In this document: piece after piece, positions 1 through 48,537 of the stretch | Position numbering within the stretch: position 1 is the first letter of the stretch | Layout: every line of letters begins with the position of its first letter | NCBI RefSeq assembly: GCF_004762035.2 | Contig: NZ_SIJK02000037.1 | Span: 1 to 48,537, forward strand | Length of the DNA: 48,537 nucleotides | DNA from: Candidatus Chloroploca mongolica | GTDB taxonomy: Bacteria; Chloroflexota; Chloroflexia; Chloroflexales; Chloroflexaceae | Reading direction: 5' to 3' | Notes under the pieces: model-generated | Told to the model about the DNA's origin: nothing | Databases searched by the model: none | Seen by the model: the letters and a program-made list of their open reading frames with translations, nothing else | Translations under genes and position numbers: made by a program

Positions 1-60
1 CGGGTGCCCTGGCGGGTGCCCTGGCGGGTGCCCTGGCGGGTGCCCTGGCGGGTGCTCTGC
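1..60. repeat. 12-bp minisatellite, five copies
   Basis: Five head-to-tail copies of CGGGTGCCCTGG are visible. The first four are identical and the fifth differs at two positions. The array is cut by the window edge, so the true copy number is unknown. It lies upstream of the tdk promoter and is not part of a recognisable coding region in this window. It may be the 3' end of a repeat-bearing gene to the left, or an intergenic minisatellite. Confidence 0.9.
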
Positions 61-62
61 AC

Positions 63-99
63 GGGCGGTGCCAGGGGCCTGCGGCCCCTGGCACCGCCC
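63..99. repeat. Perfect 17-bp inverted repeat with TGC loop
   Basis: Arms 63-79 and 83-99 are exactly complementary (GGGCGGTGCCAGGGGCC against its reverse complement) around a 3-nt TGC loop. This gives a very stable GC-rich hairpin. No T run follows on either strand, so it is not a textbook intrinsic terminator. It sits directly before the -35 box of tdk and may end transcription from the left or be a REP-like element. Confidence 0.85.
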
Positions 100-105
100 A
101 ACAAC

Positions 106-134
106 TTGACACATTGTACAGATGTACGTATATT
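106..134 (+). promoter_or_regulatory. Sigma70-type promoter of tdk
   Basis: A perfect -35 box TTGACA (106-111) is followed after 17 bp by TATATT (129-134). Transcription would start near 141, giving a leader of about 33 nt before the tdk ATG. The promoter overlaps the upstream in-frame TTG at 114, which argues against that codon as the start of the protein. Confidence 0.75.
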
Positions 135-173
135 GACCAGAATGAAATCTGCCTATCTTCAAGGATTATTCAT

Positions 174-755
174 ATGACTCGACCTGGTTCCGGTGGAAGA
201 ATCGAAGTCATTTGTGGATGTATGTATAGTGGCAAGACCGAGGAGTTAATTCGGCGCATGCGACAGGTGATGATCGCCCGTCAACCCTGCCGTATCTTTA
301 CCCCTCGGATGGATACGCGCTATAGTGCCGCCCATATCGCCAGCCACACAGGCTCACAACTCGAGGCTGTGCCAATCACCTCGATCAAACAGGTTCTTGC
401 CGCGACTGAGGATGTTCAGGTTGTCGCCCTTGATGAGATCCATTTCCTCGAAGACTCGCCACAGGCGATTCTCGATGCCTGTCAGTTCCTGGCCGACCAG
501 GGGCTCAGGGTGATTGTGGCCGGGCTCGATCAAAACTATCGGGCCGAGCCCTTCCCGGGGATGATGCAACTCATGGCAGTTGCCGAACAGGTTGACAAGC
601 TCTATGCTATCTGCGTGCGCTGCGGGGCCTATGCCACCCGCTCGCAACGGCTTATCAATGGGCACCCAGCCCCCCGCGAAGCCGAAACCCTCGTTGTCGG
701 CGGGCTCGATCTCTACGAGGCACGCTGCCGCCAGTGCTACCAGCAAGCACCGTAG
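174..755 (+). CDS. tdk: Thymidine kinase, type II
   Basis: ATP-dependent phosphorylation of thymidine to dTMP in the cytosolic pyrimidine salvage pathway. The 193-residue product has the P-loop GCMYSGKT at about residues 15-22 and the Walker B-like ALDEIHF. Two late Cys pairs, CVRC and CRQC, match the structural zinc site of the small tetrameric TK family. The length is typical. ATG 174 was chosen because AAGGA lies 8 nt upstream and because the longer frame from TTG 114 would run through the promoter. The gene stands alone behind its own promoter and a GC-rich hairpin. The next gene on the same strand begins about 155 nt later. Confidence 0.95.
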
Positions 756-810
756 GCGTACGTCAGAAATGTTGCGCCTTTGCTTCAAAAAATCAATCTT
801 CTAACGTTAC

Positions 811-835
811 GCCTCTGCGCCTCTGCGCCTCTGCG
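811..835. repeat. Short 8-bp tandem repeat GCCTCTGC
   Basis: Three copies of GCCTCTGC plus one base lie in the spacer between tdk and the next gene. Similar CTCTGCG/CTTTGCG microsatellites are common in intergenic DNA of several bacterial groups. No function can be read from it. Confidence 0.8.
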
Positions 836-861
836 TCAAAAAACGCAGCCGCAAGGCATGC

Positions 862-867
862 TATACT
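862..867 (+). promoter_or_regulatory. Possible -10 element before the GT2-like gene
   Basis: TATACT lies 44 nt before the ATG at 911. No convincing -35 box is seen 16-18 bp upstream, so this is only a weak promoter candidate. Confidence 0.3.
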
Positions 868-910
868 AGGTACGCAAGGTTTGTACCACAAGCGGAGTAG
901 TTGCTGTCGT

Positions 911-1648
911 ATGGAACAGTTCCCTCTTTCCATCGTCTTGGTAGTCAGTCATCGTTCAACGGGGCTTGCTGCAGCCGTGGCCGAGTGCCTTGCGCTGGCC
1001 GCCGCACGGACGATGGAAACGGAGATTATCCTCGTTGATGATGGCTGTTCCCGCGATCTGGCCCAGCAAATCGATCGTTTTGCGGCCCTCCACGCTCCAA
1101 TTGTTCTGATGCGCTATCCGCAACGCCGTGGTTACCGGTCTGCTCTCTATGATGCCTGGAGTGCCGCCCGAGGATCGTACGTGATCGCGCTGGATCTCAG
1201 TAGGCCAGCGCTGCCTTCCTCACTTCCGCGCCTCCTTGCAAGTGCCCCGGGATACGCCGCAGTCCTGCCCTATCGCGAACCACTATCACACACGCTGCGT
1301 GATCGCCTGCTGGCCCTGCTTGGCCGTCGCCACGATGCGACCTTGCGTGACCCGGCGCTTGGGCTTGCTCTTCTGCGCAGTGATCTGCGTCAATATTGTC
1401 GACCAACCGGCTCTGACCTTTTTGTCCATGCCGAAATCTATGCGGCAGCCCGTCAGCATAGGTTGCCTGTCACGCAGGTAGCGCTGCCTGGCCTCGCCGT
1501 ACAAGCTCAGGCCTCGCTTCGCCCATCCTTTCCGTCGTCTGCCCCCAATCCTCCCGGCCAGGCTCACCAGCGGGCAGCCCTCCGTGCCGGGATCTTTGCT
1601 TTTGCCAGTGGATGGTGGTTGCTCCGCCGCTGGCGTCGTCGTTTCTAA
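911..1648 (+). CDS. GT2-family glycosyltransferase-like protein, DxD degenerate
   Basis: The 245-residue product starts with the GT-A fold pattern of family 2 glycosyltransferases: LSIVLVVS, then EIILVDDG at about residues 37-44. A later segment, EIYAAARQHRLPVTQVAL, matches the family helix-strand that ends in EVPV. The position where polyprenol-phosphate sugar transferases carry a metal-binding DAD (usually LDADLQ) here reads LDLSRP, so the second acidic residue is missing. A basic C-terminus (LLRRWRRRF) may contact the membrane. No C-terminal membrane helices follow, unlike many dolichol-phosphate mannose synthases. The next gene is 27 nt downstream and probably co-transcribed. The substrate is unknown, and activity is doubtful unless another residue binds the metal. 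Confidence 0.7.
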   Translation: MEQFPLSIVLVVSHRSTGLAAAVAECLALAAARTMETEIILVDDGCSRDLAQQIDRFAALHAPIVLMRYPQRRGYRSALYDAWSAARGSYVIALDLSRPALPSSLPRLLASAPGYAAVLPYREPLSHTLRDRLLALLGRRHDATLRDPALGLALLRSDLRQYCRPTGSDLFVHAEIYAAARQHRLPVTQVALPGLAVQAQASLRPSFPSSAPNPPGQAHQRAALRAGIFAFASGWWLLRRWRRRF

Positions 1649-1675
1649 GTGCAAATCATCAGAAGGAGACATCAC

Positions 1676-2113
1676 ATGAGTCAGCCAGACGATCAGCCGA
1701 ATCAGTCCGATCCATCAAATCAGCCCCAGGGCGATCTCGCCAATGAATTGCGTGAATTGGGCCAACAACTCGAAAATGCGGTCCGCAATGCAATGGAAAA
1801 CGAGAAGGCCAAACAGATCCAGAAGGATCTCTCCGCAGGCCTGCGCGAGATTGGTACCCAACTTCAGTCAGCTGTTGAATCACTCAAAGAGAACCCCCAC
1901 ATCCAGGAACTGGTCGAAAAGAGTGAGCAGGCCGTGAATCAGGCCCAGCAAAGCAAGGTGACCCAGGATTTCCAGGAAACCCTCGCTCGTGGCATTGCCC
2001 AACTCAATGATCAGCTTGCCGCTTTTGTGACCCGGATTCGTAGCGAGCAAGATCCACCCGCAAGTGGGCCCGCCACCGGTGAGACAACCCGCCTCGATCC
2101 CGAAGATAAGTAG
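1676..2113 (+). CDS. Hypothetical helical, coiled-coil-like protein
   Basis: The 145-residue product has no signal peptide or membrane segment. The N-terminal 25 residues are Gln/Asp/Pro-rich and probably disordered. They are followed by long amphipathic helices with repeated ELRELGQQLE-like, AVESLKEN and QAVNQAQQS heptads, and a disordered acidic tail. ATG 1676 is preceded by AGAAGGAG with good spacing. It lies 27 nt after the GT2-like gene and is followed by a strong inverted repeat. The family is not recognised. It could be a structural or membrane-associated helical protein, but nothing in the sequence fixes a role. Confidence 0.7.
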   Translation: MSQPDDQPNQSDPSNQPQGDLANELRELGQQLENAVRNAMENEKAKQIQKDLSAGLREIGTQLQSAVESLKENPHIQELVEKSEQAVNQAQQSKVTQDFQETLARGIAQLNDQLAAFVTRIRSEQDPPASGPATGETTRLDPEDK

Positions 2114-2126
2114 TCTCTTCCCATGC

Positions 2127-2155
2127 AGACAACGCCAGCTAAGCTGGCGTTGTCT
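2127..2155. terminator. Perfect 13-bp hairpin between convergent genes
   Basis: Arms 2127-2139 (AGACAACGCCAGC) and 2143-2155 pair perfectly around a TAA loop. The hairpin lies 14 nt after one stop codon and 38 nt before the stop of the convergent gene. It lacks a T run on either strand, but the placement fits a bidirectional transcription barrier. Confidence 0.65.
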
Positions 2156-2192
2156 CCGTACAAAAAAGTGCGCGGGGGCGAGGGCGAAGCGC

Positions 2193-3233
2193 TCACTCTT
2201 TGTGTCTGCGCCTGAATAGGCTCAAACCAGGTTTGTTGCCCTGGGCACGCATCGTGGCAATCAGCACGGCACCCTGCTCACGCCCGATTCGCAACGCATC
2301 CTCAGCAATTGCCTTCATCCGTTCACGCGAGACCAGTTCGCCTTCGGCAAACCAGCGCGATGCTGCGATCCCCGTTGCATATGTGCCCGCATACGACACC
2401 GCTACCCTCGGCAAGATCCCCCAGAAGGGAATCAGGCCAATCAGGGTTCGTGCAAGCTGGCGCCACGCAAATGCCCCCCCAACCACCGGCAGAATCTCGC
2501 GCATCCGCGCCTGGAAATCAGGCGCTGCCCCGTGCGCCAACGCCAGCCGATAGACCATTAAAGCCTGGTTTTTCGTCAGCACAAGCATATCTGCCGTGGC
2601 AATTGGCACCGATAAGATCGGTATTTGCATCGGAATCGATGAGAGCAAAACATAGGTGGCATTGGTATTCGAAATTGAGTTGACCAGGGTACGGGCATAC
2701 ACCGGACGCAGCCCGGTTACCGCCCGCGCCGCCGCAAGATGCCGGTCTTTCGGCAATCGATCAAGAATGGCCGCCGCGATCTGCTCGGGTACCACAGGAG
2801 CGCCAAGCTCAGGTAGCACAAGAATACGCGCATGGGCAAACTCAGGCCGCACATGCTCTGTCTCGTCTGGGGCCGCAACGCCAGCAATGATGATCACCGT
2901 TGGCAAGGCGAGCAGCGCCAGACGCCCGATGGCCTCGGCCTCGCGAGCGCTGAGTGGCGCACGCCCATCAACCGTCACCAGCAAGAGGTCGGCCTCGCGC
3001 AAGCCAGGCTCGGGTTCACCATACGGCAGGGGTTGATACGAAAATGGATCTGATCCATGTGGTCCAAAATGATGACTGCCACTCATGCGCAGGATTTCGA
3101 CCACGCGCTGAAAGAGTGGCCGCGAGCCAAGACCAGCAATCCGTACAACAACTTCGCTCTCTTCACGGATCGCCGTGACATCTAGCTCACGTAGTGTATT
3201 GAACGCCGATCCGAAATTATTCCAATTCAACAC
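2193..3233 (-). CDS. DUF697-like membrane-associated protein
   Basis: The 346-residue product resembles the C-terminal part of bacterial YcjF/DUF697 proteins. A soluble N-terminal half (VVVRIAGLG, LLLVTVDGR, TVIIIAGVA) looks like a Rossmann or GTPase-like sheet, but no P-loop GxxxxGK is present. A helical, partly hydrophobic C-terminal half follows (VLTKNQALMVYRLALAHG, then LIGLIPFWGILPRVAVSYAG), which is the DUF697 signature region. GTG 3233 was preferred because GGGAGGG stands just upstream. An extended -10 promoter lies about 33 nt before it. The gene is monocistronic and convergent with the helical-protein gene. Related domains are often fused to small GTPases, so a regulatory role at the membrane is possible but not shown. 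Confidence 0.7.
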   Translation of the reverse strand: MLNWNNFGSAFNTLRELDVTAIREESEVVVRIAGLGSRPLFQRVVEILRMSGSHHFGPHGSDPFSYQPLPYGEPEPGLREADLLLVTVDGRAPLSAREAEAIGRLALLALPTVIIIAGVAAPDETEHVRPEFAHARILVLPELGAPVVPEQIAAAILDRLPKDRHLAAARAVTGLRPVYARTLVNSISNTNATYVLLSSIPMQIPILSVPIATADMLVLTKNQALMVYRLALAHGAAPDFQARMREILPVVGGAFAWRQLARTLIGLIPFWGILPRVAVSYAGTYATGIAASRWFAEGELVSRERMKAIAEDALRIGREQGAVLIATMRAQGNKPGLSLFRRRHKE

Positions 3234-3265
3234 GCCATCCCTCCCTTGCCACAAGCACTGTCTCG

Positions 3266-3274
3266 ATTATAGCA
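3266..3274 (-). promoter_or_regulatory. Extended -10 promoter of the DUF697-like gene
   Basis: On the minus strand TGC-TATAAT is a consensus extended -10 element. No good -35 box is seen at 17 bp, which extended -10 promoters can tolerate. Transcription would start near 3259, leaving a leader of about 26 nt. Confidence 0.55.
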
Positions 3275-3461
3275 TAGACCTTTTCGCCCTTGTCGGGCCG
3301 CTGGTGTGGTATCATACGATTGGATTCAGGATCCCCAGACCTCCGAAAATTTCGCTTGTGCTGGCACCAACAGCCACCTTCGCTGGCCGTTTTCGTCGGT
3401 ACAAGCCTGGGGCTTCATTGTAAGCTGCGCACATAAGGCACGTTGTGCAAAAGGAAGAGCT

Positions 3462-4046
3462 GTGAGCGCTATCCGCATTCTGATTGCTGAAGACAATGAC
3501 CTTGTCTCATTGACGCTCGAAGAACAACTCAAAGGACTGGGCTACGATGTCATCGGGATCGCACGCTCAGGTGTTGAGGCGGTGAACCTGGCTGGTCGCC
3601 TCAAGCCCGATCTGATTATGATGGATATCAGAATGCCCGAAATGGAAGGTACCGAGGCTGCGGCACGGATCCGTGACCAGTTTCCCGTGCCCATCATTAT
3701 GCTCACCGCCTATGCTGATAAAGATACGGTGCGCAAAGCTGAGGCTGCCGGTGCGCTTGCCTATCTCGTCAAGCCGATCAATGAGATCGAGTTGCCCCCG
3801 GCGATCAATATCGCCCTCGCTCGCTTCAAGGAGATGCAAACACTGCGTAACCAGGTCGATGAACTCGAAGAGTCGCTTGAGGCACGAAAGTTGATCGAGC
3901 GCGCCAAGGGTATTTTGATGCAGCGCCTTGGCCTCAATGAACGTGATGCCTACGAACGCCTCCGGCAACGCGCCCGCGATAAGCGTGCCAAGATGAAGGA
4001 TATCGCCCAGGCTATCATCGAGGCTGAAGAATTACTCGGGTCATAG
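3462..4046 (+). CDS. ANTAR-domain response regulator (transcription antiterminator)
   Basis: The 194-residue cytoplasmic protein has a receiver domain followed by an ANTAR RNA-binding domain. The receiver shows acidic AEDND near residue 10, the phospho-acceptor Asp in LIMMDIRMPEMEG at about residue 52, the Thr of IMLTAY and the Lys of YLVKPI. A short coiled coil (LRNQVDELEESLEARKL) leads into ANTAR, seen as IERAKGILMQRLGLNERDAY and a closing helix MKDIAQAIIEAEELL. ANTAR proteins bind paired hexaloop hairpins in nascent RNA and prevent termination (AmiR, NasR and EutV are precedents). GTG 3462 follows AAGGAAGAG. No sensor kinase is adjacent. The protein is an orphan regulator, with the nearest kinase-like gene at 16608-17783. 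Confidence 0.9.
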   Translation: MSAIRILIAEDNDLVSLTLEEQLKGLGYDVIGIARSGVEAVNLAGRLKPDLIMMDIRMPEMEGTEAAARIRDQFPVPIIMLTAYADKDTVRKAEAAGALAYLVKPINEIELPPAINIALARFKEMQTLRNQVDELEESLEARKLIERAKGILMQRLGLNERDAYERLRQRARDKRAKMKDIAQAIIEAEELLGS

Positions 4047-4139
4047 ACGCGTTATGCACTCACGCTACGATGCCGTTGCGCCTCGTTCGTGGCTGTCGCT
4101 GACTCAGCCCACCAGCGGTTGTCCGCGCTACGGGGAAGA

Positions 4140-5177
4140 TTAACGCCCCAGTAGCCGTTCGTACAACCTCCGAAAGCCGTTGCCCAGTTGGTCGTACCCA
4201 AAGTTGCTGGCAACTTTGTGACGCCCATGGTCGCCAAAGCTCCGACGCATCGCGGCGTCTTCACCAAGGATCCGGACTTTTTCGGCATAACCGGCAATAT
4301 CATCCCGTGCAACCAGAAAACCGTTGAGCCCCTCATCAACAACTTCAGGCAAAGCGCCCGCCCGTGTGGTTACCACCGGACGCCCACATGCCAGCGCTTC
4401 CGCCGGCGCAATGCCAAAGCCCTCCAAGCGCGAGGGGAAGAGCAGGATATCACAGCTCTGGTAGGCGGCAACGAGCCCGGCTCGATCAGGTGAACCAATC
4501 GGCGTCATCTGGGGGTGCGGCGGTGCCGTTTCGTTCCCCTGAAAACCACCCGTATAGTAGAGTCGATAGTCAGACGGCAGTTGTTCCATGATCTTTGGCA
4601 ACAGATCAAACCCTTTGCGCCGCGTCCGGTTGCCCACAAAGAGCAACCTGATCCGCCCGTCCGCCAGTGGCAGGCCATCGTCCCGACGTGCGAAATCGGG
4701 TGTTGGCACAAAGACATCTGTATCAATGCCATCGTAAATAATGATGCTATCGGCACGCCCATACGTCTGCTCGACCTGGCGCTGCGTGAAACGGCTGACG
4801 CACACAACCGCATCAGCATACGCGACCGAAAGGCCGTCGTAACGCGACTCGACCAGGCGATAAAAGAGACGTTGGGCAAATGAACTGTAGGGCTGCAAAT
4901 CAGGGTCTGTGGTCAGGTGATGCACCGTCGTCACCACAGGCAAACCAGTTGCTTTGAAGCTAAAGGCGACCCGCGACCGCCCCTGCATCAGATCAAACCC
5001 GCGCCACCACCCCTCAGGCAAGGCACGACGAATCAGAAAAGGTAGAAAATTGTAGATCTCGGGCAACCGCAACAACTCTGGTTGTAACCCTGCCGCACGC
5101 ACCGAGCGCACAATGTTCTGAATGCCAAAATCCACCCCGCCACGCCCGAGTGGTGAAATATAGAGCGGTCGCACCAT
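4140..5177 (-). CDS. GT4-family glycosyltransferase
   Basis: The 345-residue product is a GT-B glycosyltransferase. The N-terminal domain opens with a glycine-rich loop (SPLGRGGVDFGIQN). The C-terminal donor-binding domain contains LLFVGNRTRRKGFDLL at about residues 179-194 and the E-x7-E signature in PSRLEGFGIAPAEALACG at about residues 254-271. Such enzymes move a nucleotide-activated sugar to a lipid or polysaccharide acceptor at the cytoplasmic membrane face. GGAGG lies only 3 nt before ATG 5177, and the next codon but one, GTG 5174, has better spacing, so the start is uncertain by 3 nt. It is the last gene of the 11316-4140 run. Donor and acceptor are not known. Confidence 0.85.
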   Translation of the reverse strand: MVRPLYISPLGRGGVDFGIQNIVRSVRAAGLQPELLRLPEIYNFLPFLIRRALPEGWWRGFDLMQGRSRVAFSFKATGLPVVTTVHHLTTDPDLQPYSSFAQRLFYRLVESRYDGLSVAYADAVVCVSRFTQRQVEQTYGRADSIIIYDGIDTDVFVPTPDFARRDDGLPLADGRIRLLFVGNRTRRKGFDLLPKIMEQLPSDYRLYYTGGFQGNETAPPHPQMTPIGSPDRAGLVAAYQSCDILLFPSRLEGFGIAPAEALACGRPVVTTRAGALPEVVDEGLNGFLVARDDIAGYAEKVRILGEDAAMRRSFGDHGRHKVASNFGYDQLGNGFRRLYERLLGR

Positions 5178-5227
5178 CAACCTCCACCTTGACCACCCGT
5201 GACTTCACTGGGAAACCATACGCACGC

Positions 5228-6409
5228 TCAAAACATATCTACGCTAAACGGCACCAGTCCCATAAACGCCCGATCAAAGAGGGCCAGCGCTTCCCGATTA
5301 TAGACCTCGAGCGTGCCAAAGGTCGCCGCTGTCCGTGGGCGCAGGTAACGACTGTAGATCTGCGCCAGAATGCGGCTGTCACACTGGATATCAGGCAATG
5401 TTCCAAGCGGCATCTGGCGTACCTGACAGGTGCCTGCCGCAAATTCCAGCGCAAAGATCTGTTGGTTCTCGACAAGCCAGTCATCGGTCACGGCGATCGT
5501 CACCTGGCCCTGCAAATCTTTTGGATAATGATGCGCCTCTAGCGCACCAACAACATCCAGGATGCGCAGCATAAAATAGGGCTGGATGCGGCATTCCAAT
5601 GGATCAGGAAAGAGCAAATTGACCGGTGCATCCGCAGGCGCTCGAAATTCAACCCTGACAACCTGGCCTTCATGCCCCGCAAGAAAGACAAAGAGTTGGG
5701 CGCGGGCAACCGGATCAATCGCGACCATTTCACGGCAATTCATCAGATCACCCCGGGCTTCACGCTCAAAACGAAAGATCGTATACGAACGCCCCTTGCC
5801 CTGCTCATCGCGCCAAATATAGCCGTAGTACGGGCGCTGCTGCCAGTCCCGCATGATCCGATTGCGCCACCACGCTCGTGTACGAACAACCGGGCCAAAA
5901 CGTCCACGCAGCGCCTCACGGTAGATCGCATCAAGCTCGTCAAGTTCGTCTTCGCCGACGGCAATCCAATGCCCCGGTGCCCGACGAAACGAGTGAAAAA
6001 GTGCCGGCTCACCACTGTAGATCTTCTGCTCCATACAGGTCGCCCAGCCGTAGCGACTGTAAAATGAGACCTTGAAGGGGTAGAGCATTGCCAATGCCAC
6101 CCCAGAGGAGCGTAGTTCGTCAACCGCGTGCCGCAGTAAGGCCCCGATATAGCCACGTCGCCGCAACTCGGGTGTACTGGCGACCGCACCAATGCCGCCA
6201 ACAGCGGCTTGCACCCCTGCCCCCATCTGAACCCGCAGATCGTGCAGTTGCAACTGCGCGACGAGTTGCCCTTCAACAAATAACCCCCGGAACTGAGCCA
6301 ATTCCTCGCCATCAAGCGGTACCAGTTCCGGGTTTACTTGAAAGGCATAGCTCTCGAGCGCCAGGCAGCGCTCACGATCGTCAGGGGTTAATGGCCGGTA
6401 CTCAATCAT
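5228..6409 (-). CDS. Eis-like GNAT N-acetyltransferase
   Basis: The 393-residue protein has the architecture of the Eis family: an N-terminal GNAT domain, a second degenerate GNAT domain, and a C-terminal sterol-carrier-like domain. The acetyl-CoA loop is visible as VASTPELRRRGYIGALL at about residues 75-91. FYSRYGW at about residues 115-121 aligns with the family segment that holds the general-acid Tyr. The protein ends in Phe (SVDMF), as Eis enzymes do, where the terminal carboxylate helps catalysis. Eis proteins acetylate amines, including aminoglycosides and protein lysines; the natural substrate here is unknown. ATG 6409 overlaps the upstream methyltransferase stop as ATGA and has GGAGA 7 nt before it, so translation is probably coupled. 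Confidence 0.85.
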   Translation of the reverse strand: MIEYRPLTPDDRERCLALESYAFQVNPELVPLDGEELAQFRGLFVEGQLVAQLQLHDLRVQMGAGVQAAVGGIGAVASTPELRRRGYIGALLRHAVDELRSSGVALAMLYPFKVSFYSRYGWATCMEQKIYSGEPALFHSFRRAPGHWIAVGEDELDELDAIYREALRGRFGPVVRTRAWWRNRIMRDWQQRPYYGYIWRDEQGKGRSYTIFRFEREARGDLMNCREMVAIDPVARAQLFVFLAGHEGQVVRVEFRAPADAPVNLLFPDPLECRIQPYFMLRILDVVGALEAHHYPKDLQGQVTIAVTDDWLVENQQIFALEFAAGTCQVRQMPLGTLPDIQCDSRILAQIYSRYLRPRTAATFGTLEVYNREALALFDRAFMGLVPFSVDMF

Positions 6410-7524
6410 CGAGGTTTCTCCACAACAATAAAGTAACTGCCGCACCGCATCCAGCCAAACAACCAGAGATCGAGTTCCATCACCAGGGTGATCACCATTA
6501 AGGCACGATAGACCGGACTGCCAGGGCGTAGGTGTGAACGCACTCGCTGGCGTGCCCGAATTTCGCGAGCCGTTCCTTCGGGTGTCGTCTGCGTTGCTAG
6601 TGAGGCGAGATAAGGGTCAGCACTTGGATCTTTAGCTGCTTGAGGCGGTGGCTGCGACGGTTTCTTCGCCGTGCGCCCCAGCACAGCCTCGCCGAGTTTC
6701 ATCACCACATGCTCAACAAAGGTGGTAAAGAGGCTGTTCCAGAAGACGACCTTGACCGGGCGAAGACCGGCCCGCTCAAAGGCAGCAACCACATCTTCCC
6801 AGGTCTCGAGCGCTTTGATATGGTCGGATTTCCGCCGCGCCTCTCGCGAAAAATCATACAGCCCTGCCCGCACAAAGAGCCGCCCAAGGCGTCGACTGAG
6901 ATTGATGATCGGCTGGATCGGCGACATCTCGCGCGTATTCGAGAAGGCGAGCATCCGCCCACCAGGGCGCAAGACCCGCGCCGTTTCCGCCAGATAGGCA
7001 TCAATGACCTCAAGCGGGAAATGTTCAAGAATATCAATCGCAAAGGCTTTATCAAAAGTCCCCTCGGCGAAAGGTAGACTCCGCGAGTCGGCCTGGGCCA
7101 GGGCAACCTCAGCGACCGCTCGGTCGGCAAAGAGCGTAGCCGGGTCACTGCCAACCATGAGATGCACCTGATCGGCATTCCAGACTGCGTGCTTGGCTGT
7201 GCCACATCCGTTGTCGAGCACAATATCAGTCGGGCGAAACCGTAGCAAACGCCGTAACGCCCGGTCACGTACCCCGGCAGCGAGCAACGGCGGTGCCAAT
7301 TCACGGTAGTCCAACTCTTCTGCTAGTTCGGTTTCATCGGTGACATACTTCGACACATAGTCGTAGTGCATCCCCCGTGGCATCAGATCAAGATAGCCTT
7401 CGCGCAACGGATAAACCGTGGCACACGAAGCACAATGTACTCCGTCGTCAAGCACATACAATGCCCGTGAGTGGCACGTCGGGCACTGCAATAGTCCATA
7501 GAGTTCATTCGTGATCATCGGCAT
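6406..7524 (-). CDS. SAM-dependent methyltransferase with N-terminal zinc ribbon
   Basis: The 372-residue product begins with a Trm112-like zinc ribbon (CPTC at about 14-17 and CASC at about 31-34). A class I methyltransferase domain follows: motif I is IVLDNGCGTAKHA near residue 100, and later strands read KAFAIDILEH and ARVLRPGGRM. The C-terminus holds a hydrophobic helix (ALMVITLVMELDLWLFGWM), so the enzyme may be membrane-attached. Similar proteins methylate small molecules, quinone precursors or lipids; the substrate cannot be read. The start overlaps the end of the small membrane-protein gene by 20 nt, and an alternative ATG lies 6 nt later at 7518. Confidence 0.8.
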   Translation of the reverse strand: MPMITNELYGLLQCPTCHSRALYVLDDGVHCASCATVYPLREGYLDLMPRGMHYDYVSKYVTDETELAEELDYRELAPPLLAAGVRDRALRRLLRFRPTDIVLDNGCGTAKHAVWNADQVHLMVGSDPATLFADRAVAEVALAQADSRSLPFAEGTFDKAFAIDILEHFPLEVIDAYLAETARVLRPGGRMLAFSNTREMSPIQPIINLSRRLGRLFVRAGLYDFSREARRKSDHIKALETWEDVVAAFERAGLRPVKVVFWNSLFTTFVEHVVMKLGEAVLGRTAKKPSQPPPQAAKDPSADPYLASLATQTTPEGTAREIRARQRVRSHLRPGSPVYRALMVITLVMELDLWLFGWMRCGSYFIVVEKPR

Positions 7525-7963
7525 CCATGCGCTGGCCTACCTGGCGTGCCAGCAGTGCATCAAAGACCAGCAAAAAGGCTCCCTGCGTCGCAATGCCATA
7601 CCCGAGACCCTGACGATCAGGGCGCTCGGCATAACGCAGGGCCACCGCTAGCCCGACGAGAATGTACCCAACATCAAGGCCCGCATTGACGGTGAGTATC
7701 TTGCGGAATTGCTCAGCCTCACGCAGGGCATCACGCGCTTCCAGCTCACCCGTAGCCATCCGCTCAGCCTTGAGCAGCGCACTCCGCCGTCCAATCATCG
7801 CCAGCAATACATCAATGACGCCCCAGGCCACGGCCTGAAGGCCAAAATGCCGCCAGAAACCGGCAAAAGGCAACATCAGCGCCCCGAGCACACTGCTCCC
7901 AATGCCCCATACCAGAAGTGGACGTAACGCACGCCGTTGGTAGACAAAGAAATTTTCTTGCAT
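7505..7963 (-). CDS. Small four-helix integral membrane protein, unknown function
   Basis: The 152-residue product has four hydrophobic segments at about residues 13-34, 42-58, 92-112 and 119-140. A charged amphipathic stretch (LLKAERMATGELEARDALRE) lies between the second and third. No catalytic motif is seen. It resembles uncharacterised membrane proteins found next to methyltransferases in Chloroflexota, and I do not assign a family with confidence. It lies 7 nt after the TPR gene and overlaps the methyltransferase, so the three are probably translated together. Confidence 0.75.
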   Translation of the reverse strand: MQENFFVYQRRALRPLLVWGIGSSVLGALMLPFAGFWRHFGLQAVAWGVIDVLLAMIGRRSALLKAERMATGELEARDALREAEQFRKILTVNAGLDVGYILVGLAVALRYAERPDRQGLGYGIATQGAFLLVFDALLARQVGQRMDADDHE

Positions 7964-7970
7964 AGCGCGT

Positions 7971-9470
7971 CTATCTTACCCGATCTGCTGTTGGCGTCAA
8001 GTTATGCCGCTGTGGCATCGTCGCGAGCAACAGTTCCGCTCGTTCACGCCAACGCGAGGCGGGAGCCAGATCGCTTGCCCGTATAAGCGCCGTTCGGGCT
8101 GCTTCATACTCGCCAGTTGCCGCCAGGGCTGCCCCCAGGTAAAAGGCCGCATCCGCCCGCGCCGCCAGCGCCTCAGCAGCCTGTGCCGCTTCAATCGCTC
8201 CGCGACCATCGCTGCACTGATACCGCACTCCTGCCGCAAGCGCGAGGGCTTCAACCTCCTCTGGAAGCCGCTCTAACGCGAGTTCGGCGAGGGGCAGACC
8301 GATAGAACAAAGTTCGTAGGTCGTTGCCAGATGAAACCGGGCTGCCAGCAGTGCATACCGGCCCTGTTCTTCAAACGGTGCCGTTCCCAACGCCTGCTCA
8401 TATGCCAGGCTAGCCTGGGCGTAGTCGCCCTTCGCTGCGTACCAACTCGCCCGCGCTAGATGACGATCAGGTGCCTGCGGATGCTCCTGCGCAAGCGCAT
8501 CAAGTTCCAACCAGGCGGCTTCGTCCACTCCTTCCGCCACCGCAATCAGCGCCAGCAAGGCTCGTGCCTGTGGGGTATCAGGATGCAACCCCACCATTGC
8601 TTCCAATGCTTCATGCCCTTCGCCCGTGTGACCAGCAAGCCAGTGCGCATACGCAAGGTACACTGCTGCACTCAATCCTTCAGGGCTGTCAGGGTCAACC
8701 AGAGTAAACTGGGTAATCGCTAGATCATACAGGCCCGCTTCAAGATAGGTCTGCCCAAGTAGTTGTGGTCGCAACCCCTCCGCGACTTGAAGAACCGCCA
8801 TCAAGTGCGCACGATCTCCCTCCAGCATGGGCAAGAGTGGAACCGCCAGTGCGCCTGAGGTCACAACGTCATCGGTTGCCATCAGGATCGCTAGCGCCCC
8901 GTCAGGATCGTCGCCGGCGAGCAAGAGTGCCAGTCGATAATGCACCCGTTCAGACCAACCGGATGGCATCGGCACCAGCAGCGCTGCACGGTACGCCTCG
9001 GTAGCGGCATCGTATGCCCCCTGCCTCAGGTAAGCCTCGGCAGTCAACACCCGTCCTGGCCCGCGATACACACATGCCTCGCCAACCCGACAATCCTCTA
9101 GCAAGGCCCAGGTACGCTCAGCCTGCGCCAGACGGCCATCGTCAAGCAGCGCTTGCCCCAGATACAGCAAGGCCAGGTGATAGTCACCTGGCGCAAGCCC
9201 CCGCACCATCGCCGACCTGAGTGTCCGCTCAGCCAGCACTGCTTCGCCGCGAATGACACGGAGCATCCCGACACGCAACAATGCCGCCGGATGATCTCCA
9301 GCCAACCCCTGATACGCCTCAAGTGCCTCGTAATAACGTCCGGCAGCGAACAACGCATCAGCCTGCGTAAGTGGATCTGGAGAAGACCAGGGCCACCACA
9401 CCACCATCACCAGCGCGATCACCAGCAAAATGATCGCGCCGCCCCAGATCACCCGATGTTCACCGTTCAC
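7971..9470 (-). CDS. Membrane-anchored TPR-repeat protein
   Basis: About 499 residues. A single N-terminal membrane helix (VIWGGAIILLVIALVMVVWW) is followed by a long array of tetratricopeptide-type helix pairs. Typical repeats read ALFAAGRYYEALEAYQGLAG and ARASWYAAKGDYAQASLAYE, and more than ten can be traced. TPR arrays are protein-docking scaffolds; the helix would tether this one with the repeats most likely outside. The start is uncertain. GTG 9470 overlaps the upstream ABC1 stop by 11 nt and was chosen for coupling. GTG 9473 and GTG 9452 are alternatives, and the longer frame to 9638 lies wholly inside ABC1 and is unlikely. Confidence 0.8.
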   Translation of the reverse strand: MNGEHRVIWGGAIILLVIALVMVVWWPWSSPDPLTQADALFAAGRYYEALEAYQGLAGDHPAALLRVGMLRVIRGEAVLAERTLRSAMVRGLAPGDYHLALLYLGQALLDDGRLAQAERTWALLEDCRVGEACVYRGPGRVLTAEAYLRQGAYDAATEAYRAALLVPMPSGWSERVHYRLALLLAGDDPDGALAILMATDDVVTSGALAVPLLPMLEGDRAHLMAVLQVAEGLRPQLLGQTYLEAGLYDLAITQFTLVDPDSPEGLSAAVYLAYAHWLAGHTGEGHEALEAMVGLHPDTPQARALLALIAVAEGVDEAAWLELDALAQEHPQAPDRHLARASWYAAKGDYAQASLAYEQALGTAPFEEQGRYALLAARFHLATTYELCSIGLPLAELALERLPEEVEALALAAGVRYQCSDGRGAIEAAQAAEALAARADAAFYLGAALAATGEYEAARTALIRASDLAPASRWRERAELLLATMPQRHNLTPTADRVR

Positions 9471-11316
9471 CACGGGGCCAGAGTATCCAGATCGTCGCGA
9501 GAACCGAAGCCCACCAGGCGCGATCAGCCTCTTTCTCAAAACCACGCGTGCGTAGTTGCACCCCACCCAGAAAGAGCCCGGTGGCAACCATGCCCCCGGC
9601 AAGCCGGTCATTCGAGCGTTCAACGCGACGGAGACCACGTTCCAGCCGACTCATATCCGAGCGCGTCTGCAACTCACCCCGATTGCCAGCCCGATAGTAG
9701 GCATCCATCTGACGCGGCAAGGTCAGCAAAATCTGCCCAAGCTCGCGCAATTCCTTCTGGATCTGCTCAGACCAGTTGCCATTCCGCCGCTCTTGATCAA
9801 GCAACATACGCGCAAAGGGACGTAACTCCTGGAACAGATTGATATCAGGGCAAATCTCGGTCGAAAGACCCGCCACCATGCTCATTGCACGACCAAAATA
9901 GAGCAGATTCTGCGGAATCTGGAAAGGCAGATCATAGATAATGCCTTTGGTCTCAGCAAAAATAGCATCAACATCAATATTCGTCATCTCGCGCATCGTG
10001 CGATCAAACGAATGGCGCAACATAATCTCGACCCCATGAATGATCAGTCGTCGATCAGCCCCCGGCAACAGCATATTCAAGCGCTCAAACGAATCAACAA
10101 TCCGCTCAGCATCATTGGTTGCTAGGCCGACAACCCCTCCACGGATCACCTCCATCGTCTGTGGAGGCAGGGAACCAACCATCCCAAAATCAATAAAGAT
10201 CAAGGTAAACGGACGCCCAGGTTCAAGCGTATGGGCTTCGGCATCACCAAGCAAATGCCCATCAGGTAGAACCCCGTTCCTAAAATCGTCAGGGTGCTTC
10301 TTCGGTTCGGTTTGCCCATTCGTATAGGCAACCGCAGGCAGCTCTGGATCGATCCGCACAAAGAGATTACCTGGATGCGGATCAGCATGAAAGAAGCCAT
10401 CAACAAAAAATTGTTTCAGATAACAATTGTTGAGCCGCGCCGCCAACTCAATCCGACTCACCCCCAGCGCCTCAAGCGTAGGCAAATCATTGATCTTGAC
10501 CCCGCTGATCCGCTCCATCACCAGGACACGACGCGTCGAATACTCGGGAATTGGCTCAGGTACATGAATGCCATAGACCCCCGCAAAATTCTTGCGGAAA
10601 CGCGCCGCACTCTGCACTTCCTGAACATAATCCAGTTCCTGGACAAGCACTCGTGCAAACTCGGCGAGCAAGGCATCAAGATCGGCCCGCCGTCGAATCG
10701 GCGGGTAATTCTTAATCAGCCGGATGACCCAGGCAACGGCGCTAAGATCTACTTCAATAATGCGCTCAATATAAGGCCGCTGCACCTTGACGGCCACTTC
10801 ACGGCCATTGTGCAGCGTGGCAAAATGAACCTGCCCAAACGAAGCAGCAGCCACAGCTTCTTGGTCGAAACGCTGAAAGATCTCGCTCGGTGGCGCGCCC
10901 AGTTCCTCAATGATTACTTCGAGCACATGCCCGGCCGGAGCAGGCGGGACTTCGTCCTGGAGACCGGCAAGCTCACGCCGCACCATATCAGGCACAATGT
11001 CAGCCCGTGATGAGAGGAACTGCCCAAGCTTGATCTGCATCCCGCCAAGCTCAAGCGCAAGAAACCGAAAACGCCGCGCAAGCCGCGACCAGCGCACGGC
11101 CGCCGAACGCCGCACATACCAGCGTAACAGCGTAAAGCGCGCCAGAAAGATATCCCAGATATAGATATGGATGACTACGCTCAAAAAAAAGAGCGAGACC
11201 CGCAAAAAACGCTGGCGCGGGCGAAACACCGGCGCTGCACTCGGGCGAGGCACCGCTGTCTGATCTGGGGTGAAAGGAGTATCGGCTTCAGGCCGAATTG
11301 TATTTTGTTGCGTCAT
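9460..11316 (-). CDS. ABC1/UbiB-family atypical protein kinase-like ATPase
   Basis: The 618-residue protein carries the UbiB family signatures: KLGQFLSSR at about 96-104, the Ala-rich loop AAASFGQV at about 156-163, the lysine of VAVKVQRP at 177, HADPHPGN at 310-317 and the metal-binding DFG at 376-378. Members support quinone or isoprenoid lipid biosynthesis as membrane-bound ATPases. Two hydrophobic helices near the C-terminus fit membrane attachment (LAGGMVATGLFLGGVQL and WWASVLATIWILW). Residues 321-369, between HPGN and DFG, form a long hydrophilic insertion that most homologues lack. The gene is first in the minus-strand run ending at 4140 and has its own promoter near 11345-11374. Confidence 0.9.
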   Translation of the reverse strand: MTQQNTIRPEADTPFTPDQTAVPRPSAAPVFRPRQRFLRVSLFFLSVVIHIYIWDIFLARFTLLRWYVRRSAAVRWSRLARRFRFLALELGGMQIKLGQFLSSRADIVPDMVRRELAGLQDEVPPAPAGHVLEVIIEELGAPPSEIFQRFDQEAVAAASFGQVHFATLHNGREVAVKVQRPYIERIIEVDLSAVAWVIRLIKNYPPIRRRADLDALLAEFARVLVQELDYVQEVQSAARFRKNFAGVYGIHVPEPIPEYSTRRVLVMERISGVKINDLPTLEALGVSRIELAARLNNCYLKQFFVDGFFHADPHPGNLFVRIDPELPAVAYTNGQTEPKKHPDDFRNGVLPDGHLLGDAEAHTLEPGRPFTLIFIDFGMVGSLPPQTMEVIRGGVVGLATNDAERIVDSFERLNMLLPGADRRLIIHGVEIMLRHSFDRTMREMTNIDVDAIFAETKGIIYDLPFQIPQNLLYFGRAMSMVAGLSTEICPDINLFQELRPFARMLLDQERRNGNWSEQIQKELRELGQILLTLPRQMDAYYRAGNRGELQTRSDMSRLERGLRRVERSNDRLAGGMVATGLFLGGVQLRTRGFEKEADRAWWASVLATIWILWPRGER

Positions 11317-11344
11317 ACCTGCATATTCTTCTTCTTCCCATTGG

Positions 11345-11374
11345 ATTATACCAGAAACAGGCCCCCTGCGTCAG
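11345..11374 (-). promoter_or_regulatory. Promoter of the ABC1/UbiB operon
   Basis: On the minus strand TATAAT (11350-11345) follows CTGACG (11374-11369) with an 18-bp spacer. The -10 is perfect and the -35 matches four of six consensus bases. The start site would be near 11338, about 22 nt before the ATG. Confidence 0.6.
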
Positions 11375-11480
11375 CCCACAGGCGGATAGATTCACCGCCA
11401 GAAATAAAACTTGCGACTGATCTCACAAACGTTCCTATAGGCTACCATACCTTCTATGGAATGAGCCTCATGATACACTT

Positions 11481-11792
11481 ATGGCAATTGACACTATTCG
11501 TCTCTTAACTGATAGCGCGGCCCAACTCTACGCGAGCCTCGATCGCCTGCGGCCACTTGGCGATCCCGATGCGACGTTTGATGTCTGGCGTGCCGGTCTC
11601 GGTATGCTCGATGATGCCGATGAGCAGCAATTACGCCGCAATTATCGCCGCCTCTTCACCATGATCACCGAAATCGAGGGCCTCGTCTGTTCGCGTGCTA
11701 CTGCGGTTGCCCTCGTCCGTGCCCACGCGATGGCAATTGCCGCAGAATCTTGCCAATTGACGCAACCCCATGATAGCGGCTACAATAAATGA
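11481..11792 (+). CDS. Small helical hypothetical protein upstream of ffh
   Basis: The 103-residue product is predicted to be all-helical, with LLTDSAAQLYASLDRLRPLG, then LRRNYRRLFTMITEIEGL, then AVALVRAHAMAIAAES. It has no membrane segment or catalytic motif and I do not recognise the family. Its 3' end contains the promoter of ffh. It is divergent from the ABC1 gene, and no good Shine-Dalgarno sequence precedes ATG 11481, so the start is moderately secure. Confidence 0.55.
   Translation: MAIDTIRLLTDSAAQLYASLDRLRPLGDPDATFDVWRAGLGMLDDADEQQLRRNYRRLFTMITEIEGLVCSRATAVALVRAHAMAIAAESCQLTQPHDSGYNK
11757..11786 (+). promoter_or_regulatory. Sigma70-type promoter of ffh
   Basis: TTGACG (11757-11762) and TACAAT (11781-11786) are separated by 18 bp, close to consensus. 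The start site would fall near 11793, just after the stop of the small upstream gene, giving ffh a leader of about 39 nt. Confidence 0.65.
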
Positions 11793-11831
11793 TAGTTTCG
11801 TATACGCGCAGCAGAGAAACGAGCGCATGCT

Positions 11832-13229
11832 ATGTTTGAAAGTCTTTCTGATCGTCTCCAGACGGTCTTTCAAAAACTCGGGAGCAAAGGCCGCCTCGAT
11901 GAGGATGATGTCCGTGAGGCAATGAAGCAAGTTCGCCTCGCGCTCCTTGAGGCTGATGTCAATTTCAAGGTCGTCAAAGACTTTGTCGCCAAGGTGACTG
12001 AGCAGGCAATTGGCGAAGAAGTAACCAAGAGCTTGACGCCCCACCAGCAGGTCGTCAAAATTGTTCATCAAGAACTGATTAACCTCCTTGGCAATGATCC
12101 GGCTCCCCTCCAGGAGTCACGCCCTGGTCCGACCGTGATCATGCTTGTTGGTCTCCAGGGTACGGGTAAAACGACCCTCGCCGCCAAACTCGCCCTTCAT
12201 TTACGCAAAAAGGGCCGCCGCGTGATGATGGCCGCCTGTGACATCTATCGCCCTGCCGCCATTACGCAGCTCCAGACCCTCGGCAAGCAATTGAATGTGC
12301 CGGTCTATAGTGAGCCCGCTGGCAGCCAACCACCTGATATCGCTGCTAATGCCCTCGAGCAGGCGAAACGCGATCAGGTCAATGTGCTGATTGTTGATAC
12401 CGCTGGACGCCTCCAGATTGATGAGACCCTGATGGCCGAGCTTGACCAGATTATTGCCCGGGTCGATCCAATCGAACGCCTTCTCGTGGTTGATGCCATG
12501 ACAGGTCAGGAAGCGGTGCGTGTGGCTGATACGTTCAATCAGCGCGTCCAGATTACCGGCCTCGTGATGTCCAAGATGGACGGTGATGCTCGTGGCGGTG
12601 CCGCCCTCTCGGTGCGTGCCGTGACCGGGGTTCCGATCAAGTTCCTCTCGACCGGCGAGAAAATTGATACAAATACCCTCGAACCTTTCTTCCCCGATCG
12701 CCTCGCTTCACGCATCCTCGGCATGGGTGATATGCTCTCCCTTATCGAAAAAGCCGAGCAGATGTACGATGCCGACCAGGCCAAGGCGATGGAGAAGAAG
12801 CTCCGCAAAGGCAAATTCGACTTCGAGGATTTCCTCAATGCGATGCAACAGATGCGGAAGCTCGGTCCACTTCAACAGATCCTGGCAATGATCCCGGGTA
12901 TGAGCCAGATCGCTCGCAATGAGGAGTTGCTCGATGAGAGCCAACTCAAGCGCGTCGAGGCGATGATCTTCTCGATGACCCCCCTCGAACGACGCAATCC
13001 CGAGATTATCAAGCAGAGTCGCCGCGCCCGCATTGCGCGTGGCAGCGGTACCTCTGAACAGGATGTCTCTGCCCTTATCAAGCAGTTTCAGCAGATGCAA
13101 CGCATGATGAAGCAACTCACTGGTGGCGGTAGCGGCAAGGGCGGGCGCCGCGGCGGTCGCGGTGGTCGTGGCGGCCCCGGTGGGCCCGGGGGGATTGACC
13201 CTCGCGAATTGATGCGGATGCTCAAGTAG
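11832..13229 (+). CDS. ffh: Signal recognition particle GTPase Ffh
   Basis: SRP54 homologue of 465 residues that, with 4.5S RNA, delivers nascent membrane proteins to FtsY and SecYEG. The N domain starts MFESLSDRLQTVFQKL. The G domain has the P-loop GLQGTGKTT at about 108-116, DIYRPAA near 137, DTAGRLQID near 190 and SKMDGDARGGAAL near 248. The Met-rich M domain (FEDFLNAMQQMRKLGP, then MIPGM) binds signal peptide and SRP RNA. The C-terminal tail is unusual, a run of Gly and Arg (GGRGGRGGPGG) before IDPRELMRMLK. The gene has its own promoter and ends at a hairpin shared with the convergent protease gene. Confidence 0.97.
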   Translation: MFESLSDRLQTVFQKLGSKGRLDEDDVREAMKQVRLALLEADVNFKVVKDFVAKVTEQAIGEEVTKSLTPHQQVVKIVHQELINLLGNDPAPLQESRPGPTVIMLVGLQGTGKTTLAAKLALHLRKKGRRVMMAACDIYRPAAITQLQTLGKQLNVPVYSEPAGSQPPDIAANALEQAKRDQVNVLIVDTAGRLQIDETLMAELDQIIARVDPIERLLVVDAMTGQEAVRVADTFNQRVQITGLVMSKMDGDARGGAALSVRAVTGVPIKFLSTGEKIDTNTLEPFFPDRLASRILGMGDMLSLIEKAEQMYDADQAKAMEKKLRKGKFDFEDFLNAMQQMRKLGPLQQILAMIPGMSQIARNEELLDESQLKRVEAMIFSMTPLERRNPEIIKQSRRARIARGSGTSEQDVSALIKQFQQMQRMMKQLTGGGSGKGGRRGGRGGRGGPGGPGGIDPRELMRMLK

Positions 13230-13241
13230 GCGCTCCAGCTT

Positions 13242-13280
13242 GAACGTGGGGGCGTGCCAGCACCACAACGCCCCACGTTC
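13242..13280. terminator. Hairpin between ffh and the convergent S41 gene
   Basis: Arms 13242-13255 and 13268-13280 (GAACGTGGGGGCGT against ACGCCCCACGTTC) pair over 13 bp with one bulged G. The hairpin lies in a 77-nt gap between convergent genes and probably ends both transcripts, although no T run follows. Confidence 0.6.
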
Positions 13281-13306
13281 CCCTCCACGCCGCTCTGTGT
13301 CTGCCC

Positions 13307-14674
13307 CTATGGGTTCAACAACCGTAACGCGATCAGGATACCTGGATCATCCTCTTCACGAAAACGAGTCCAATCCTCGTTGACGATCACATCCGGTTGT
13401 ACGCCAACACCCTCTAGATTAGTGCCATCGGGCAATTCAAACCCCTCCTGCGCAATCCAGAGTCGTGAGCCGTCACTCAGTTCGTACGAATAGATGGTTT
13501 CGGTGTTGCCTGACGTCGGTACGCCAACGATAACCGCACCAGCATGACTCTGCAAGATGGTGGCCATCAGTTCAGCATACGAGGCTGTACTACGATCAAC
13601 AAGGACGATCAGCGGCATCCCTCGCAGGGCGTCAAGGCTCCCCGGTTCAATCACCAGAGGGACGTCACCCTGGCGATTCGTAAAGTAACCGACTTCACCG
13701 CTGACAAAGTTGCTCAGGATCCCCGCCAGAACCGTGCGCCATCCACCAGGATTGCTCCGTAGATCAAGAATAACCCCACGCAAGTCATGCTCAGCAACCA
13801 TTTCGGTGAGCAACGCTGTCACCTGCTGATCCATGTTGCTCACCCAGAGCGTGGTGATACCCAGATAGGCAATGCCACCTGGCAAGAGCCGTGCCGTCGG
13901 CGTGATGGCCCCCTCTACCCGTCGCCGTGTAATAAGAATATCGCGACTCTCTTCTCCAGGCCGCACCACCGCCAGACGTACCTGGCTTCCGTCAGGCCCT
14001 TCGAGATCTCCATGCGAAAAAAAAGCACCGTCAATGGCAACAATGCGGTCGCGTGGACGTAATCCAGACTGCAGGGCAGGGCTGTCGGGGAAGATGTGCT
14101 GGATCATCAACCCATCACTCAATGGCAAAACGATAACCCCGATCCCAACCTGCTCTTCACGCCCACTGGTGATCGCGTCTTCGCGCCGTGCAGCCTGTGG
14201 AGGCACAAAACGTGAATGATTATCGCCAAGACGCGCAACCATGCGGGTGATAGCCTCATAAAACGCTGCATCAGTCGGTGCCGCAAGAATTACAGGCTCA
14301 AATTCATCTCGAACCGTATACCACTCAACGCCACCAAAATCATCGTAGAGATAGTATTCATGGATAAGTCGCCACACCTCGGTAAAGATTTCGAGCCGTG
14401 TGGCCTGGGATAGCGCCGTTGGCGCGAGCTCAGCAACGGCAGTTCCGACTACTGCGACCGCTTGCTCGGGTGGCCGTGAAGGCACAGGCACAACCGTTGG
14501 TGGGGGCAAAACGATCGTAGGTGCGTCAGGTTCACGCGTCGTGATCGCCGTTGCCGTCACAGCCAATCCCTGTACAGAGGGGGCCATCGGTGGCGCAGCA
14601 CCAGAACATCCACCCAGGATGATGACGAGTCCGAGTACCAACCATAGCATTTCACCCAGCCTGCCCTGTTTCAT
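13307..14674 (-). CDS. S41-family (C-terminal processing) peptidase-like lipoprotein
   Basis: About 455 residues counted from ATG 14674, chosen because it gives a clean lipoprotein signal with the lipobox LGGC ending at Cys23; ATG 14686 is the alternative. A Thr/Pro-rich linker is followed by an N-terminal cap, a PDZ domain (about 175-250, with IFPDSPALQSGLRPRDRIVAIDG) and the TSPc catalytic fold (about 265-400). The strand VILDLRSNPGG and the Ser loop RSTASYAEL are present, and Ser365 aligns with the nucleophile. The position 25 residues later, where CtpA/Tsp enzymes have the catalytic Lys in GKG, reads TSGN, giving Asn390. The protein may use another base or be inactive. It would be anchored on the outer face of the cell membrane. 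PBP and kinase-like genes lie upstream on the same strand. Confidence 0.8.
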   Translation of the reverse strand: MKQGRLGEMLWLVLGLVIILGGCSGAAPPMAPSVQGLAVTATAITTREPDAPTIVLPPPTVVPVPSRPPEQAVAVVGTAVAELAPTALSQATRLEIFTEVWRLIHEYYLYDDFGGVEWYTVRDEFEPVILAAPTDAAFYEAITRMVARLGDNHSRFVPPQAARREDAITSGREEQVGIGVIVLPLSDGLMIQHIFPDSPALQSGLRPRDRIVAIDGAFFSHGDLEGPDGSQVRLAVVRPGEESRDILITRRRVEGAITPTARLLPGGIAYLGITTLWVSNMDQQVTALLTEMVAEHDLRGVILDLRSNPGGWRTVLAGILSNFVSGEVGYFTNRQGDVPLVIEPGSLDALRGMPLIVLVDRSTASYAELMATILQSHAGAVIVGVPTSGNTETIYSYELSDGSRLWIAQEGFELPDGTNLEGVGVQPDVIVNEDWTRFREEDDPGILIALRLLNP

Positions 14675-14827
14675 GATGCAATCCATCCTATGGGCAGATC
14701 CTTAGCCTTGCGTATGCGATCCATTGATACGACCAATTCCCGTTGAGCATACCGCACGTCCAGATTGCTCTGTCACACGTTGGTTGATGCCCAACCACAG
14801 GCCTCCACCAACCACAATAGTAGCAGC

Positions 14828-16549
14828 CTATTCAGTGGCAAATGCAGCAGCCAGGACACGCCCCGCCAATTCCGCCCCCACGCTACTCCCCTCGCCTCCA
14901 CGCTCTACCATCACGGCAACGGCATACCGTGGGGCATCAAGTGGGGCTACAGCAATAAACCATGCATGTGGCACAGCACCCTCCACGTGCTCCGCCGTCC
15001 CCGATTTGCCACCCACCGCGATCCCAGGCACAAAACGACTGACGCTCTCCCCAAAACCATAGCGTGCCACTGCATGCATGTTGTTCAACATTGTCTGCGC
15101 CGTGGCCGAACTCATCGTGCGCCGAATCCTCTGCGGGGTGTGGGTGAGAATCAGCCCTCCATCAGGCCGGGTCACTGTCTGCACCAGGTATGGCTGCATC
15201 ATGATCCCGTCATTGGCAATGGCAGCCGCAACTAGGGCCATCTGCAAAGGCGTCACCAGTAACTGGCCCTGTCCATAGCCTGTGTCAGCCAGGGCACGTG
15301 GCTGATTCAGAAACCCTGCATCACGATAGAGCAGGCTCTGATTGGCGAGTAGATCGGTCAGGCCACGGTAGGTCGTCGTTATGCGCTGCGGGGTGCCAAT
15401 ATCAAAGCGGCCTGCCGTTTCGACCATCCGCTCGGCTCCCAAGCGTGTGGCATACTGAGCAAAGGCTGTATTGCATGAAAAAGCATAGACCCGCTCGAGA
15501 TCCGATGGATCACCAGTACGCGCCGCCAGGCCACCTACCGCATTGACAATCGCTGGGGCATTCGGCTCGGGTAGATATGTCTCGGGACAGGTGATCGTCT
15601 CTGGCTGACCTACCCCACTGTGTTCGAGAACCCCAACTGCCGTGACGGTCTTAAAAACTGAACCGGGGGGATAGAGACCTTGCGTCGCACGATTCAGCAG
15701 CGGCTGGCCCGCGCTTTCCACCTGGATCTCTTCCCAGTACTGCGTGATGCGATTATTCTCTGCTTCTCGATCAGCTACCCCGGGGTTGAAGCTCAAGCCG
15801 CGTGGATCAAAACCAGGATTGCTCACCAGGGCACGGATTGCACCGGTACGCGGATCAAGCACAACCACTGAACCAATTCGCCCTCCCAACGCCGCCGCAG
15901 CTTCGGCTTGTAGATCCGCATTCAGCGTCAGGGTCAGATGATTCCCACGCGGAGTTTCACTCAGCAGGCTATCACGCAGACGCTGCCATTCGTTGCCACG
16001 CTCACCACTCAGATAGGCATTGTAGGTCGCTTCCAGACCGCTCTGCCCATACCGCGTGCTAAAAAAGCCCACAATATTGCTAAAGGCACGTGGATCATAC
16101 CGATCAGCCAGCGGATAGACTCGCCGCGCAGCATTGCCGACTGGCTCGCTCTGCACGAGCACGATCCCTCGCAGATCACGGATCTCGCCACGCAACACTT
16201 TCTGTGAGGCAAGGACAGGCCGGATATTGCTGATCGCATGACCTTCTTCATCCTGCACAACATGCATCGCAATCGCCGATGCACGCACAAATTGCTGGCG
16301 CAAGAGTTGCAGGCTGATCAAGCCAAAACCAACCAGAAAGACAAGTCCCAGATTCGTCAGATTACGTGACAGGCTCCTCGTCTCGCCCGTTCGTGTCGCT
16401 AGATATGCAGCTAATCCGAACAGAGGGGCAGATGCCCAGAGACAGAGCAGCCAGCGCACTTCGCCTTCAACTGGCTGGAAAATACCATAGATGATCAACC
16501 CAATGGCCCCGATCACGCTGATGACCGCAAGCCCGGAACGCATGTTCAT
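14828..16549 (-). CDS. Penicillin-binding protein, class B-like transpeptidase
   Basis: The 573-residue membrane protein has three hydrophobic segments near the N-terminus (about 5-22, 33-50 and 66-84), then a dimerisation region and a transpeptidase domain. The catalytic motifs are complete: SVFK at 297-300, SCN at 358-360 and KSGT at 515-518. It cross-links peptidoglycan outside the membrane. The extra N-terminal membrane segments and overall length resemble the PbpA/FtsI-like proteins that act with RodA/FtsW. AAGG stands 5 nt before ATG 16549. It lies 58 nt after the kinase-like gene and 153 nt before the S41 lipoprotein gene, a possible envelope-maintenance group. Confidence 0.9.
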   Translation of the reverse strand: MNMRSGLAVISVIGAIGLIIYGIFQPVEGEVRWLLCLWASAPLFGLAAYLATRTGETRSLSRNLTNLGLVFLVGFGLISLQLLRQQFVRASAIAMHVVQDEEGHAISNIRPVLASQKVLRGEIRDLRGIVLVQSEPVGNAARRVYPLADRYDPRAFSNIVGFFSTRYGQSGLEATYNAYLSGERGNEWQRLRDSLLSETPRGNHLTLTLNADLQAEAAAALGGRIGSVVVLDPRTGAIRALVSNPGFDPRGLSFNPGVADREAENNRITQYWEEIQVESAGQPLLNRATQGLYPPGSVFKTVTAVGVLEHSGVGQPETITCPETYLPEPNAPAIVNAVGGLAARTGDPSDLERVYAFSCNTAFAQYATRLGAERMVETAGRFDIGTPQRITTTYRGLTDLLANQSLLYRDAGFLNQPRALADTGYGQGQLLVTPLQMALVAAAIANDGIMMQPYLVQTVTRPDGGLILTHTPQRIRRTMSSATAQTMLNNMHAVARYGFGESVSRFVPGIAVGGKSGTAEHVEGAVPHAWFIAVAPLDAPRYAVAVMVERGGEGSSVGAELAGRVLAAAFATE

Positions 16550-16607
16550 GAAACCTTGTCTGCAAGCTGTCTCAAGGGCTCAAGCACTGAGCCCGGTGGC
16601 GACATGC

Positions 16608-17783
16608 TTATATGTGAGTCGTGGGCATCCTGGCTTCAACCGTCAAGCCACCGCTCTCACGCTCAACGACGTGAAGTTCACCCTCGAATTCGGCCAGACG
16701 GTAACGCACAACCCGTAACGCATGCACGCCCGGGCGCTCATACGTACCGTCAAGCAGGCCAACCCCGTCATCCTGGATCATCAGGATGACTTGATTGGGT
16801 GCAAACCGCACTACCACCAACGCTATGTGTGCCTGTGCGTGATGCTGCACATTGAGCAGCGCCTCATGCGCAATCCGCAACAAGAGCATCTCAATCGCCC
16901 GATGCAGAGGCCGCGGCTCACCAATGACGCTGACCCGTACCTCGATCCCAGCCTGATCGGCAATGGCTGCTCCTAATTGATCAAGCATCGCCATCAAATC
17001 ATGATCACGGCCCTGGATAGCCATCAGTTCATAAAAAACTTTACGCGCAGGATCGGCTCGCTGCTCGGTTGAGCGCGTCGCCACAAGCGATGAAGTTACC
17101 CCCGGATGAACAGGTCGCCGCACTGCTTCCTCGCTGGCTGGACGCTCCAACACCCGGGTTCGTACGGCCGTCCGTTGCGCCGTCTCGGGATCAGCGCTGC
17201 CAAGCAACGGACTCGCGAATGGGCCATGAGCACCTTCCGCCCCACTCGTCTGCTGCGCCTGGCCCTTCATCACGACCGCGGCCACCCACCACCAGAATAA
17301 ACTGAAGAGCAGTGGCAGCACGACCCGTAACACAATGGTGCCTTCGGCAAGCGTCACCTCGCTTCCACGGTTGATGACCGCAAGCCCAAAGAGATCCAGG
17401 ATAATGAAGACCGAACCGCCAACAATGCTCCCACGCGAGCCATACAACAGTGCGGGCAAGACCAGCGCCCCGAGGGCAAAGGGGAGGAACGGCAACATGG
17501 TGCTCCCACTTAACCAGAGGATCGCGATGCCGACAATGAGATCAAGCACAAGCAAGGTGGGACGCTGACGCGCAAACTGGATATATCCTTGCGCAAGAGC
17601 GGTCGCAACAACATTGAGCACGCCAATCAGCAATAAGAGGCCCGCATCACGTGGTAAGGTCTCGGTTGGACGCCCCGGCAGCGTGAGTGTCAGGGCAGCA
17701 AAAATCCACGCTAACCAGCGATAGCTAAAGAAAACGATATGGTCGCTCAGGTGGCTCTGCCATTGACCGGCTAATCGCTTCAC
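16608..17783 (-). CDS. Membrane histidine-kinase-like protein with degenerate H-box
   Basis: The 391-residue product has about six membrane helices in the first 175 residues, a variable linker of about 50 residues and a C-terminal GHKL ATPase domain of the NarL/DesK-type (HPK7) class. ATP-lid features are clear: N-box RIAHEALLNVQHHA and G1 box IQDDGVG. The dimerisation helix is abnormal. The position of the usual LHDxV phosphorylation motif reads VHPGVTSSL near His226, so the acidic residue after His is Pro, and the helical hairpin is shorter than normal. GTG 17783 was preferred over GTG 17798 because AAGGGA precedes it. No response regulator gene is adjacent. It might be a sensor with altered chemistry or an ATP-binding regulator. 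Confidence 0.75.
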   Translation of the reverse strand: MKRLAGQWQSHLSDHIVFFSYRWLAWIFAALTLTLPGRPTETLPRDAGLLLLIGVLNVVATALAQGYIQFARQRPTLLVLDLIVGIAILWLSGSTMLPFLPFALGALVLPALLYGSRGSIVGGSVFIILDLFGLAVINRGSEVTLAEGTIVLRVVLPLLFSLFWWWVAAVVMKGQAQQTSGAEGAHGPFASPLLGSADPETAQRTAVRTRVLERPASEEAVRRPVHPGVTSSLVATRSTEQRADPARKVFYELMAIQGRDHDLMAMLDQLGAAIADQAGIEVRVSVIGEPRPLHRAIEMLLLRIAHEALLNVQHHAQAHIALVVVRFAPNQVILMIQDDGVGLLDGTYERPGVHALRVVRYRLAEFEGELHVVERESGGLTVEARMPTTHI

Positions 17784-17899
17784 TCTGCTTCCCTTCACAG
17801 ATGTGACGCCCGTTCATTCGCTCATAGAGCAGTCCTGCTTGGGTTCTATCCAGGAGTGCCGACTTTACTAATGAAGATGAAGCATTACATCGGGCTACC

Positions 17900-17951
17900 G
17901 TAGTGCCAACGTCAGTCGGCTTCTGGCTCAGCCGACTGACGTCGGCACTAC
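17900..17951. repeat. Long near-perfect palindrome, 22-bp arms
   Basis: Arms 17900-17921 and 17930-17951 are complementary at 21 of 22 positions around an 8-nt loop. The outer part of the right arm reads GTCGGCACTAC and the inner part AGCCGACTGAC. The single mismatch is A at 17908 opposite C at 17943. It is flanked by ordinary intergenic sequence and followed by TATAA. It looks like a dispersed palindromic repeat unit of REP/MITE size rather than a terminator, but only one copy is in the window. Confidence 0.7.
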
Positions 17952-18141
17952 CTGATATAATTCTTAAAATCCATAAGCCGATCCTTCTGAGACACAAGTC
18001 GTTTAGGATTGCTATACAACAGGGGTGCGGCGCTGCACAACACCTGTTTCACCGATGGTTCTTAGAGTCTATAGTGTAGCAGAAAGGTGTACCAGCGGCA
18101 ACCTCAAATCCGCAAAGCTCCATTCTTAGAGATGTCTATGG

Positions 18142-18147
18142 TATACT
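18142..18147 (+). promoter_or_regulatory. Possible -10 element before the acidic hypothetical gene
   Basis: TATACT lies 37 nt before ATG 18184. The bases 17 bp upstream (TCCATT) are a poor -35 match, so this is a weak call. Confidence 0.3.
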
Positions 18148-18183
18148 ATACGCTGCATATCATGCTCACATCGAGGAGAAACT

Positions 18184-18810
18184 ATGGTTCCGAATGACCA
18201 GCCTGCTGAACTTGACCTTGCCGTTGGTTCAATGATTACCGTGCGACCCGATGAGGATCGCGAAGCATATAACGAAGAATATGAAACCGTCTCTGTTGTT
18301 CAGGATCAACTCCGTGAACAGGGGATCGATGTTGACCTACTCGCAATGCCTGGGGTTCAGCTCTGGGAGGGCGGGTTACCGCACATGGGGGCGCTCTATC
18401 AGCTTTCGCGGATGGCTGTTCATCTTGAACACGATGAAGACCTCGCTGAGGTCATCGAAGATGGCCCGGTGATCTATGACGATGATCTCGACCGGATGGT
18501 GACGGATATCTGGGACGAGTTAACCCAGACCCGCTTTGCCCATCTCGTCAATCTCCAGGGGATCAACAGCTATTTCTTGCCCGTTGAGTTTGCGCAACCC
18601 GTCTGGCTCGCTTTTGAGGATGAAGATGGACACGAAGATAGCGCCTATTTCGCATCATCGTATCGTTTGCAGCAGGAACTCGCCGAACTGAGTCCTCTGC
18701 TTATCAAAGCCGGTGTCTCACCCCAATCCGAGGCCTATCGCTGCCTTGAATTGTTCCAGGCAGCAGCCTCAGCTAGCGTGAATGCCGGTTTGCCTATTAT
18801 TGTCTGGTAA
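18184..18810 (+). CDS. Acidic hypothetical protein, coupled to miaB
   Basis: The 208-residue soluble protein is strongly acidic (runs such as DEDREAYNEEYE and YDDDLDRM) with no membrane helix and no recognisable catalytic motif. GGAG lies 5 nt before ATG 18184. Its stop is 3 nt before the miaB start, so the two are almost certainly co-transcribed and probably translationally coupled. I do not recognise the family. Association with miaB suggests a link to tRNA modification or translation, but this is only context. Confidence 0.75.
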   Translation: MVPNDQPAELDLAVGSMITVRPDEDREAYNEEYETVSVVQDQLREQGIDVDLLAMPGVQLWEGGLPHMGALYQLSRMAVHLEHDEDLAEVIEDGPVIYDDDLDRMVTDIWDELTQTRFAHLVNLQGINSYFLPVEFAQPVWLAFEDEDGHEDSAYFASSYRLQQELAELSPLLIKAGVSPQSEAYRCLELFQAAASASVNAGLPIIVW

Positions 18811-18813
18811 CCG

Positions 18814-20172
18814 ATGCAAGATCTTCTCTTTATCGATAAACTCTCCCTGCGCCAGCAGCCTGATCGCGACCCAACACCTCGCGAGCGGCGTTATTATGTC
18901 TGGACAGTTGGGTGTCAGATGAATGTGTCTGACTCTGAGCGCCTTGAAGCCGCCCTCCAGGGGGTTGGCTATAGTCCGGCACGCTCTCCCGATGAGGCCT
19001 CGTTTATTGTGCTCAATTCGTGTAGTGTGCGCGCCAGTGCCGAAGAGCGGATCTTTGGGAAACTCGGTGAACTCATGCGGGTCAAACGGGCCCATCCCGA
19101 GACCCGTGTCGTGCTCTGGGGATGTATGGTCGGCCCCGAAAATCGCTCGGTCTTTGAGCAGCAGTTGCCCATGGTTGACCATTTCATTTCGCCCTCAGCC
19201 GTTGATGAGGTCGTGGCTCTCGCACCTAATCCGATCTATACACTCGATGAGCCGGTTCTCCCCGTTGCCAATACGGCGCATCCACCTGTCTCGGTGCATG
19301 TGCCTATTCAGTATGGCTGCAATATGACGTGTTCGTATTGCGTCATTCCCCTGCGCCGTGGGCGTGAGCGCTCACGCCCCCTCCCTGAATTGGTTGAAGA
19401 GTGCCGGCGCATTGTTGACCGTGGTGCCCGCGAAATTACGCTGCTCGGTCAGATCGTGGACTCCTGGGGCCACGATCTCCCTGGCCGTCCCGAACTCGCC
19501 GATCTGCTCGAGGCTCTCCACGCGCTTCCCGGGCTCCAACGCCTGCGCTTCCTCACCTCCCATCCCGCCTGGATGACCGATCGCTTGATCGAGACAATGG
19601 CTCGCTTGCCCCGCTGTATGCCCGATCTTAATCTGCCTGTGCAGGCAGGCTCTGATGCGCTGCTCAAGCGTATGCGACGCGGCTATACAACCGCACGCTA
19701 TCAGGCCTTGGTTGCTAAAATTCGCGCCACTATCCCTCAGATCGCCCTGACAACCGACATTATTGTTGGCCATCCCGGTGAAACAGCAGAGGATTTTGCG
19801 CAGACGCTCGCTCTCTGCGCGACGATCCGCTTTGATAAGATCCATATCGCTGCGTTCTCGGCACGCCCAGGAACCCTCGCCGCTGAACAAGAGCAAGATC
19901 CTACGCTCGCCGTCACCGAAGCAGAAAAAGAGGCCCGCCGTCGCGCCCTCGAACAACTCCACGAACGAGTTGCCACTGAACTCAATGCGCAGTATCTTCA
20001 CCAGACGGTGGACGTGCTTGTTGAGGGTGAAAATCGGGGCAAGTGGCGTGGGCGTAACCCTCAAAATAAACTGGTCTTCTTTACCCATGCCGATGACCTT
20101 ACGGGTCAAGTGGTACAGGTGCAGATTACCCATACTGGCCCCTGGAGCCTGCAGGGGCGACGGGTTGGCTAG
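18814..20172 (+). CDS. miaB: tRNA-2-methylthio-N6-dimethylallyladenosine synthase MiaB
   Basis: Radical-SAM methylthiotransferase of 452 residues that adds a methylthio group to i6A37 of tRNAs reading UNN codons. The N-terminal UPF0004 domain has the three auxiliary-cluster cysteines, Cys34 (GCQMN), Cys70 (NSCSVR) and Cys104 (GCM). The radical-SAM site is CNMTCSYC with Cys169, Cys173 and Cys176. RRGRERSR matches MiaB rather than RimO, and a TRAM-like domain closes the protein. The usual GQNVNSYG segment reads GQIVDSWG, a local divergence. Its ATG lies 3 nt after the acidic hypothetical gene, with no separate ribosome site. Confidence 0.93.
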   Translation: MQDLLFIDKLSLRQQPDRDPTPRERRYYVWTVGCQMNVSDSERLEAALQGVGYSPARSPDEASFIVLNSCSVRASAEERIFGKLGELMRVKRAHPETRVVLWGCMVGPENRSVFEQQLPMVDHFISPSAVDEVVALAPNPIYTLDEPVLPVANTAHPPVSVHVPIQYGCNMTCSYCVIPLRRGRERSRPLPELVEECRRIVDRGAREITLLGQIVDSWGHDLPGRPELADLLEALHALPGLQRLRFLTSHPAWMTDRLIETMARLPRCMPDLNLPVQAGSDALLKRMRRGYTTARYQALVAKIRATIPQIALTTDIIVGHPGETAEDFAQTLALCATIRFDKIHIAAFSARPGTLAAEQEQDPTLAVTEAEKEARRRALEQLHERVATELNAQYLHQTVDVLVEGENRGKWRGRNPQNKLVFFTHADDLTGQVVQVQITHTGPWSLQGRRVG

Positions 20173-20221
20173 AATGTGCCGTCTTTTGTACAAACATCAA
20201 TAGAGAGTAGAGGAGCCCGCT

Positions 20222-21064
20222 TTGGCCAGACAGGATGAAAAACAGCGCATTCGTCGCAAATTGCAAGAGAAGGCCGTTGAACTCGCAGCTATGAATCGCT
20301 GGGAAGAGGCCCTGGAAACAAATCAACAAATCCTTGGCCTCGGCGAAGATGTTGACACCTTCAATCGCCTTGGCAAGGCCTTGATGGAGCTCGGTCGCTA
20401 CAGTGATGCCCACGATGCCTATCAACAGGCCTTGCGTATTACGCCGACGAATAGCATTGCTCGCAAAAATGTCGCGCGCCTTGATGCCCTCCTTGCCCGT
20501 GGCTTCGAGAGTGGACAGGTGCATCTGAAACCACGCCAGCAAGTTGATATGCGTATGTTTATTACCGAAACAGGGCGAACTGCCATCACAACCCTCGTTG
20601 ATGTGCCCCGTTCACCTGCTGTCGATGCGCTCGTAACTGGTGAAAAGATGACTTTTCGCGTCGAAGGACGCAATGTCTATGTGATCGATGCCGATGGCAC
20701 TGTGGTTGGTCGCCTTGAACCAAAGCTTGGACAACGCCTCGCCGAGTTGATCAATGGCGGTAATCGCTATCTCGCCGCAATTGCCCAAAGTGATCCGCGA
20801 AGTGTTCGTTTGCTGATTCGTGAGACGTATCAGGATCCCGCCCAACGCAACCGTATCTCGTTTCCTGGTAAACTCGGCGAGGCGGCTGCCTATGTCTCTA
20901 GTCTTCGTTATGAGGAGTATGAAGATCTCCTGGATGATGAAGAACATACCGACGAGATTGATGTTGTTGATGAAGAATATCTCGCTACCGATGAAGAAGA
21001 AGAAATCGGCCTCGAAGAGATTGAACAGGATATGGGTGATGATGACGATGGCATTGAAGAATGA
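20222..21064 (+). CDS. TPR protein with long acidic C-terminal tail
   Basis: The 280-residue product starts with TTG 20222, supported by GAGGAG 5-6 nt upstream. Residues 1-90 form basic helices and about two TPR-like units (NRWEEALETNQQILGLG, then RYSDAHDAYQQALRITP). A beta-rich middle domain at about 105-220 includes VTGEKMTFRVEGRNVYV. The final 55 residues are mostly Asp and Glu. No signal peptide is present. It lies 49 nt after miaB and 49 nt before an AAA ATPase on the same strand. An acidic tail after a TPR adaptor suggests a protein-interaction role, possibly with the neighbouring ATPases; this is inference. Confidence 0.75.
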   Translation: MARQDEKQRIRRKLQEKAVELAAMNRWEEALETNQQILGLGEDVDTFNRLGKALMELGRYSDAHDAYQQALRITPTNSIARKNVARLDALLARGFESGQVHLKPRQQVDMRMFITETGRTAITTLVDVPRSPAVDALVTGEKMTFRVEGRNVYVIDADGTVVGRLEPKLGQRLAELINGGNRYLAAIAQSDPRSVRLLIRETYQDPAQRNRISFPGKLGEAAAYVSSLRYEEYEDLLDDEEHTDEIDVVDEEYLATDEEEEIGLEEIEQDMGDDDDGIEE

Positions 21065-21068
21065 TCAC

Positions 21069-21085
21069 GCCGGCTAAATGCCGGC
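21069..21085. repeat. Small GCCGGC hairpin between the TPR and AAA genes
   Basis: GCCGGC (21069-21074), TAAAT, GCCGGC (21080-21085) forms a 6-bp hairpin in the 49-nt spacer. It overlaps the in-frame ATG at 21078, which supports the later AAA-protein start at 21114. Confidence 0.5.
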
Positions 21086-21113
21086 TCGCTTCGATGTCGT
21101 GCAAGGAGGCCTC

Positions 21114-22502
21114 ATGCCAATCAGGCTGCACGAAATTCCTAGCTCCCAGTCTCCTATCCAGACATCGCGTGAGTCTGGTGCGGCAGCGCTCCCTGCTATG
21201 CCGCGCCAGCCTTCGTCCATTGCCGAAACTGGTCTCACGATGGCGTTCCTGACCGATCACGTCCTCAAGGTGATCTATTTTACCGGTTCGATTACTGGAC
21301 AACGCCTTGAGGAGATGACCAAGTTGCCGTTTCTTGGTGTGCTCGATAAGGTGCTTGAGTTTCTCAAGCTTGAAGAGTTTACCGATATCATTGGGGCTGA
21401 AGGCGGCTTTAGCGAACGTTCCTTCCAGTATATTATTACCCCCAAAGGCCGTAATCGTGCCCACGAGGCGATTGAACGGAGCCAGTACGCCGGTGCGGCC
21501 CCCGTTCCGCTTGATGAGTACCTCGAGATGTGCCAGCGTCAGCAGATCGGTGATATGATCATTGATCAGCAGACGATCCGCCAGGCCTTTAGCCACCTGG
21601 TGGTCAATGAGAAGATGCTCGATCGTATCGGACCCGCCGCAAATTCGGCTCGTTCGCTCTTTCTCTACGGCCCCCCCGGGAATGGCAAAACGACGATCGC
21701 TGAAGGGATTTCGAACATGCTTGCTGGCTATGTTTTGATCCCGTATGCGATCGAAATTGATGGGCAAATTGTCAAGCTCTTTGATCCACTCAATCACCAG
21801 GTTGTGCAACAGCATGAAGTCGGTCATGTCGAAGTTGTTGCTACGCCCTTTGGCAACAAGGCCGCCGGTAGTAATGCCAGTTTCCCCGATGCACGCTGGC
21901 TCGTCTGCCGCCGCCCCCGCGTGGTCGTCGGTGGCGAATTGATCCTCGAACAACTTGAATTGATCTATGACCCGATCTCCAAGGTCTATGAGGCTCCGTT
22001 TCAACTTAAAGCCAATGGGGGTCTCTTTCTCATCGATGACTTCGGCCGCCAGAAGTGCCGCCCCCAGGATCTGCTCAATCGCTGGATCGTGCCCCTCGAG
22101 AAGAAGGTCGATTACCTCGCCCTCCAGACCGGTAAGAAACTCCAGGTGCCTTTCGATGTCTTGATTATCTTCTCGACCAACCTCGATCCGAAAGAACTCG
22201 TTGATGATGCCTTCCTCCGTCGCATCCGGCATAAAATCGAGGTTCCTAATCCCTCGCCAACTGAGTTTCGTGCGATCTTTCAACTCGTTTGCAAGTCCAA
22301 GAAGATCCCGTATAGCGATGAGGGGTTGCGCCATCTGTTGCAAGAACATTATATGAAGGTCGGACGCGATCTGCGCGCCTGCCATCCCCGCGATCTCTGC
22401 GACCAGATCCTTGATGAAGCCAAGTATCGCGCTATTCCTCCTAATATGAGCCGTGAATTGATCGATCGCGCCTGCGAGGCCTATTTTGTACAGCTTGGGT
22501 AA
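21114..22502 (+). CDS. AAA-type ATPase associated with a CpaF-like gene
   Basis: The 462-residue cytosolic ATPase has an N-terminal extension of about 130 residues containing a helical, winged-helix-like segment (about 45-125). Its AAA core shows Walker A GPPGNGKT at 186-193, Walker B LFLIDDF at 304-310, sensor 1 at Asn356 (IIFSTN) and arginines in DDAFLRRIRHKIEV near 365-378. The core contains an insert of about 70 residues between Walker A and B, including the phrase RRPRVVVGGELILEQLEL. ATG 21114 was chosen because AAGGAGG precedes it. The gene lies between a TPR/acidic gene and cpaF. ATPases of this general kind accompany Tad-like loci in Chloroflexota, but the partner is not proven. Confidence 0.8.
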   Translation: MPIRLHEIPSSQSPIQTSRESGAAALPAMPRQPSSIAETGLTMAFLTDHVLKVIYFTGSITGQRLEEMTKLPFLGVLDKVLEFLKLEEFTDIIGAEGGFSERSFQYIITPKGRNRAHEAIERSQYAGAAPVPLDEYLEMCQRQQIGDMIIDQQTIRQAFSHLVVNEKMLDRIGPAANSARSLFLYGPPGNGKTTIAEGISNMLAGYVLIPYAIEIDGQIVKLFDPLNHQVVQQHEVGHVEVVATPFGNKAAGSNASFPDARWLVCRRPRVVVGGELILEQLELIYDPISKVYEAPFQLKANGGLFLIDDFGRQKCRPQDLLNRWIVPLEKKVDYLALQTGKKLQVPFDVLIIFSTNLDPKELVDDAFLRRIRHKIEVPNPSPTEFRAIFQLVCKSKKIPYSDEGLRHLLQEHYMKVGRDLRACHPRDLCDQILDEAKYRAIPPNMSRELIDRACEAYFVQLG

Positions 22503-22627
22503 TGGTGCTATGCTATGCTCTAAGTAGATCTTATGTCCAAAACGCTGACGCTGCGCGTCTCTTCCTTTCCGCAAACTGATTTGTTCTTGACCCTGGCTCG
22601 CATGGCCCTAGCAAACGGAGGTGGTGT

Positions 22628-24112
22628 ATGTCTCTGCTGAAACGGCTCGGTGGCAATAGTGGCGCTCCACAAACAAGTGAACCCGTCACAGCTCGCTCAA
22701 CTCCGTTGAGTACTGTGGCTCCACCACCACCAGTGCAAACCCCCATGCCACCACCCGCTGCACCGGTTGAGTCGCCTCGTGGCACCGCTATTTCCACTCC
22801 GGTGGTGCAGGATGCGGTTCAACCTGATGATCAGCAACGCATGCTCGAACTCTCGCTCTGGTGTGTCGACCGCATTCAGGCTTCTCTCGGTAATCAGAGC
22901 GAGTTGAACAATTCACCTGAAACCGAAAAATTGCTGCAAGAACGGTTCGCCCGTGTCTATCAGCAGTCAGGCGTGAGTCTCCCGCCCGATCAAGTCAAGC
23001 ATCTCTTTACGATGGTTTGTGATGAACTGATGGGCTTTGGGCCAATCCAACAGTTGCTGAATGATGACAGCATCAGTGAGGTTATGGTCAATGGGCCCCA
23101 TCGGGTCTACGTTGAACAGAAGGGCAAGGTTAAGCTTACGAGCGTGAACTTTGCGAGCGAAGAGCATGTTTTGAAAGTGATTGACCGTATTATTCGCCCC
23201 CTTGGACGTCGCGTGGATCGTAAGTGGCCGATGGTGGATGCCCGTCTGCCTGATGGCTCGCGTGTCAATGCAATTATTCCTCCCTGCTCAATTGATGGAT
23301 CAACCGTCACGATCCGTAAGTTCGCCAAGAATAAACTCAAAATTGATGACTTGATCCGCTATGGGTCGCTCACGGTCGAGATGGCTGAGTTTTTGCGTGC
23401 CTGTGTGGTGTCACGCCTCAATATTGTCGTCTCTGGCGGCACTGGCTCTGGTAAAACAACCCTGCTGAATGTGCTCTCGAATTTCATTCCCGAGGACGAG
23501 CGCATTGTGACCATCGAAGATAGCGCCGAGTTGCAACTTGCCCAGGATCACGTTGTGCGCCTCGAGGCCAAACCCGCTGAAGTGGACGGCAGTGGTCGTG
23601 TGCAGATCCGCGACCTGGTTATTAACTCGCTGCGTATGCGCCCTGAACGTGTTGTCATCGGTGAGTGTCGTGGCGGCGAGACGCTCGATATGCTCCAGGC
23701 GATGAATACTGGTCACGATGGCTCGCTGACAACGCTCCACGCCAATGCACCCCGCGATGCCCTCGCCCGTATGGAGACGATGTCGATGATGGCCGGTATG
23801 GATCTACCCCTCAGGGTCATCCGTGAGCAGATTGCCTCGGCGATTGATATTATTGTCCAGCAGACACGCCTCGATGATGGGCAACGCAAGATTTCCTATA
23901 TTACCGAGGTTCAGGGCATGGAAGGCGATACGGTGGTCCTCCAGGATATCTTTAAGCTCGAAATGCTCGGCAAGTCGCCCGAAGGCAAAATTGAGACCGA
24001 AATGCGTCCGACCGGGGTGCGCCCACGCTTTACTCCGCGTCTCGAAGCCCACGGCTTTAAGTTGCCCCCCAGTATTTTTGGAGCCCAGATCCCGGGCCAG
24101 AAACGACGCTGA
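22628..24112 (+). CDS. cpaF: CpaF/TadA-family secretion ATPase
   Basis: Type II/IV secretion ATPase of 494 residues, the motor class that powers Tad/Flp pilus assembly or related secretion. A Pro/Thr-rich N-terminal segment of about 50 residues leads into the N-terminal domain with [20 protein letters not shown]. The ATPase domain has Walker [10 protein letters not shown] near 270, an Asp/Glu box ([12 protein letters not shown]), Walker B-region residues in [13 protein letters not shown] and the His box [16 protein letters not shown] 22628 follows GGAGG. No tadB, tadC, pilin or secretin gene lies within the window, so its partners must be elsewhere or absent. It is preceded by the AAA gene and followed within 5 nt by a carotenoid-enzyme gene. 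Confidence 0.9.
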
Positions 24113-24117
24113 GCTTG

Positions 24118-25623
24118 ATGGTGCGCACCTCCCAGGCAACGAAACCAACCATTATTGTTGGCGCAGGACTCGGTGGCCTCGCTGCAGCGATTCGCCTCGC
24201 TGCACAAGGCCACCGCGTGCTGATCCTCGAGAAGAATGCTCGCGTCGGTGGCAAGCTCAATCTCGTCACTGACCAGGGCTATACCTTTGATACGGGGCCT
24301 TCATTGCTCACCATGCCCTGGGTCATCACGGAACTTTTTGCTGCGGCTGGTCGCCAGGTTGATGCGTATCTGCACCTTGAACAGATCGAGCCGACCTGCC
24401 GCTATCAGTGGCCCGATGGCACGTCATTCAACGCCTGGCAACGCTTGCCTCAGTTGATCCAGGAGATCCAGCACCTCGCCCCCGCTGATGTGACCGGTTT
24501 CTTTCGCTTTCTGGCCCATACGTCGCAGATATATGATGCGGTGGCCGATAATTTTTTGCTCAAACCCTTCGATGGTCTGCGTGAACTGATCACCCCTCGC
24601 CTGGTGCGGGATGGCCCACGCATTGATGCGCTGCGGAGTGTCGATGCCGCGGTGCGTTCGTTCTTCCGTAGCCCGTATCTGCGCCAGGTCTTCAATCGCT
24701 ATGCTACATACAATGGCTCTTCGCCCTATCTCTCACCGGCAACCTTCAATGTCATTGCTTATATCGAAATGGCCGAGGGCGGTTGGTATGTACGCGGTGG
24801 CATGTATGCCCTCGCGGTCGCCCTGCAACGCCTCGCTGAAGAACTGGGCGTCGAAATACGCTGCAATAGTCCAGTCGCCGAGATTCTCGAGCACGACGGT
24901 GCAGCAATGGGTGTGCGCCTCGCCGATGGTGAGGTGCTCTGGGCGCAGCAGGTCGTTGTCAATGCCGATCCACGCTATGCGTATCAGGCGCTCTTGCCTG
25001 GGCAAACTCGCATAGCCCGTCAACTGGCCCGCCTCGAACCATCGTGCAGCGGTTTCGTGCTTTTTCTGGGCATCAAACGAGTCTACGAACAGTTGGCGCA
25101 TCACAACATTTTCTTTAGCACTGATTATCCTAGTGAATTTGCGGCCATATTTGACAAAGGAGTACCCCCTGTTGATCCGACGATCTACGTGGCGGCCACA
25201 TGCCTTACCGATCCCGGCCACGCCCCTCCCGGCCACATGAATCTCTTTGTCCTCGTCAATGCACCGGTCGTCAACGACCGGGTCTGCTGGCAACGCGAGG
25301 CTGAACCATACCGCGATCTGGTGGTGCGCAAGCTCGAACGGATGGGGCTGACAAACTTGCAGGACGAGATTGTGTACGAGCAGATCTGGACACCGGCAAC
25401 GATCGCAACAATCTACAATGCCGCTGGCGGCGCTATCTATGGCCTCGCCTCGAATAACCGTTTCTCTGCCTTCCTCCGCCCTCCCCTGCGTGCGCGTGGC
25501 CTCCGTCACCTCTATTTTGTTGGTGGTGGCACCCACCCTGGCGGTGGTATTCCCCTGGTGCTGCTCTCTGGCCGTGCTGTGGCCGAACGTGTGCTGGCCG
25601 ATCACGCACATCCTCGCGCATAA
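24118..25623 (+). CDS. CrtI-family carotenoid desaturase/oxygenase-like flavoprotein
   Basis: The 501-residue product has the N-terminal dinucleotide-binding motif IIVGAGLGGLAAAIRLA and the following LILEKNARVGGK. The C-terminal FAD signature is LYFVGGGTHPGGGIPLVLLSG. These define the phytoene desaturase superfamily (CrtI, CrtD, CrtN, CrtNb/CrtP). Members introduce double bonds or oxidise end groups of membrane-bound carotenoids. Which step this one performs cannot be decided from motifs alone. ATG 24118 lies 3 nt after an in-frame TTG, and GTG 24121 is another option; no good ribosome site is visible, so coupling to cpaF is possible. No other carotenoid gene is in the window. Confidence 0.85.
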   Translation: MVRTSQATKPTIIVGAGLGGLAAAIRLAAQGHRVLILEKNARVGGKLNLVTDQGYTFDTGPSLLTMPWVITELFAAAGRQVDAYLHLEQIEPTCRYQWPDGTSFNAWQRLPQLIQEIQHLAPADVTGFFRFLAHTSQIYDAVADNFLLKPFDGLRELITPRLVRDGPRIDALRSVDAAVRSFFRSPYLRQVFNRYATYNGSSPYLSPATFNVIAYIEMAEGGWYVRGGMYALAVALQRLAEELGVEIRCNSPVAEILEHDGAAMGVRLADGEVLWAQQVVVNADPRYAYQALLPGQTRIARQLARLEPSCSGFVLFLGIKRVYEQLAHHNIFFSTDYPSEFAAIFDKGVPPVDPTIYVAATCLTDPGHAPPGHMNLFVLVNAPVVNDRVCWQREAEPYRDLVVRKLERMGLTNLQDEIVYEQIWTPATIATIYNAAGGAIYGLASNNRFSAFLRPPLRARGLRHLYFVGGGTHPGGGIPLVLLSGRAVAERVLADHAHPRA

Positions 25624-25735
25624 ACACTTTACAGTTACAAGAAAACCCCGTGTGCATTCTTTGTGTCTTTTGGCGCATAAGAGGCGTATAATGCCGCAAA
25701 AAAAGGTTTATTATCGTTAAGAGGCGATGAAGGTC

Positions 25736-25764
25736 TTGCATATTTGGCGTAAGAATGCTATGAT
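25736..25764 (+). promoter_or_regulatory. Strong promoter of the candidate ncRNA
   Basis: TTGCAT (25736-25741) is followed by 17 bp and TATGAT (25759-25764). TGC directly before the -10 gives an extended -10 element. The start site would be near 25771. No ribosome site or ORF follows at a useful distance. Confidence 0.65.
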
Positions 25765-25770
25765 CTGGTT

Positions 25771-26405
25771 GAAGCCTCAAGGGAACAGTTCGAAACCAGA
25801 GTACATAAACAATCGAAAACGTGCAACAAATGCACAAGCGCTATCCTCTCGTTGTAAAGAAAAAGGTTTTTTGAGGGGGTTGCGTACGTCAGGGGAAATA
25901 TGATAAGCACTGGGTGTTATCATAGGGAGACTGACAGACAAGCGCTGGATCGCTGACTGAGTGATCAGATGCTCTGCGCGTGCAATGGTTGCCTCTCGTG
26001 GCAAAGCTCAGGCCGTGTGGTACAGAAAGTAAACCCACGCATAGATATGAGCCATACCCGCAAGCAAAAGCTAGCCAGTAGGAATGCTTCTAGTTCCTGC
26101 AGATGGTGGAGCAGCCCAGGGTCTGCTAGAGATAAGTAGATAAGTTTAAGCTACTCAACGGGTCGATCACATACCCTTGAGGCATCAAGTAAGGTTGGGT
26201 TTGCACGTCGGCAATCAGAAGGGAACTGAACGAAGGGTGTATTTCTAGGGGAACTTGTACGTATGACGGAAGCTCGGTAAGCTGAACGTACGTTGGAGTC
26301 TCTCGGATCTTGCACGCACGTTGGAACTTTTGGTATCGGTCGTTACGTGAAATACAAAGCTTGTTAATTCAGTGCAAAGCCGGAGGAAGTCCCTCCGGCT
26401 TTTGC
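25771..26405 (+). ncRNA. Candidate large structured non-coding RNA, about 630 nt
   Basis: A promoter and a terminator bracket about 630 nt with no ORF but dense pairing. GTGCA/TGCAC pairs at 25821-25835. AGCGCT at 25837-25842 can pair with AGCGCT at 25941-25946, closing a three-way junction. Inside it are CCTCTC with GAGGGG (25845-25850 with 25873-25878) and GTCAG/CTGAC (25888-25892 with 25931-25935). The latter extends through a symmetric GGGAAA/GGGAGA internal loop into TATGATAA/TTATCATA. Further hairpins are 25948-25966, 25989-26004, 26014-26039, 26160-26176 and 26257-26291, the last pairing GTACGT with ACGTAC around an inner AGCT pair. I found no tmRNA, RNase P RNA, SRP RNA or group II intron domain V signature. 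The length is in the range of large ornate RNAs such as ROOL, GOLLD or OLE. Structure and identity are inference. Confidence 0.5.
26374..26405 (+). terminator. Intrinsic terminator of the candidate ncRNA
   Basis: AAAGCCGGAGG (26376-26386) pairs with CCTCCGGCTTT (26392-26402) around a 5-nt loop, and the stem can extend to flanking GC pairs. TTTT follows the right arm on the plus strand. It lies about 35 nt beyond the fabD stop and may also end the minus-strand fab transcript. Confidence 0.75.
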
Positions 26406-26440
26406 CGTCACACGTCTATGACAAGAACGGCGCTGCGCTT

Positions 26441-27403
26441 TCAGTCCGACTCGCGGTCAAGGGCAAAGGCACGGACATCATCACTCGTGCTGAGGTTGAT
26501 CAACCGGGTGTTGGGAGCGATCCGCCGGACAAGCCCGGTAAGTGCTTTGCCCGGGCCCAACTCAAGAAAGGCTGAGACGCCATCCTGCACCATGCGCTGT
26601 ACCGACGCAATCCAGCGTACCGGGGCCACCACCTGAGCAACGGCTTCGTAACGCACCTCGTCCGCCTTGAGCAGCGGCTCAGCCGTAACATTGGCAATCA
26701 ATGGGATGCGCAGATCACGTACACCCACCGAACGAATTGCCCATGCCATGCCATCAGCAGCATGACGCATCAAGGGCGAATGAAAGGCGGCACTGACCCG
26801 CAGCGGCAACACGCGCTTGGCCCCACGAATCTTTGCCAGGATCGAGGCCTGCTCAACGGCGAGGGTGCTGCCACTGATCACCAACTGGTCAGGTGCGTTA
26901 TAGTTGGCAACCACAATCGTCCGTACCGGTTCAGGATGATCGGCAAGCGACGCACTCACTTCCCGGCAAACCTGGTCGAGATCGTCTTCAGGCAACCCAA
27001 TCACCGCAGCCATGCTCCCATCACGGGCCTGGGCCATCAGTTCACCACGCTGCCGCACCAGGCGAACTGCATCGGCAAAATCGAGCGCCCCACCTGCAAC
27101 CAGGGCGGAATATTCCCCAAGACTATGCCCGGCCACAGCAGCTGGCGGCGGTAGCGCCATACCCCGAGCTTCTTCGAGCGACCGCAACACGGCCGTACTC
27201 ATCGTGAGCAGGGCTGGCTGTGCATTCTCGGTCGCCATTAATACATTCTCAGGACCCTCGAAACAGAGACGACTCAGTGCGAACCCAAGCACATCATCAG
27301 CCTCATCAAAGACTGCCCGCGCCGCAGGCGATTGATCATAGAGATCCCGCCCCATTCCCACTATTTGTGAGCCCTGCCCCGGAAAAATCCATGCCTGTGT
27401 CAT
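26441..27403 (-). CDS. fabD: Malonyl-CoA:acyl-carrier-protein transacylase
   Basis: Type II fatty-acid synthesis enzyme of 320 residues that loads malonyl from CoA onto ACP. FPGQGSQ opens the protein. The nucleophile elbow is GHSLGEYSAL with Ser94. AAFHSPLM carries the catalytic His near residue 205, and GPGKALTGLVRR closes the fold. ATG 27403 gives the normal family start; the longer frame adds 27 unrelated residues. It is the last gene of the minus-strand block, 145 nt after fabH, and faces the ncRNA terminator. Confidence 0.95.
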   Translation of the reverse strand: MTQAWIFPGQGSQIVGMGRDLYDQSPAARAVFDEADDVLGFALSRLCFEGPENVLMATENAQPALLTMSTAVLRSLEEARGMALPPPAAVAGHSLGEYSALVAGGALDFADAVRLVRQRGELMAQARDGSMAAVIGLPEDDLDQVCREVSASLADHPEPVRTIVVANYNAPDQLVISGSTLAVEQASILAKIRGAKRVLPLRVSAAFHSPLMRHAADGMAWAIRSVGVRDLRIPLIANVTAEPLLKADEVRYEAVAQVVAPVRWIASVQRMVQDGVSAFLELGPGKALTGLVRRIAPNTRLINLSTSDDVRAFALDRESD

Positions 27404-27548
27404 AGAGATGCCACTGCACCTTTCATAGGTTTTGGTGACCCACACACAAAAACGCAAAGGTTCAGACCGTGGGCGTAAGCACACTGGACTGACAACTTTG
27501 CGTCATTGCGTTTCGGATCGTCAAACAATGCCTGCGAATAATCCCGCC

Positions 27549-28553
27549 TCAACCACGGTGTGTCGGGCTACCCCAGCGTATCACAGCCGACCCCCATGTT
27601 AACCCGCCGCCAAAAGCAGTCAGCAACACGAGATCACCTGGAACAATGCGCCCCTGCTGGGCCGCCTCGCTGAGTGCAATCGGGACAGAAGCAGCTGATG
27701 TATTGCCATAACGATCCAGATTGACAAAACAGCGTTCCATTGGCAAGCCTAACCGTTTTGCCACCGCTTCAATAATGCGTACATTGGCCTGATGTGGCAC
27801 CACCAGGGCGATCTCATCGAGCGTGATACCAGCATCGGCAAGAGCACGCTCTGACGACTCACACATACCACGGACAGCGTGCTTGAAGATTTCGCGCCCG
27901 TTCATATAGACATACTGGCGTCCCTGTGCCAGTAATTCGGGTGTCGCAGGCAGCAGCGTCCCACCAGCATCTACGGCCATCATGGTTTCGCCGTCACCCC
28001 ACGAGCCTACGTTTGAGGCAAGCAACCCCAGGGGTTGCTCAGTCGCCTGCAGCACCACAGCCCCGGCCCCATCACCAAACAAGACACTTGTATTACGATC
28101 CTGCCAGTTGATTAGATGGGTAAAAATATCGGCCCCGACGAGCAAGAGCGTCCGGCTCATCCCGCTTTGCACAAGGCTGGAACCAACACTCAAGCCATAC
28201 ACAAACCCGCTACACGCAGCGGCAAGATCAAACGCCCCGGCCCGAGGAATCTCAAGCAGACGCTGAACACTGCACGCAGTAGCGGGAAAGGGACGATCAG
28301 GCGTACACGTCGCGACAATAACCGTATCAACGGCCGCAGGTAACACACCGGCTTGCGCCAGGGCATGACGACCAGCTGCCGCCGCTAACATTGAGGTCGG
28401 CTCATCACTACTGGCAACATAGCGCTGAGCAATCCCTGTTCTGCTCTGAATCCACTCATCAGAAGTGTCCATCTGCCGAGCAAGCTCAGCATTGGTCACA
28501 ACCCGACGCGGGACGGCCAGGCCCCAGCCAGTAATTGCCGCATAACGTGGCAT
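27549..28553 (-). CDS. fabH: Beta-ketoacyl-ACP synthase III
   Basis: Condenses acetyl-CoA with malonyl-ACP to start fatty-acid synthesis. The 334-residue product has the catalytic triad: Cys114 in AAACSGF, His in VPHQANVRI and Asn in YGNTSAAS. GAGAVVL and a glycine-rich FGGGLTWG end strand are also present. ATG 28553 gives the usual family start (MPRYAAITGWG). GTG 28565, with AGG 7 nt upstream, is a possible alternative. It follows rpmF by about 20 nt, the common rpmF-fab arrangement. No plsX lies between, unlike in many bacteria. Confidence 0.95.
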   Translation of the reverse strand: MPRYAAITGWGLAVPRRVVTNAELARQMDTSDEWIQSRTGIAQRYVASSDEPTSMLAAAAGRHALAQAGVLPAAVDTVIVATCTPDRPFPATACSVQRLLEIPRAGAFDLAAACSGFVYGLSVGSSLVQSGMSRTLLLVGADIFTHLINWQDRNTSVLFGDGAGAVVLQATEQPLGLLASNVGSWGDGETMMAVDAGGTLLPATPELLAQGRQYVYMNGREIFKHAVRGMCESSERALADAGITLDEIALVVPHQANVRIIEAVAKRLGLPMERCFVNLDRYGNTSAASVPIALSEAAQQGRIVPGDLVLLTAFGGGLTWGSAVIRWGSPTHRG

Positions 28554-28573
28554 AGAGAGTGTCACCAGTCAGC

Positions 28574-28762
28574 CTATTCTGGCTGGGGCATCACCACAAC
28601 CTGACGGCCTTTGTATGTACCACAGGCTTTACAGGTGTAATGAGCTCGCATTGGTTTACCACAAGTCGGACACGTCACGATCACTGGTGGCGTCAGGGCC
28701 AGATGCTGGCGACGATTGCCACGGCGATGGCGCGACACTTTTCGTTTTGGAACTGCACCCAT
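28574..28762 (-). CDS. rpmF: 50S ribosomal protein L32
   Basis: The 62-residue protein begins MGAVPKRKVSRHRRGNRR, the conserved L32 N-terminus that lines rRNA near the peptidyl-transferase region. It carries a zinc ribbon, CPTC and CKAC, in its C-terminal half. It lies 12 nt after the DUF177 gene, the widespread yceD-rpmF pairing. Confidence 0.95.
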   Translation of the reverse strand: MGAVPKRKVSRHRRGNRRQHLALTPPVIVTCPTCGKPMRAHYTCKACGTYKGRQVVVMPQPE

Positions 28763-28774
28763 CTCTCTGCTCTC

Positions 28775-29332
28775 CTACTTATTCTTACGATTATGGCGTT
28801 CAGCCCAGGCCTTCAAAGCCTCAAGCGAAACTTCAGTCTCTTCACCCTCACCCACGTCAACTTCGGTATCAGCTTCAAGCCCATCAGACTGCACCGTATA
28901 CTGGATAGGTCGATCGCGATAGGCTGGACTGACCGGATTGAGCGGCAACGCAAGCAAGGTATACTCACGGAGCGCTTCGCCGATATCGGCCATATGCAAC
29001 TCATTGAGAAAGAACGGATCTTCTTCAATCGGGGCCGACAAGCCCCCCCCAGAGAAGATATCTATCACCGAATGGAATTGATCGGCAAATTCAACCGTGA
29101 CCGGGTATTCAAACTCTTCCAGTGAACGAACGCACAGAAGCTGAACAACCCCCTCGGCATGCACCCTCGCCCACACACCTGTCGCCGTGCGGGTAAAACG
29201 AACGGTGCCTCTGATGTCACGCAAGGTCAACTGCTCATCAAGCGCCAAGGCCGCTTCAGTAAAGGTATAATCCCGGCGCGATCCCATCTCTTCACGGAGC
29301 AGTTGCGCAACATTAAATTTCAGGTCAGTCAT
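28775..29332 (-). CDS. DUF177/YceD family protein (23S rRNA accumulation)
   Basis: The 185-residue product matches the YceD family: KFNVAQLLREE at the start, a beta-rich centre with VQLLCVRSLEEFEYPVTVEF, and the late motif EEDPFFLNELHMADIGEALREYTLLALPL. YceD/DUF177 proteins are needed for normal 23S rRNA levels in some bacteria and plastids. The Cys pair some members use for metal binding is reduced to one Cys here. ATG 29332 matches the family start; the longer frame adds eight residues and has no better ribosome site. It precedes rpmF by 12 nt. Confidence 0.85.
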   Translation of the reverse strand: MTDLKFNVAQLLREEMGSRRDYTFTEAALALDEQLTLRDIRGTVRFTRTATGVWARVHAEGVVQLLCVRSLEEFEYPVTVEFADQFHSVIDIFSGGGLSAPIEEDPFFLNELHMADIGEALREYTLLALPLNPVSPAYRDRPIQYTVQSDGLEADTEVDVGEGEETEVSLEALKAWAERHNRKNK

Positions 29333-29402
29333 GGCAACACAAGCGCAGCAATGCAACAGAGCGCTACAAACACTGCATTATAGGCGAGAGAAGGCTTGCC
29401 TG

Positions 29403-29846
29403 TCAAGCTTCGTGATCCGCATCGGTGGGCCGCGTGCCAAGAGTCGAGAGGCCATTGCGCACACTTGTCACCAGACGAGTCAGACGCTCATCAAGTTCTT
29501 CGAGCACCTGGCGAGCATAGTCATCAGCCCCGGCACGCACCAGAGTGGCCTCATACTCGGCTGCCTCAAGCAACCGGCTCCGCTCATTCTCCACTGCCTC
29601 GAGCAGACCGCGCTCTTCAAGCACTTGTTGCACGCGCATCTGAGCCTCGGCAATCAGGCGTTCCTGTTCTTGCACAATCCGGCGCGCACGCTTCTGTTCC
29701 TCAGGAATCGCCACACGCATACGATCAATGATATCGAGAATACGCTCTTCATCAACCAGGAGCCGTGTGCTAAACGGTACCCGGCGACCTTCGGCGAGGG
29801 CATCCTCCAGCTCGTCGATTAAATCATCAAGCTCGATGGCTGTCAC
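29403..29846 (-). CDS. Coiled-coil protein between coaD and DUF177
   Basis: The 147-residue, highly charged helical protein has a short N-terminal helix ([18 protein letters not shown]). A segment [20 protein letters not shown] resembles DivIVA- or AtpF-like membrane-proximal regions. A long coiled coil follows ([20 protein letters not shown] and onward). GTG 29846 overlaps the coaD stop as GTGA and sits behind AAAGGGG, so translation is coupled. Similar genes occupy this place in related genomes and are often labelled ATPase without evidence; no nucleotide site is present. The function is unknown, and a septum or membrane scaffold is possible. Confidence 0.8.
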
Positions 29847-30328
29847 CCCCTTTGTGCAAACTTCTGCCGCAACACGGGAATAATATGTGGCGGGACAAAC
29901 TCGACCGGGTCTCGCCCGAGTCCAGCGATTTCACGAACCGCACTCGAGCTAATATGGGCAAACTGACGACTAGCCATCAAAACCACCACTTCGATCTCTG
30001 CATCAAGTGTCTGGTTCAATTGCGCCATATTATATTCAACCTCGAAGTCACTGACTGTCCGCAGCCCGCGCACCAGCGCAATCGCCCCAATCGAACGAGC
30101 GAAATCAACGGTCAATCCGGTGTAGGATGTCGCCTCAACCTGCGGCAAATCAGTCAGCGATGCGCGCAAGAGGGCCAGGCGCTCTTCGGTTGAAAAGAGC
30201 AGGTTCTTCTTTGGCTGATCAAAGACCGCCATCACAACGCGGTCAAAGATGCGGCACGTACGCTCGGCAATCTCAAGATGGGCATACGTGACAGGATCAA
30301 AACTACCGGGATAGACTGCAATACGCAT
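29843..30328 (-). CDS. coaD: Phosphopantetheine adenylyltransferase
   Basis: Penultimate enzyme of coenzyme A biosynthesis, 161 residues. [15 protein letters not shown] holds the nucleotidyltransferase T/HxGH motif, with Ala in place of the usual Gly (TYAH). The C-terminal [10 protein letters not shown] matches the family ISSxxVR signature, and [15 protein letters not shown] is also conserved. It supplies the cofactor needed by ACP, which fits its placement with fab genes. The coiled-coil gene overlaps its stop. Confidence 0.95.
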
Positions 30329-30373
30329 GACAGGCCTGGCTCTCCTTCGCGACGCGTCCCCACTGCTTCGCGA

Positions 30374-30985
30374 CTATAGTACCGTGGGGCACGCTACCTC
30401 TTCGGTTGTCAACCCTTCAGCCTGTGCTTCCTCTTCGCCAAACGCATAGATGGAAAAGCAAGAATCACCGAGGCGACGAAATTTGATCCGTGTCACGTCG
30501 GCATATTGTTCGGCCAGTTCCACCCGTGGCGAATGCCCAACAACCAGCAGCATATCAGGACATCCAAAGGCCCCTGTCGCAATTGTCGCGATTGTCTGCT
30601 CAATCATCGGGTCAGCATAGGGTGGATCCATCACGATATAGTCATAGGCTGCATTGCCACGATGGGCCTGAAGAAACCGTTCGACTGGCATATGATGCAC
30701 TCGGGCAAAAGCATCAAGTCGGGTATGAGCAAGGTTACTCCGAATAATCGAACAGACATGAGGATTCTGTTCAACGAAGTCAGCAAAACTTGCCCCACGC
30801 GAGAGGAGCTCGATCCCGAGCGATCCGGTACCAGCATACAGGTCAAGCACCCGTCCACGAATCGGACGATACCCTTCAAGCACCGAAAAAAGCGACTCTT
30901 TGACCCGGTCAAGCATCGGGCGCGTACCCATGCCTTTCGGGGCTTTGAGTTTATGGCCTTTGGCGCGACCTGTGATTACTCGCAT
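30374..30985 (-). CDS. rsmD: 16S rRNA m2G966 methyltransferase
   Basis: The 203-residue product begins MRVITGRAKGHKLKAPKG, the family start. It contains TRPMLDRVKESLFSVL, SAM motif I LDLYAGTGSLGIELLSRGA and the catalytic MDPPYADP near residue 130. It methylates the N2 of G966 in 16S rRNA. ATG 30985 was chosen over the longer frame, which adds 22 unrelated residues. The rsmD-coaD pairing is common in bacteria. It follows rpsI by 68 nt. Confidence 0.93.
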   Translation of the reverse strand: MRVITGRAKGHKLKAPKGMGTRPMLDRVKESLFSVLEGYRPIRGRVLDLYAGTGSLGIELLSRGASFADFVEQNPHVCSIIRSNLAHTRLDAFARVHHMPVERFLQAHRGNAAYDYIVMDPPYADPMIEQTIATIATGAFGCPDMLLVVGHSPRVELAEQYADVTRIKFRRLGDSCFSIYAFGEEEAQAEGLTTEEVACPTVL

Positions 30986-31053
30986 CAGGTTTCTCGCCTG
31001 GTACTGGCAAACAAGAGCCTTGTGCGCTCTTATTTGCCAGCACAGGAACATTG

Positions 31054-31452
31054 CTACCGCTTGGTATACTGCGGAGCCTTACGGGCACGCTTGAGACCAG
31101 GCTTCTTGCGCTCTTTCACGCGCGGATCGCGCGTCAGGAAGCCTGCTTTTTTCAACACCGGGCGCAATTCAGGATCATGATCAAGCAAGGCCCGTGCAAT
31201 CCCGTGGCGCATTGCGCCAGCCTGACTGTGGACACCGCCACCATGAATCTTCACCAGGACATTGAAACTCGACAGCATCTCAGTCAATTGCAGTGGCGAA
31301 CGAATCTCGTGCTGCAACAGATCACGAGGGCCAAAATAGTCTTCGGGTGTCTTATTATTGACTACGATCTCCCCATTGCCAGGGAAGAGGCGCACACGCG
31401 CCACCGACGTCTTACGTCGTCCGGTTCCTTGATAGTAGCGTTTAGCCTCCAT
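31054..31452 (-). CDS. rpsI: 30S ribosomal protein S9
   Basis: The 132-residue protein shows [15 protein letters not shown] near the start. The basic tail ending KAPQYTKR reaches the P-site tRNA in ribosome structures. It lies 14 nt after rplM, the usual rplM-rpsI pair. Confidence 0.97.
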
Positions 31453-31466
31453 AGGGCGAGCTCTCC

Positions 31467-31904
31467 TTAGCTATAACGGGGCGTCCAGATCTTGGGTTGC
31501 TGAGCGGCGTGCGGATGGTTCGGGCCAGCATAGATACGTAACTTGCCAAGCAGGCGGCGACCCATACGATTTTTCGGCAGCATACCCTTCACAGCAGTAC
31601 GCAAAATACGATCCGGATGCTTGGCCAGCATCATCCGGTAGGGGGTGACTTTCAGCCCCCCAGGATAGCCGGTATGACGATAATAGACCTTCTGGTCGGC
31701 CTTACGGCCCATGATTTTGATCTTTTCGCAATTGACAACCACGACAAAATCCCCACCATCATTGGAGGGTGTATAGGTTGGCTTATGCTTGCCGCGCAAC
31801 AACGTCGCAATCTGCGTTGCGAAACGCCCCAGCACCTGGTCGGTCGCATCAACGACATACCAATCACGCTGGATTTCAGAGTCTTTCTGATGATATGTTT
31901 TCAC
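31467..31904 (-). CDS. rplM: 50S ribosomal protein L13
   Basis: The 145-residue protein has the family start [19 protein letters not shown] and the central [12 protein letters not shown] 31904 was preferred to TTG 31913: AAGGA lies 8 nt before the GTG but directly abuts the TTG. It is 30 nt after truA and followed by rpsI. Confidence 0.96.
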
Positions 31905-31934
31905 TGTTTCCAATCCTTATTGCTCGTGAGAGGC

Positions 31935-32717
31935 TCACGCCTGTCTACTCTCCCAGCGCACCAGGCCGGGCGGATAGTGTACCGCCATCAAGGTGAGCCC
32001 GTGGGCCGCAGCGGTTGGCCCTGCCGCTTTACGTTCGCCGCGTTCGAGCACCTGCTGAAACGCACTCACCGTCATTCGTCCCCGCCCCACCAACAGCACT
32101 GTGCCGACGATCACCCGCACCATATGCTGTAAAAACGCATTTGCGGCTACCTCAAGCGCAATCAAACGGCGGCCCAGCAATTCGATCTCGGTCAATCTGG
32201 CGGAATGCATCGTGCGAACCGTACGTTTCTGGTCAGGTGACTGAACGGTAAAGGCCGCAAAATCGTGCGTCCCTTCCAAAATCTGCAGCGCCTCAGCCAT
32301 GTGCGCCAGATCAAGACGTCCTTCCACATGCAACACCATATGACGCAAGGCGGGCAGAGGCACGATACTCGCATCAATCAGATAACGATAGTCGCGCCTG
32401 ATTGCGCTATGACGAGCATGAAAATCAGGCGTAACCTCACAAGCATCCTGTACCCGCAGATCCTCGGGCAGCCTGGCATTCAAGCCACGGACAATCGTCG
32501 AGGGAGGATGACGGGTCGTGCTCCGGATACTTGCCACCTGACCATAAGCATGCACACCGGCATCAGTGCGGCCCGAAAGGGTTATCCGTTTCTGTTCCTG
32601 AGTCAGAGCCTCCCATGCTTCTTCCAGGGCACCCTGTACCGAGCGGCCCTGATTTTGCCACTGCGAGCCAATAAAGTCAGTGCCATCATAGGCGAGCAGT
32701 AGCGCAATATTTCGCAT
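31935..32717 (-). CDS. truA: tRNA pseudouridine synthase A
   Basis: The 260-residue enzyme converts U38-U40 of tRNA anticodon stems to pseudouridine. The catalytic Asp52 lies in [10 protein letters not shown], and [19 protein letters not shown] is the conserved late motif. Its ATG shares one base with the rplQ stop (TGATG), so translation is coupled. rplQ-truA-rplM-rpsI is a common bacterial order. Confidence 0.95.
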
Positions 32718-33067
32718 CAGATCAACTCAATAACTGCCATCGGTGCCCCATCACCAAGGCGGGGGCCGAGCTTGGTAATGCGGGTATAGCCCCCATTACG
32801 ATCCGCATAGTCGAGAGGCGCAAAGGTAAAAAGCTTACGCATGGCATCTTTGCTTGACAGCTTCGACAAGGCCATCCGCCGCGTATGAGGGGTATCCTCA
32901 CGGGCCAGCGTAATCAATTTTTCCATCTCGGGCTGAACTGCCTTCGCCTTAGCGAGGGTGGTTGTAATCTTGCGATGCTCGATCAGTGCAATCATCAAAT
33001 TGCGATAGAGCGCCTTGCGGTGCTCATACGAACGGCCGAGCAACTTACCAGCGTGTCGGTGTCGCAT
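32717..33067 (-). CDS. rplQ: 50S ribosomal protein L17
   Basis: The 116-residue protein begins [20 protein letters not shown], the L17 signature, and ends [10 protein letters not shown]. It lies 56 nt after rpoA, the standard end of the alpha operon, and its stop overlaps truA. Confidence 0.97.
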
Positions 33068-33123
33068 ACCTTATATCCTCACCAGCGCAATCAGCAACCT
33101 TGCGGCCACTCATTGCCCTGCAC

Positions 33124-34077
33124 TTACACTCCATCCAGGGCTGTCGTCAGCCGTGGAATATACCCACGTTCGATCAAGCGATCGCGAATCTCTTCCATTG
33201 ATTTCTGGCCGAGATTTCGTACCGAAAGCAGCGCTTTTTCATCCATTTGCAGAACCTGGCCAACCCGTGTAATTTCGGCACGTTTCAGACAATTATAGGT
33301 ACGGGTCGAAAGATCCAGTTCCTCAATGGTTTTATCATACACATCCGCCGGAATAGTGAGCCCACTCGGTGCCAACTGAGGCTCGGGTTCAGCCCCCAGC
33401 CGATTAAAATCAGCCACGGTCTGGCTATAGTGTACCAAAACGCGGGCCGCATAGCTCAAGGCATCCCCAGGTTTGATCGTCCCATCGGTCCAAACTTCAA
33501 GCAGCAGACGATCAAAGTCGGTTGCCTGCCCAATACGAGTATTCTCTACCGTATAGATGACTCGTGGCACAGGCGTAAAGATCGCATCAACAGGCATTTC
33601 ACCGAGCGGTACAATCTCACGCTGATCAGCAGCAAGATAGCCACGCCCCTGTTCCACCGTCATCTCCACCTCAAAGCGAGCATCATCTGTTTCAAGCGTG
33701 CAGAGGTAGTGATCAGGGTTGATCAACTCTACATTCTCAGGAATAATCAAATCGCCGGCGGTCACATATCCCGCACCGTGGCGACTCAACTGAAGCTTGA
33801 CCGGCTGATGACCATGGACACGGAGACGCACCCCTTTGACATTCAAGACAAACTCGGTCACATCTTCTCTGACACCCTCAAGCACTGCAAACTCTTGAAA
33901 CGCGCCTGCAAGCTTAATTCTGGTGATCGCATATCCTGGGATAGACGAGAGCAAGACTCGTCGCAATGCATTGCCGAGCGTATGACCATAGCCTGGGTCA
34001 AGGGGCTCGATTCGAAACTGCCCGTAGTTCTCGGCCGTCTGCACAACCTCGATCTTGGGCATGGCGATGTCAAGCAC
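33124..34077 (-). CDS. rpoA: RNA polymerase alpha subunit
   Basis: The 317-residue protein has the dimerising N-terminal domain (YGHTLGNALRRVLLSSIPG), a flexible linker after LTIPADVYDK, and the C-terminal DNA- and activator-binding domain (LKRAEITRVGQVLQMDEKAL, then NLGQKSMEEI). GTG 34077 is the start: AAAGGAGG lies 6 nt upstream. It sits between rpsD and rplQ. Confidence 0.97.
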   Translation of the reverse strand: MLDIAMPKIEVVQTAENYGQFRIEPLDPGYGHTLGNALRRVLLSSIPGYAITRIKLAGAFQEFAVLEGVREDVTEFVLNVKGVRLRVHGHQPVKLQLSRHGAGYVTAGDLIIPENVELINPDHYLCTLETDDARFEVEMTVEQGRGYLAADQREIVPLGEMPVDAIFTPVPRVIYTVENTRIGQATDFDRLLLEVWTDGTIKPGDALSYAARVLVHYSQTVADFNRLGAEPEPQLAPSGLTIPADVYDKTIEELDLSTRTYNCLKRAEITRVGQVLQMDEKALLSVRNLGQKSMEEIRDRLIERGYIPRLTTALDGV

Positions 34078-34258
34078 GTCACGCCTCCTTTATAGCAGTC
34101 GCAGACAGAAGCCGGGGTTGGCACGGCTTACCAGCATCAGGCACAACCAGAAGATCACCGCAACAGCAAGCGACACTTCGCCCTCTGAACACGAATAACC
34201 ATCCTGGCATAAGGCACCCACAGCTACCGTCTCGCCAGCCGACATCCATCGCGCTGGT

Positions 34259-34879
34259 CTAGCGGCTGTAGAACTCAACGATCAACTGCTCATTAATGCC
34301 AGCCTCTGCATCTTCACGGCGGGGTAACGAAACAATCGTCCCCGTCATTTCAGCAGGATCAAGGCGCAGCCATTCAGGAGCCCGATACTTATTTAGTTCA
34401 CCACTATCAACCAGATTCTTAAAATAGGTTCGACGGCGACTCTCGGGGCGAATCGAAATCGTCTGCCCAATCTTGACCGTATACGAGGGAATATTCGTCT
34501 TCCGGCCATCAACCATAATATGCCCGTGGGACACAAGTTGGCGGGCCTGAGCACGAGTCGTGGCCAAGCCAAGGCGATAGACCACATTATCAAGACGACG
34601 CTCGAGTAAGCTGAGCAGGTACTCACCTGTCACGCCACTGCGCCGCGAAGCCTGTTCAAACGTGCGGCGGAACTGCCGTTCTAGCACGCCATAAATATAT
34701 TTTGCCTTTTGCTTTTCAAGCAACTGCAACCCATAGTCAGAGACCTGACGGCGCCGAGCCGACGGGCCGTGTTGTCCAGGGGGAAAGGGGCGCTTATTCA
34801 GAATGCGCTGACCTTTTTCGGTAATACCAATGCCAAGTCGTCGGCTAACCTTGCCGACCGGTCCATGATAACGCGCCAT
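34259..34879 (-). CDS. rpsD: 30S ribosomal protein S4
   Basis: The 206-residue primary 16S-rRNA binding protein starts [16 protein letters not shown] and holds an S4 RNA-binding domain ([20 protein letters not shown], then HGHIMVDG). It lacks the N-terminal zinc cysteines of C+ forms. It is separated from rpsK by 175 nt and from rpoA by 181 nt, unusually wide gaps for this operon. Confidence 0.97.
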
Positions 34880-34987
34880 ACCTGCTTACAACCTCCATAG
34901 ACGTAGACAGCCAAACGCTGCCCCAAAAACAACAACTATTCCTACCAGTACGACGAGAAGGGCGCTTTCTGTCAGCGCGGGGGGCGC

Positions 34988-35017
34988 CAGGGCCAACAAC
35001 CCTGCGGTACCGTCCGC
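34988..35017 (-). other. Hairpins in the rpsK-rpsD spacer
   Basis: CAGGG (34988-34992) pairs with CCCTG (35000-35004), and the adjoining GCGG (35004-35007) can pair with CCGC (35014-35017). These are short stems in the 175-nt gap and could be an attenuator or S4-binding leader. The evidence is modest. Confidence 0.35.
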
Positions 35018-35054
35018 ACAACATCTCGCCGGATCACACCAATGTCCACGATCA

Positions 35055-35468
35055 CTACACACGCCGCCGCTTGGGTGGACGACACCCATTGTGCGGAATC
35101 GGCGTCACATCAGTAATCGATGAGACCTGCAAACCAGCCGATTGGAGCGACCGGATTGCTGCCTCACGCCCAGAACCAGGACCTTTGACGAAAACTTCAA
35201 GTGAACGCATCCCATTTTCCATCGCCTTGCGGGCTGCGGTATCGGCGGTCACCTGGGCTGCATAGGGAGTACTCTTGCGTGAACCCTTGAAGCCTGACTG
35301 CCCGGCGCTAGCCCAACAAATCACTGCACCCTGTGGATCAGTGATCGTGACAATCGTATTATTAAAAGTGCTCAGCACGTGTGCCTGGCCACGGGGCACA
35401 TTTTTGCGTTCACGACGCTTGCCGCGCTGCCGACTTGCTGCTCCACTCTTCTGTCCCTTTGGGGGCAT
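35055..35468 (-). CDS. rpsK: 30S ribosomal protein S11
   Basis: The 137-residue platform protein contains [32 protein letters not shown] and the C-terminal [16 protein letters not shown]. It lies 110 nt after rpsM, with a strong hairpin between them. Confidence 0.97.
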
Positions 35469-35524
35469 GTTCGCTCTCCTTACCTAACTGACTGACTACC
35501 TTGAGCTTTTTCAACACACACGAA

Positions 35525-35554
35525 CACAGGCCAGGTGCATTGCACCAACCTGTG
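35525..35554 (-). other. Strong hairpin in the rpsM-rpsK spacer
   Basis: CACAGG (35525-35530) pairs with CCTGTG (35549-35554), and inside it GGTGCA pairs with TGCACC (35534-35539 with 35541-35546). A small cca/aa internal loop separates the two stems. No T run directly follows on the transcribed strand. It may be a processing or attenuation site. Confidence 0.6.
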
Positions 35555-35578
35555 CCCACAAAAGTTGTCGGATCGCGT

Positions 35579-35959
35579 TTACTTCTTGACCTTCTTCTTG
35601 ATCCCAATGGCCTGTCCCTTACGGCCACGGCGCGTACGGGCATTGGTACGGGTACGCTGACCGCGCAAAGGCATCCCACGGCGATGACGGAGGCCACGAT
35701 AGCAGCCGATATCCATCAAACGCTTGATATTGAGTTGCACCTCACGGCGCAGGTCACCCTCGACGCGATACTCACGATCAACCACTTCACGGATACGACC
35801 GACTTCTTCTTCGGTCAGATCGCGTACCCGCGCATCAGGATTGACATTTGCTTTACGCAAAACATCGGCGCCATTCGAGCGCCCGATCCCATAGATATAG
35901 GTAATCGAGATGCCAACCTTCTTGTTGCGGGGGATATCAACCCCGGCGATTCGTGCCAT
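35579..35959 (-). CDS. rpsM: 30S ribosomal protein S13
   Basis: The 126-residue protein begins [20 protein letters not shown] and contains YGIGRSNG and the C-terminal [19 protein letters not shown], with a basic tail reaching the subunit interface. ATG 35959 gives the family start, with AGGAGG upstream. It follows rpmJ by 131 nt. Confidence 0.97.
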
Positions 35960-36090
35960 GAACTTTTCGTCCTCCTGGAACCTTACCCGGCTTCTAGTCA
36001 AGCACGGATACGAGAAACCACGTGTTATCCTCGTGTACGAAGCCGTGGCTGGCTTGGATCAACCAGCCCGATCCTTCCCATGTGTGTACC

Positions 36091-36207
36091 TTAGCCCTGA
36101 CGCTGTTTATGCTTGGGCGTACGTGAGCAGATCACACGGATCACACCCTTACGCTTGATTACCTTGCAATATTCACAGCGAGGCTTTACTGAAGCGCGTA
36201 CTTTCAC
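36091..36207 (-). CDS. rpmJ: 50S ribosomal protein L36
   Basis: A 38-codon gene starting with GTG 36207, with AAGGAGG upstream. The product reads [20 protein letters not shown] and then [17 protein letters not shown], with the C-x2-C, C and H zinc ligands of the C+ form. The infA-rpmJ-rpsM order is the bacterial standard. Confidence 0.95.
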
Positions 36208-36305
36208 AATAGCCTCCTTGTTCACATCTCACCCGAGCGATTTTTTTCATATTGATATGGCTTCCGGCAGTGGATACTCCCGAAAACCACACCATCGCTT
36301 ACGCC

Positions 36306-36527
36306 CTATTTGTAACGATATGTAATACGTCCACGGGTTAGATCATATGGTGAAAGCTCAACAAGCACCCGATCGCCCTTCAGAATACGTATATAGTTCA
36401 TGCGCATTTTGCCCGAAATATGGGCAAGCACCTCATGTCCATTCTCAAGCTCTACACGGAACATCGCATTGGGCAGCGGCTCCGTAATAGTGCCCTCCAT
36501 TTCGATCACATCCTTCTTTTTTGACAT
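36306..36527 (-). CDS. infA: Translation initiation factor IF-1
   Basis: The 73-residue OB-fold protein has [20 protein letters not shown], then [15 protein letters not shown] and the C-terminal [12 protein letters not shown], all IF-1 hallmarks. It binds the 30S A site during initiation. Its ATG lies 1 nt after the adk stop. The map gene that often separates adk and infA is absent. Confidence 0.97.
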
Positions 36528-36528
36528 A

Positions 36529-37209
36529 TCACTCCTCTGGCTGAGGCGATGTGACCAGATACTGGCTCAAAGCCTTCAGCATTTCTTCATTTACCCAGGT
36601 AATTTCACGTTGACCATCAATTTCGTGCAAAATACCCTGGCGCTGGTAATACTCAATCAAAGGCATCGTCTGTTCAAAATAGACATCAAGACGATGCTGC
36701 GCCGTCTCCATCGAGTCATCGCTCCGCTGATAGAGTTTGCCACCACAGGCATCACAAATTCCCGGCCGATGGGACGGGAAGTAGTAGATATTATACGTAG
36801 CCCCACAGGTTTTGCAAGTCTGACGACCAGCTATCCGGCGGAGGAGCACCTCATTGGGCACACTAAGGTAGAGCACGGCATCTATTTTGCCATCGTGGGC
36901 TGCGAGCGACTCTCCGAGGGCCACGGCTTGTTCACGCGTACGAGGAAAGCCATCAAAGATGACCCCGGCCAGACAATCAGGCGCCTGAATACGCTCAAGG
37001 ATCATATTAATGACCACCTCATCAGGAACCAACTCGCCGCGATCCATATATGACTTGGCAAGCATGCCGAGCTCGGTACCTTCACGCAGGGCAGCCCGAA
37101 AGAGATCGCCACTGGCAACATGAGACAATGAGGTACGTTCCGCAAGCGTTTTTGCCTGTGTGCCTTTCCCTGCTCCTGGAGGCCCTAGCAAGATTACGTT
37201 GGTAGTCAT
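36529..37209 (-). CDS. adk: Adenylate kinase
   Basis: The 226-residue enzyme interconverts AMP, ADP and ATP. The P-loop is GPPGAGKGT, the NMP site includes VASGDLFR, and FDGFPRT is conserved. The LID carries a zinc site (CKTC and CDAC), as in many thermophile and Gram-positive enzymes. ATG 37209 gives the family start; the longer frame adds 68 unrelated residues. It lies 204 nt after secY, with a hairpin near the secY end of the gap. Confidence 0.96.
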
Positions 37210-37374
37210 AACAACTCTCTTTTCGCTCAGTAGATTGCAACACCCATCGGCGCAACCCATACGGTTGATTCTCAGCCTGAGAAGGCTACTTTGCAGGTCG
37301 ATCTCAGGGCACCATTGCCAGACATCAGCCCTGATACTACCATATTGTAAGCTGCTCCGATACAATGAGGTGCA

Positions 37375-37408
37375 GAAGGTGGAGGCGAGCAGCGCCCGCG
37401 CCACCTTC
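37375..37408 (-). other. Strong hairpin just after secY
   Basis: GAAGGTGG (37375-37382) pairs with CCACCTTC (37401-37408), and an inner GGCG/CGCC stem stacks inside it. The hairpin begins 5 nt after the secY stop. There is no T run on the transcribed strand, so it is more likely a partial terminator, RNA 3'-end stabiliser or processing site than a full terminator. Confidence 0.6.
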
Positions 37409-37413
37409 CACAT

Positions 37414-38766
37414 CTACCGGCTCAAGAAACCCTCATAGTCACGCATTATCAACTGCGATTCGAGCTGGCGCATTGTATCCACAGCCACACCCACGACAAT
37501 GAGAAGTGCGGTACTGCCCAGACCGAGTTGTAGCCCGGTCACCGACTGTGTAATAAAGGGCAAGACAGCAATCAAACCAAGGAAGAGCGCACCGGCAAGG
37601 GTGATCCGGTTCAACACCCGCTTGAGATAGATCTCGGTATTTTTCCCTGGGCGAATACCCGGAATGAACCCTCCGTTGCGCTGCAGATTATCGGGAATAT
37701 CCTGCTGTTGAAAAAGCACCATCGTATAAAAGTAGGTAAAGCCCACTGTCAGCAGGAAAAGCAACGAGATATAGACAAAGCCACCACCCACCCCTGTCGG
37801 GTTAAAGGTATTATAAAAGAAGCCCGCAATGGCGTTGCCAATGCCAGGTTCACCTTCACGGTAGAACCAGGAAGCAACGATCCCCGGGAAGATAATAATG
37901 CTCTGGGCAAAGATAAGCGGGATCATTCCAGCCATATTGACCTTCAGCGGAATATGGCTACTCTGCCCACCGTAAACTTTATTGCCACGGACACGTTTCG
38001 CATACTGGACAGGCAGGCGGCGTTGACCCTCCTGGATCAAGATAATGCCCACAATCGTCACCAACCCAATCACCAGGAACCCAATCAGCCCCAGGATCGT
38101 CCCCACATCACCAGTGGAGCTAATCTGCCAGCCCTGCACCAGGAGTCCTGGCAAACCAGAAACAATGCCACCGAAGATAATCACCGAAATGCCCTGCCCG
38201 ATGCCACGCTCATTAATCTGCTCACCGAGCCAGACCAGCAACATTGTCCCTGCGACCATCGAAACCAGGATCGTAAAGGTAGGAAAAAAGTTATTGACCA
38301 GATCAAAAGGCGAGCGAAAGAGCGACTGAAAAGGATCACCCGTCGGATTAATCGTTCGTTCGAGGGTCAGGGTCTGACCATAGGCCTGCAAAAACGCGAG
38401 TGGAATGGTCAAAATAACCTGATACCGGGTCAAACGCTGGCGACCCTGCTCACCCTCTTTTTGCAACTCCTGAAGCGCAGGAATGAGTGGTTGGAGCAAC
38501 TGCATAATAATCGTAGCGGTAATATAGGGATAGACCCCCATAGCCGCGACCGAGAAATTCTGCAGCGCCCCACCCGCAAAGATATTGAGCAACTGCGCCA
38601 ACTGGTTCGAAGCCAGCGCATCACGCAACTGCTGGAGCGAGTCAGGATTAATATTCGGCACCGGGATATGCGCGATGAAGCGAAAGACGATCAGCATTCC
38701 CAGGGTAAAGAGAACACGTCTTCGCAGATCGGGCAACTGAATGGCGCGAACAAGAGCCTGGAGCAT
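37414..38766 (-). CDS. secY: Preprotein translocase subunit SecY
   Basis: The 450-residue channel subunit of the Sec translocon has ten membrane helices. It begins LPDLRRRVLFTLGMLIVFRF. Conserved points include the PYITATIIMQLLQPL segment, the cytoplasmic loop SHIPLKVNMAGMIPLIFAQS and the C-terminal RDYEGFLSR. It lies 28 nt after rplO. Confidence 0.97.
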   Translation of the reverse strand: MLQALVRAIQLPDLRRRVLFTLGMLIVFRFIAHIPVPNINPDSLQQLRDALASNQLAQLLNIFAGGALQNFSVAAMGVYPYITATIIMQLLQPLIPALQELQKEGEQGRQRLTRYQVILTIPLAFLQAYGQTLTLERTINPTGDPFQSLFRSPFDLVNNFFPTFTILVSMVAGTMLLVWLGEQINERGIGQGISVIIFGGIVSGLPGLLVQGWQISSTGDVGTILGLIGFLVIGLVTIVGIILIQEGQRRLPVQYAKRVRGNKVYGGQSSHIPLKVNMAGMIPLIFAQSIIIFPGIVASWFYREGEPGIGNAIAGFFYNTFNPTGVGGGFVYISLLFLLTVGFTYFYTMVLFQQQDIPDNLQRNGGFIPGIRPGKNTEIYLKRVLNRITLAGALFLGLIAVLPFITQSVTGLQLGLGSTALLIVVGVAVDTMRQLESQLIMRDYEGFLSR

Positions 38767-38794
38767 TGGTTATGTATCCCTTAGTATGAAGAAA

Positions 38795-39334
38795 TCAAGC
38801 CTGCTCGCGCATGCGTTTGGACTCACGCGGCTCGGCATTGCGCATCGAAGGGTTTGGCCCTCGTGAGCGCGAGTGACGTTCAACGACCCATGGCAACTCA
38901 ACCACGGTGCCGCCAGCAGCTTCGATCTTCGCTTTGGCACTGGCCGAAAATTTATGTGCCTTGACCGTCAAGGGCAACGCAAGCTCACCCTGACCAAGCA
39001 CCTTGACAGGAAGATTCTTCTTACGGACGACGCGCCGTTCGAGCAGCGCTTCAGGAGTCACCTCAACGTCCTGGGGCCATGCCGCCAGGCGATCGAGATT
39101 AACAATTTCGTACTCGATTCCGAAAATATTAGTAAAACCGCGACGGAAAGGCATTCGCTTCACGAGGCGATTTTGCCCACCTTCAAAGGTACGATAGGGA
39201 CCAGGGCCACGGCGGGCTTTCTGACCCATCATACCTTTGCCGCTCGTCTTGCCTTTGCCCGAGCCATGACCGCGACCGATGCGTTTGCTTTTGCGGTGTG
39301 AGCCCTCGGCGGGGTGCAGATCGTGCAGCTTCAT
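38795..39334 (-). CDS. rplO: 50S ribosomal protein L15
   Basis: The 179-residue protein begins [20 protein letters not shown], continues with [20 protein letters not shown] and contains [13 protein letters not shown]. About 30 extra basic residues follow the usual L15 end. Its ATG overlaps the rpmD stop (ATGA). Confidence 0.96.
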
Positions 39335-39528
39335 GCTGTCACCTCATCAGGTAATTCCTCAACGACCACAAGGTGCCTGACCTTAAAGATCATGCCCCGG
39401 ATCGACGGATTATCGGGTTTAATTGTTGACTGGCCAAGGCGCCGCAGACCAAGCGAACGAATCGTCTCTTTCTGGTCTTTAGCGTAACCAATCATACTTT
39501 TGCGATACGTGATACGCAGCTTACTCAT
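39331..39528 (-). CDS. rpmD: 50S ribosomal protein L30
   Basis: The 65-residue protein has the L30 pattern [20 protein letters not shown] and [11 protein letters not shown], ending in a short acidic tail. It overlaps rpsE by 4 nt and rplO by 4 nt, indicating coupled translation. Confidence 0.95.
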
Positions 39529-40112
39529 GCCGACGTCTCCTCCTTGACTGGCGCAGACTCCCGGCGAGTACGGCGTGCGATCAACTCTTGCGGCGTCATA
39601 TCGCGGCGTCGGGCCATATCACTGAGCGAACTGAGCTCACTGAGGGCCTGGAACGCAGCCTTGACCACATTCACCGGATTATTGCTGCCATAGACCTTGG
39701 AGAGCACATCCTTGATCCCGGCGGCCTCAACGACCGGGCGAACCCCACGTCCGGCGATCACCCCGGTACCGGGGGCAGCCGGGCGGATCATCACCTTGGT
39801 TGCGGCATATTTCGTCTGCACATCGTGGGGCACCGTACTCCCCACAAGTGGGACACGGATCAGATTCTTCTTGGCGGCCTCAGTTCCCTTGCGGATAGCT
39901 TCAGGAACCTCAGACGCCTTCCCCATACCGACACCCACGTGGCCCTTGCCATCGCCCACCACCACCACGGTGCTAAAGCTAAAGCGGCGACCGCCCTTGA
40001 CCACTTTGGAAACACGATTGATCTGGACAACCCGCTCTTCGAGCTCAAGGGCATCGGCGTTAATACGTTCTCGTCTCACATTGCCTCCGCACGTGTGGCC
40101 CTTGGGGGCCAT
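39525..40112 (-). CDS. rpsE: 30S ribosomal protein S5
   Basis: The 195-residue protein has [37 protein letters not shown] and the C-terminal [16 protein letters not shown], the S5 double-stranded-RNA-binding and fidelity regions. Its ATG shares a base with the rplR stop (TAATG). It overlaps rpmD by 4 nt. Confidence 0.97.
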
Positions 40113-40471
40113 TAGAAGTTCAGGCCAGCTTCACGCGCCGCCTCAGCGAGCGCCTTCACACGACCGTGATATTTATAGCCACCGCGGTCAAAGACCACCT
40201 TCGAGACCCCAGCTGCGATAGCGCGCTCGGCGACAAGCCGGCCCACCACAGCGGCCTCATCGGTCTTGGTTCCTACTTCGCCCGCCCAACCCTTTTCATT
40301 CGATGATGCAGCAGCCAGGGTCTGCCCTACGACATCATCAATCACCTGGGCATAGATATGGGCATTGCTGCGAAAAACATTGAGCCGTGGGCGTTCCGGA
40401 GTACCACTGACCCGCTTTCGCAGGCGAAAGTGGCGCCGGACACGCAACTCACGGGGAGATCGCCTTGCCAT
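40112..40471 (-). CDS. rplR: 50S ribosomal protein L18
   Basis: The 119-residue 5S-rRNA-binding protein has [20 protein letters not shown] and the C-terminal [20 protein letters not shown]. It sits between rplF (18 nt gap) and rpsE (1 nt overlap). Confidence 0.97.
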
Positions 40472-40489
40472 ACGTCTATCTTCCTTGCA

Positions 40490-41053
40490 CTACCGTGCTT
40501 TACCAGCCTTACCAGCCTTACGACGCACCTTCTCTTCGGCATACTTCACACCCTTACCCTTATAGGGTTCAGGTGGACGGAGCGCTCGAATGCGGGATGC
40601 CTCTTCCCCAACAACCTGCTTATCGATCCCTCGAACGATCAACCCGAGCGGCTCATTCGCGCTCTTACGCTCACCAACGACATACTGCACATTTGGTGGC
40701 GGCTCACGACGCACCTGGTGTGAAAAGCCCAGGCTGAGCACCAGCGTCTGGCCCTCGAGCACCGCCCGATAGCCAACGCCATTAATCTCGAGGGCACGCT
40801 GCCAGCCATCAGTTACACCGACCACCATATTCGCGATCAGCGTACGCGTCAGACCGTGGAGCGACTTGTGCAACTTAGTATCAGAGGGCCGTTGCACCGT
40901 CAACTCACCATTTTCCTGCACAATAATCATATCGGGATGCAATTGCTGGGTGAGGGTTCCTTTCGAACCCTTCACCGTCACCAAATTCCCCTCAGCAATC
41001 TGCACGTCCACACCCTTGGGAAGGGTAACTGGTTTTTTTCCAATTCGCGACAT
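40490..41053 (-). CDS. rplF: 50S ribosomal protein L6
   Basis: The 187-residue protein begins MSRIGKKPVTLPKGVDVQIA and has VEINGVGYRA-like and PPEPYKGKGVKY motifs. ATG 41053 has GGGAGG upstream and gives the family start; the longer frame adds 49 residues that overlap rpsH. The tail ends in a short RRKAGKAGKAR repeat. Confidence 0.97.
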   Translation of the reverse strand: MSRIGKKPVTLPKGVDVQIAEGNLVTVKGSKGTLTQQLHPDMIIVQENGELTVQRPSDTKLHKSLHGLTRTLIANMVVGVTDGWQRALEINGVGYRAVLEGQTLVLSLGFSHQVRREPPPNVQYVVGERKSANEPLGLIVRGIDKQVVGEEASRIRALRPPEPYKGKGVKYAEEKVRRKAGKAGKAR

Positions 41054-41072
41054 TGTAGCCTCCCTGTAGGCT

Positions 41073-41471
41073 CTACCAGATATAGCAGAGCACCTCACCG
41101 CCCACGCGCTCGCGCCAGGCGTCGTGACCAGCGAGCACCCCCTTGGGTGTCGAGAGAATACTGAGACCCAGGCCACCACGGACACGCGGAATTTCATCAC
41201 GACCGGTATAGATCCGCAAACCCGGCTTACTCACCCGGCGCAGGCCAGTTATAGCCGGGCGCCGATCCGGCATATACTTCAGCGTAATCGAGATCGTATG
41301 ATACGGAGTCCCCTCGATCACGGTGTAATCTTTGATAAAACCCTCATGCTTGAGAATATCCGCAATCGCAATTTTCATCTTTGATGCCGGAACATCAACG
41401 ACCGTCTTACGAGCCATACAGGCATTACGGATACGAGTCAGCATATCACCAATGGGATCGTTCACGCTCAC
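41073..41471 (-). CDS. rpsH: 30S ribosomal protein S8
   Basis: The 132-residue protein contains [18 protein letters not shown] near the start and [19 protein letters not shown] near the end. GTG 41471 was chosen because GAGGAGG lies 6 nt upstream. It is 23 nt after rpsN. Confidence 0.97.
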
Positions 41472-41494
41472 AGCGAGCCTCCTCACAGATGCTA

Positions 41495-41680
41495 TTACCA
41501 GCTCGACTTGACCACACCCGGAATCATGCCCTTGAGCGCATGTTCACGGAAGCAGATGCGACACATGCCGAACTTACGCATATAGCCGCGCGAGCGACCA
41601 CATACCTTACAGCGGTTATACTCACGCACCTTGTATTTTTGTGGGCGTTCTGAACGAACGATCCAGGACGTCTTCGCCAA
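41495..41680 (-). CDS. rpsN: 30S ribosomal protein S14, zinc type
   Basis: The 61-residue short form of S14 holds four zinc cysteines (CKVC and CRIC) and ends IPGVVKSSW. No long zinc-free S14 is in the window. Confidence 0.97.
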
Positions 41681-41731
41681 GGTATTTCCTCCTAAACCGT
41701 TGGACTGGTAAGCCTTTGCTCCTGGTCCAGA

Positions 41732-42274
41732 CTAATCACGAAATGGCATTCCGAGGCGCTTGAGCAAGGCATAGGCCTGAGCATCATCAGGGGCAGTCGT
41801 CACAATGACTACCTCCATGCCACGGAGCTTATCAATCTTATCGTAGTCGATATCAGGGAACACGATTTGCTCACGGAGGCCGAGGCTATAGTTACCACGG
41901 CCATCAAAGGAACGGCGGCTCACCCCACGAAAATCACGAATGCGGGGCAGGGCCAGATTAACCAAACGATCATAGAAGTCATACATCCGATTCCCGCGAA
42001 TCGTCACCATCACCCCAATGGGCATTCCTTCACGGAGCTTAAACGAAGCAACGGACTTACGCGCCCGGGTAATCACGGGTTTCTGAGCGGTAATGATCGT
42101 CAGATCATTCACGGCGGCATCAAGCGCCTTAGAATTTTGCACCGCCTCACCGACACCAATATTGATCACAATCTTGGTGAGCCGGGGTGCCTGCATCACT
42201 GACGTAAACTTAAATTCTTGCATCAGCGCGGGGACAACCTCTTGCTGATACTTCTCGCGCAAACGAACGGTCAT
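41732..42274 (-). CDS. rplE: 50S ribosomal protein L5
   Basis: The 180-residue 5S-rRNA-binding protein has [36 protein letters not shown] and [21 protein letters not shown] 42274, preceded by a GGAG, gives the family start. Confidence 0.97.
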
Positions 42275-42336
42275 ACTACATCTCCAGGGGCTTGGAGGCA
42301 TCGAACCACGAGACGACTCCGGCCCTGATAAACGTC

Positions 42337-42666
42337 CTAATCAATGGTCGCGTCACACGCCTTACAGAAACGAACCTTACGGGGCCGACCTTTATGGTCA
42401 GTCTCTTCGAGAAAGCGGTACCCAGTGCGTGAAGCACGCTTGCAGCTAGGGCAAATGAGCATCACATTCGACATATCGAGGGACGCCTCAATATCAATAA
42501 TGCCAGCGGGCTTACCGGGGCCACGAGCTTTGGTATGCCGTTTCACGATATTGAGCCCCTCAACCACCACACGGCCCTCAGACGGAAACATCCGTTTAAT
42601 TTTACCGCTGCGGCCCTTATCTTTGCCCGTGATGATCAGGACTTCATCTCCGGTCTTGACATGCAT
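42337..42666 (-). CDS. rplX: 50S ribosomal protein L24
   Basis: The 109-residue protein opens with the KOW motif ([20 protein letters not shown]) and [15 protein letters not shown]-terminal CPSC...CKAC pair suggests a zinc-stabilised end, as in many longer bacterial L24 proteins. It follows rplN by 95 nt, with two hairpins in the gap. Confidence 0.96.
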
Positions 42667-42720
42667 AAGACATTCTCCTGGTTAGGTGGCCCAGTTACCG
42701 TAGGAACTGCGCAGCACCTT

Positions 42721-42761
42721 GCCGCTTGGAGCGGCGGTACAAGACGCGGGTCACACGTCTT
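42721..42761 (-). other. Tandem hairpins in the rplN-rplX spacer
   Basis: Directly after the rplN stop, AAGACG (42741-42746) pairs with CGTCTT (42756-42761). Next on the transcribed strand, GCCGC (42721-42725) pairs with GCGGC (42731-42735). No T run follows. The position just after a stop fits a processing or pausing element. Confidence 0.5.
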
Positions 42762-43130
42762 TCAGAGCACCTCAGGGGCCAGGGAAATAATGCGCATAAA
42801 CTGTTTTTCGCGCAGTTCACGTGCCACCGGGCCAAAAATACGGGTACCGCGAGGATTATTCTCTTTCCCAATAATCACGGCCGCATTATCATCAAAGCGG
42901 ATATGCGAACCATCAGAGCGCCCAAACTCTTTCGCGGTACGGATAATCACGGCCCGTACAACTTCGCCTTTTTTAACCGATCCACCGGGTGCGGCTTGCT
43001 TCACACTAGCGACAATGACATCGCCAACACGCCCATACTTCACCCATGAGCCTCCGAGCACACGGATGCACATAATCTGCTTGGCCCCGGTATTATCGGC
43101 CACCTTCAGGCGTGACTGAGGCTGGATCAT
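42762..43130 (-). CDS. rplN: 50S ribosomal protein L14
   Basis: The 122-residue protein begins [20 protein letters not shown] and ends [10 protein letters not shown], the universal L14 pattern. ATG 43130 has GGAG upstream. It lies 5 nt after rpsQ. Confidence 0.97.
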
Positions 43131-43135
43131 AGCAG

Positions 43136-43408
43136 TTACTCCTCGCCACGTTGCATAATCTCGACGACCATCCACCGTTTCGTACGACTGAGGGGTCGAG
43201 TCTCTTCAATCCGCACCAGATCGCCCACTTTACACGCATTCTCTTCATCGTGGGCGTGAAACTTACTGGTTTTCCGAATAATTTTGCGATAGAGGGGATG
43301 GGGCTTAAGATAATCGACGGCCACCACCACTGTTTTTTCCATCTTATCGCTCACGACCCGGCCAATCTTTTGGACTTTGCGTGGGCCTTGCTGTACCAAA
43401 TCGCTCAT
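43136..43408 (-). CDS. rpsQ: 30S ribosomal protein S17
   Basis: The 90-residue OB-fold protein has [39 protein letters not shown] and [11 protein letters not shown]. It lies 3 nt after rpmC and 5 nt before rplN. Confidence 0.97.
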
Positions 43409-43411
43409 CGC

Positions 43412-43612
43412 CTACTCCTGCTCCAACTCTCGCTCACGCAAGACGGTCTTGATCCGTGCGATCTCTTTTTTGACCTGGCGCGGGCGAGCGGTATTGGTCA
43501 TTCGCCCCATGACCTTCTGAAAGCGCAGATTGAACAACTCTTCAAGATTTGCCTTGAGCTGATCGCGCAATTCAGGGTCCTCGAGGCTACGCAGTTCACT
43601 CGCTCTCTTCAC
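43412..43612 (-). CDS. rpmC: 50S ribosomal protein L29
   Basis: The 66-residue helical protein has [20 protein letters not shown] and [16 protein letters not shown]. The GTG start at 43612 lies inside the 3' end of rplP, a 17-nt overlap, so translation is coupled. Confidence 0.96.
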
Positions 43613-44039
43613 TGCTCACCTCCGCTTCAACTTCATCACGTGTAATGACTTTGCACTTAATCGGCAATTTCTGGGCAGCGCGGCGCATCGCCTCAAGGGC
43701 AATATCTTCGCGGACACCCGCCAATTCAAACATCACACGTCCTGGTTTGACCACAGCCACCCAGTGATCAACACTCCCCTTGCCACCACCCATACGGGTC
43801 TCGGCAGGTTTCTGGGTAACGGGCTTATCGGGAAAGATCCGAATCCAGACCTTACCGCCACGCTTCACATAACCAGTAATTGCACGACGGGCCGCCTCGA
43901 TCTGGCGACTGGTAATCCAGACTGGCTCAAGCGCCATGAGCCCATAATCACCAAACGCAACGCTATTGCCGCGATAGGAGAGACCTTCGCTGCGGCCTTT
44001 TTGCATCTTGCGATATTTCGTACGCTTAGGCAGAAGCAT
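43596..44039 (-). CDS. rplP: 50S ribosomal protein L16
   Basis: The 147-residue protein starts [16 protein letters not shown] and has [17 protein letters not shown] and [22 protein letters not shown] 44039 has GAGGAGGGG upstream; the longer frame lies within rpsC. It overlaps rpsC by 14 nt and rpmC by 17 nt. Confidence 0.97.
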
Positions 44040-44772
44040 TATCACCCCTCCTCGGACGGCGCTCACCGCGCTCACTGCGCTCACTGCGCTCGGGCTGGCT
44101 CGAAGCTGCAAGTTGTTGTTCAGCCTGGAGCTTCGCAAGCTGATCAGGAAAGACCTCGCCCTTATAGATCCAGACCTTGACGCCGATGCGTCCATACGTC
44201 GTATGGGCATGAACCTGAGCGTAATCAATATCAGCGCGCAGGGTATGGCGGGGCACCCGACCTTCGCTCTCACTCTGGATGCGCGACATCTCGGCACCGC
44301 CGAGGCGACCCGAGCACTTGATACGCACACCCTGAGCGCCGAGGCGCATCGCCCGTTGCACAGCCTGCTTCATTGCACGCTTATAACTGACACGCTTGCT
44401 AATCTGCTCACCAATGCTTTCGGCAACAAGCTGGGCATCCAGTTCAGGCTGATGGATTTCTTGAATATTCAGCTTAATCTTTTTGCCTGTGCGCTGTTCA
44501 AGCGTACTCTTGAGCAGATCAACATTTGCCCCACGTTTCCCAATCACAATCCCTGGTTTAGCGGTATAGACTGTCACCTCGACCTTATTGGCCGAGCGCT
44601 CGATCTCAATCCGCGAAACCCCGGCATTCGCCAACTCCTTCGCGATCAACTTGCGGAGGGCAAGGTCATCGTGAAGTTGCGCCGTATACATGTCGCCCTC
44701 GGCAAACCACTTGGACTGCCAATCTTTGATATAACCGAGGCGAAAGCCTATCGGATGCACTTTACGTCCCAA
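44026..44772 (-). CDS. rpsC: 30S ribosomal protein S3
   Basis: The 248-residue protein starts at TTG 44772, giving [20 protein letters not shown], with GAGGAGG 6 nt upstream. It has the KH domain ([20 protein letters not shown]) and the S3 C-terminal domain. The last 25 residues are an added charged tail containing [12 protein letters not shown], encoded by a 9-bp tandem repeat near 44059-44094. It lies 96 nt after rplV. Confidence 0.97.
44059..44094. repeat. 9-bp tandem repeat inside the rpsC 3' end
   Basis: About four copies of GCGCTCACT, two identical and the outer two varied, lie in frame in rpsC and encode the Ser-Glu-Arg repeats of the S3 tail. Such slippage-prone arrays can change tail length without breaking the frame. 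Confidence 0.75.
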
Positions 44773-44868
44773 CGAGGACCTCCTCACTTCTGGTACTTCG
44801 CATCAATCCGGGCCACCTACTTGTCGTGAGCCACCAGGCTAGCCGAGACGATGATCCCGGAAAGGCTC

Positions 44869-45213
44869 TTAGTACTCAGATCCATCATCAACGATCACCG
44901 TAATATGGGTCGTCGGCTTACGAATCTGATTTGCCATACCGCGGGCACGAGGCATAAAGCGCTTGAGCACAGGCCCCTGATCGGCATAAATCTGTTTGAT
45001 CGTGAGGGTATCGCGATCAAGATCAAAATTATGCTCAGCGTTGGCGGCAGCCGACTTAATCGTACGAGCGACCTCACGTGCCGCCTTTTGGGGCATATAA
45101 TTGAGCGTTGCCAGGGCTTTATCCACGGGCATCCCACGCACGACATCCATCACCAGACGGACTTTGAGCGGCGAGATGCGCACATAACGGGTAACAGCTT
45201 TGACTTCCATCAT
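44869..45213 (-). CDS. rplV: 50S ribosomal protein L22
   Basis: The 114-residue exit-tunnel protein has [20 protein letters not shown] and a C-terminal [20 protein letters not shown]. Two consecutive ATGs (45213 and 45210) are possible starts. No strong Shine-Dalgarno sequence is visible close by. It lies 90 nt after rpsS, with a hairpin between them. Confidence 0.96.
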
Positions 45214-45269
45214 TGTACTCGTTTGTACTCCAGGCACGGGCAGCACGAGGCACAAACCCGTCCATTGTA

Positions 45270-45297
45270 CCACAGGAAGCCGAACGGCTTGCTGTGG
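45270..45297 (-). other. Strong hairpin in the rpsS-rplV spacer
   Basis: CCACAG (45270-45275) pairs with CTGTGG (45292-45297) and AAGCCG (45277-45282) with CGGCTT (45285-45290), with one G:G mismatch between the stems. On the transcribed strand the loop reads GTTC closed by a C-G pair. No T run follows. A processing or attenuation role within the S10 operon is plausible. Confidence 0.6.
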
Positions 45298-45303
45298 CCT
45301 AGC

Positions 45304-45591
45304 CTACTTCATCTTACCGCGCTTATCAGCCTTCTTGCCACCGTGACCACGAAAGAGGCGGGTGGGGGCAAACTCACCAAGCTTATGGCCAACCATATTT
45401 TCGGTGACATAGACCGGCACATGGCGGCGGCCATCATGCACTGCGATCGTGTGTCCAATCATCTGCGGAAAGACGGTCGAGTCACGCGACCAGGTGCGCA
45501 ACACCCGCTTTTCGTTCGCGCGGTTCATGCCCTCGATCCGCTCAAGCAGTTTAATATCTACGTACGGCCCCTTCTTGGACGAACGGGACAT
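45304..45591 (-). CDS. rpsS: 30S ribosomal protein S19
   Basis: The 95-residue protein begins [20 protein letters not shown], has [20 protein letters not shown] and [20 protein letters not shown]. It lies 20 nt after rplB. Confidence 0.97.
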
Positions 45592-45611
45592 AACACTCCT
45601 CCATCACTACC

Positions 45612-46448
45612 TTAGCCACGATTTGGCTTGCGCCGACGCACAATGAAGGGATCACTGCGCTTGTTATTGCGGGTTTTGACCCCACGGGCTGGCTTGCCCC
45701 ATTTGGTCTTTGGCGTACTCATTCCAATTGGTGCGCGGCCCTCACCACCACCGTGGGGATGGTCACGGGGGTTCATCACCGTACCGCGGACGGTTGGGCG
45801 ACGGCCGAGCCAGCGCGAACGTCCAGCTTTACCAATGCGGACATTCTGGTGATCGGGGTTGCCAACCTGGCCAATCGTCGCCATACAGCGGACGTGGATC
45901 ATCCGCATTTCACCCGAAGGCATCCGCAACGTGGCATAATCGCCCTCTTTTGCCATCAACTGAGCCGACGTACCGGCACTCCGCACCAGCACCCCGCCGC
46001 GGCCGATTTCGAGTTCGACATTATGGATCTGCGTACCAAGGGGAATAGCACTCAACGGCAGCGCATTGCCCACTCGGATATCAGCACTGGGACCACTCAT
46101 CACCTGATCGCCGACCTTCAGGCCAACTGGAGCGATGATATAGCGTTTTTCGCCATCGACATAGGCAACCAGAGCAATGCGAGCCGAGCGATTAGGATCG
46201 TACTCGAGCGCCTGAACCTTGCCAGGAATACCAACCTTATTGCGCTTGAAATCAATAATGCGATAAAAGCGCTTGTGTCCACCGCCACGATGGCGCACCG
46301 TAATGCGCCCCCGATTATTTCGCCCAGCGCGTTTACGCAGGGGCTCGATCAAACCTGGTTCAGGGCGCTTCTTCGTCAGTTCATCAAAGGTTGAGACTGA
46401 CATATTCCGGCGACCTGCCGAGGTTGGTTTATATTTGCGCACACCCAT
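45612..46448 (-). CDS. rplB: 50S ribosomal protein L2
   Basis: The 278-residue protein has [28 protein letters not shown]-like and the C-terminal [20 protein letters not shown], which holds the conserved His near the peptidyl-transferase centre. It lies 12 nt after rplW. Confidence 0.98.
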
Positions 46449-46460
46449 AGATCTCCTCCG

Positions 46461-46745
46461 TTAGCTCTCGAAGATCTCGATACGATCACCCGGAGCGAGC
46501 GTGACAATCGCTTTTTTCCAATCGCGGGTATAGCCAGACTCACGACCACGGCGCTTCATCTTGCCACGCACCGCCATGGTATGAACTTTCAGCACGGTGA
46601 CATTGAAGATTGTCTCGACCGCGTTCTTAATCTCCGGTTTCGAAGAACCACGGAGCACCTCAAACGAATACTTGCCATACTCCATAAGGCCCGTATTCTT
46701 CTCAGTGATGAGAGGGCGCACAATAATTTCGTGCGGCGTTGGCAT
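46461..46745 (-). CDS. rplW: 50S ribosomal protein L23
   Basis: The 94-residue protein has [20 protein letters not shown] and [17 protein letters not shown]. It forms the tunnel-exit docking site for SRP and trigger factor. It starts 2 nt after the rplD stop. Confidence 0.96.
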
Positions 46746-46747
46746 CG

Positions 46748-47416
46748 CTACTCCTCCTCGCTCACCGCCGCCGCCGCGCCGGTGCCATTACCCAGGATGC
46801 TTTCCACCACGGTCAACGCGGCTTGCGGCATCACAATATTATCGTAGTGCAGAAGATCGCGCACATTGAGATAACTGGCGAGCAGGGTTCCAACTTTGGG
46901 AAGATTGCTCGCCGAACGGCGGACAATCATATTCTGCTCACTCTTGCTATCGAGCACGATCAGGGTTTTACCCTCCAGTCCGTGTGCGTTGAGAAACGCA
47001 ATCGCATCTTTGGTACGTGGACGCTCGAAACTCAGGTCGTCAACAAAACGGATCTGAGCTGCCGCGTATTTGACCGAAAGAGCGGAGCGCACGGCGAGCC
47101 GACGCATCTTGCGGGGCATATTGAGCCGATAGGAGCGCGGGTGCGGGCCGTGGGCAACGCCACCACCGGTGCGATGGGGGGCACGTGCCGAACCCTGGCG
47201 TGCACGACCGGTACCCTTCTGGCGATAGAGCTTGCGGGTACTGCCTCTGACTTCACTACGTCCACGCGTATTATGTGTCCCAAGGCGAGCATTCGCGTGC
47301 TGCATCACCACGTACTGATGCATCAACGCCACATTTGGCTCAACGCCAAAGATATACGTGTTGAGCTCGATCGTCCCGATCTGCTCACCTGACTGGTTAT
47401 ACAACTCTGCCTGCAT
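46748..47416 (-). CDS. rplD: 50S ribosomal protein L4
   Basis: The 222-residue protein has [20 protein letters not shown], the extended-loop motif [20 protein letters not shown] and a C-terminal Ala/Glu tail. In other bacteria L4 can repress its own S10 operon. It lies 11 nt after rplC. Confidence 0.96.
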
Positions 47417-47427
47417 TTTGTTCCCCC

Positions 47428-48057
47428 TTAGCCCTTCACTGCCTTGCGGATCTGCAACAGGCCGTTGCGGGCACCAGGGACAGAGCCCTTGACCAGGATG
47501 AGGTTTTTCTCGGGCAGCACATCAACCACTTCGAGATTCTGAACCATCACCCGTTTGCCACCCATACGACCGGCCATCTTCTGCCCCTTCCAGACCCGAC
47601 CGGGGGTCGTGCCGGCACCAATCGAACCCGGGGCACGATGGCGGTCACTCTGTCCGTGGGTCTTGGGGCCACCGCGGAAGCCGTGGCGTTTGACAACACC
47701 GGCAAAACCGCGCCCCTTGGAATTACCCGCAATATCAACCTTCTGACCGGGCTGGAAGAGATCAACTTTGATAACATCGCCAGGCTTATGGTCTTGTGGG
47801 TGATCGGCACTGAATTCACGCAAAATGCGGAGCAGGACACCAGCCGGCTTCAAGTGACCCTGCCGAGGCCTGGTCAACTTACGAGCTGGAACTTCTTCAA
47901 AGCCGATCTGCACTGCATCGTAGCCATCGCGTTCAGCTACGCGTACCTGTGTCACAACGCAAGGCCCAGCGTTAATCACCGTAACAGGGACAACCTCCCC
48001 TTTTTCGGTGAAGACCTGCATCATCCCCACCTTGCGACCCAACATTCCATGAACCAT
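47428..48057 (-). CDS. rplC: 50S ribosomal protein L3
   Basis: The 209-residue protein begins [20 protein letters not shown] and contains [20 protein letters not shown], the L3 signature with the Gln that is N5-methylated by PrmB in other bacteria. ATG 48057 has GGAGG 7 nt upstream. It lies 58 nt after rpsJ. Confidence 0.97.
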
Positions 48058-48115
48058 ACTGCTACCTCCGCAGCTTACGTCGTTGCGCAGCGGCTGCCTT
48101 TTCTTTCAGTTACAA

Positions 48116-48424
48116 CTACAGTTTGATCTCGATATCAACACCAGCGGGCAGATTGAGTTTCATCAACGCATTAATCGTCTGCTGACTCGGATCGAGCACG
48201 TCGATTAAGCGTTTATGCGTACGAATTTCAAACTGTTCCTGCGAGTCTTTATCGATAAACGGTGAACGCATCACACTATACTTCTCGATGCGGGTTGGCA
48301 ACGGCACAGGGCCGGCGACCAACGCACCAGTCCGTTCGGCAGCGTCAACAATCTGGCGTGCCGACTGATCCAGGATTTTGTGGTCGTATGCCTTGAGGCG
48401 AATACGCACCTTCTGTTTGGCCAT
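48116..48424 (-). CDS. rpsJ: 30S ribosomal protein S10
   Basis: The 102-residue protein has [20 protein letters not shown] and [19 protein letters not shown]. In other bacteria S10 is also NusE, a transcription antitermination factor. It follows tuf by 58 nt. Confidence 0.97.
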
Positions 48425-48440
48425 GGTGTTCCTCTATAAA

Positions 48441-48482
48441 ACACTACGCTAGCGAGTGTAACCTACCCAGGGTACGTACCCT
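48441..48482 (-). other. Two inverted repeats in the tuf-rpsJ spacer
   Basis: ACACT-a-CGC pairs with GCG-AGTGT across a TA loop at 48441-48459. The perfect 14-bp palindrome AGGGTACGTACCCT occupies 48469-48482, directly after the tuf stop. Together they fill most of the 58-nt gap. They could set the tuf:rpsJ expression ratio by partial termination or RNA cleavage. Confidence 0.55.
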
Positions 48483-48537
48483 TTACGCTATGATCTTGGT
48501 GACAACACCCGAGCCGACGGTGCGTCCACCCTCACGG
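48483..48537 (-). CDS. tuf: Elongation factor Tu, C-terminal end (partial)
   Basis: The last 17 codons and stop read REGGRTVGSGVVTKIIA, the C-terminus of bacterial EF-Tu. The rest of the gene lies beyond the window edge. The tuf-rpsJ junction marks the beginning of the S10 operon. Confidence 0.92.
   Translation of the reverse strand, partial: REGGRTVGSGVVTKIIA

Follow-up and report, generated by a model that had tools for sequence, protein, structure and literature searches.

A large structured noncoding RNA (ncRNA) is almost certainly encoded between crtI and fabD in Candidatus Chloroploca mongolica. The window, by which we mean the whole stretch of DNA that was analysed, comprises 48,537 nt and corresponds to positions 1 to 48,537 of the forward strand of contig NZ_SIJK02000037.1. 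The initial annotation had read the gap between the two genes as an undescribed large structured ncRNA, and this reading is supported by homologues in related genomes, by base pairs that are kept among them and by the finding that no known Rfam family spans the region. With a probability of roughly 0.75, we take the locus to be a free-standing gene of a new family of trans-acting structured RNAs, which would most likely form the core of a ribonucleoprotein (RNP) in analogy to OLE RNA.

Few large, structurally complex ncRNAs of bacteria are known and the functions of several are still open, while the literature searched holds little work on noncoding RNA in the Chloroflexota. The RNA family appears to be new, and large orphan RNAs as a type have precedents. 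No description of such an RNA was found in the open literature searched, from which subscription journals are mostly excluded, so that absence from print is unproven. The RNA is found in cultured organisms, Chloroflexus among them; its structure can be tested, its promoter has a conserved element and a paralogue exists in nature. A new lineage is thereby opened in which to ask what large ornate RNAs are for.

Genomic setting and control signals

In the window, a gene for a TadA-type ATPase is followed by crtI, a gap of 817 bp and fabD on the opposite strand (Table 1). The length of the gap agrees with the initial annotation, as crtI ends at 25623 and the last base of the fabD stop codon, seen from the plus strand, lies at 26441, and so does its lower GC content, which is 0.45-0.50 in 400-nt windows inside the gap compared to 0.56-0.62 in the flanking kilobase.

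Table 1. Features of the RNA locus and its neighbours, in window coordinates
Feature	Position	Strand	Basis
crtI-family phytoene desaturase gene, upstream neighbour	24115..25623	+	TIGR02734, 441 bits
Conserved upstream inverted repeat, ATCGTTAA-N4-CGATNAA	25713..25731	+	aligned in homologues
Predicted sigma70-type promoter: TTGCAT, 17 nt, extended TGC-TATGAT	25736..25764	+	sequence
Predicted ncRNA, about 633 nt	25771..26403	+	BLASTN homologues and covariance model R1
P1, 5' strand, GCCUCAAGGG	25774..25783	+	pairs with 26174-26183
Helix P2 (25823-25829 with 25986-25992) and enclosed domain	25823..25992	+	pair counts
Helix P6, symmetric purine internal loop, hairpin P7	25884..25939	+	pair counts
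Helix P8, most conserved hairpin	25941..25973	+	pair counts
3' half of the core, helices P9-P13	25994..26132	+	pair counts (helices 12-18)
P1, 3' strand, CCCUUGAGGC, closes the core domain	26174..26183	+	pair counts
Variable 3' tail	26184..26375	+	reading of aligned tails
Predicted intrinsic terminator hairpin with TTTT	26376..26403	+	sequence
fabD, convergent downstream neighbour	26441..27484	-	TIGR00128, 321 bits

The promoter letters named in the initial annotation are present, with TTGCAT at 25736-25741, TATGAT at 25759-25764, 17 nt between them and TGC before TATGAT; transcription would start near 25771, as judged from the position of these elements. The unit as a whole begins slightly upstream of the coordinates given at first, with the inverted repeat at 25713-25731, the half-sites of which are TTATCGT and ACGATAA and the centre of which would lie at about -49 if the start is 25771. 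A regular expression for this repeat matches in 43 of the 44 loci of the main RNA, and the positions of both the promoter and the repeat are kept in relatives when the homologue alignments are inspected by eye. The best -35 hexamer begins with TTG in all 44 members, 16-17 nt from the -10 element, a count that is biased towards success by taking the best hexamer within 15-19 nt of the -10 element.

The repeat is probably the binding site of a dimeric regulator. A regulon was considered and rejected: with at most one mismatch allowed, a single site each is present in the own genome, G001 and G027, one-mismatch sites are few in other places as well, and a reversed control pattern gives 0-2 sites per genome. 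As the repeat occurs once and the reversed control twice in the own genome, there is no support for a wider regulon. A second exact site was seen in G029, where it adjoins repeated sequence.

At the other end of the unit, the strong GC hairpin running into TTTT was found as described, with a stem formed by 26376-26386 and 26392-26402. The script used for hairpins always returns some best hairpin and hence is no test of terminator conservation; no convincing terminator hairpin was seen in several members, e.g. L024, L025, L066, L067 and L076.

In 41 of the 44 members, crtI is found upstream in the same orientation, and 11 have fabD on the other strand at a distance of no more than 400 nt. The three members without crtI (L012, L013 and L015) keep the RNA, the promoter and the upstream repeat. 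In L013, the -10 element comes 395 nt after the end of the TadA-type ATPase gene, the gene found ahead of crtI in the window, with no crtI between; other frames, permease-like and rhodanese-like by eye, are found upstream in L012 and L015. In about 36 of the 44 members (a crude count of longest frames, tallied by eye), the larger of the frames downstream runs on the other strand, and it is therefore unlikely that the RNA is the leader of a downstream gene. A cis-regulatory leader or riboswitch, which would sit just upstream of a co-oriented gene, was rejected for the window, where fabD is convergent; in L065 and L012, a co-oriented frame lies 358 and 556 nt beyond P1, respectively. Two genomes of the family that contains Roseiflexus have SAM riboswitches close to the RNA locus (L066:943-1078 and L069:1180-1288, with 82.7 and 92 bits).

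Secondary structure and compensatory changes

The initial annotation had described about 600 nt of hairpin-rich sequence, and the folding energies bear this out. Positions 25765-26405 fold at -219.8 kcal/mol compared to -193.7 +/- 5.5 kcal/mol for shuffled sequences (z -4.75, with none of 20 shuffles as good), and positions 25771-26196 give a z of -3.99 with none of 100 shuffles as good.

A consensus structure was obtained with RNAalifold from 33 members of the window's family; 101 pairs were given, of which nine were removed before counting, namely two weak helices with six pairs and three single pairs. The remaining 92 pairs were evaluated in A3, a sequence-only alignment of 42 sequences taken from the 44 loci of the main RNA. 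L076 and L078 carry long inserts and were used neither for A3 nor for counting pairs or testing on trees, and the four paralogue loci were kept apart; of two loci from one genome, L023 entered the alignment A1 and L057 was used afterwards. In A3, 88.1% of the 3784 cells are paired, compared to 75.5% with shuffled partners and 34-40% with the structure slid by 1-3 columns, a comparison in which the structure is favoured over the slid controls because it was derived from 33 of the same sequences and is not independent of them. In the central alignment alone, 96.2% are paired. Two helices are weak, with 63.7% and 76.2% of cells paired.

The expectation that homologues would respect the proposed pairs was borne out by the changes at paired positions. 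Both sides have changed in 71 of the 92 pairs, and 554 cells are changed on both sides compared to 183.7 in shuffles. Parsimony on a tree built from unpaired columns only gives 205 compensatory events compared to 20-34 in the slid controls, with at least one such event in 66 pairs (16-24 in the controls) and 196 pair-breaking events; a tree from all columns gives 191 events versus 17-34. A strict all-column covariation test was largely negative, with no pair at E<0.05 among 33 sequences and one among 42. When pairs that are at least 90% standard were counted in a follow-up, 12 versus 1.7 lay above a score of 30, four versus 0.13 above 40 and 66 versus 53 above 15 with 42 sequences, and six versus 0.2 lay above 30 and 66 versus 64 above 15 with the 33 family members, so that the excess is confined to high scores and is small below them. 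We read the weak outcome of the strict test as a sign that its null has little power when sequences are few.

The core, counted from the putative start site through P1, is 354-425 nt long in 42 of the 44 members and reaches 508 and 698 nt in the two with long inserts. Its closing helix P1 is the clearest case of a compensated helix: the window has GCCUCAAGGG and CCCUUGAGGC, Chloroflexus-type members have GCCUCGAGAG and CUCUCGAGGC, and L069 has GCUCCAAGAU and AUCUUGGAGC. In this helix, 96.0% of cells are paired and both sides have changed in seven of ten pairs (e.g. GC in 20, AU in 19 and UA in one sequence). Both-side changes occur in all seven pairs of P2 (79.5% of cells paired), in four of the seven pairs of P6 (99.3%) and in all five pairs of P7 (86.2%). 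The most conserved hairpin, P8, has 13 pairs, of which seven changed on both sides, and 98.0% of its cells are paired, while P9-P13 have 76-93% of cells paired per helix and both-side changes in 25 of 31 pairs.

The purine internal loop consists of GGGAAA (25893-25898) facing GGGAGA (25925-25930) and is present in both families that carry the RNA as well as in the paralogue. Judging from its letters, this loop could form a stack of tandem G-A pairs and act as a binding or tertiary contact site. In the window's family, several unpaired segments show wide conservation, e.g. UGUAAAG and GCAAAAGC.

The tail that follows P1 is far more variable. In the window it reads, by eye, as degenerate copies of a unit of about 30 nt (GUACGCACGUCGG-n-AACC...GGAACU). 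In the relative L005 (L005:2002-2116), it is a 30-bp tandem array of 3.8 copies; TRF reports no such tandem array in the window. The number of tail units seems, again by eye, to vary between close relatives. Between P1 and the hairpin lie 46-64 nt in Chloroflexus-type members, 194 nt in the window and roughly 100-230 nt in several other genera; of the six Roseiflexus-type members (L062-L065, L067 and L068), five have 10-14 nt there. L004 to L007 were left out of this comparison because the script had picked a later hairpin.

Distribution

A BLASTN search with positions 25700-26420 found matches in 27 of 61 genomes, the own genome included. The sole match outside the two families that carry the RNA, in G049, spans 38 nt with an E of 0.005 and is not confirmed by R1, the covariance model built after the central part of the RNA (194 nt, or about 195 nt) had been aligned from 26 homologues. 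Within the order Chloroflexales, R1 matches 45 of 82 genomes in 18 of 34 genera. By our own tally, these are 35 of 41 genomes in the window's family (f1) and ten of 26 in the second family, which contains Roseiflexus (f4), with none of nine in f3 and none of six in f2. In a sample of the phylum, R1 matches 28 of 400 genomes, all of which belong to f1 or f4; as the filters of this search were strict and six candidates were scored for each genome among the matches listed, distant relatives could escape it. The gene is single-copy; a second R1 match of 18 bits in G035 is taken as chance.

No R1 match was found in six of the 41 genomes of f1 and 16 of the 26 of f4. The best crtI loci were checked in 17 of 19 R1-negative genomes and none of the 17 matches R1, the contig of L101 ending at crtI. 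The RNA is therefore dispensable in some lineages. A hand tally places a reaction-centre gene in 42 of the 45 genomes that carry the RNA (it is missing in G004, G045 and G072) and in 21 of the 37 genomes in which no RNA was matched, and a strict link to phototrophy was rejected as inexact on these counts.

When about 85,000 species were scanned with a pattern, 49 stretches were returned, of which 28 read as Chloroflexota, including one that is titled Gracilibacteria; the other 21 reach at most 19.3 bits with R1 and are taken as chance. The contig titled Candidatus Gracilibacteria (L137, contig C158 of the f1 genome G018) carries the RNA at 123.8 bits, and its title is probably wrong. No BLASTN match was found in phages or plasmids, and the reading as a phage or plasmid RNA was rejected. 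Two viral contigs carry the motif, and L192 alone of the two matches R1. This IMG/VR contig has the RNA at L192:6602-6796 with 104.9 bits, near the contig end; the adjoining sequence looks, by eye, like a piece of a bacterial gene, and the contig is probably a chimera or a host fragment.

A paralogue in Roseiflexus

Four genomes of g23, the Roseiflexus genus, show a further R1 match at a second place, with 40-44 bits. The paralogue found there is shorter, with about 340 nt, occurs in the Roseiflexus genus and one neighbour genus, and is divergent from an SDR-purL pair (loci L071, L072, L073, L074 at about 3000, L195, L198 and L199). On inspection by eye, it shows a promoter-like element of its own, a helix that closes it and the purine loop known from the main RNA, and CCGCACCUGGC and GCCAGGUGCGG read as a counterpart of P2. 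A second model, R2, built from four of the g23 paralogue loci, matches eight of 82 genomes, seven of them strongly at 113.7-170.8 bits (all six of g23 and one of g27), and all seven strong places adjoin the same SDR and purL genes. Three genomes give R2 matches at the main RNA, too, with 35-40 bits. The reciprocal hits are weak; given these matches, the RNA family has at least two branches. One genome of the second family (G054) carries the paralogue only.

Coding potential and known RNA families

The statement that the gap has no open reading frame does not hold literally, as frames of 49-75 aa lie wholly inside it when a limit of 40 aa is used, but it does hold in the sense that none of them behaves as coding. 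At the best conserved start, the three codon positions change equally (0.42, 0.43 and 0.40), and the peptides can be as short as 4 aa or as long as 78 aa. Of 449 indels relative to L001, 376 are not multiples of three. On these grounds a protein-coding gene was rejected.

Rfam searches with covariance models found no known family across the region and no match at gathering scores in the window. At E<=10, positions 25600-26500 gave only rli61 (17.9 of 50 bits) and CLRN1-AS1 (14.9 of 48). Six matches at E<=5 among 20 homologue loci all fall below the cut-off, the best being mir-7180 at the tail hairpin (32.2 of 78 bits), and nine further loci gave two SAM riboswitches off the RNA and sR28 in the tail region (27.8 of 39 bits); none of these is a credible match over the RNA. 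Rfam 15 holds models for OLE, ROOL and GOLLD, and neither these nor its other families match the window at gathering scores. The likeness to these three classes that the initial annotation had drawn thus stands for size and complexity and fails for homology.

OLE RNA is described as about 600 nt long with an intricate secondary structure and highly conserved stretches (PMC9723947, PMC12054373), traits that the new RNA shares, but OLE is found mostly in the Bacillota and forms a membrane-associated RNP, and the locus of the new RNA, which is found so far in two families of the Chloroflexales, has no Rfam match. ROOL and GOLLD form homo-oligomers by cryo-EM (PMC12286853); they resemble the new RNA as large orphan structured RNAs of bacteria, and the new RNA differs in having neither an Rfam match nor a BLASTN match in phages or plasmids. 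The raiA-motif RNA (ModT) is likewise a conserved structured noncoding RNA of bacteria (PMC11706538), and has no Rfam match at the new locus. The Chloroflexi-1 motif (RF01698), a candidate RNA named from Chloroflexus aggregans (PMC2864571), is absent from the Rfam scans of the window and the homologue loci. Y RNA was also considered and rejected: TROVE (Ro60) matches in five of 41 genomes, the window's not among them, and one of these five (G023) carries the RNA.

Possible function of the RNA

Trans-acting structural RNAs are marked by a conserved promoter, a free-standing position, strong structure, conserved unpaired purines and the lack of a reading frame. The same features at this locus point to an RNA that very probably acts in trans; the further step, by analogy with OLE-type RNAs, that it is the scaffold or core of an RNP has about an even chance. 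In such a model, transcription would be driven by the promoter together with the upstream inverted repeat, the putative regulator site, and end at the RNA's own terminator. The transcript would fold into a core closed by the long-range helix P1, with its purine-rich internal loop and invariant unpaired bases presented from this core and a variable 3' tail added in some genera, and would most likely work as the RNA core of an OLE-type RNP. No partner gene was seen to accompany the RNA. More tentatively, such an RNP machine, or else a ribozyme, may have been kept since the divergence of f1 and f4 in largely phototrophic filamentous bacteria, with two versions in Roseiflexus and with the tail repeats of some genera setting a tunable number of binding sites.

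The main rivals of the RNP reading are a base-pairing regulator and a ribozyme. A trans-acting regulatory RNA could pair with target mRNAs through the conserved loops, a reading favoured by the widely conserved unpaired UGUAAAG and GCAAAAGC segments and by the upstream repeat, which suggests regulation, but the size and the multi-branched, compensated architecture go beyond what antisense regulators, by general knowledge, usually need, and we consider this unlikely. Invariant unpaired purines and a complex fold would also suit a catalytic RNA that requires no protein, and size, structure and conservation have been called consistent with ribozyme function for OLE (PMC11332333); as the new RNA matches no Rfam family, known ribozymes included as far as Rfam covers them, this alternative is quite unlikely. 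The position of crtI upstream on the same strand in nearly all members would fit a 3' UTR or a stability element that acts in cis on the crtI mRNA, but the RNA has promoter signals of its own, the paralogue in Roseiflexus is located elsewhere, and the three members that keep the RNA without crtI argue against a 3' UTR, which makes this reading improbable.

A very divergent housekeeping RNA, e.g. tmRNA or RNase P RNA, would likewise be large, structured and single-copy, and the own assembly yields no tmRNA above the cut-off. However, the initial annotation had seen no signature of either RNA, in line with ARAGORN, which finds no tmRNA in the window, and with the Rfam models, neither of which matches at the locus. 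In all five relatives tested, a tmRNA is present at 170-182 bits and elsewhere than the RNA locus, so its lack in the own genome is probably due to an assembly gap. RNase P RNA was rejected as an identity, as the sole match of the genome covers the whole model on another contig (C149:115907-116365, 55.2 bits). A hidden housekeeping RNA is thus barely conceivable.

The RNase P RNA match, at 55.2 bits, lies below the Rfam gathering score of 100, and standard annotation could miss it.
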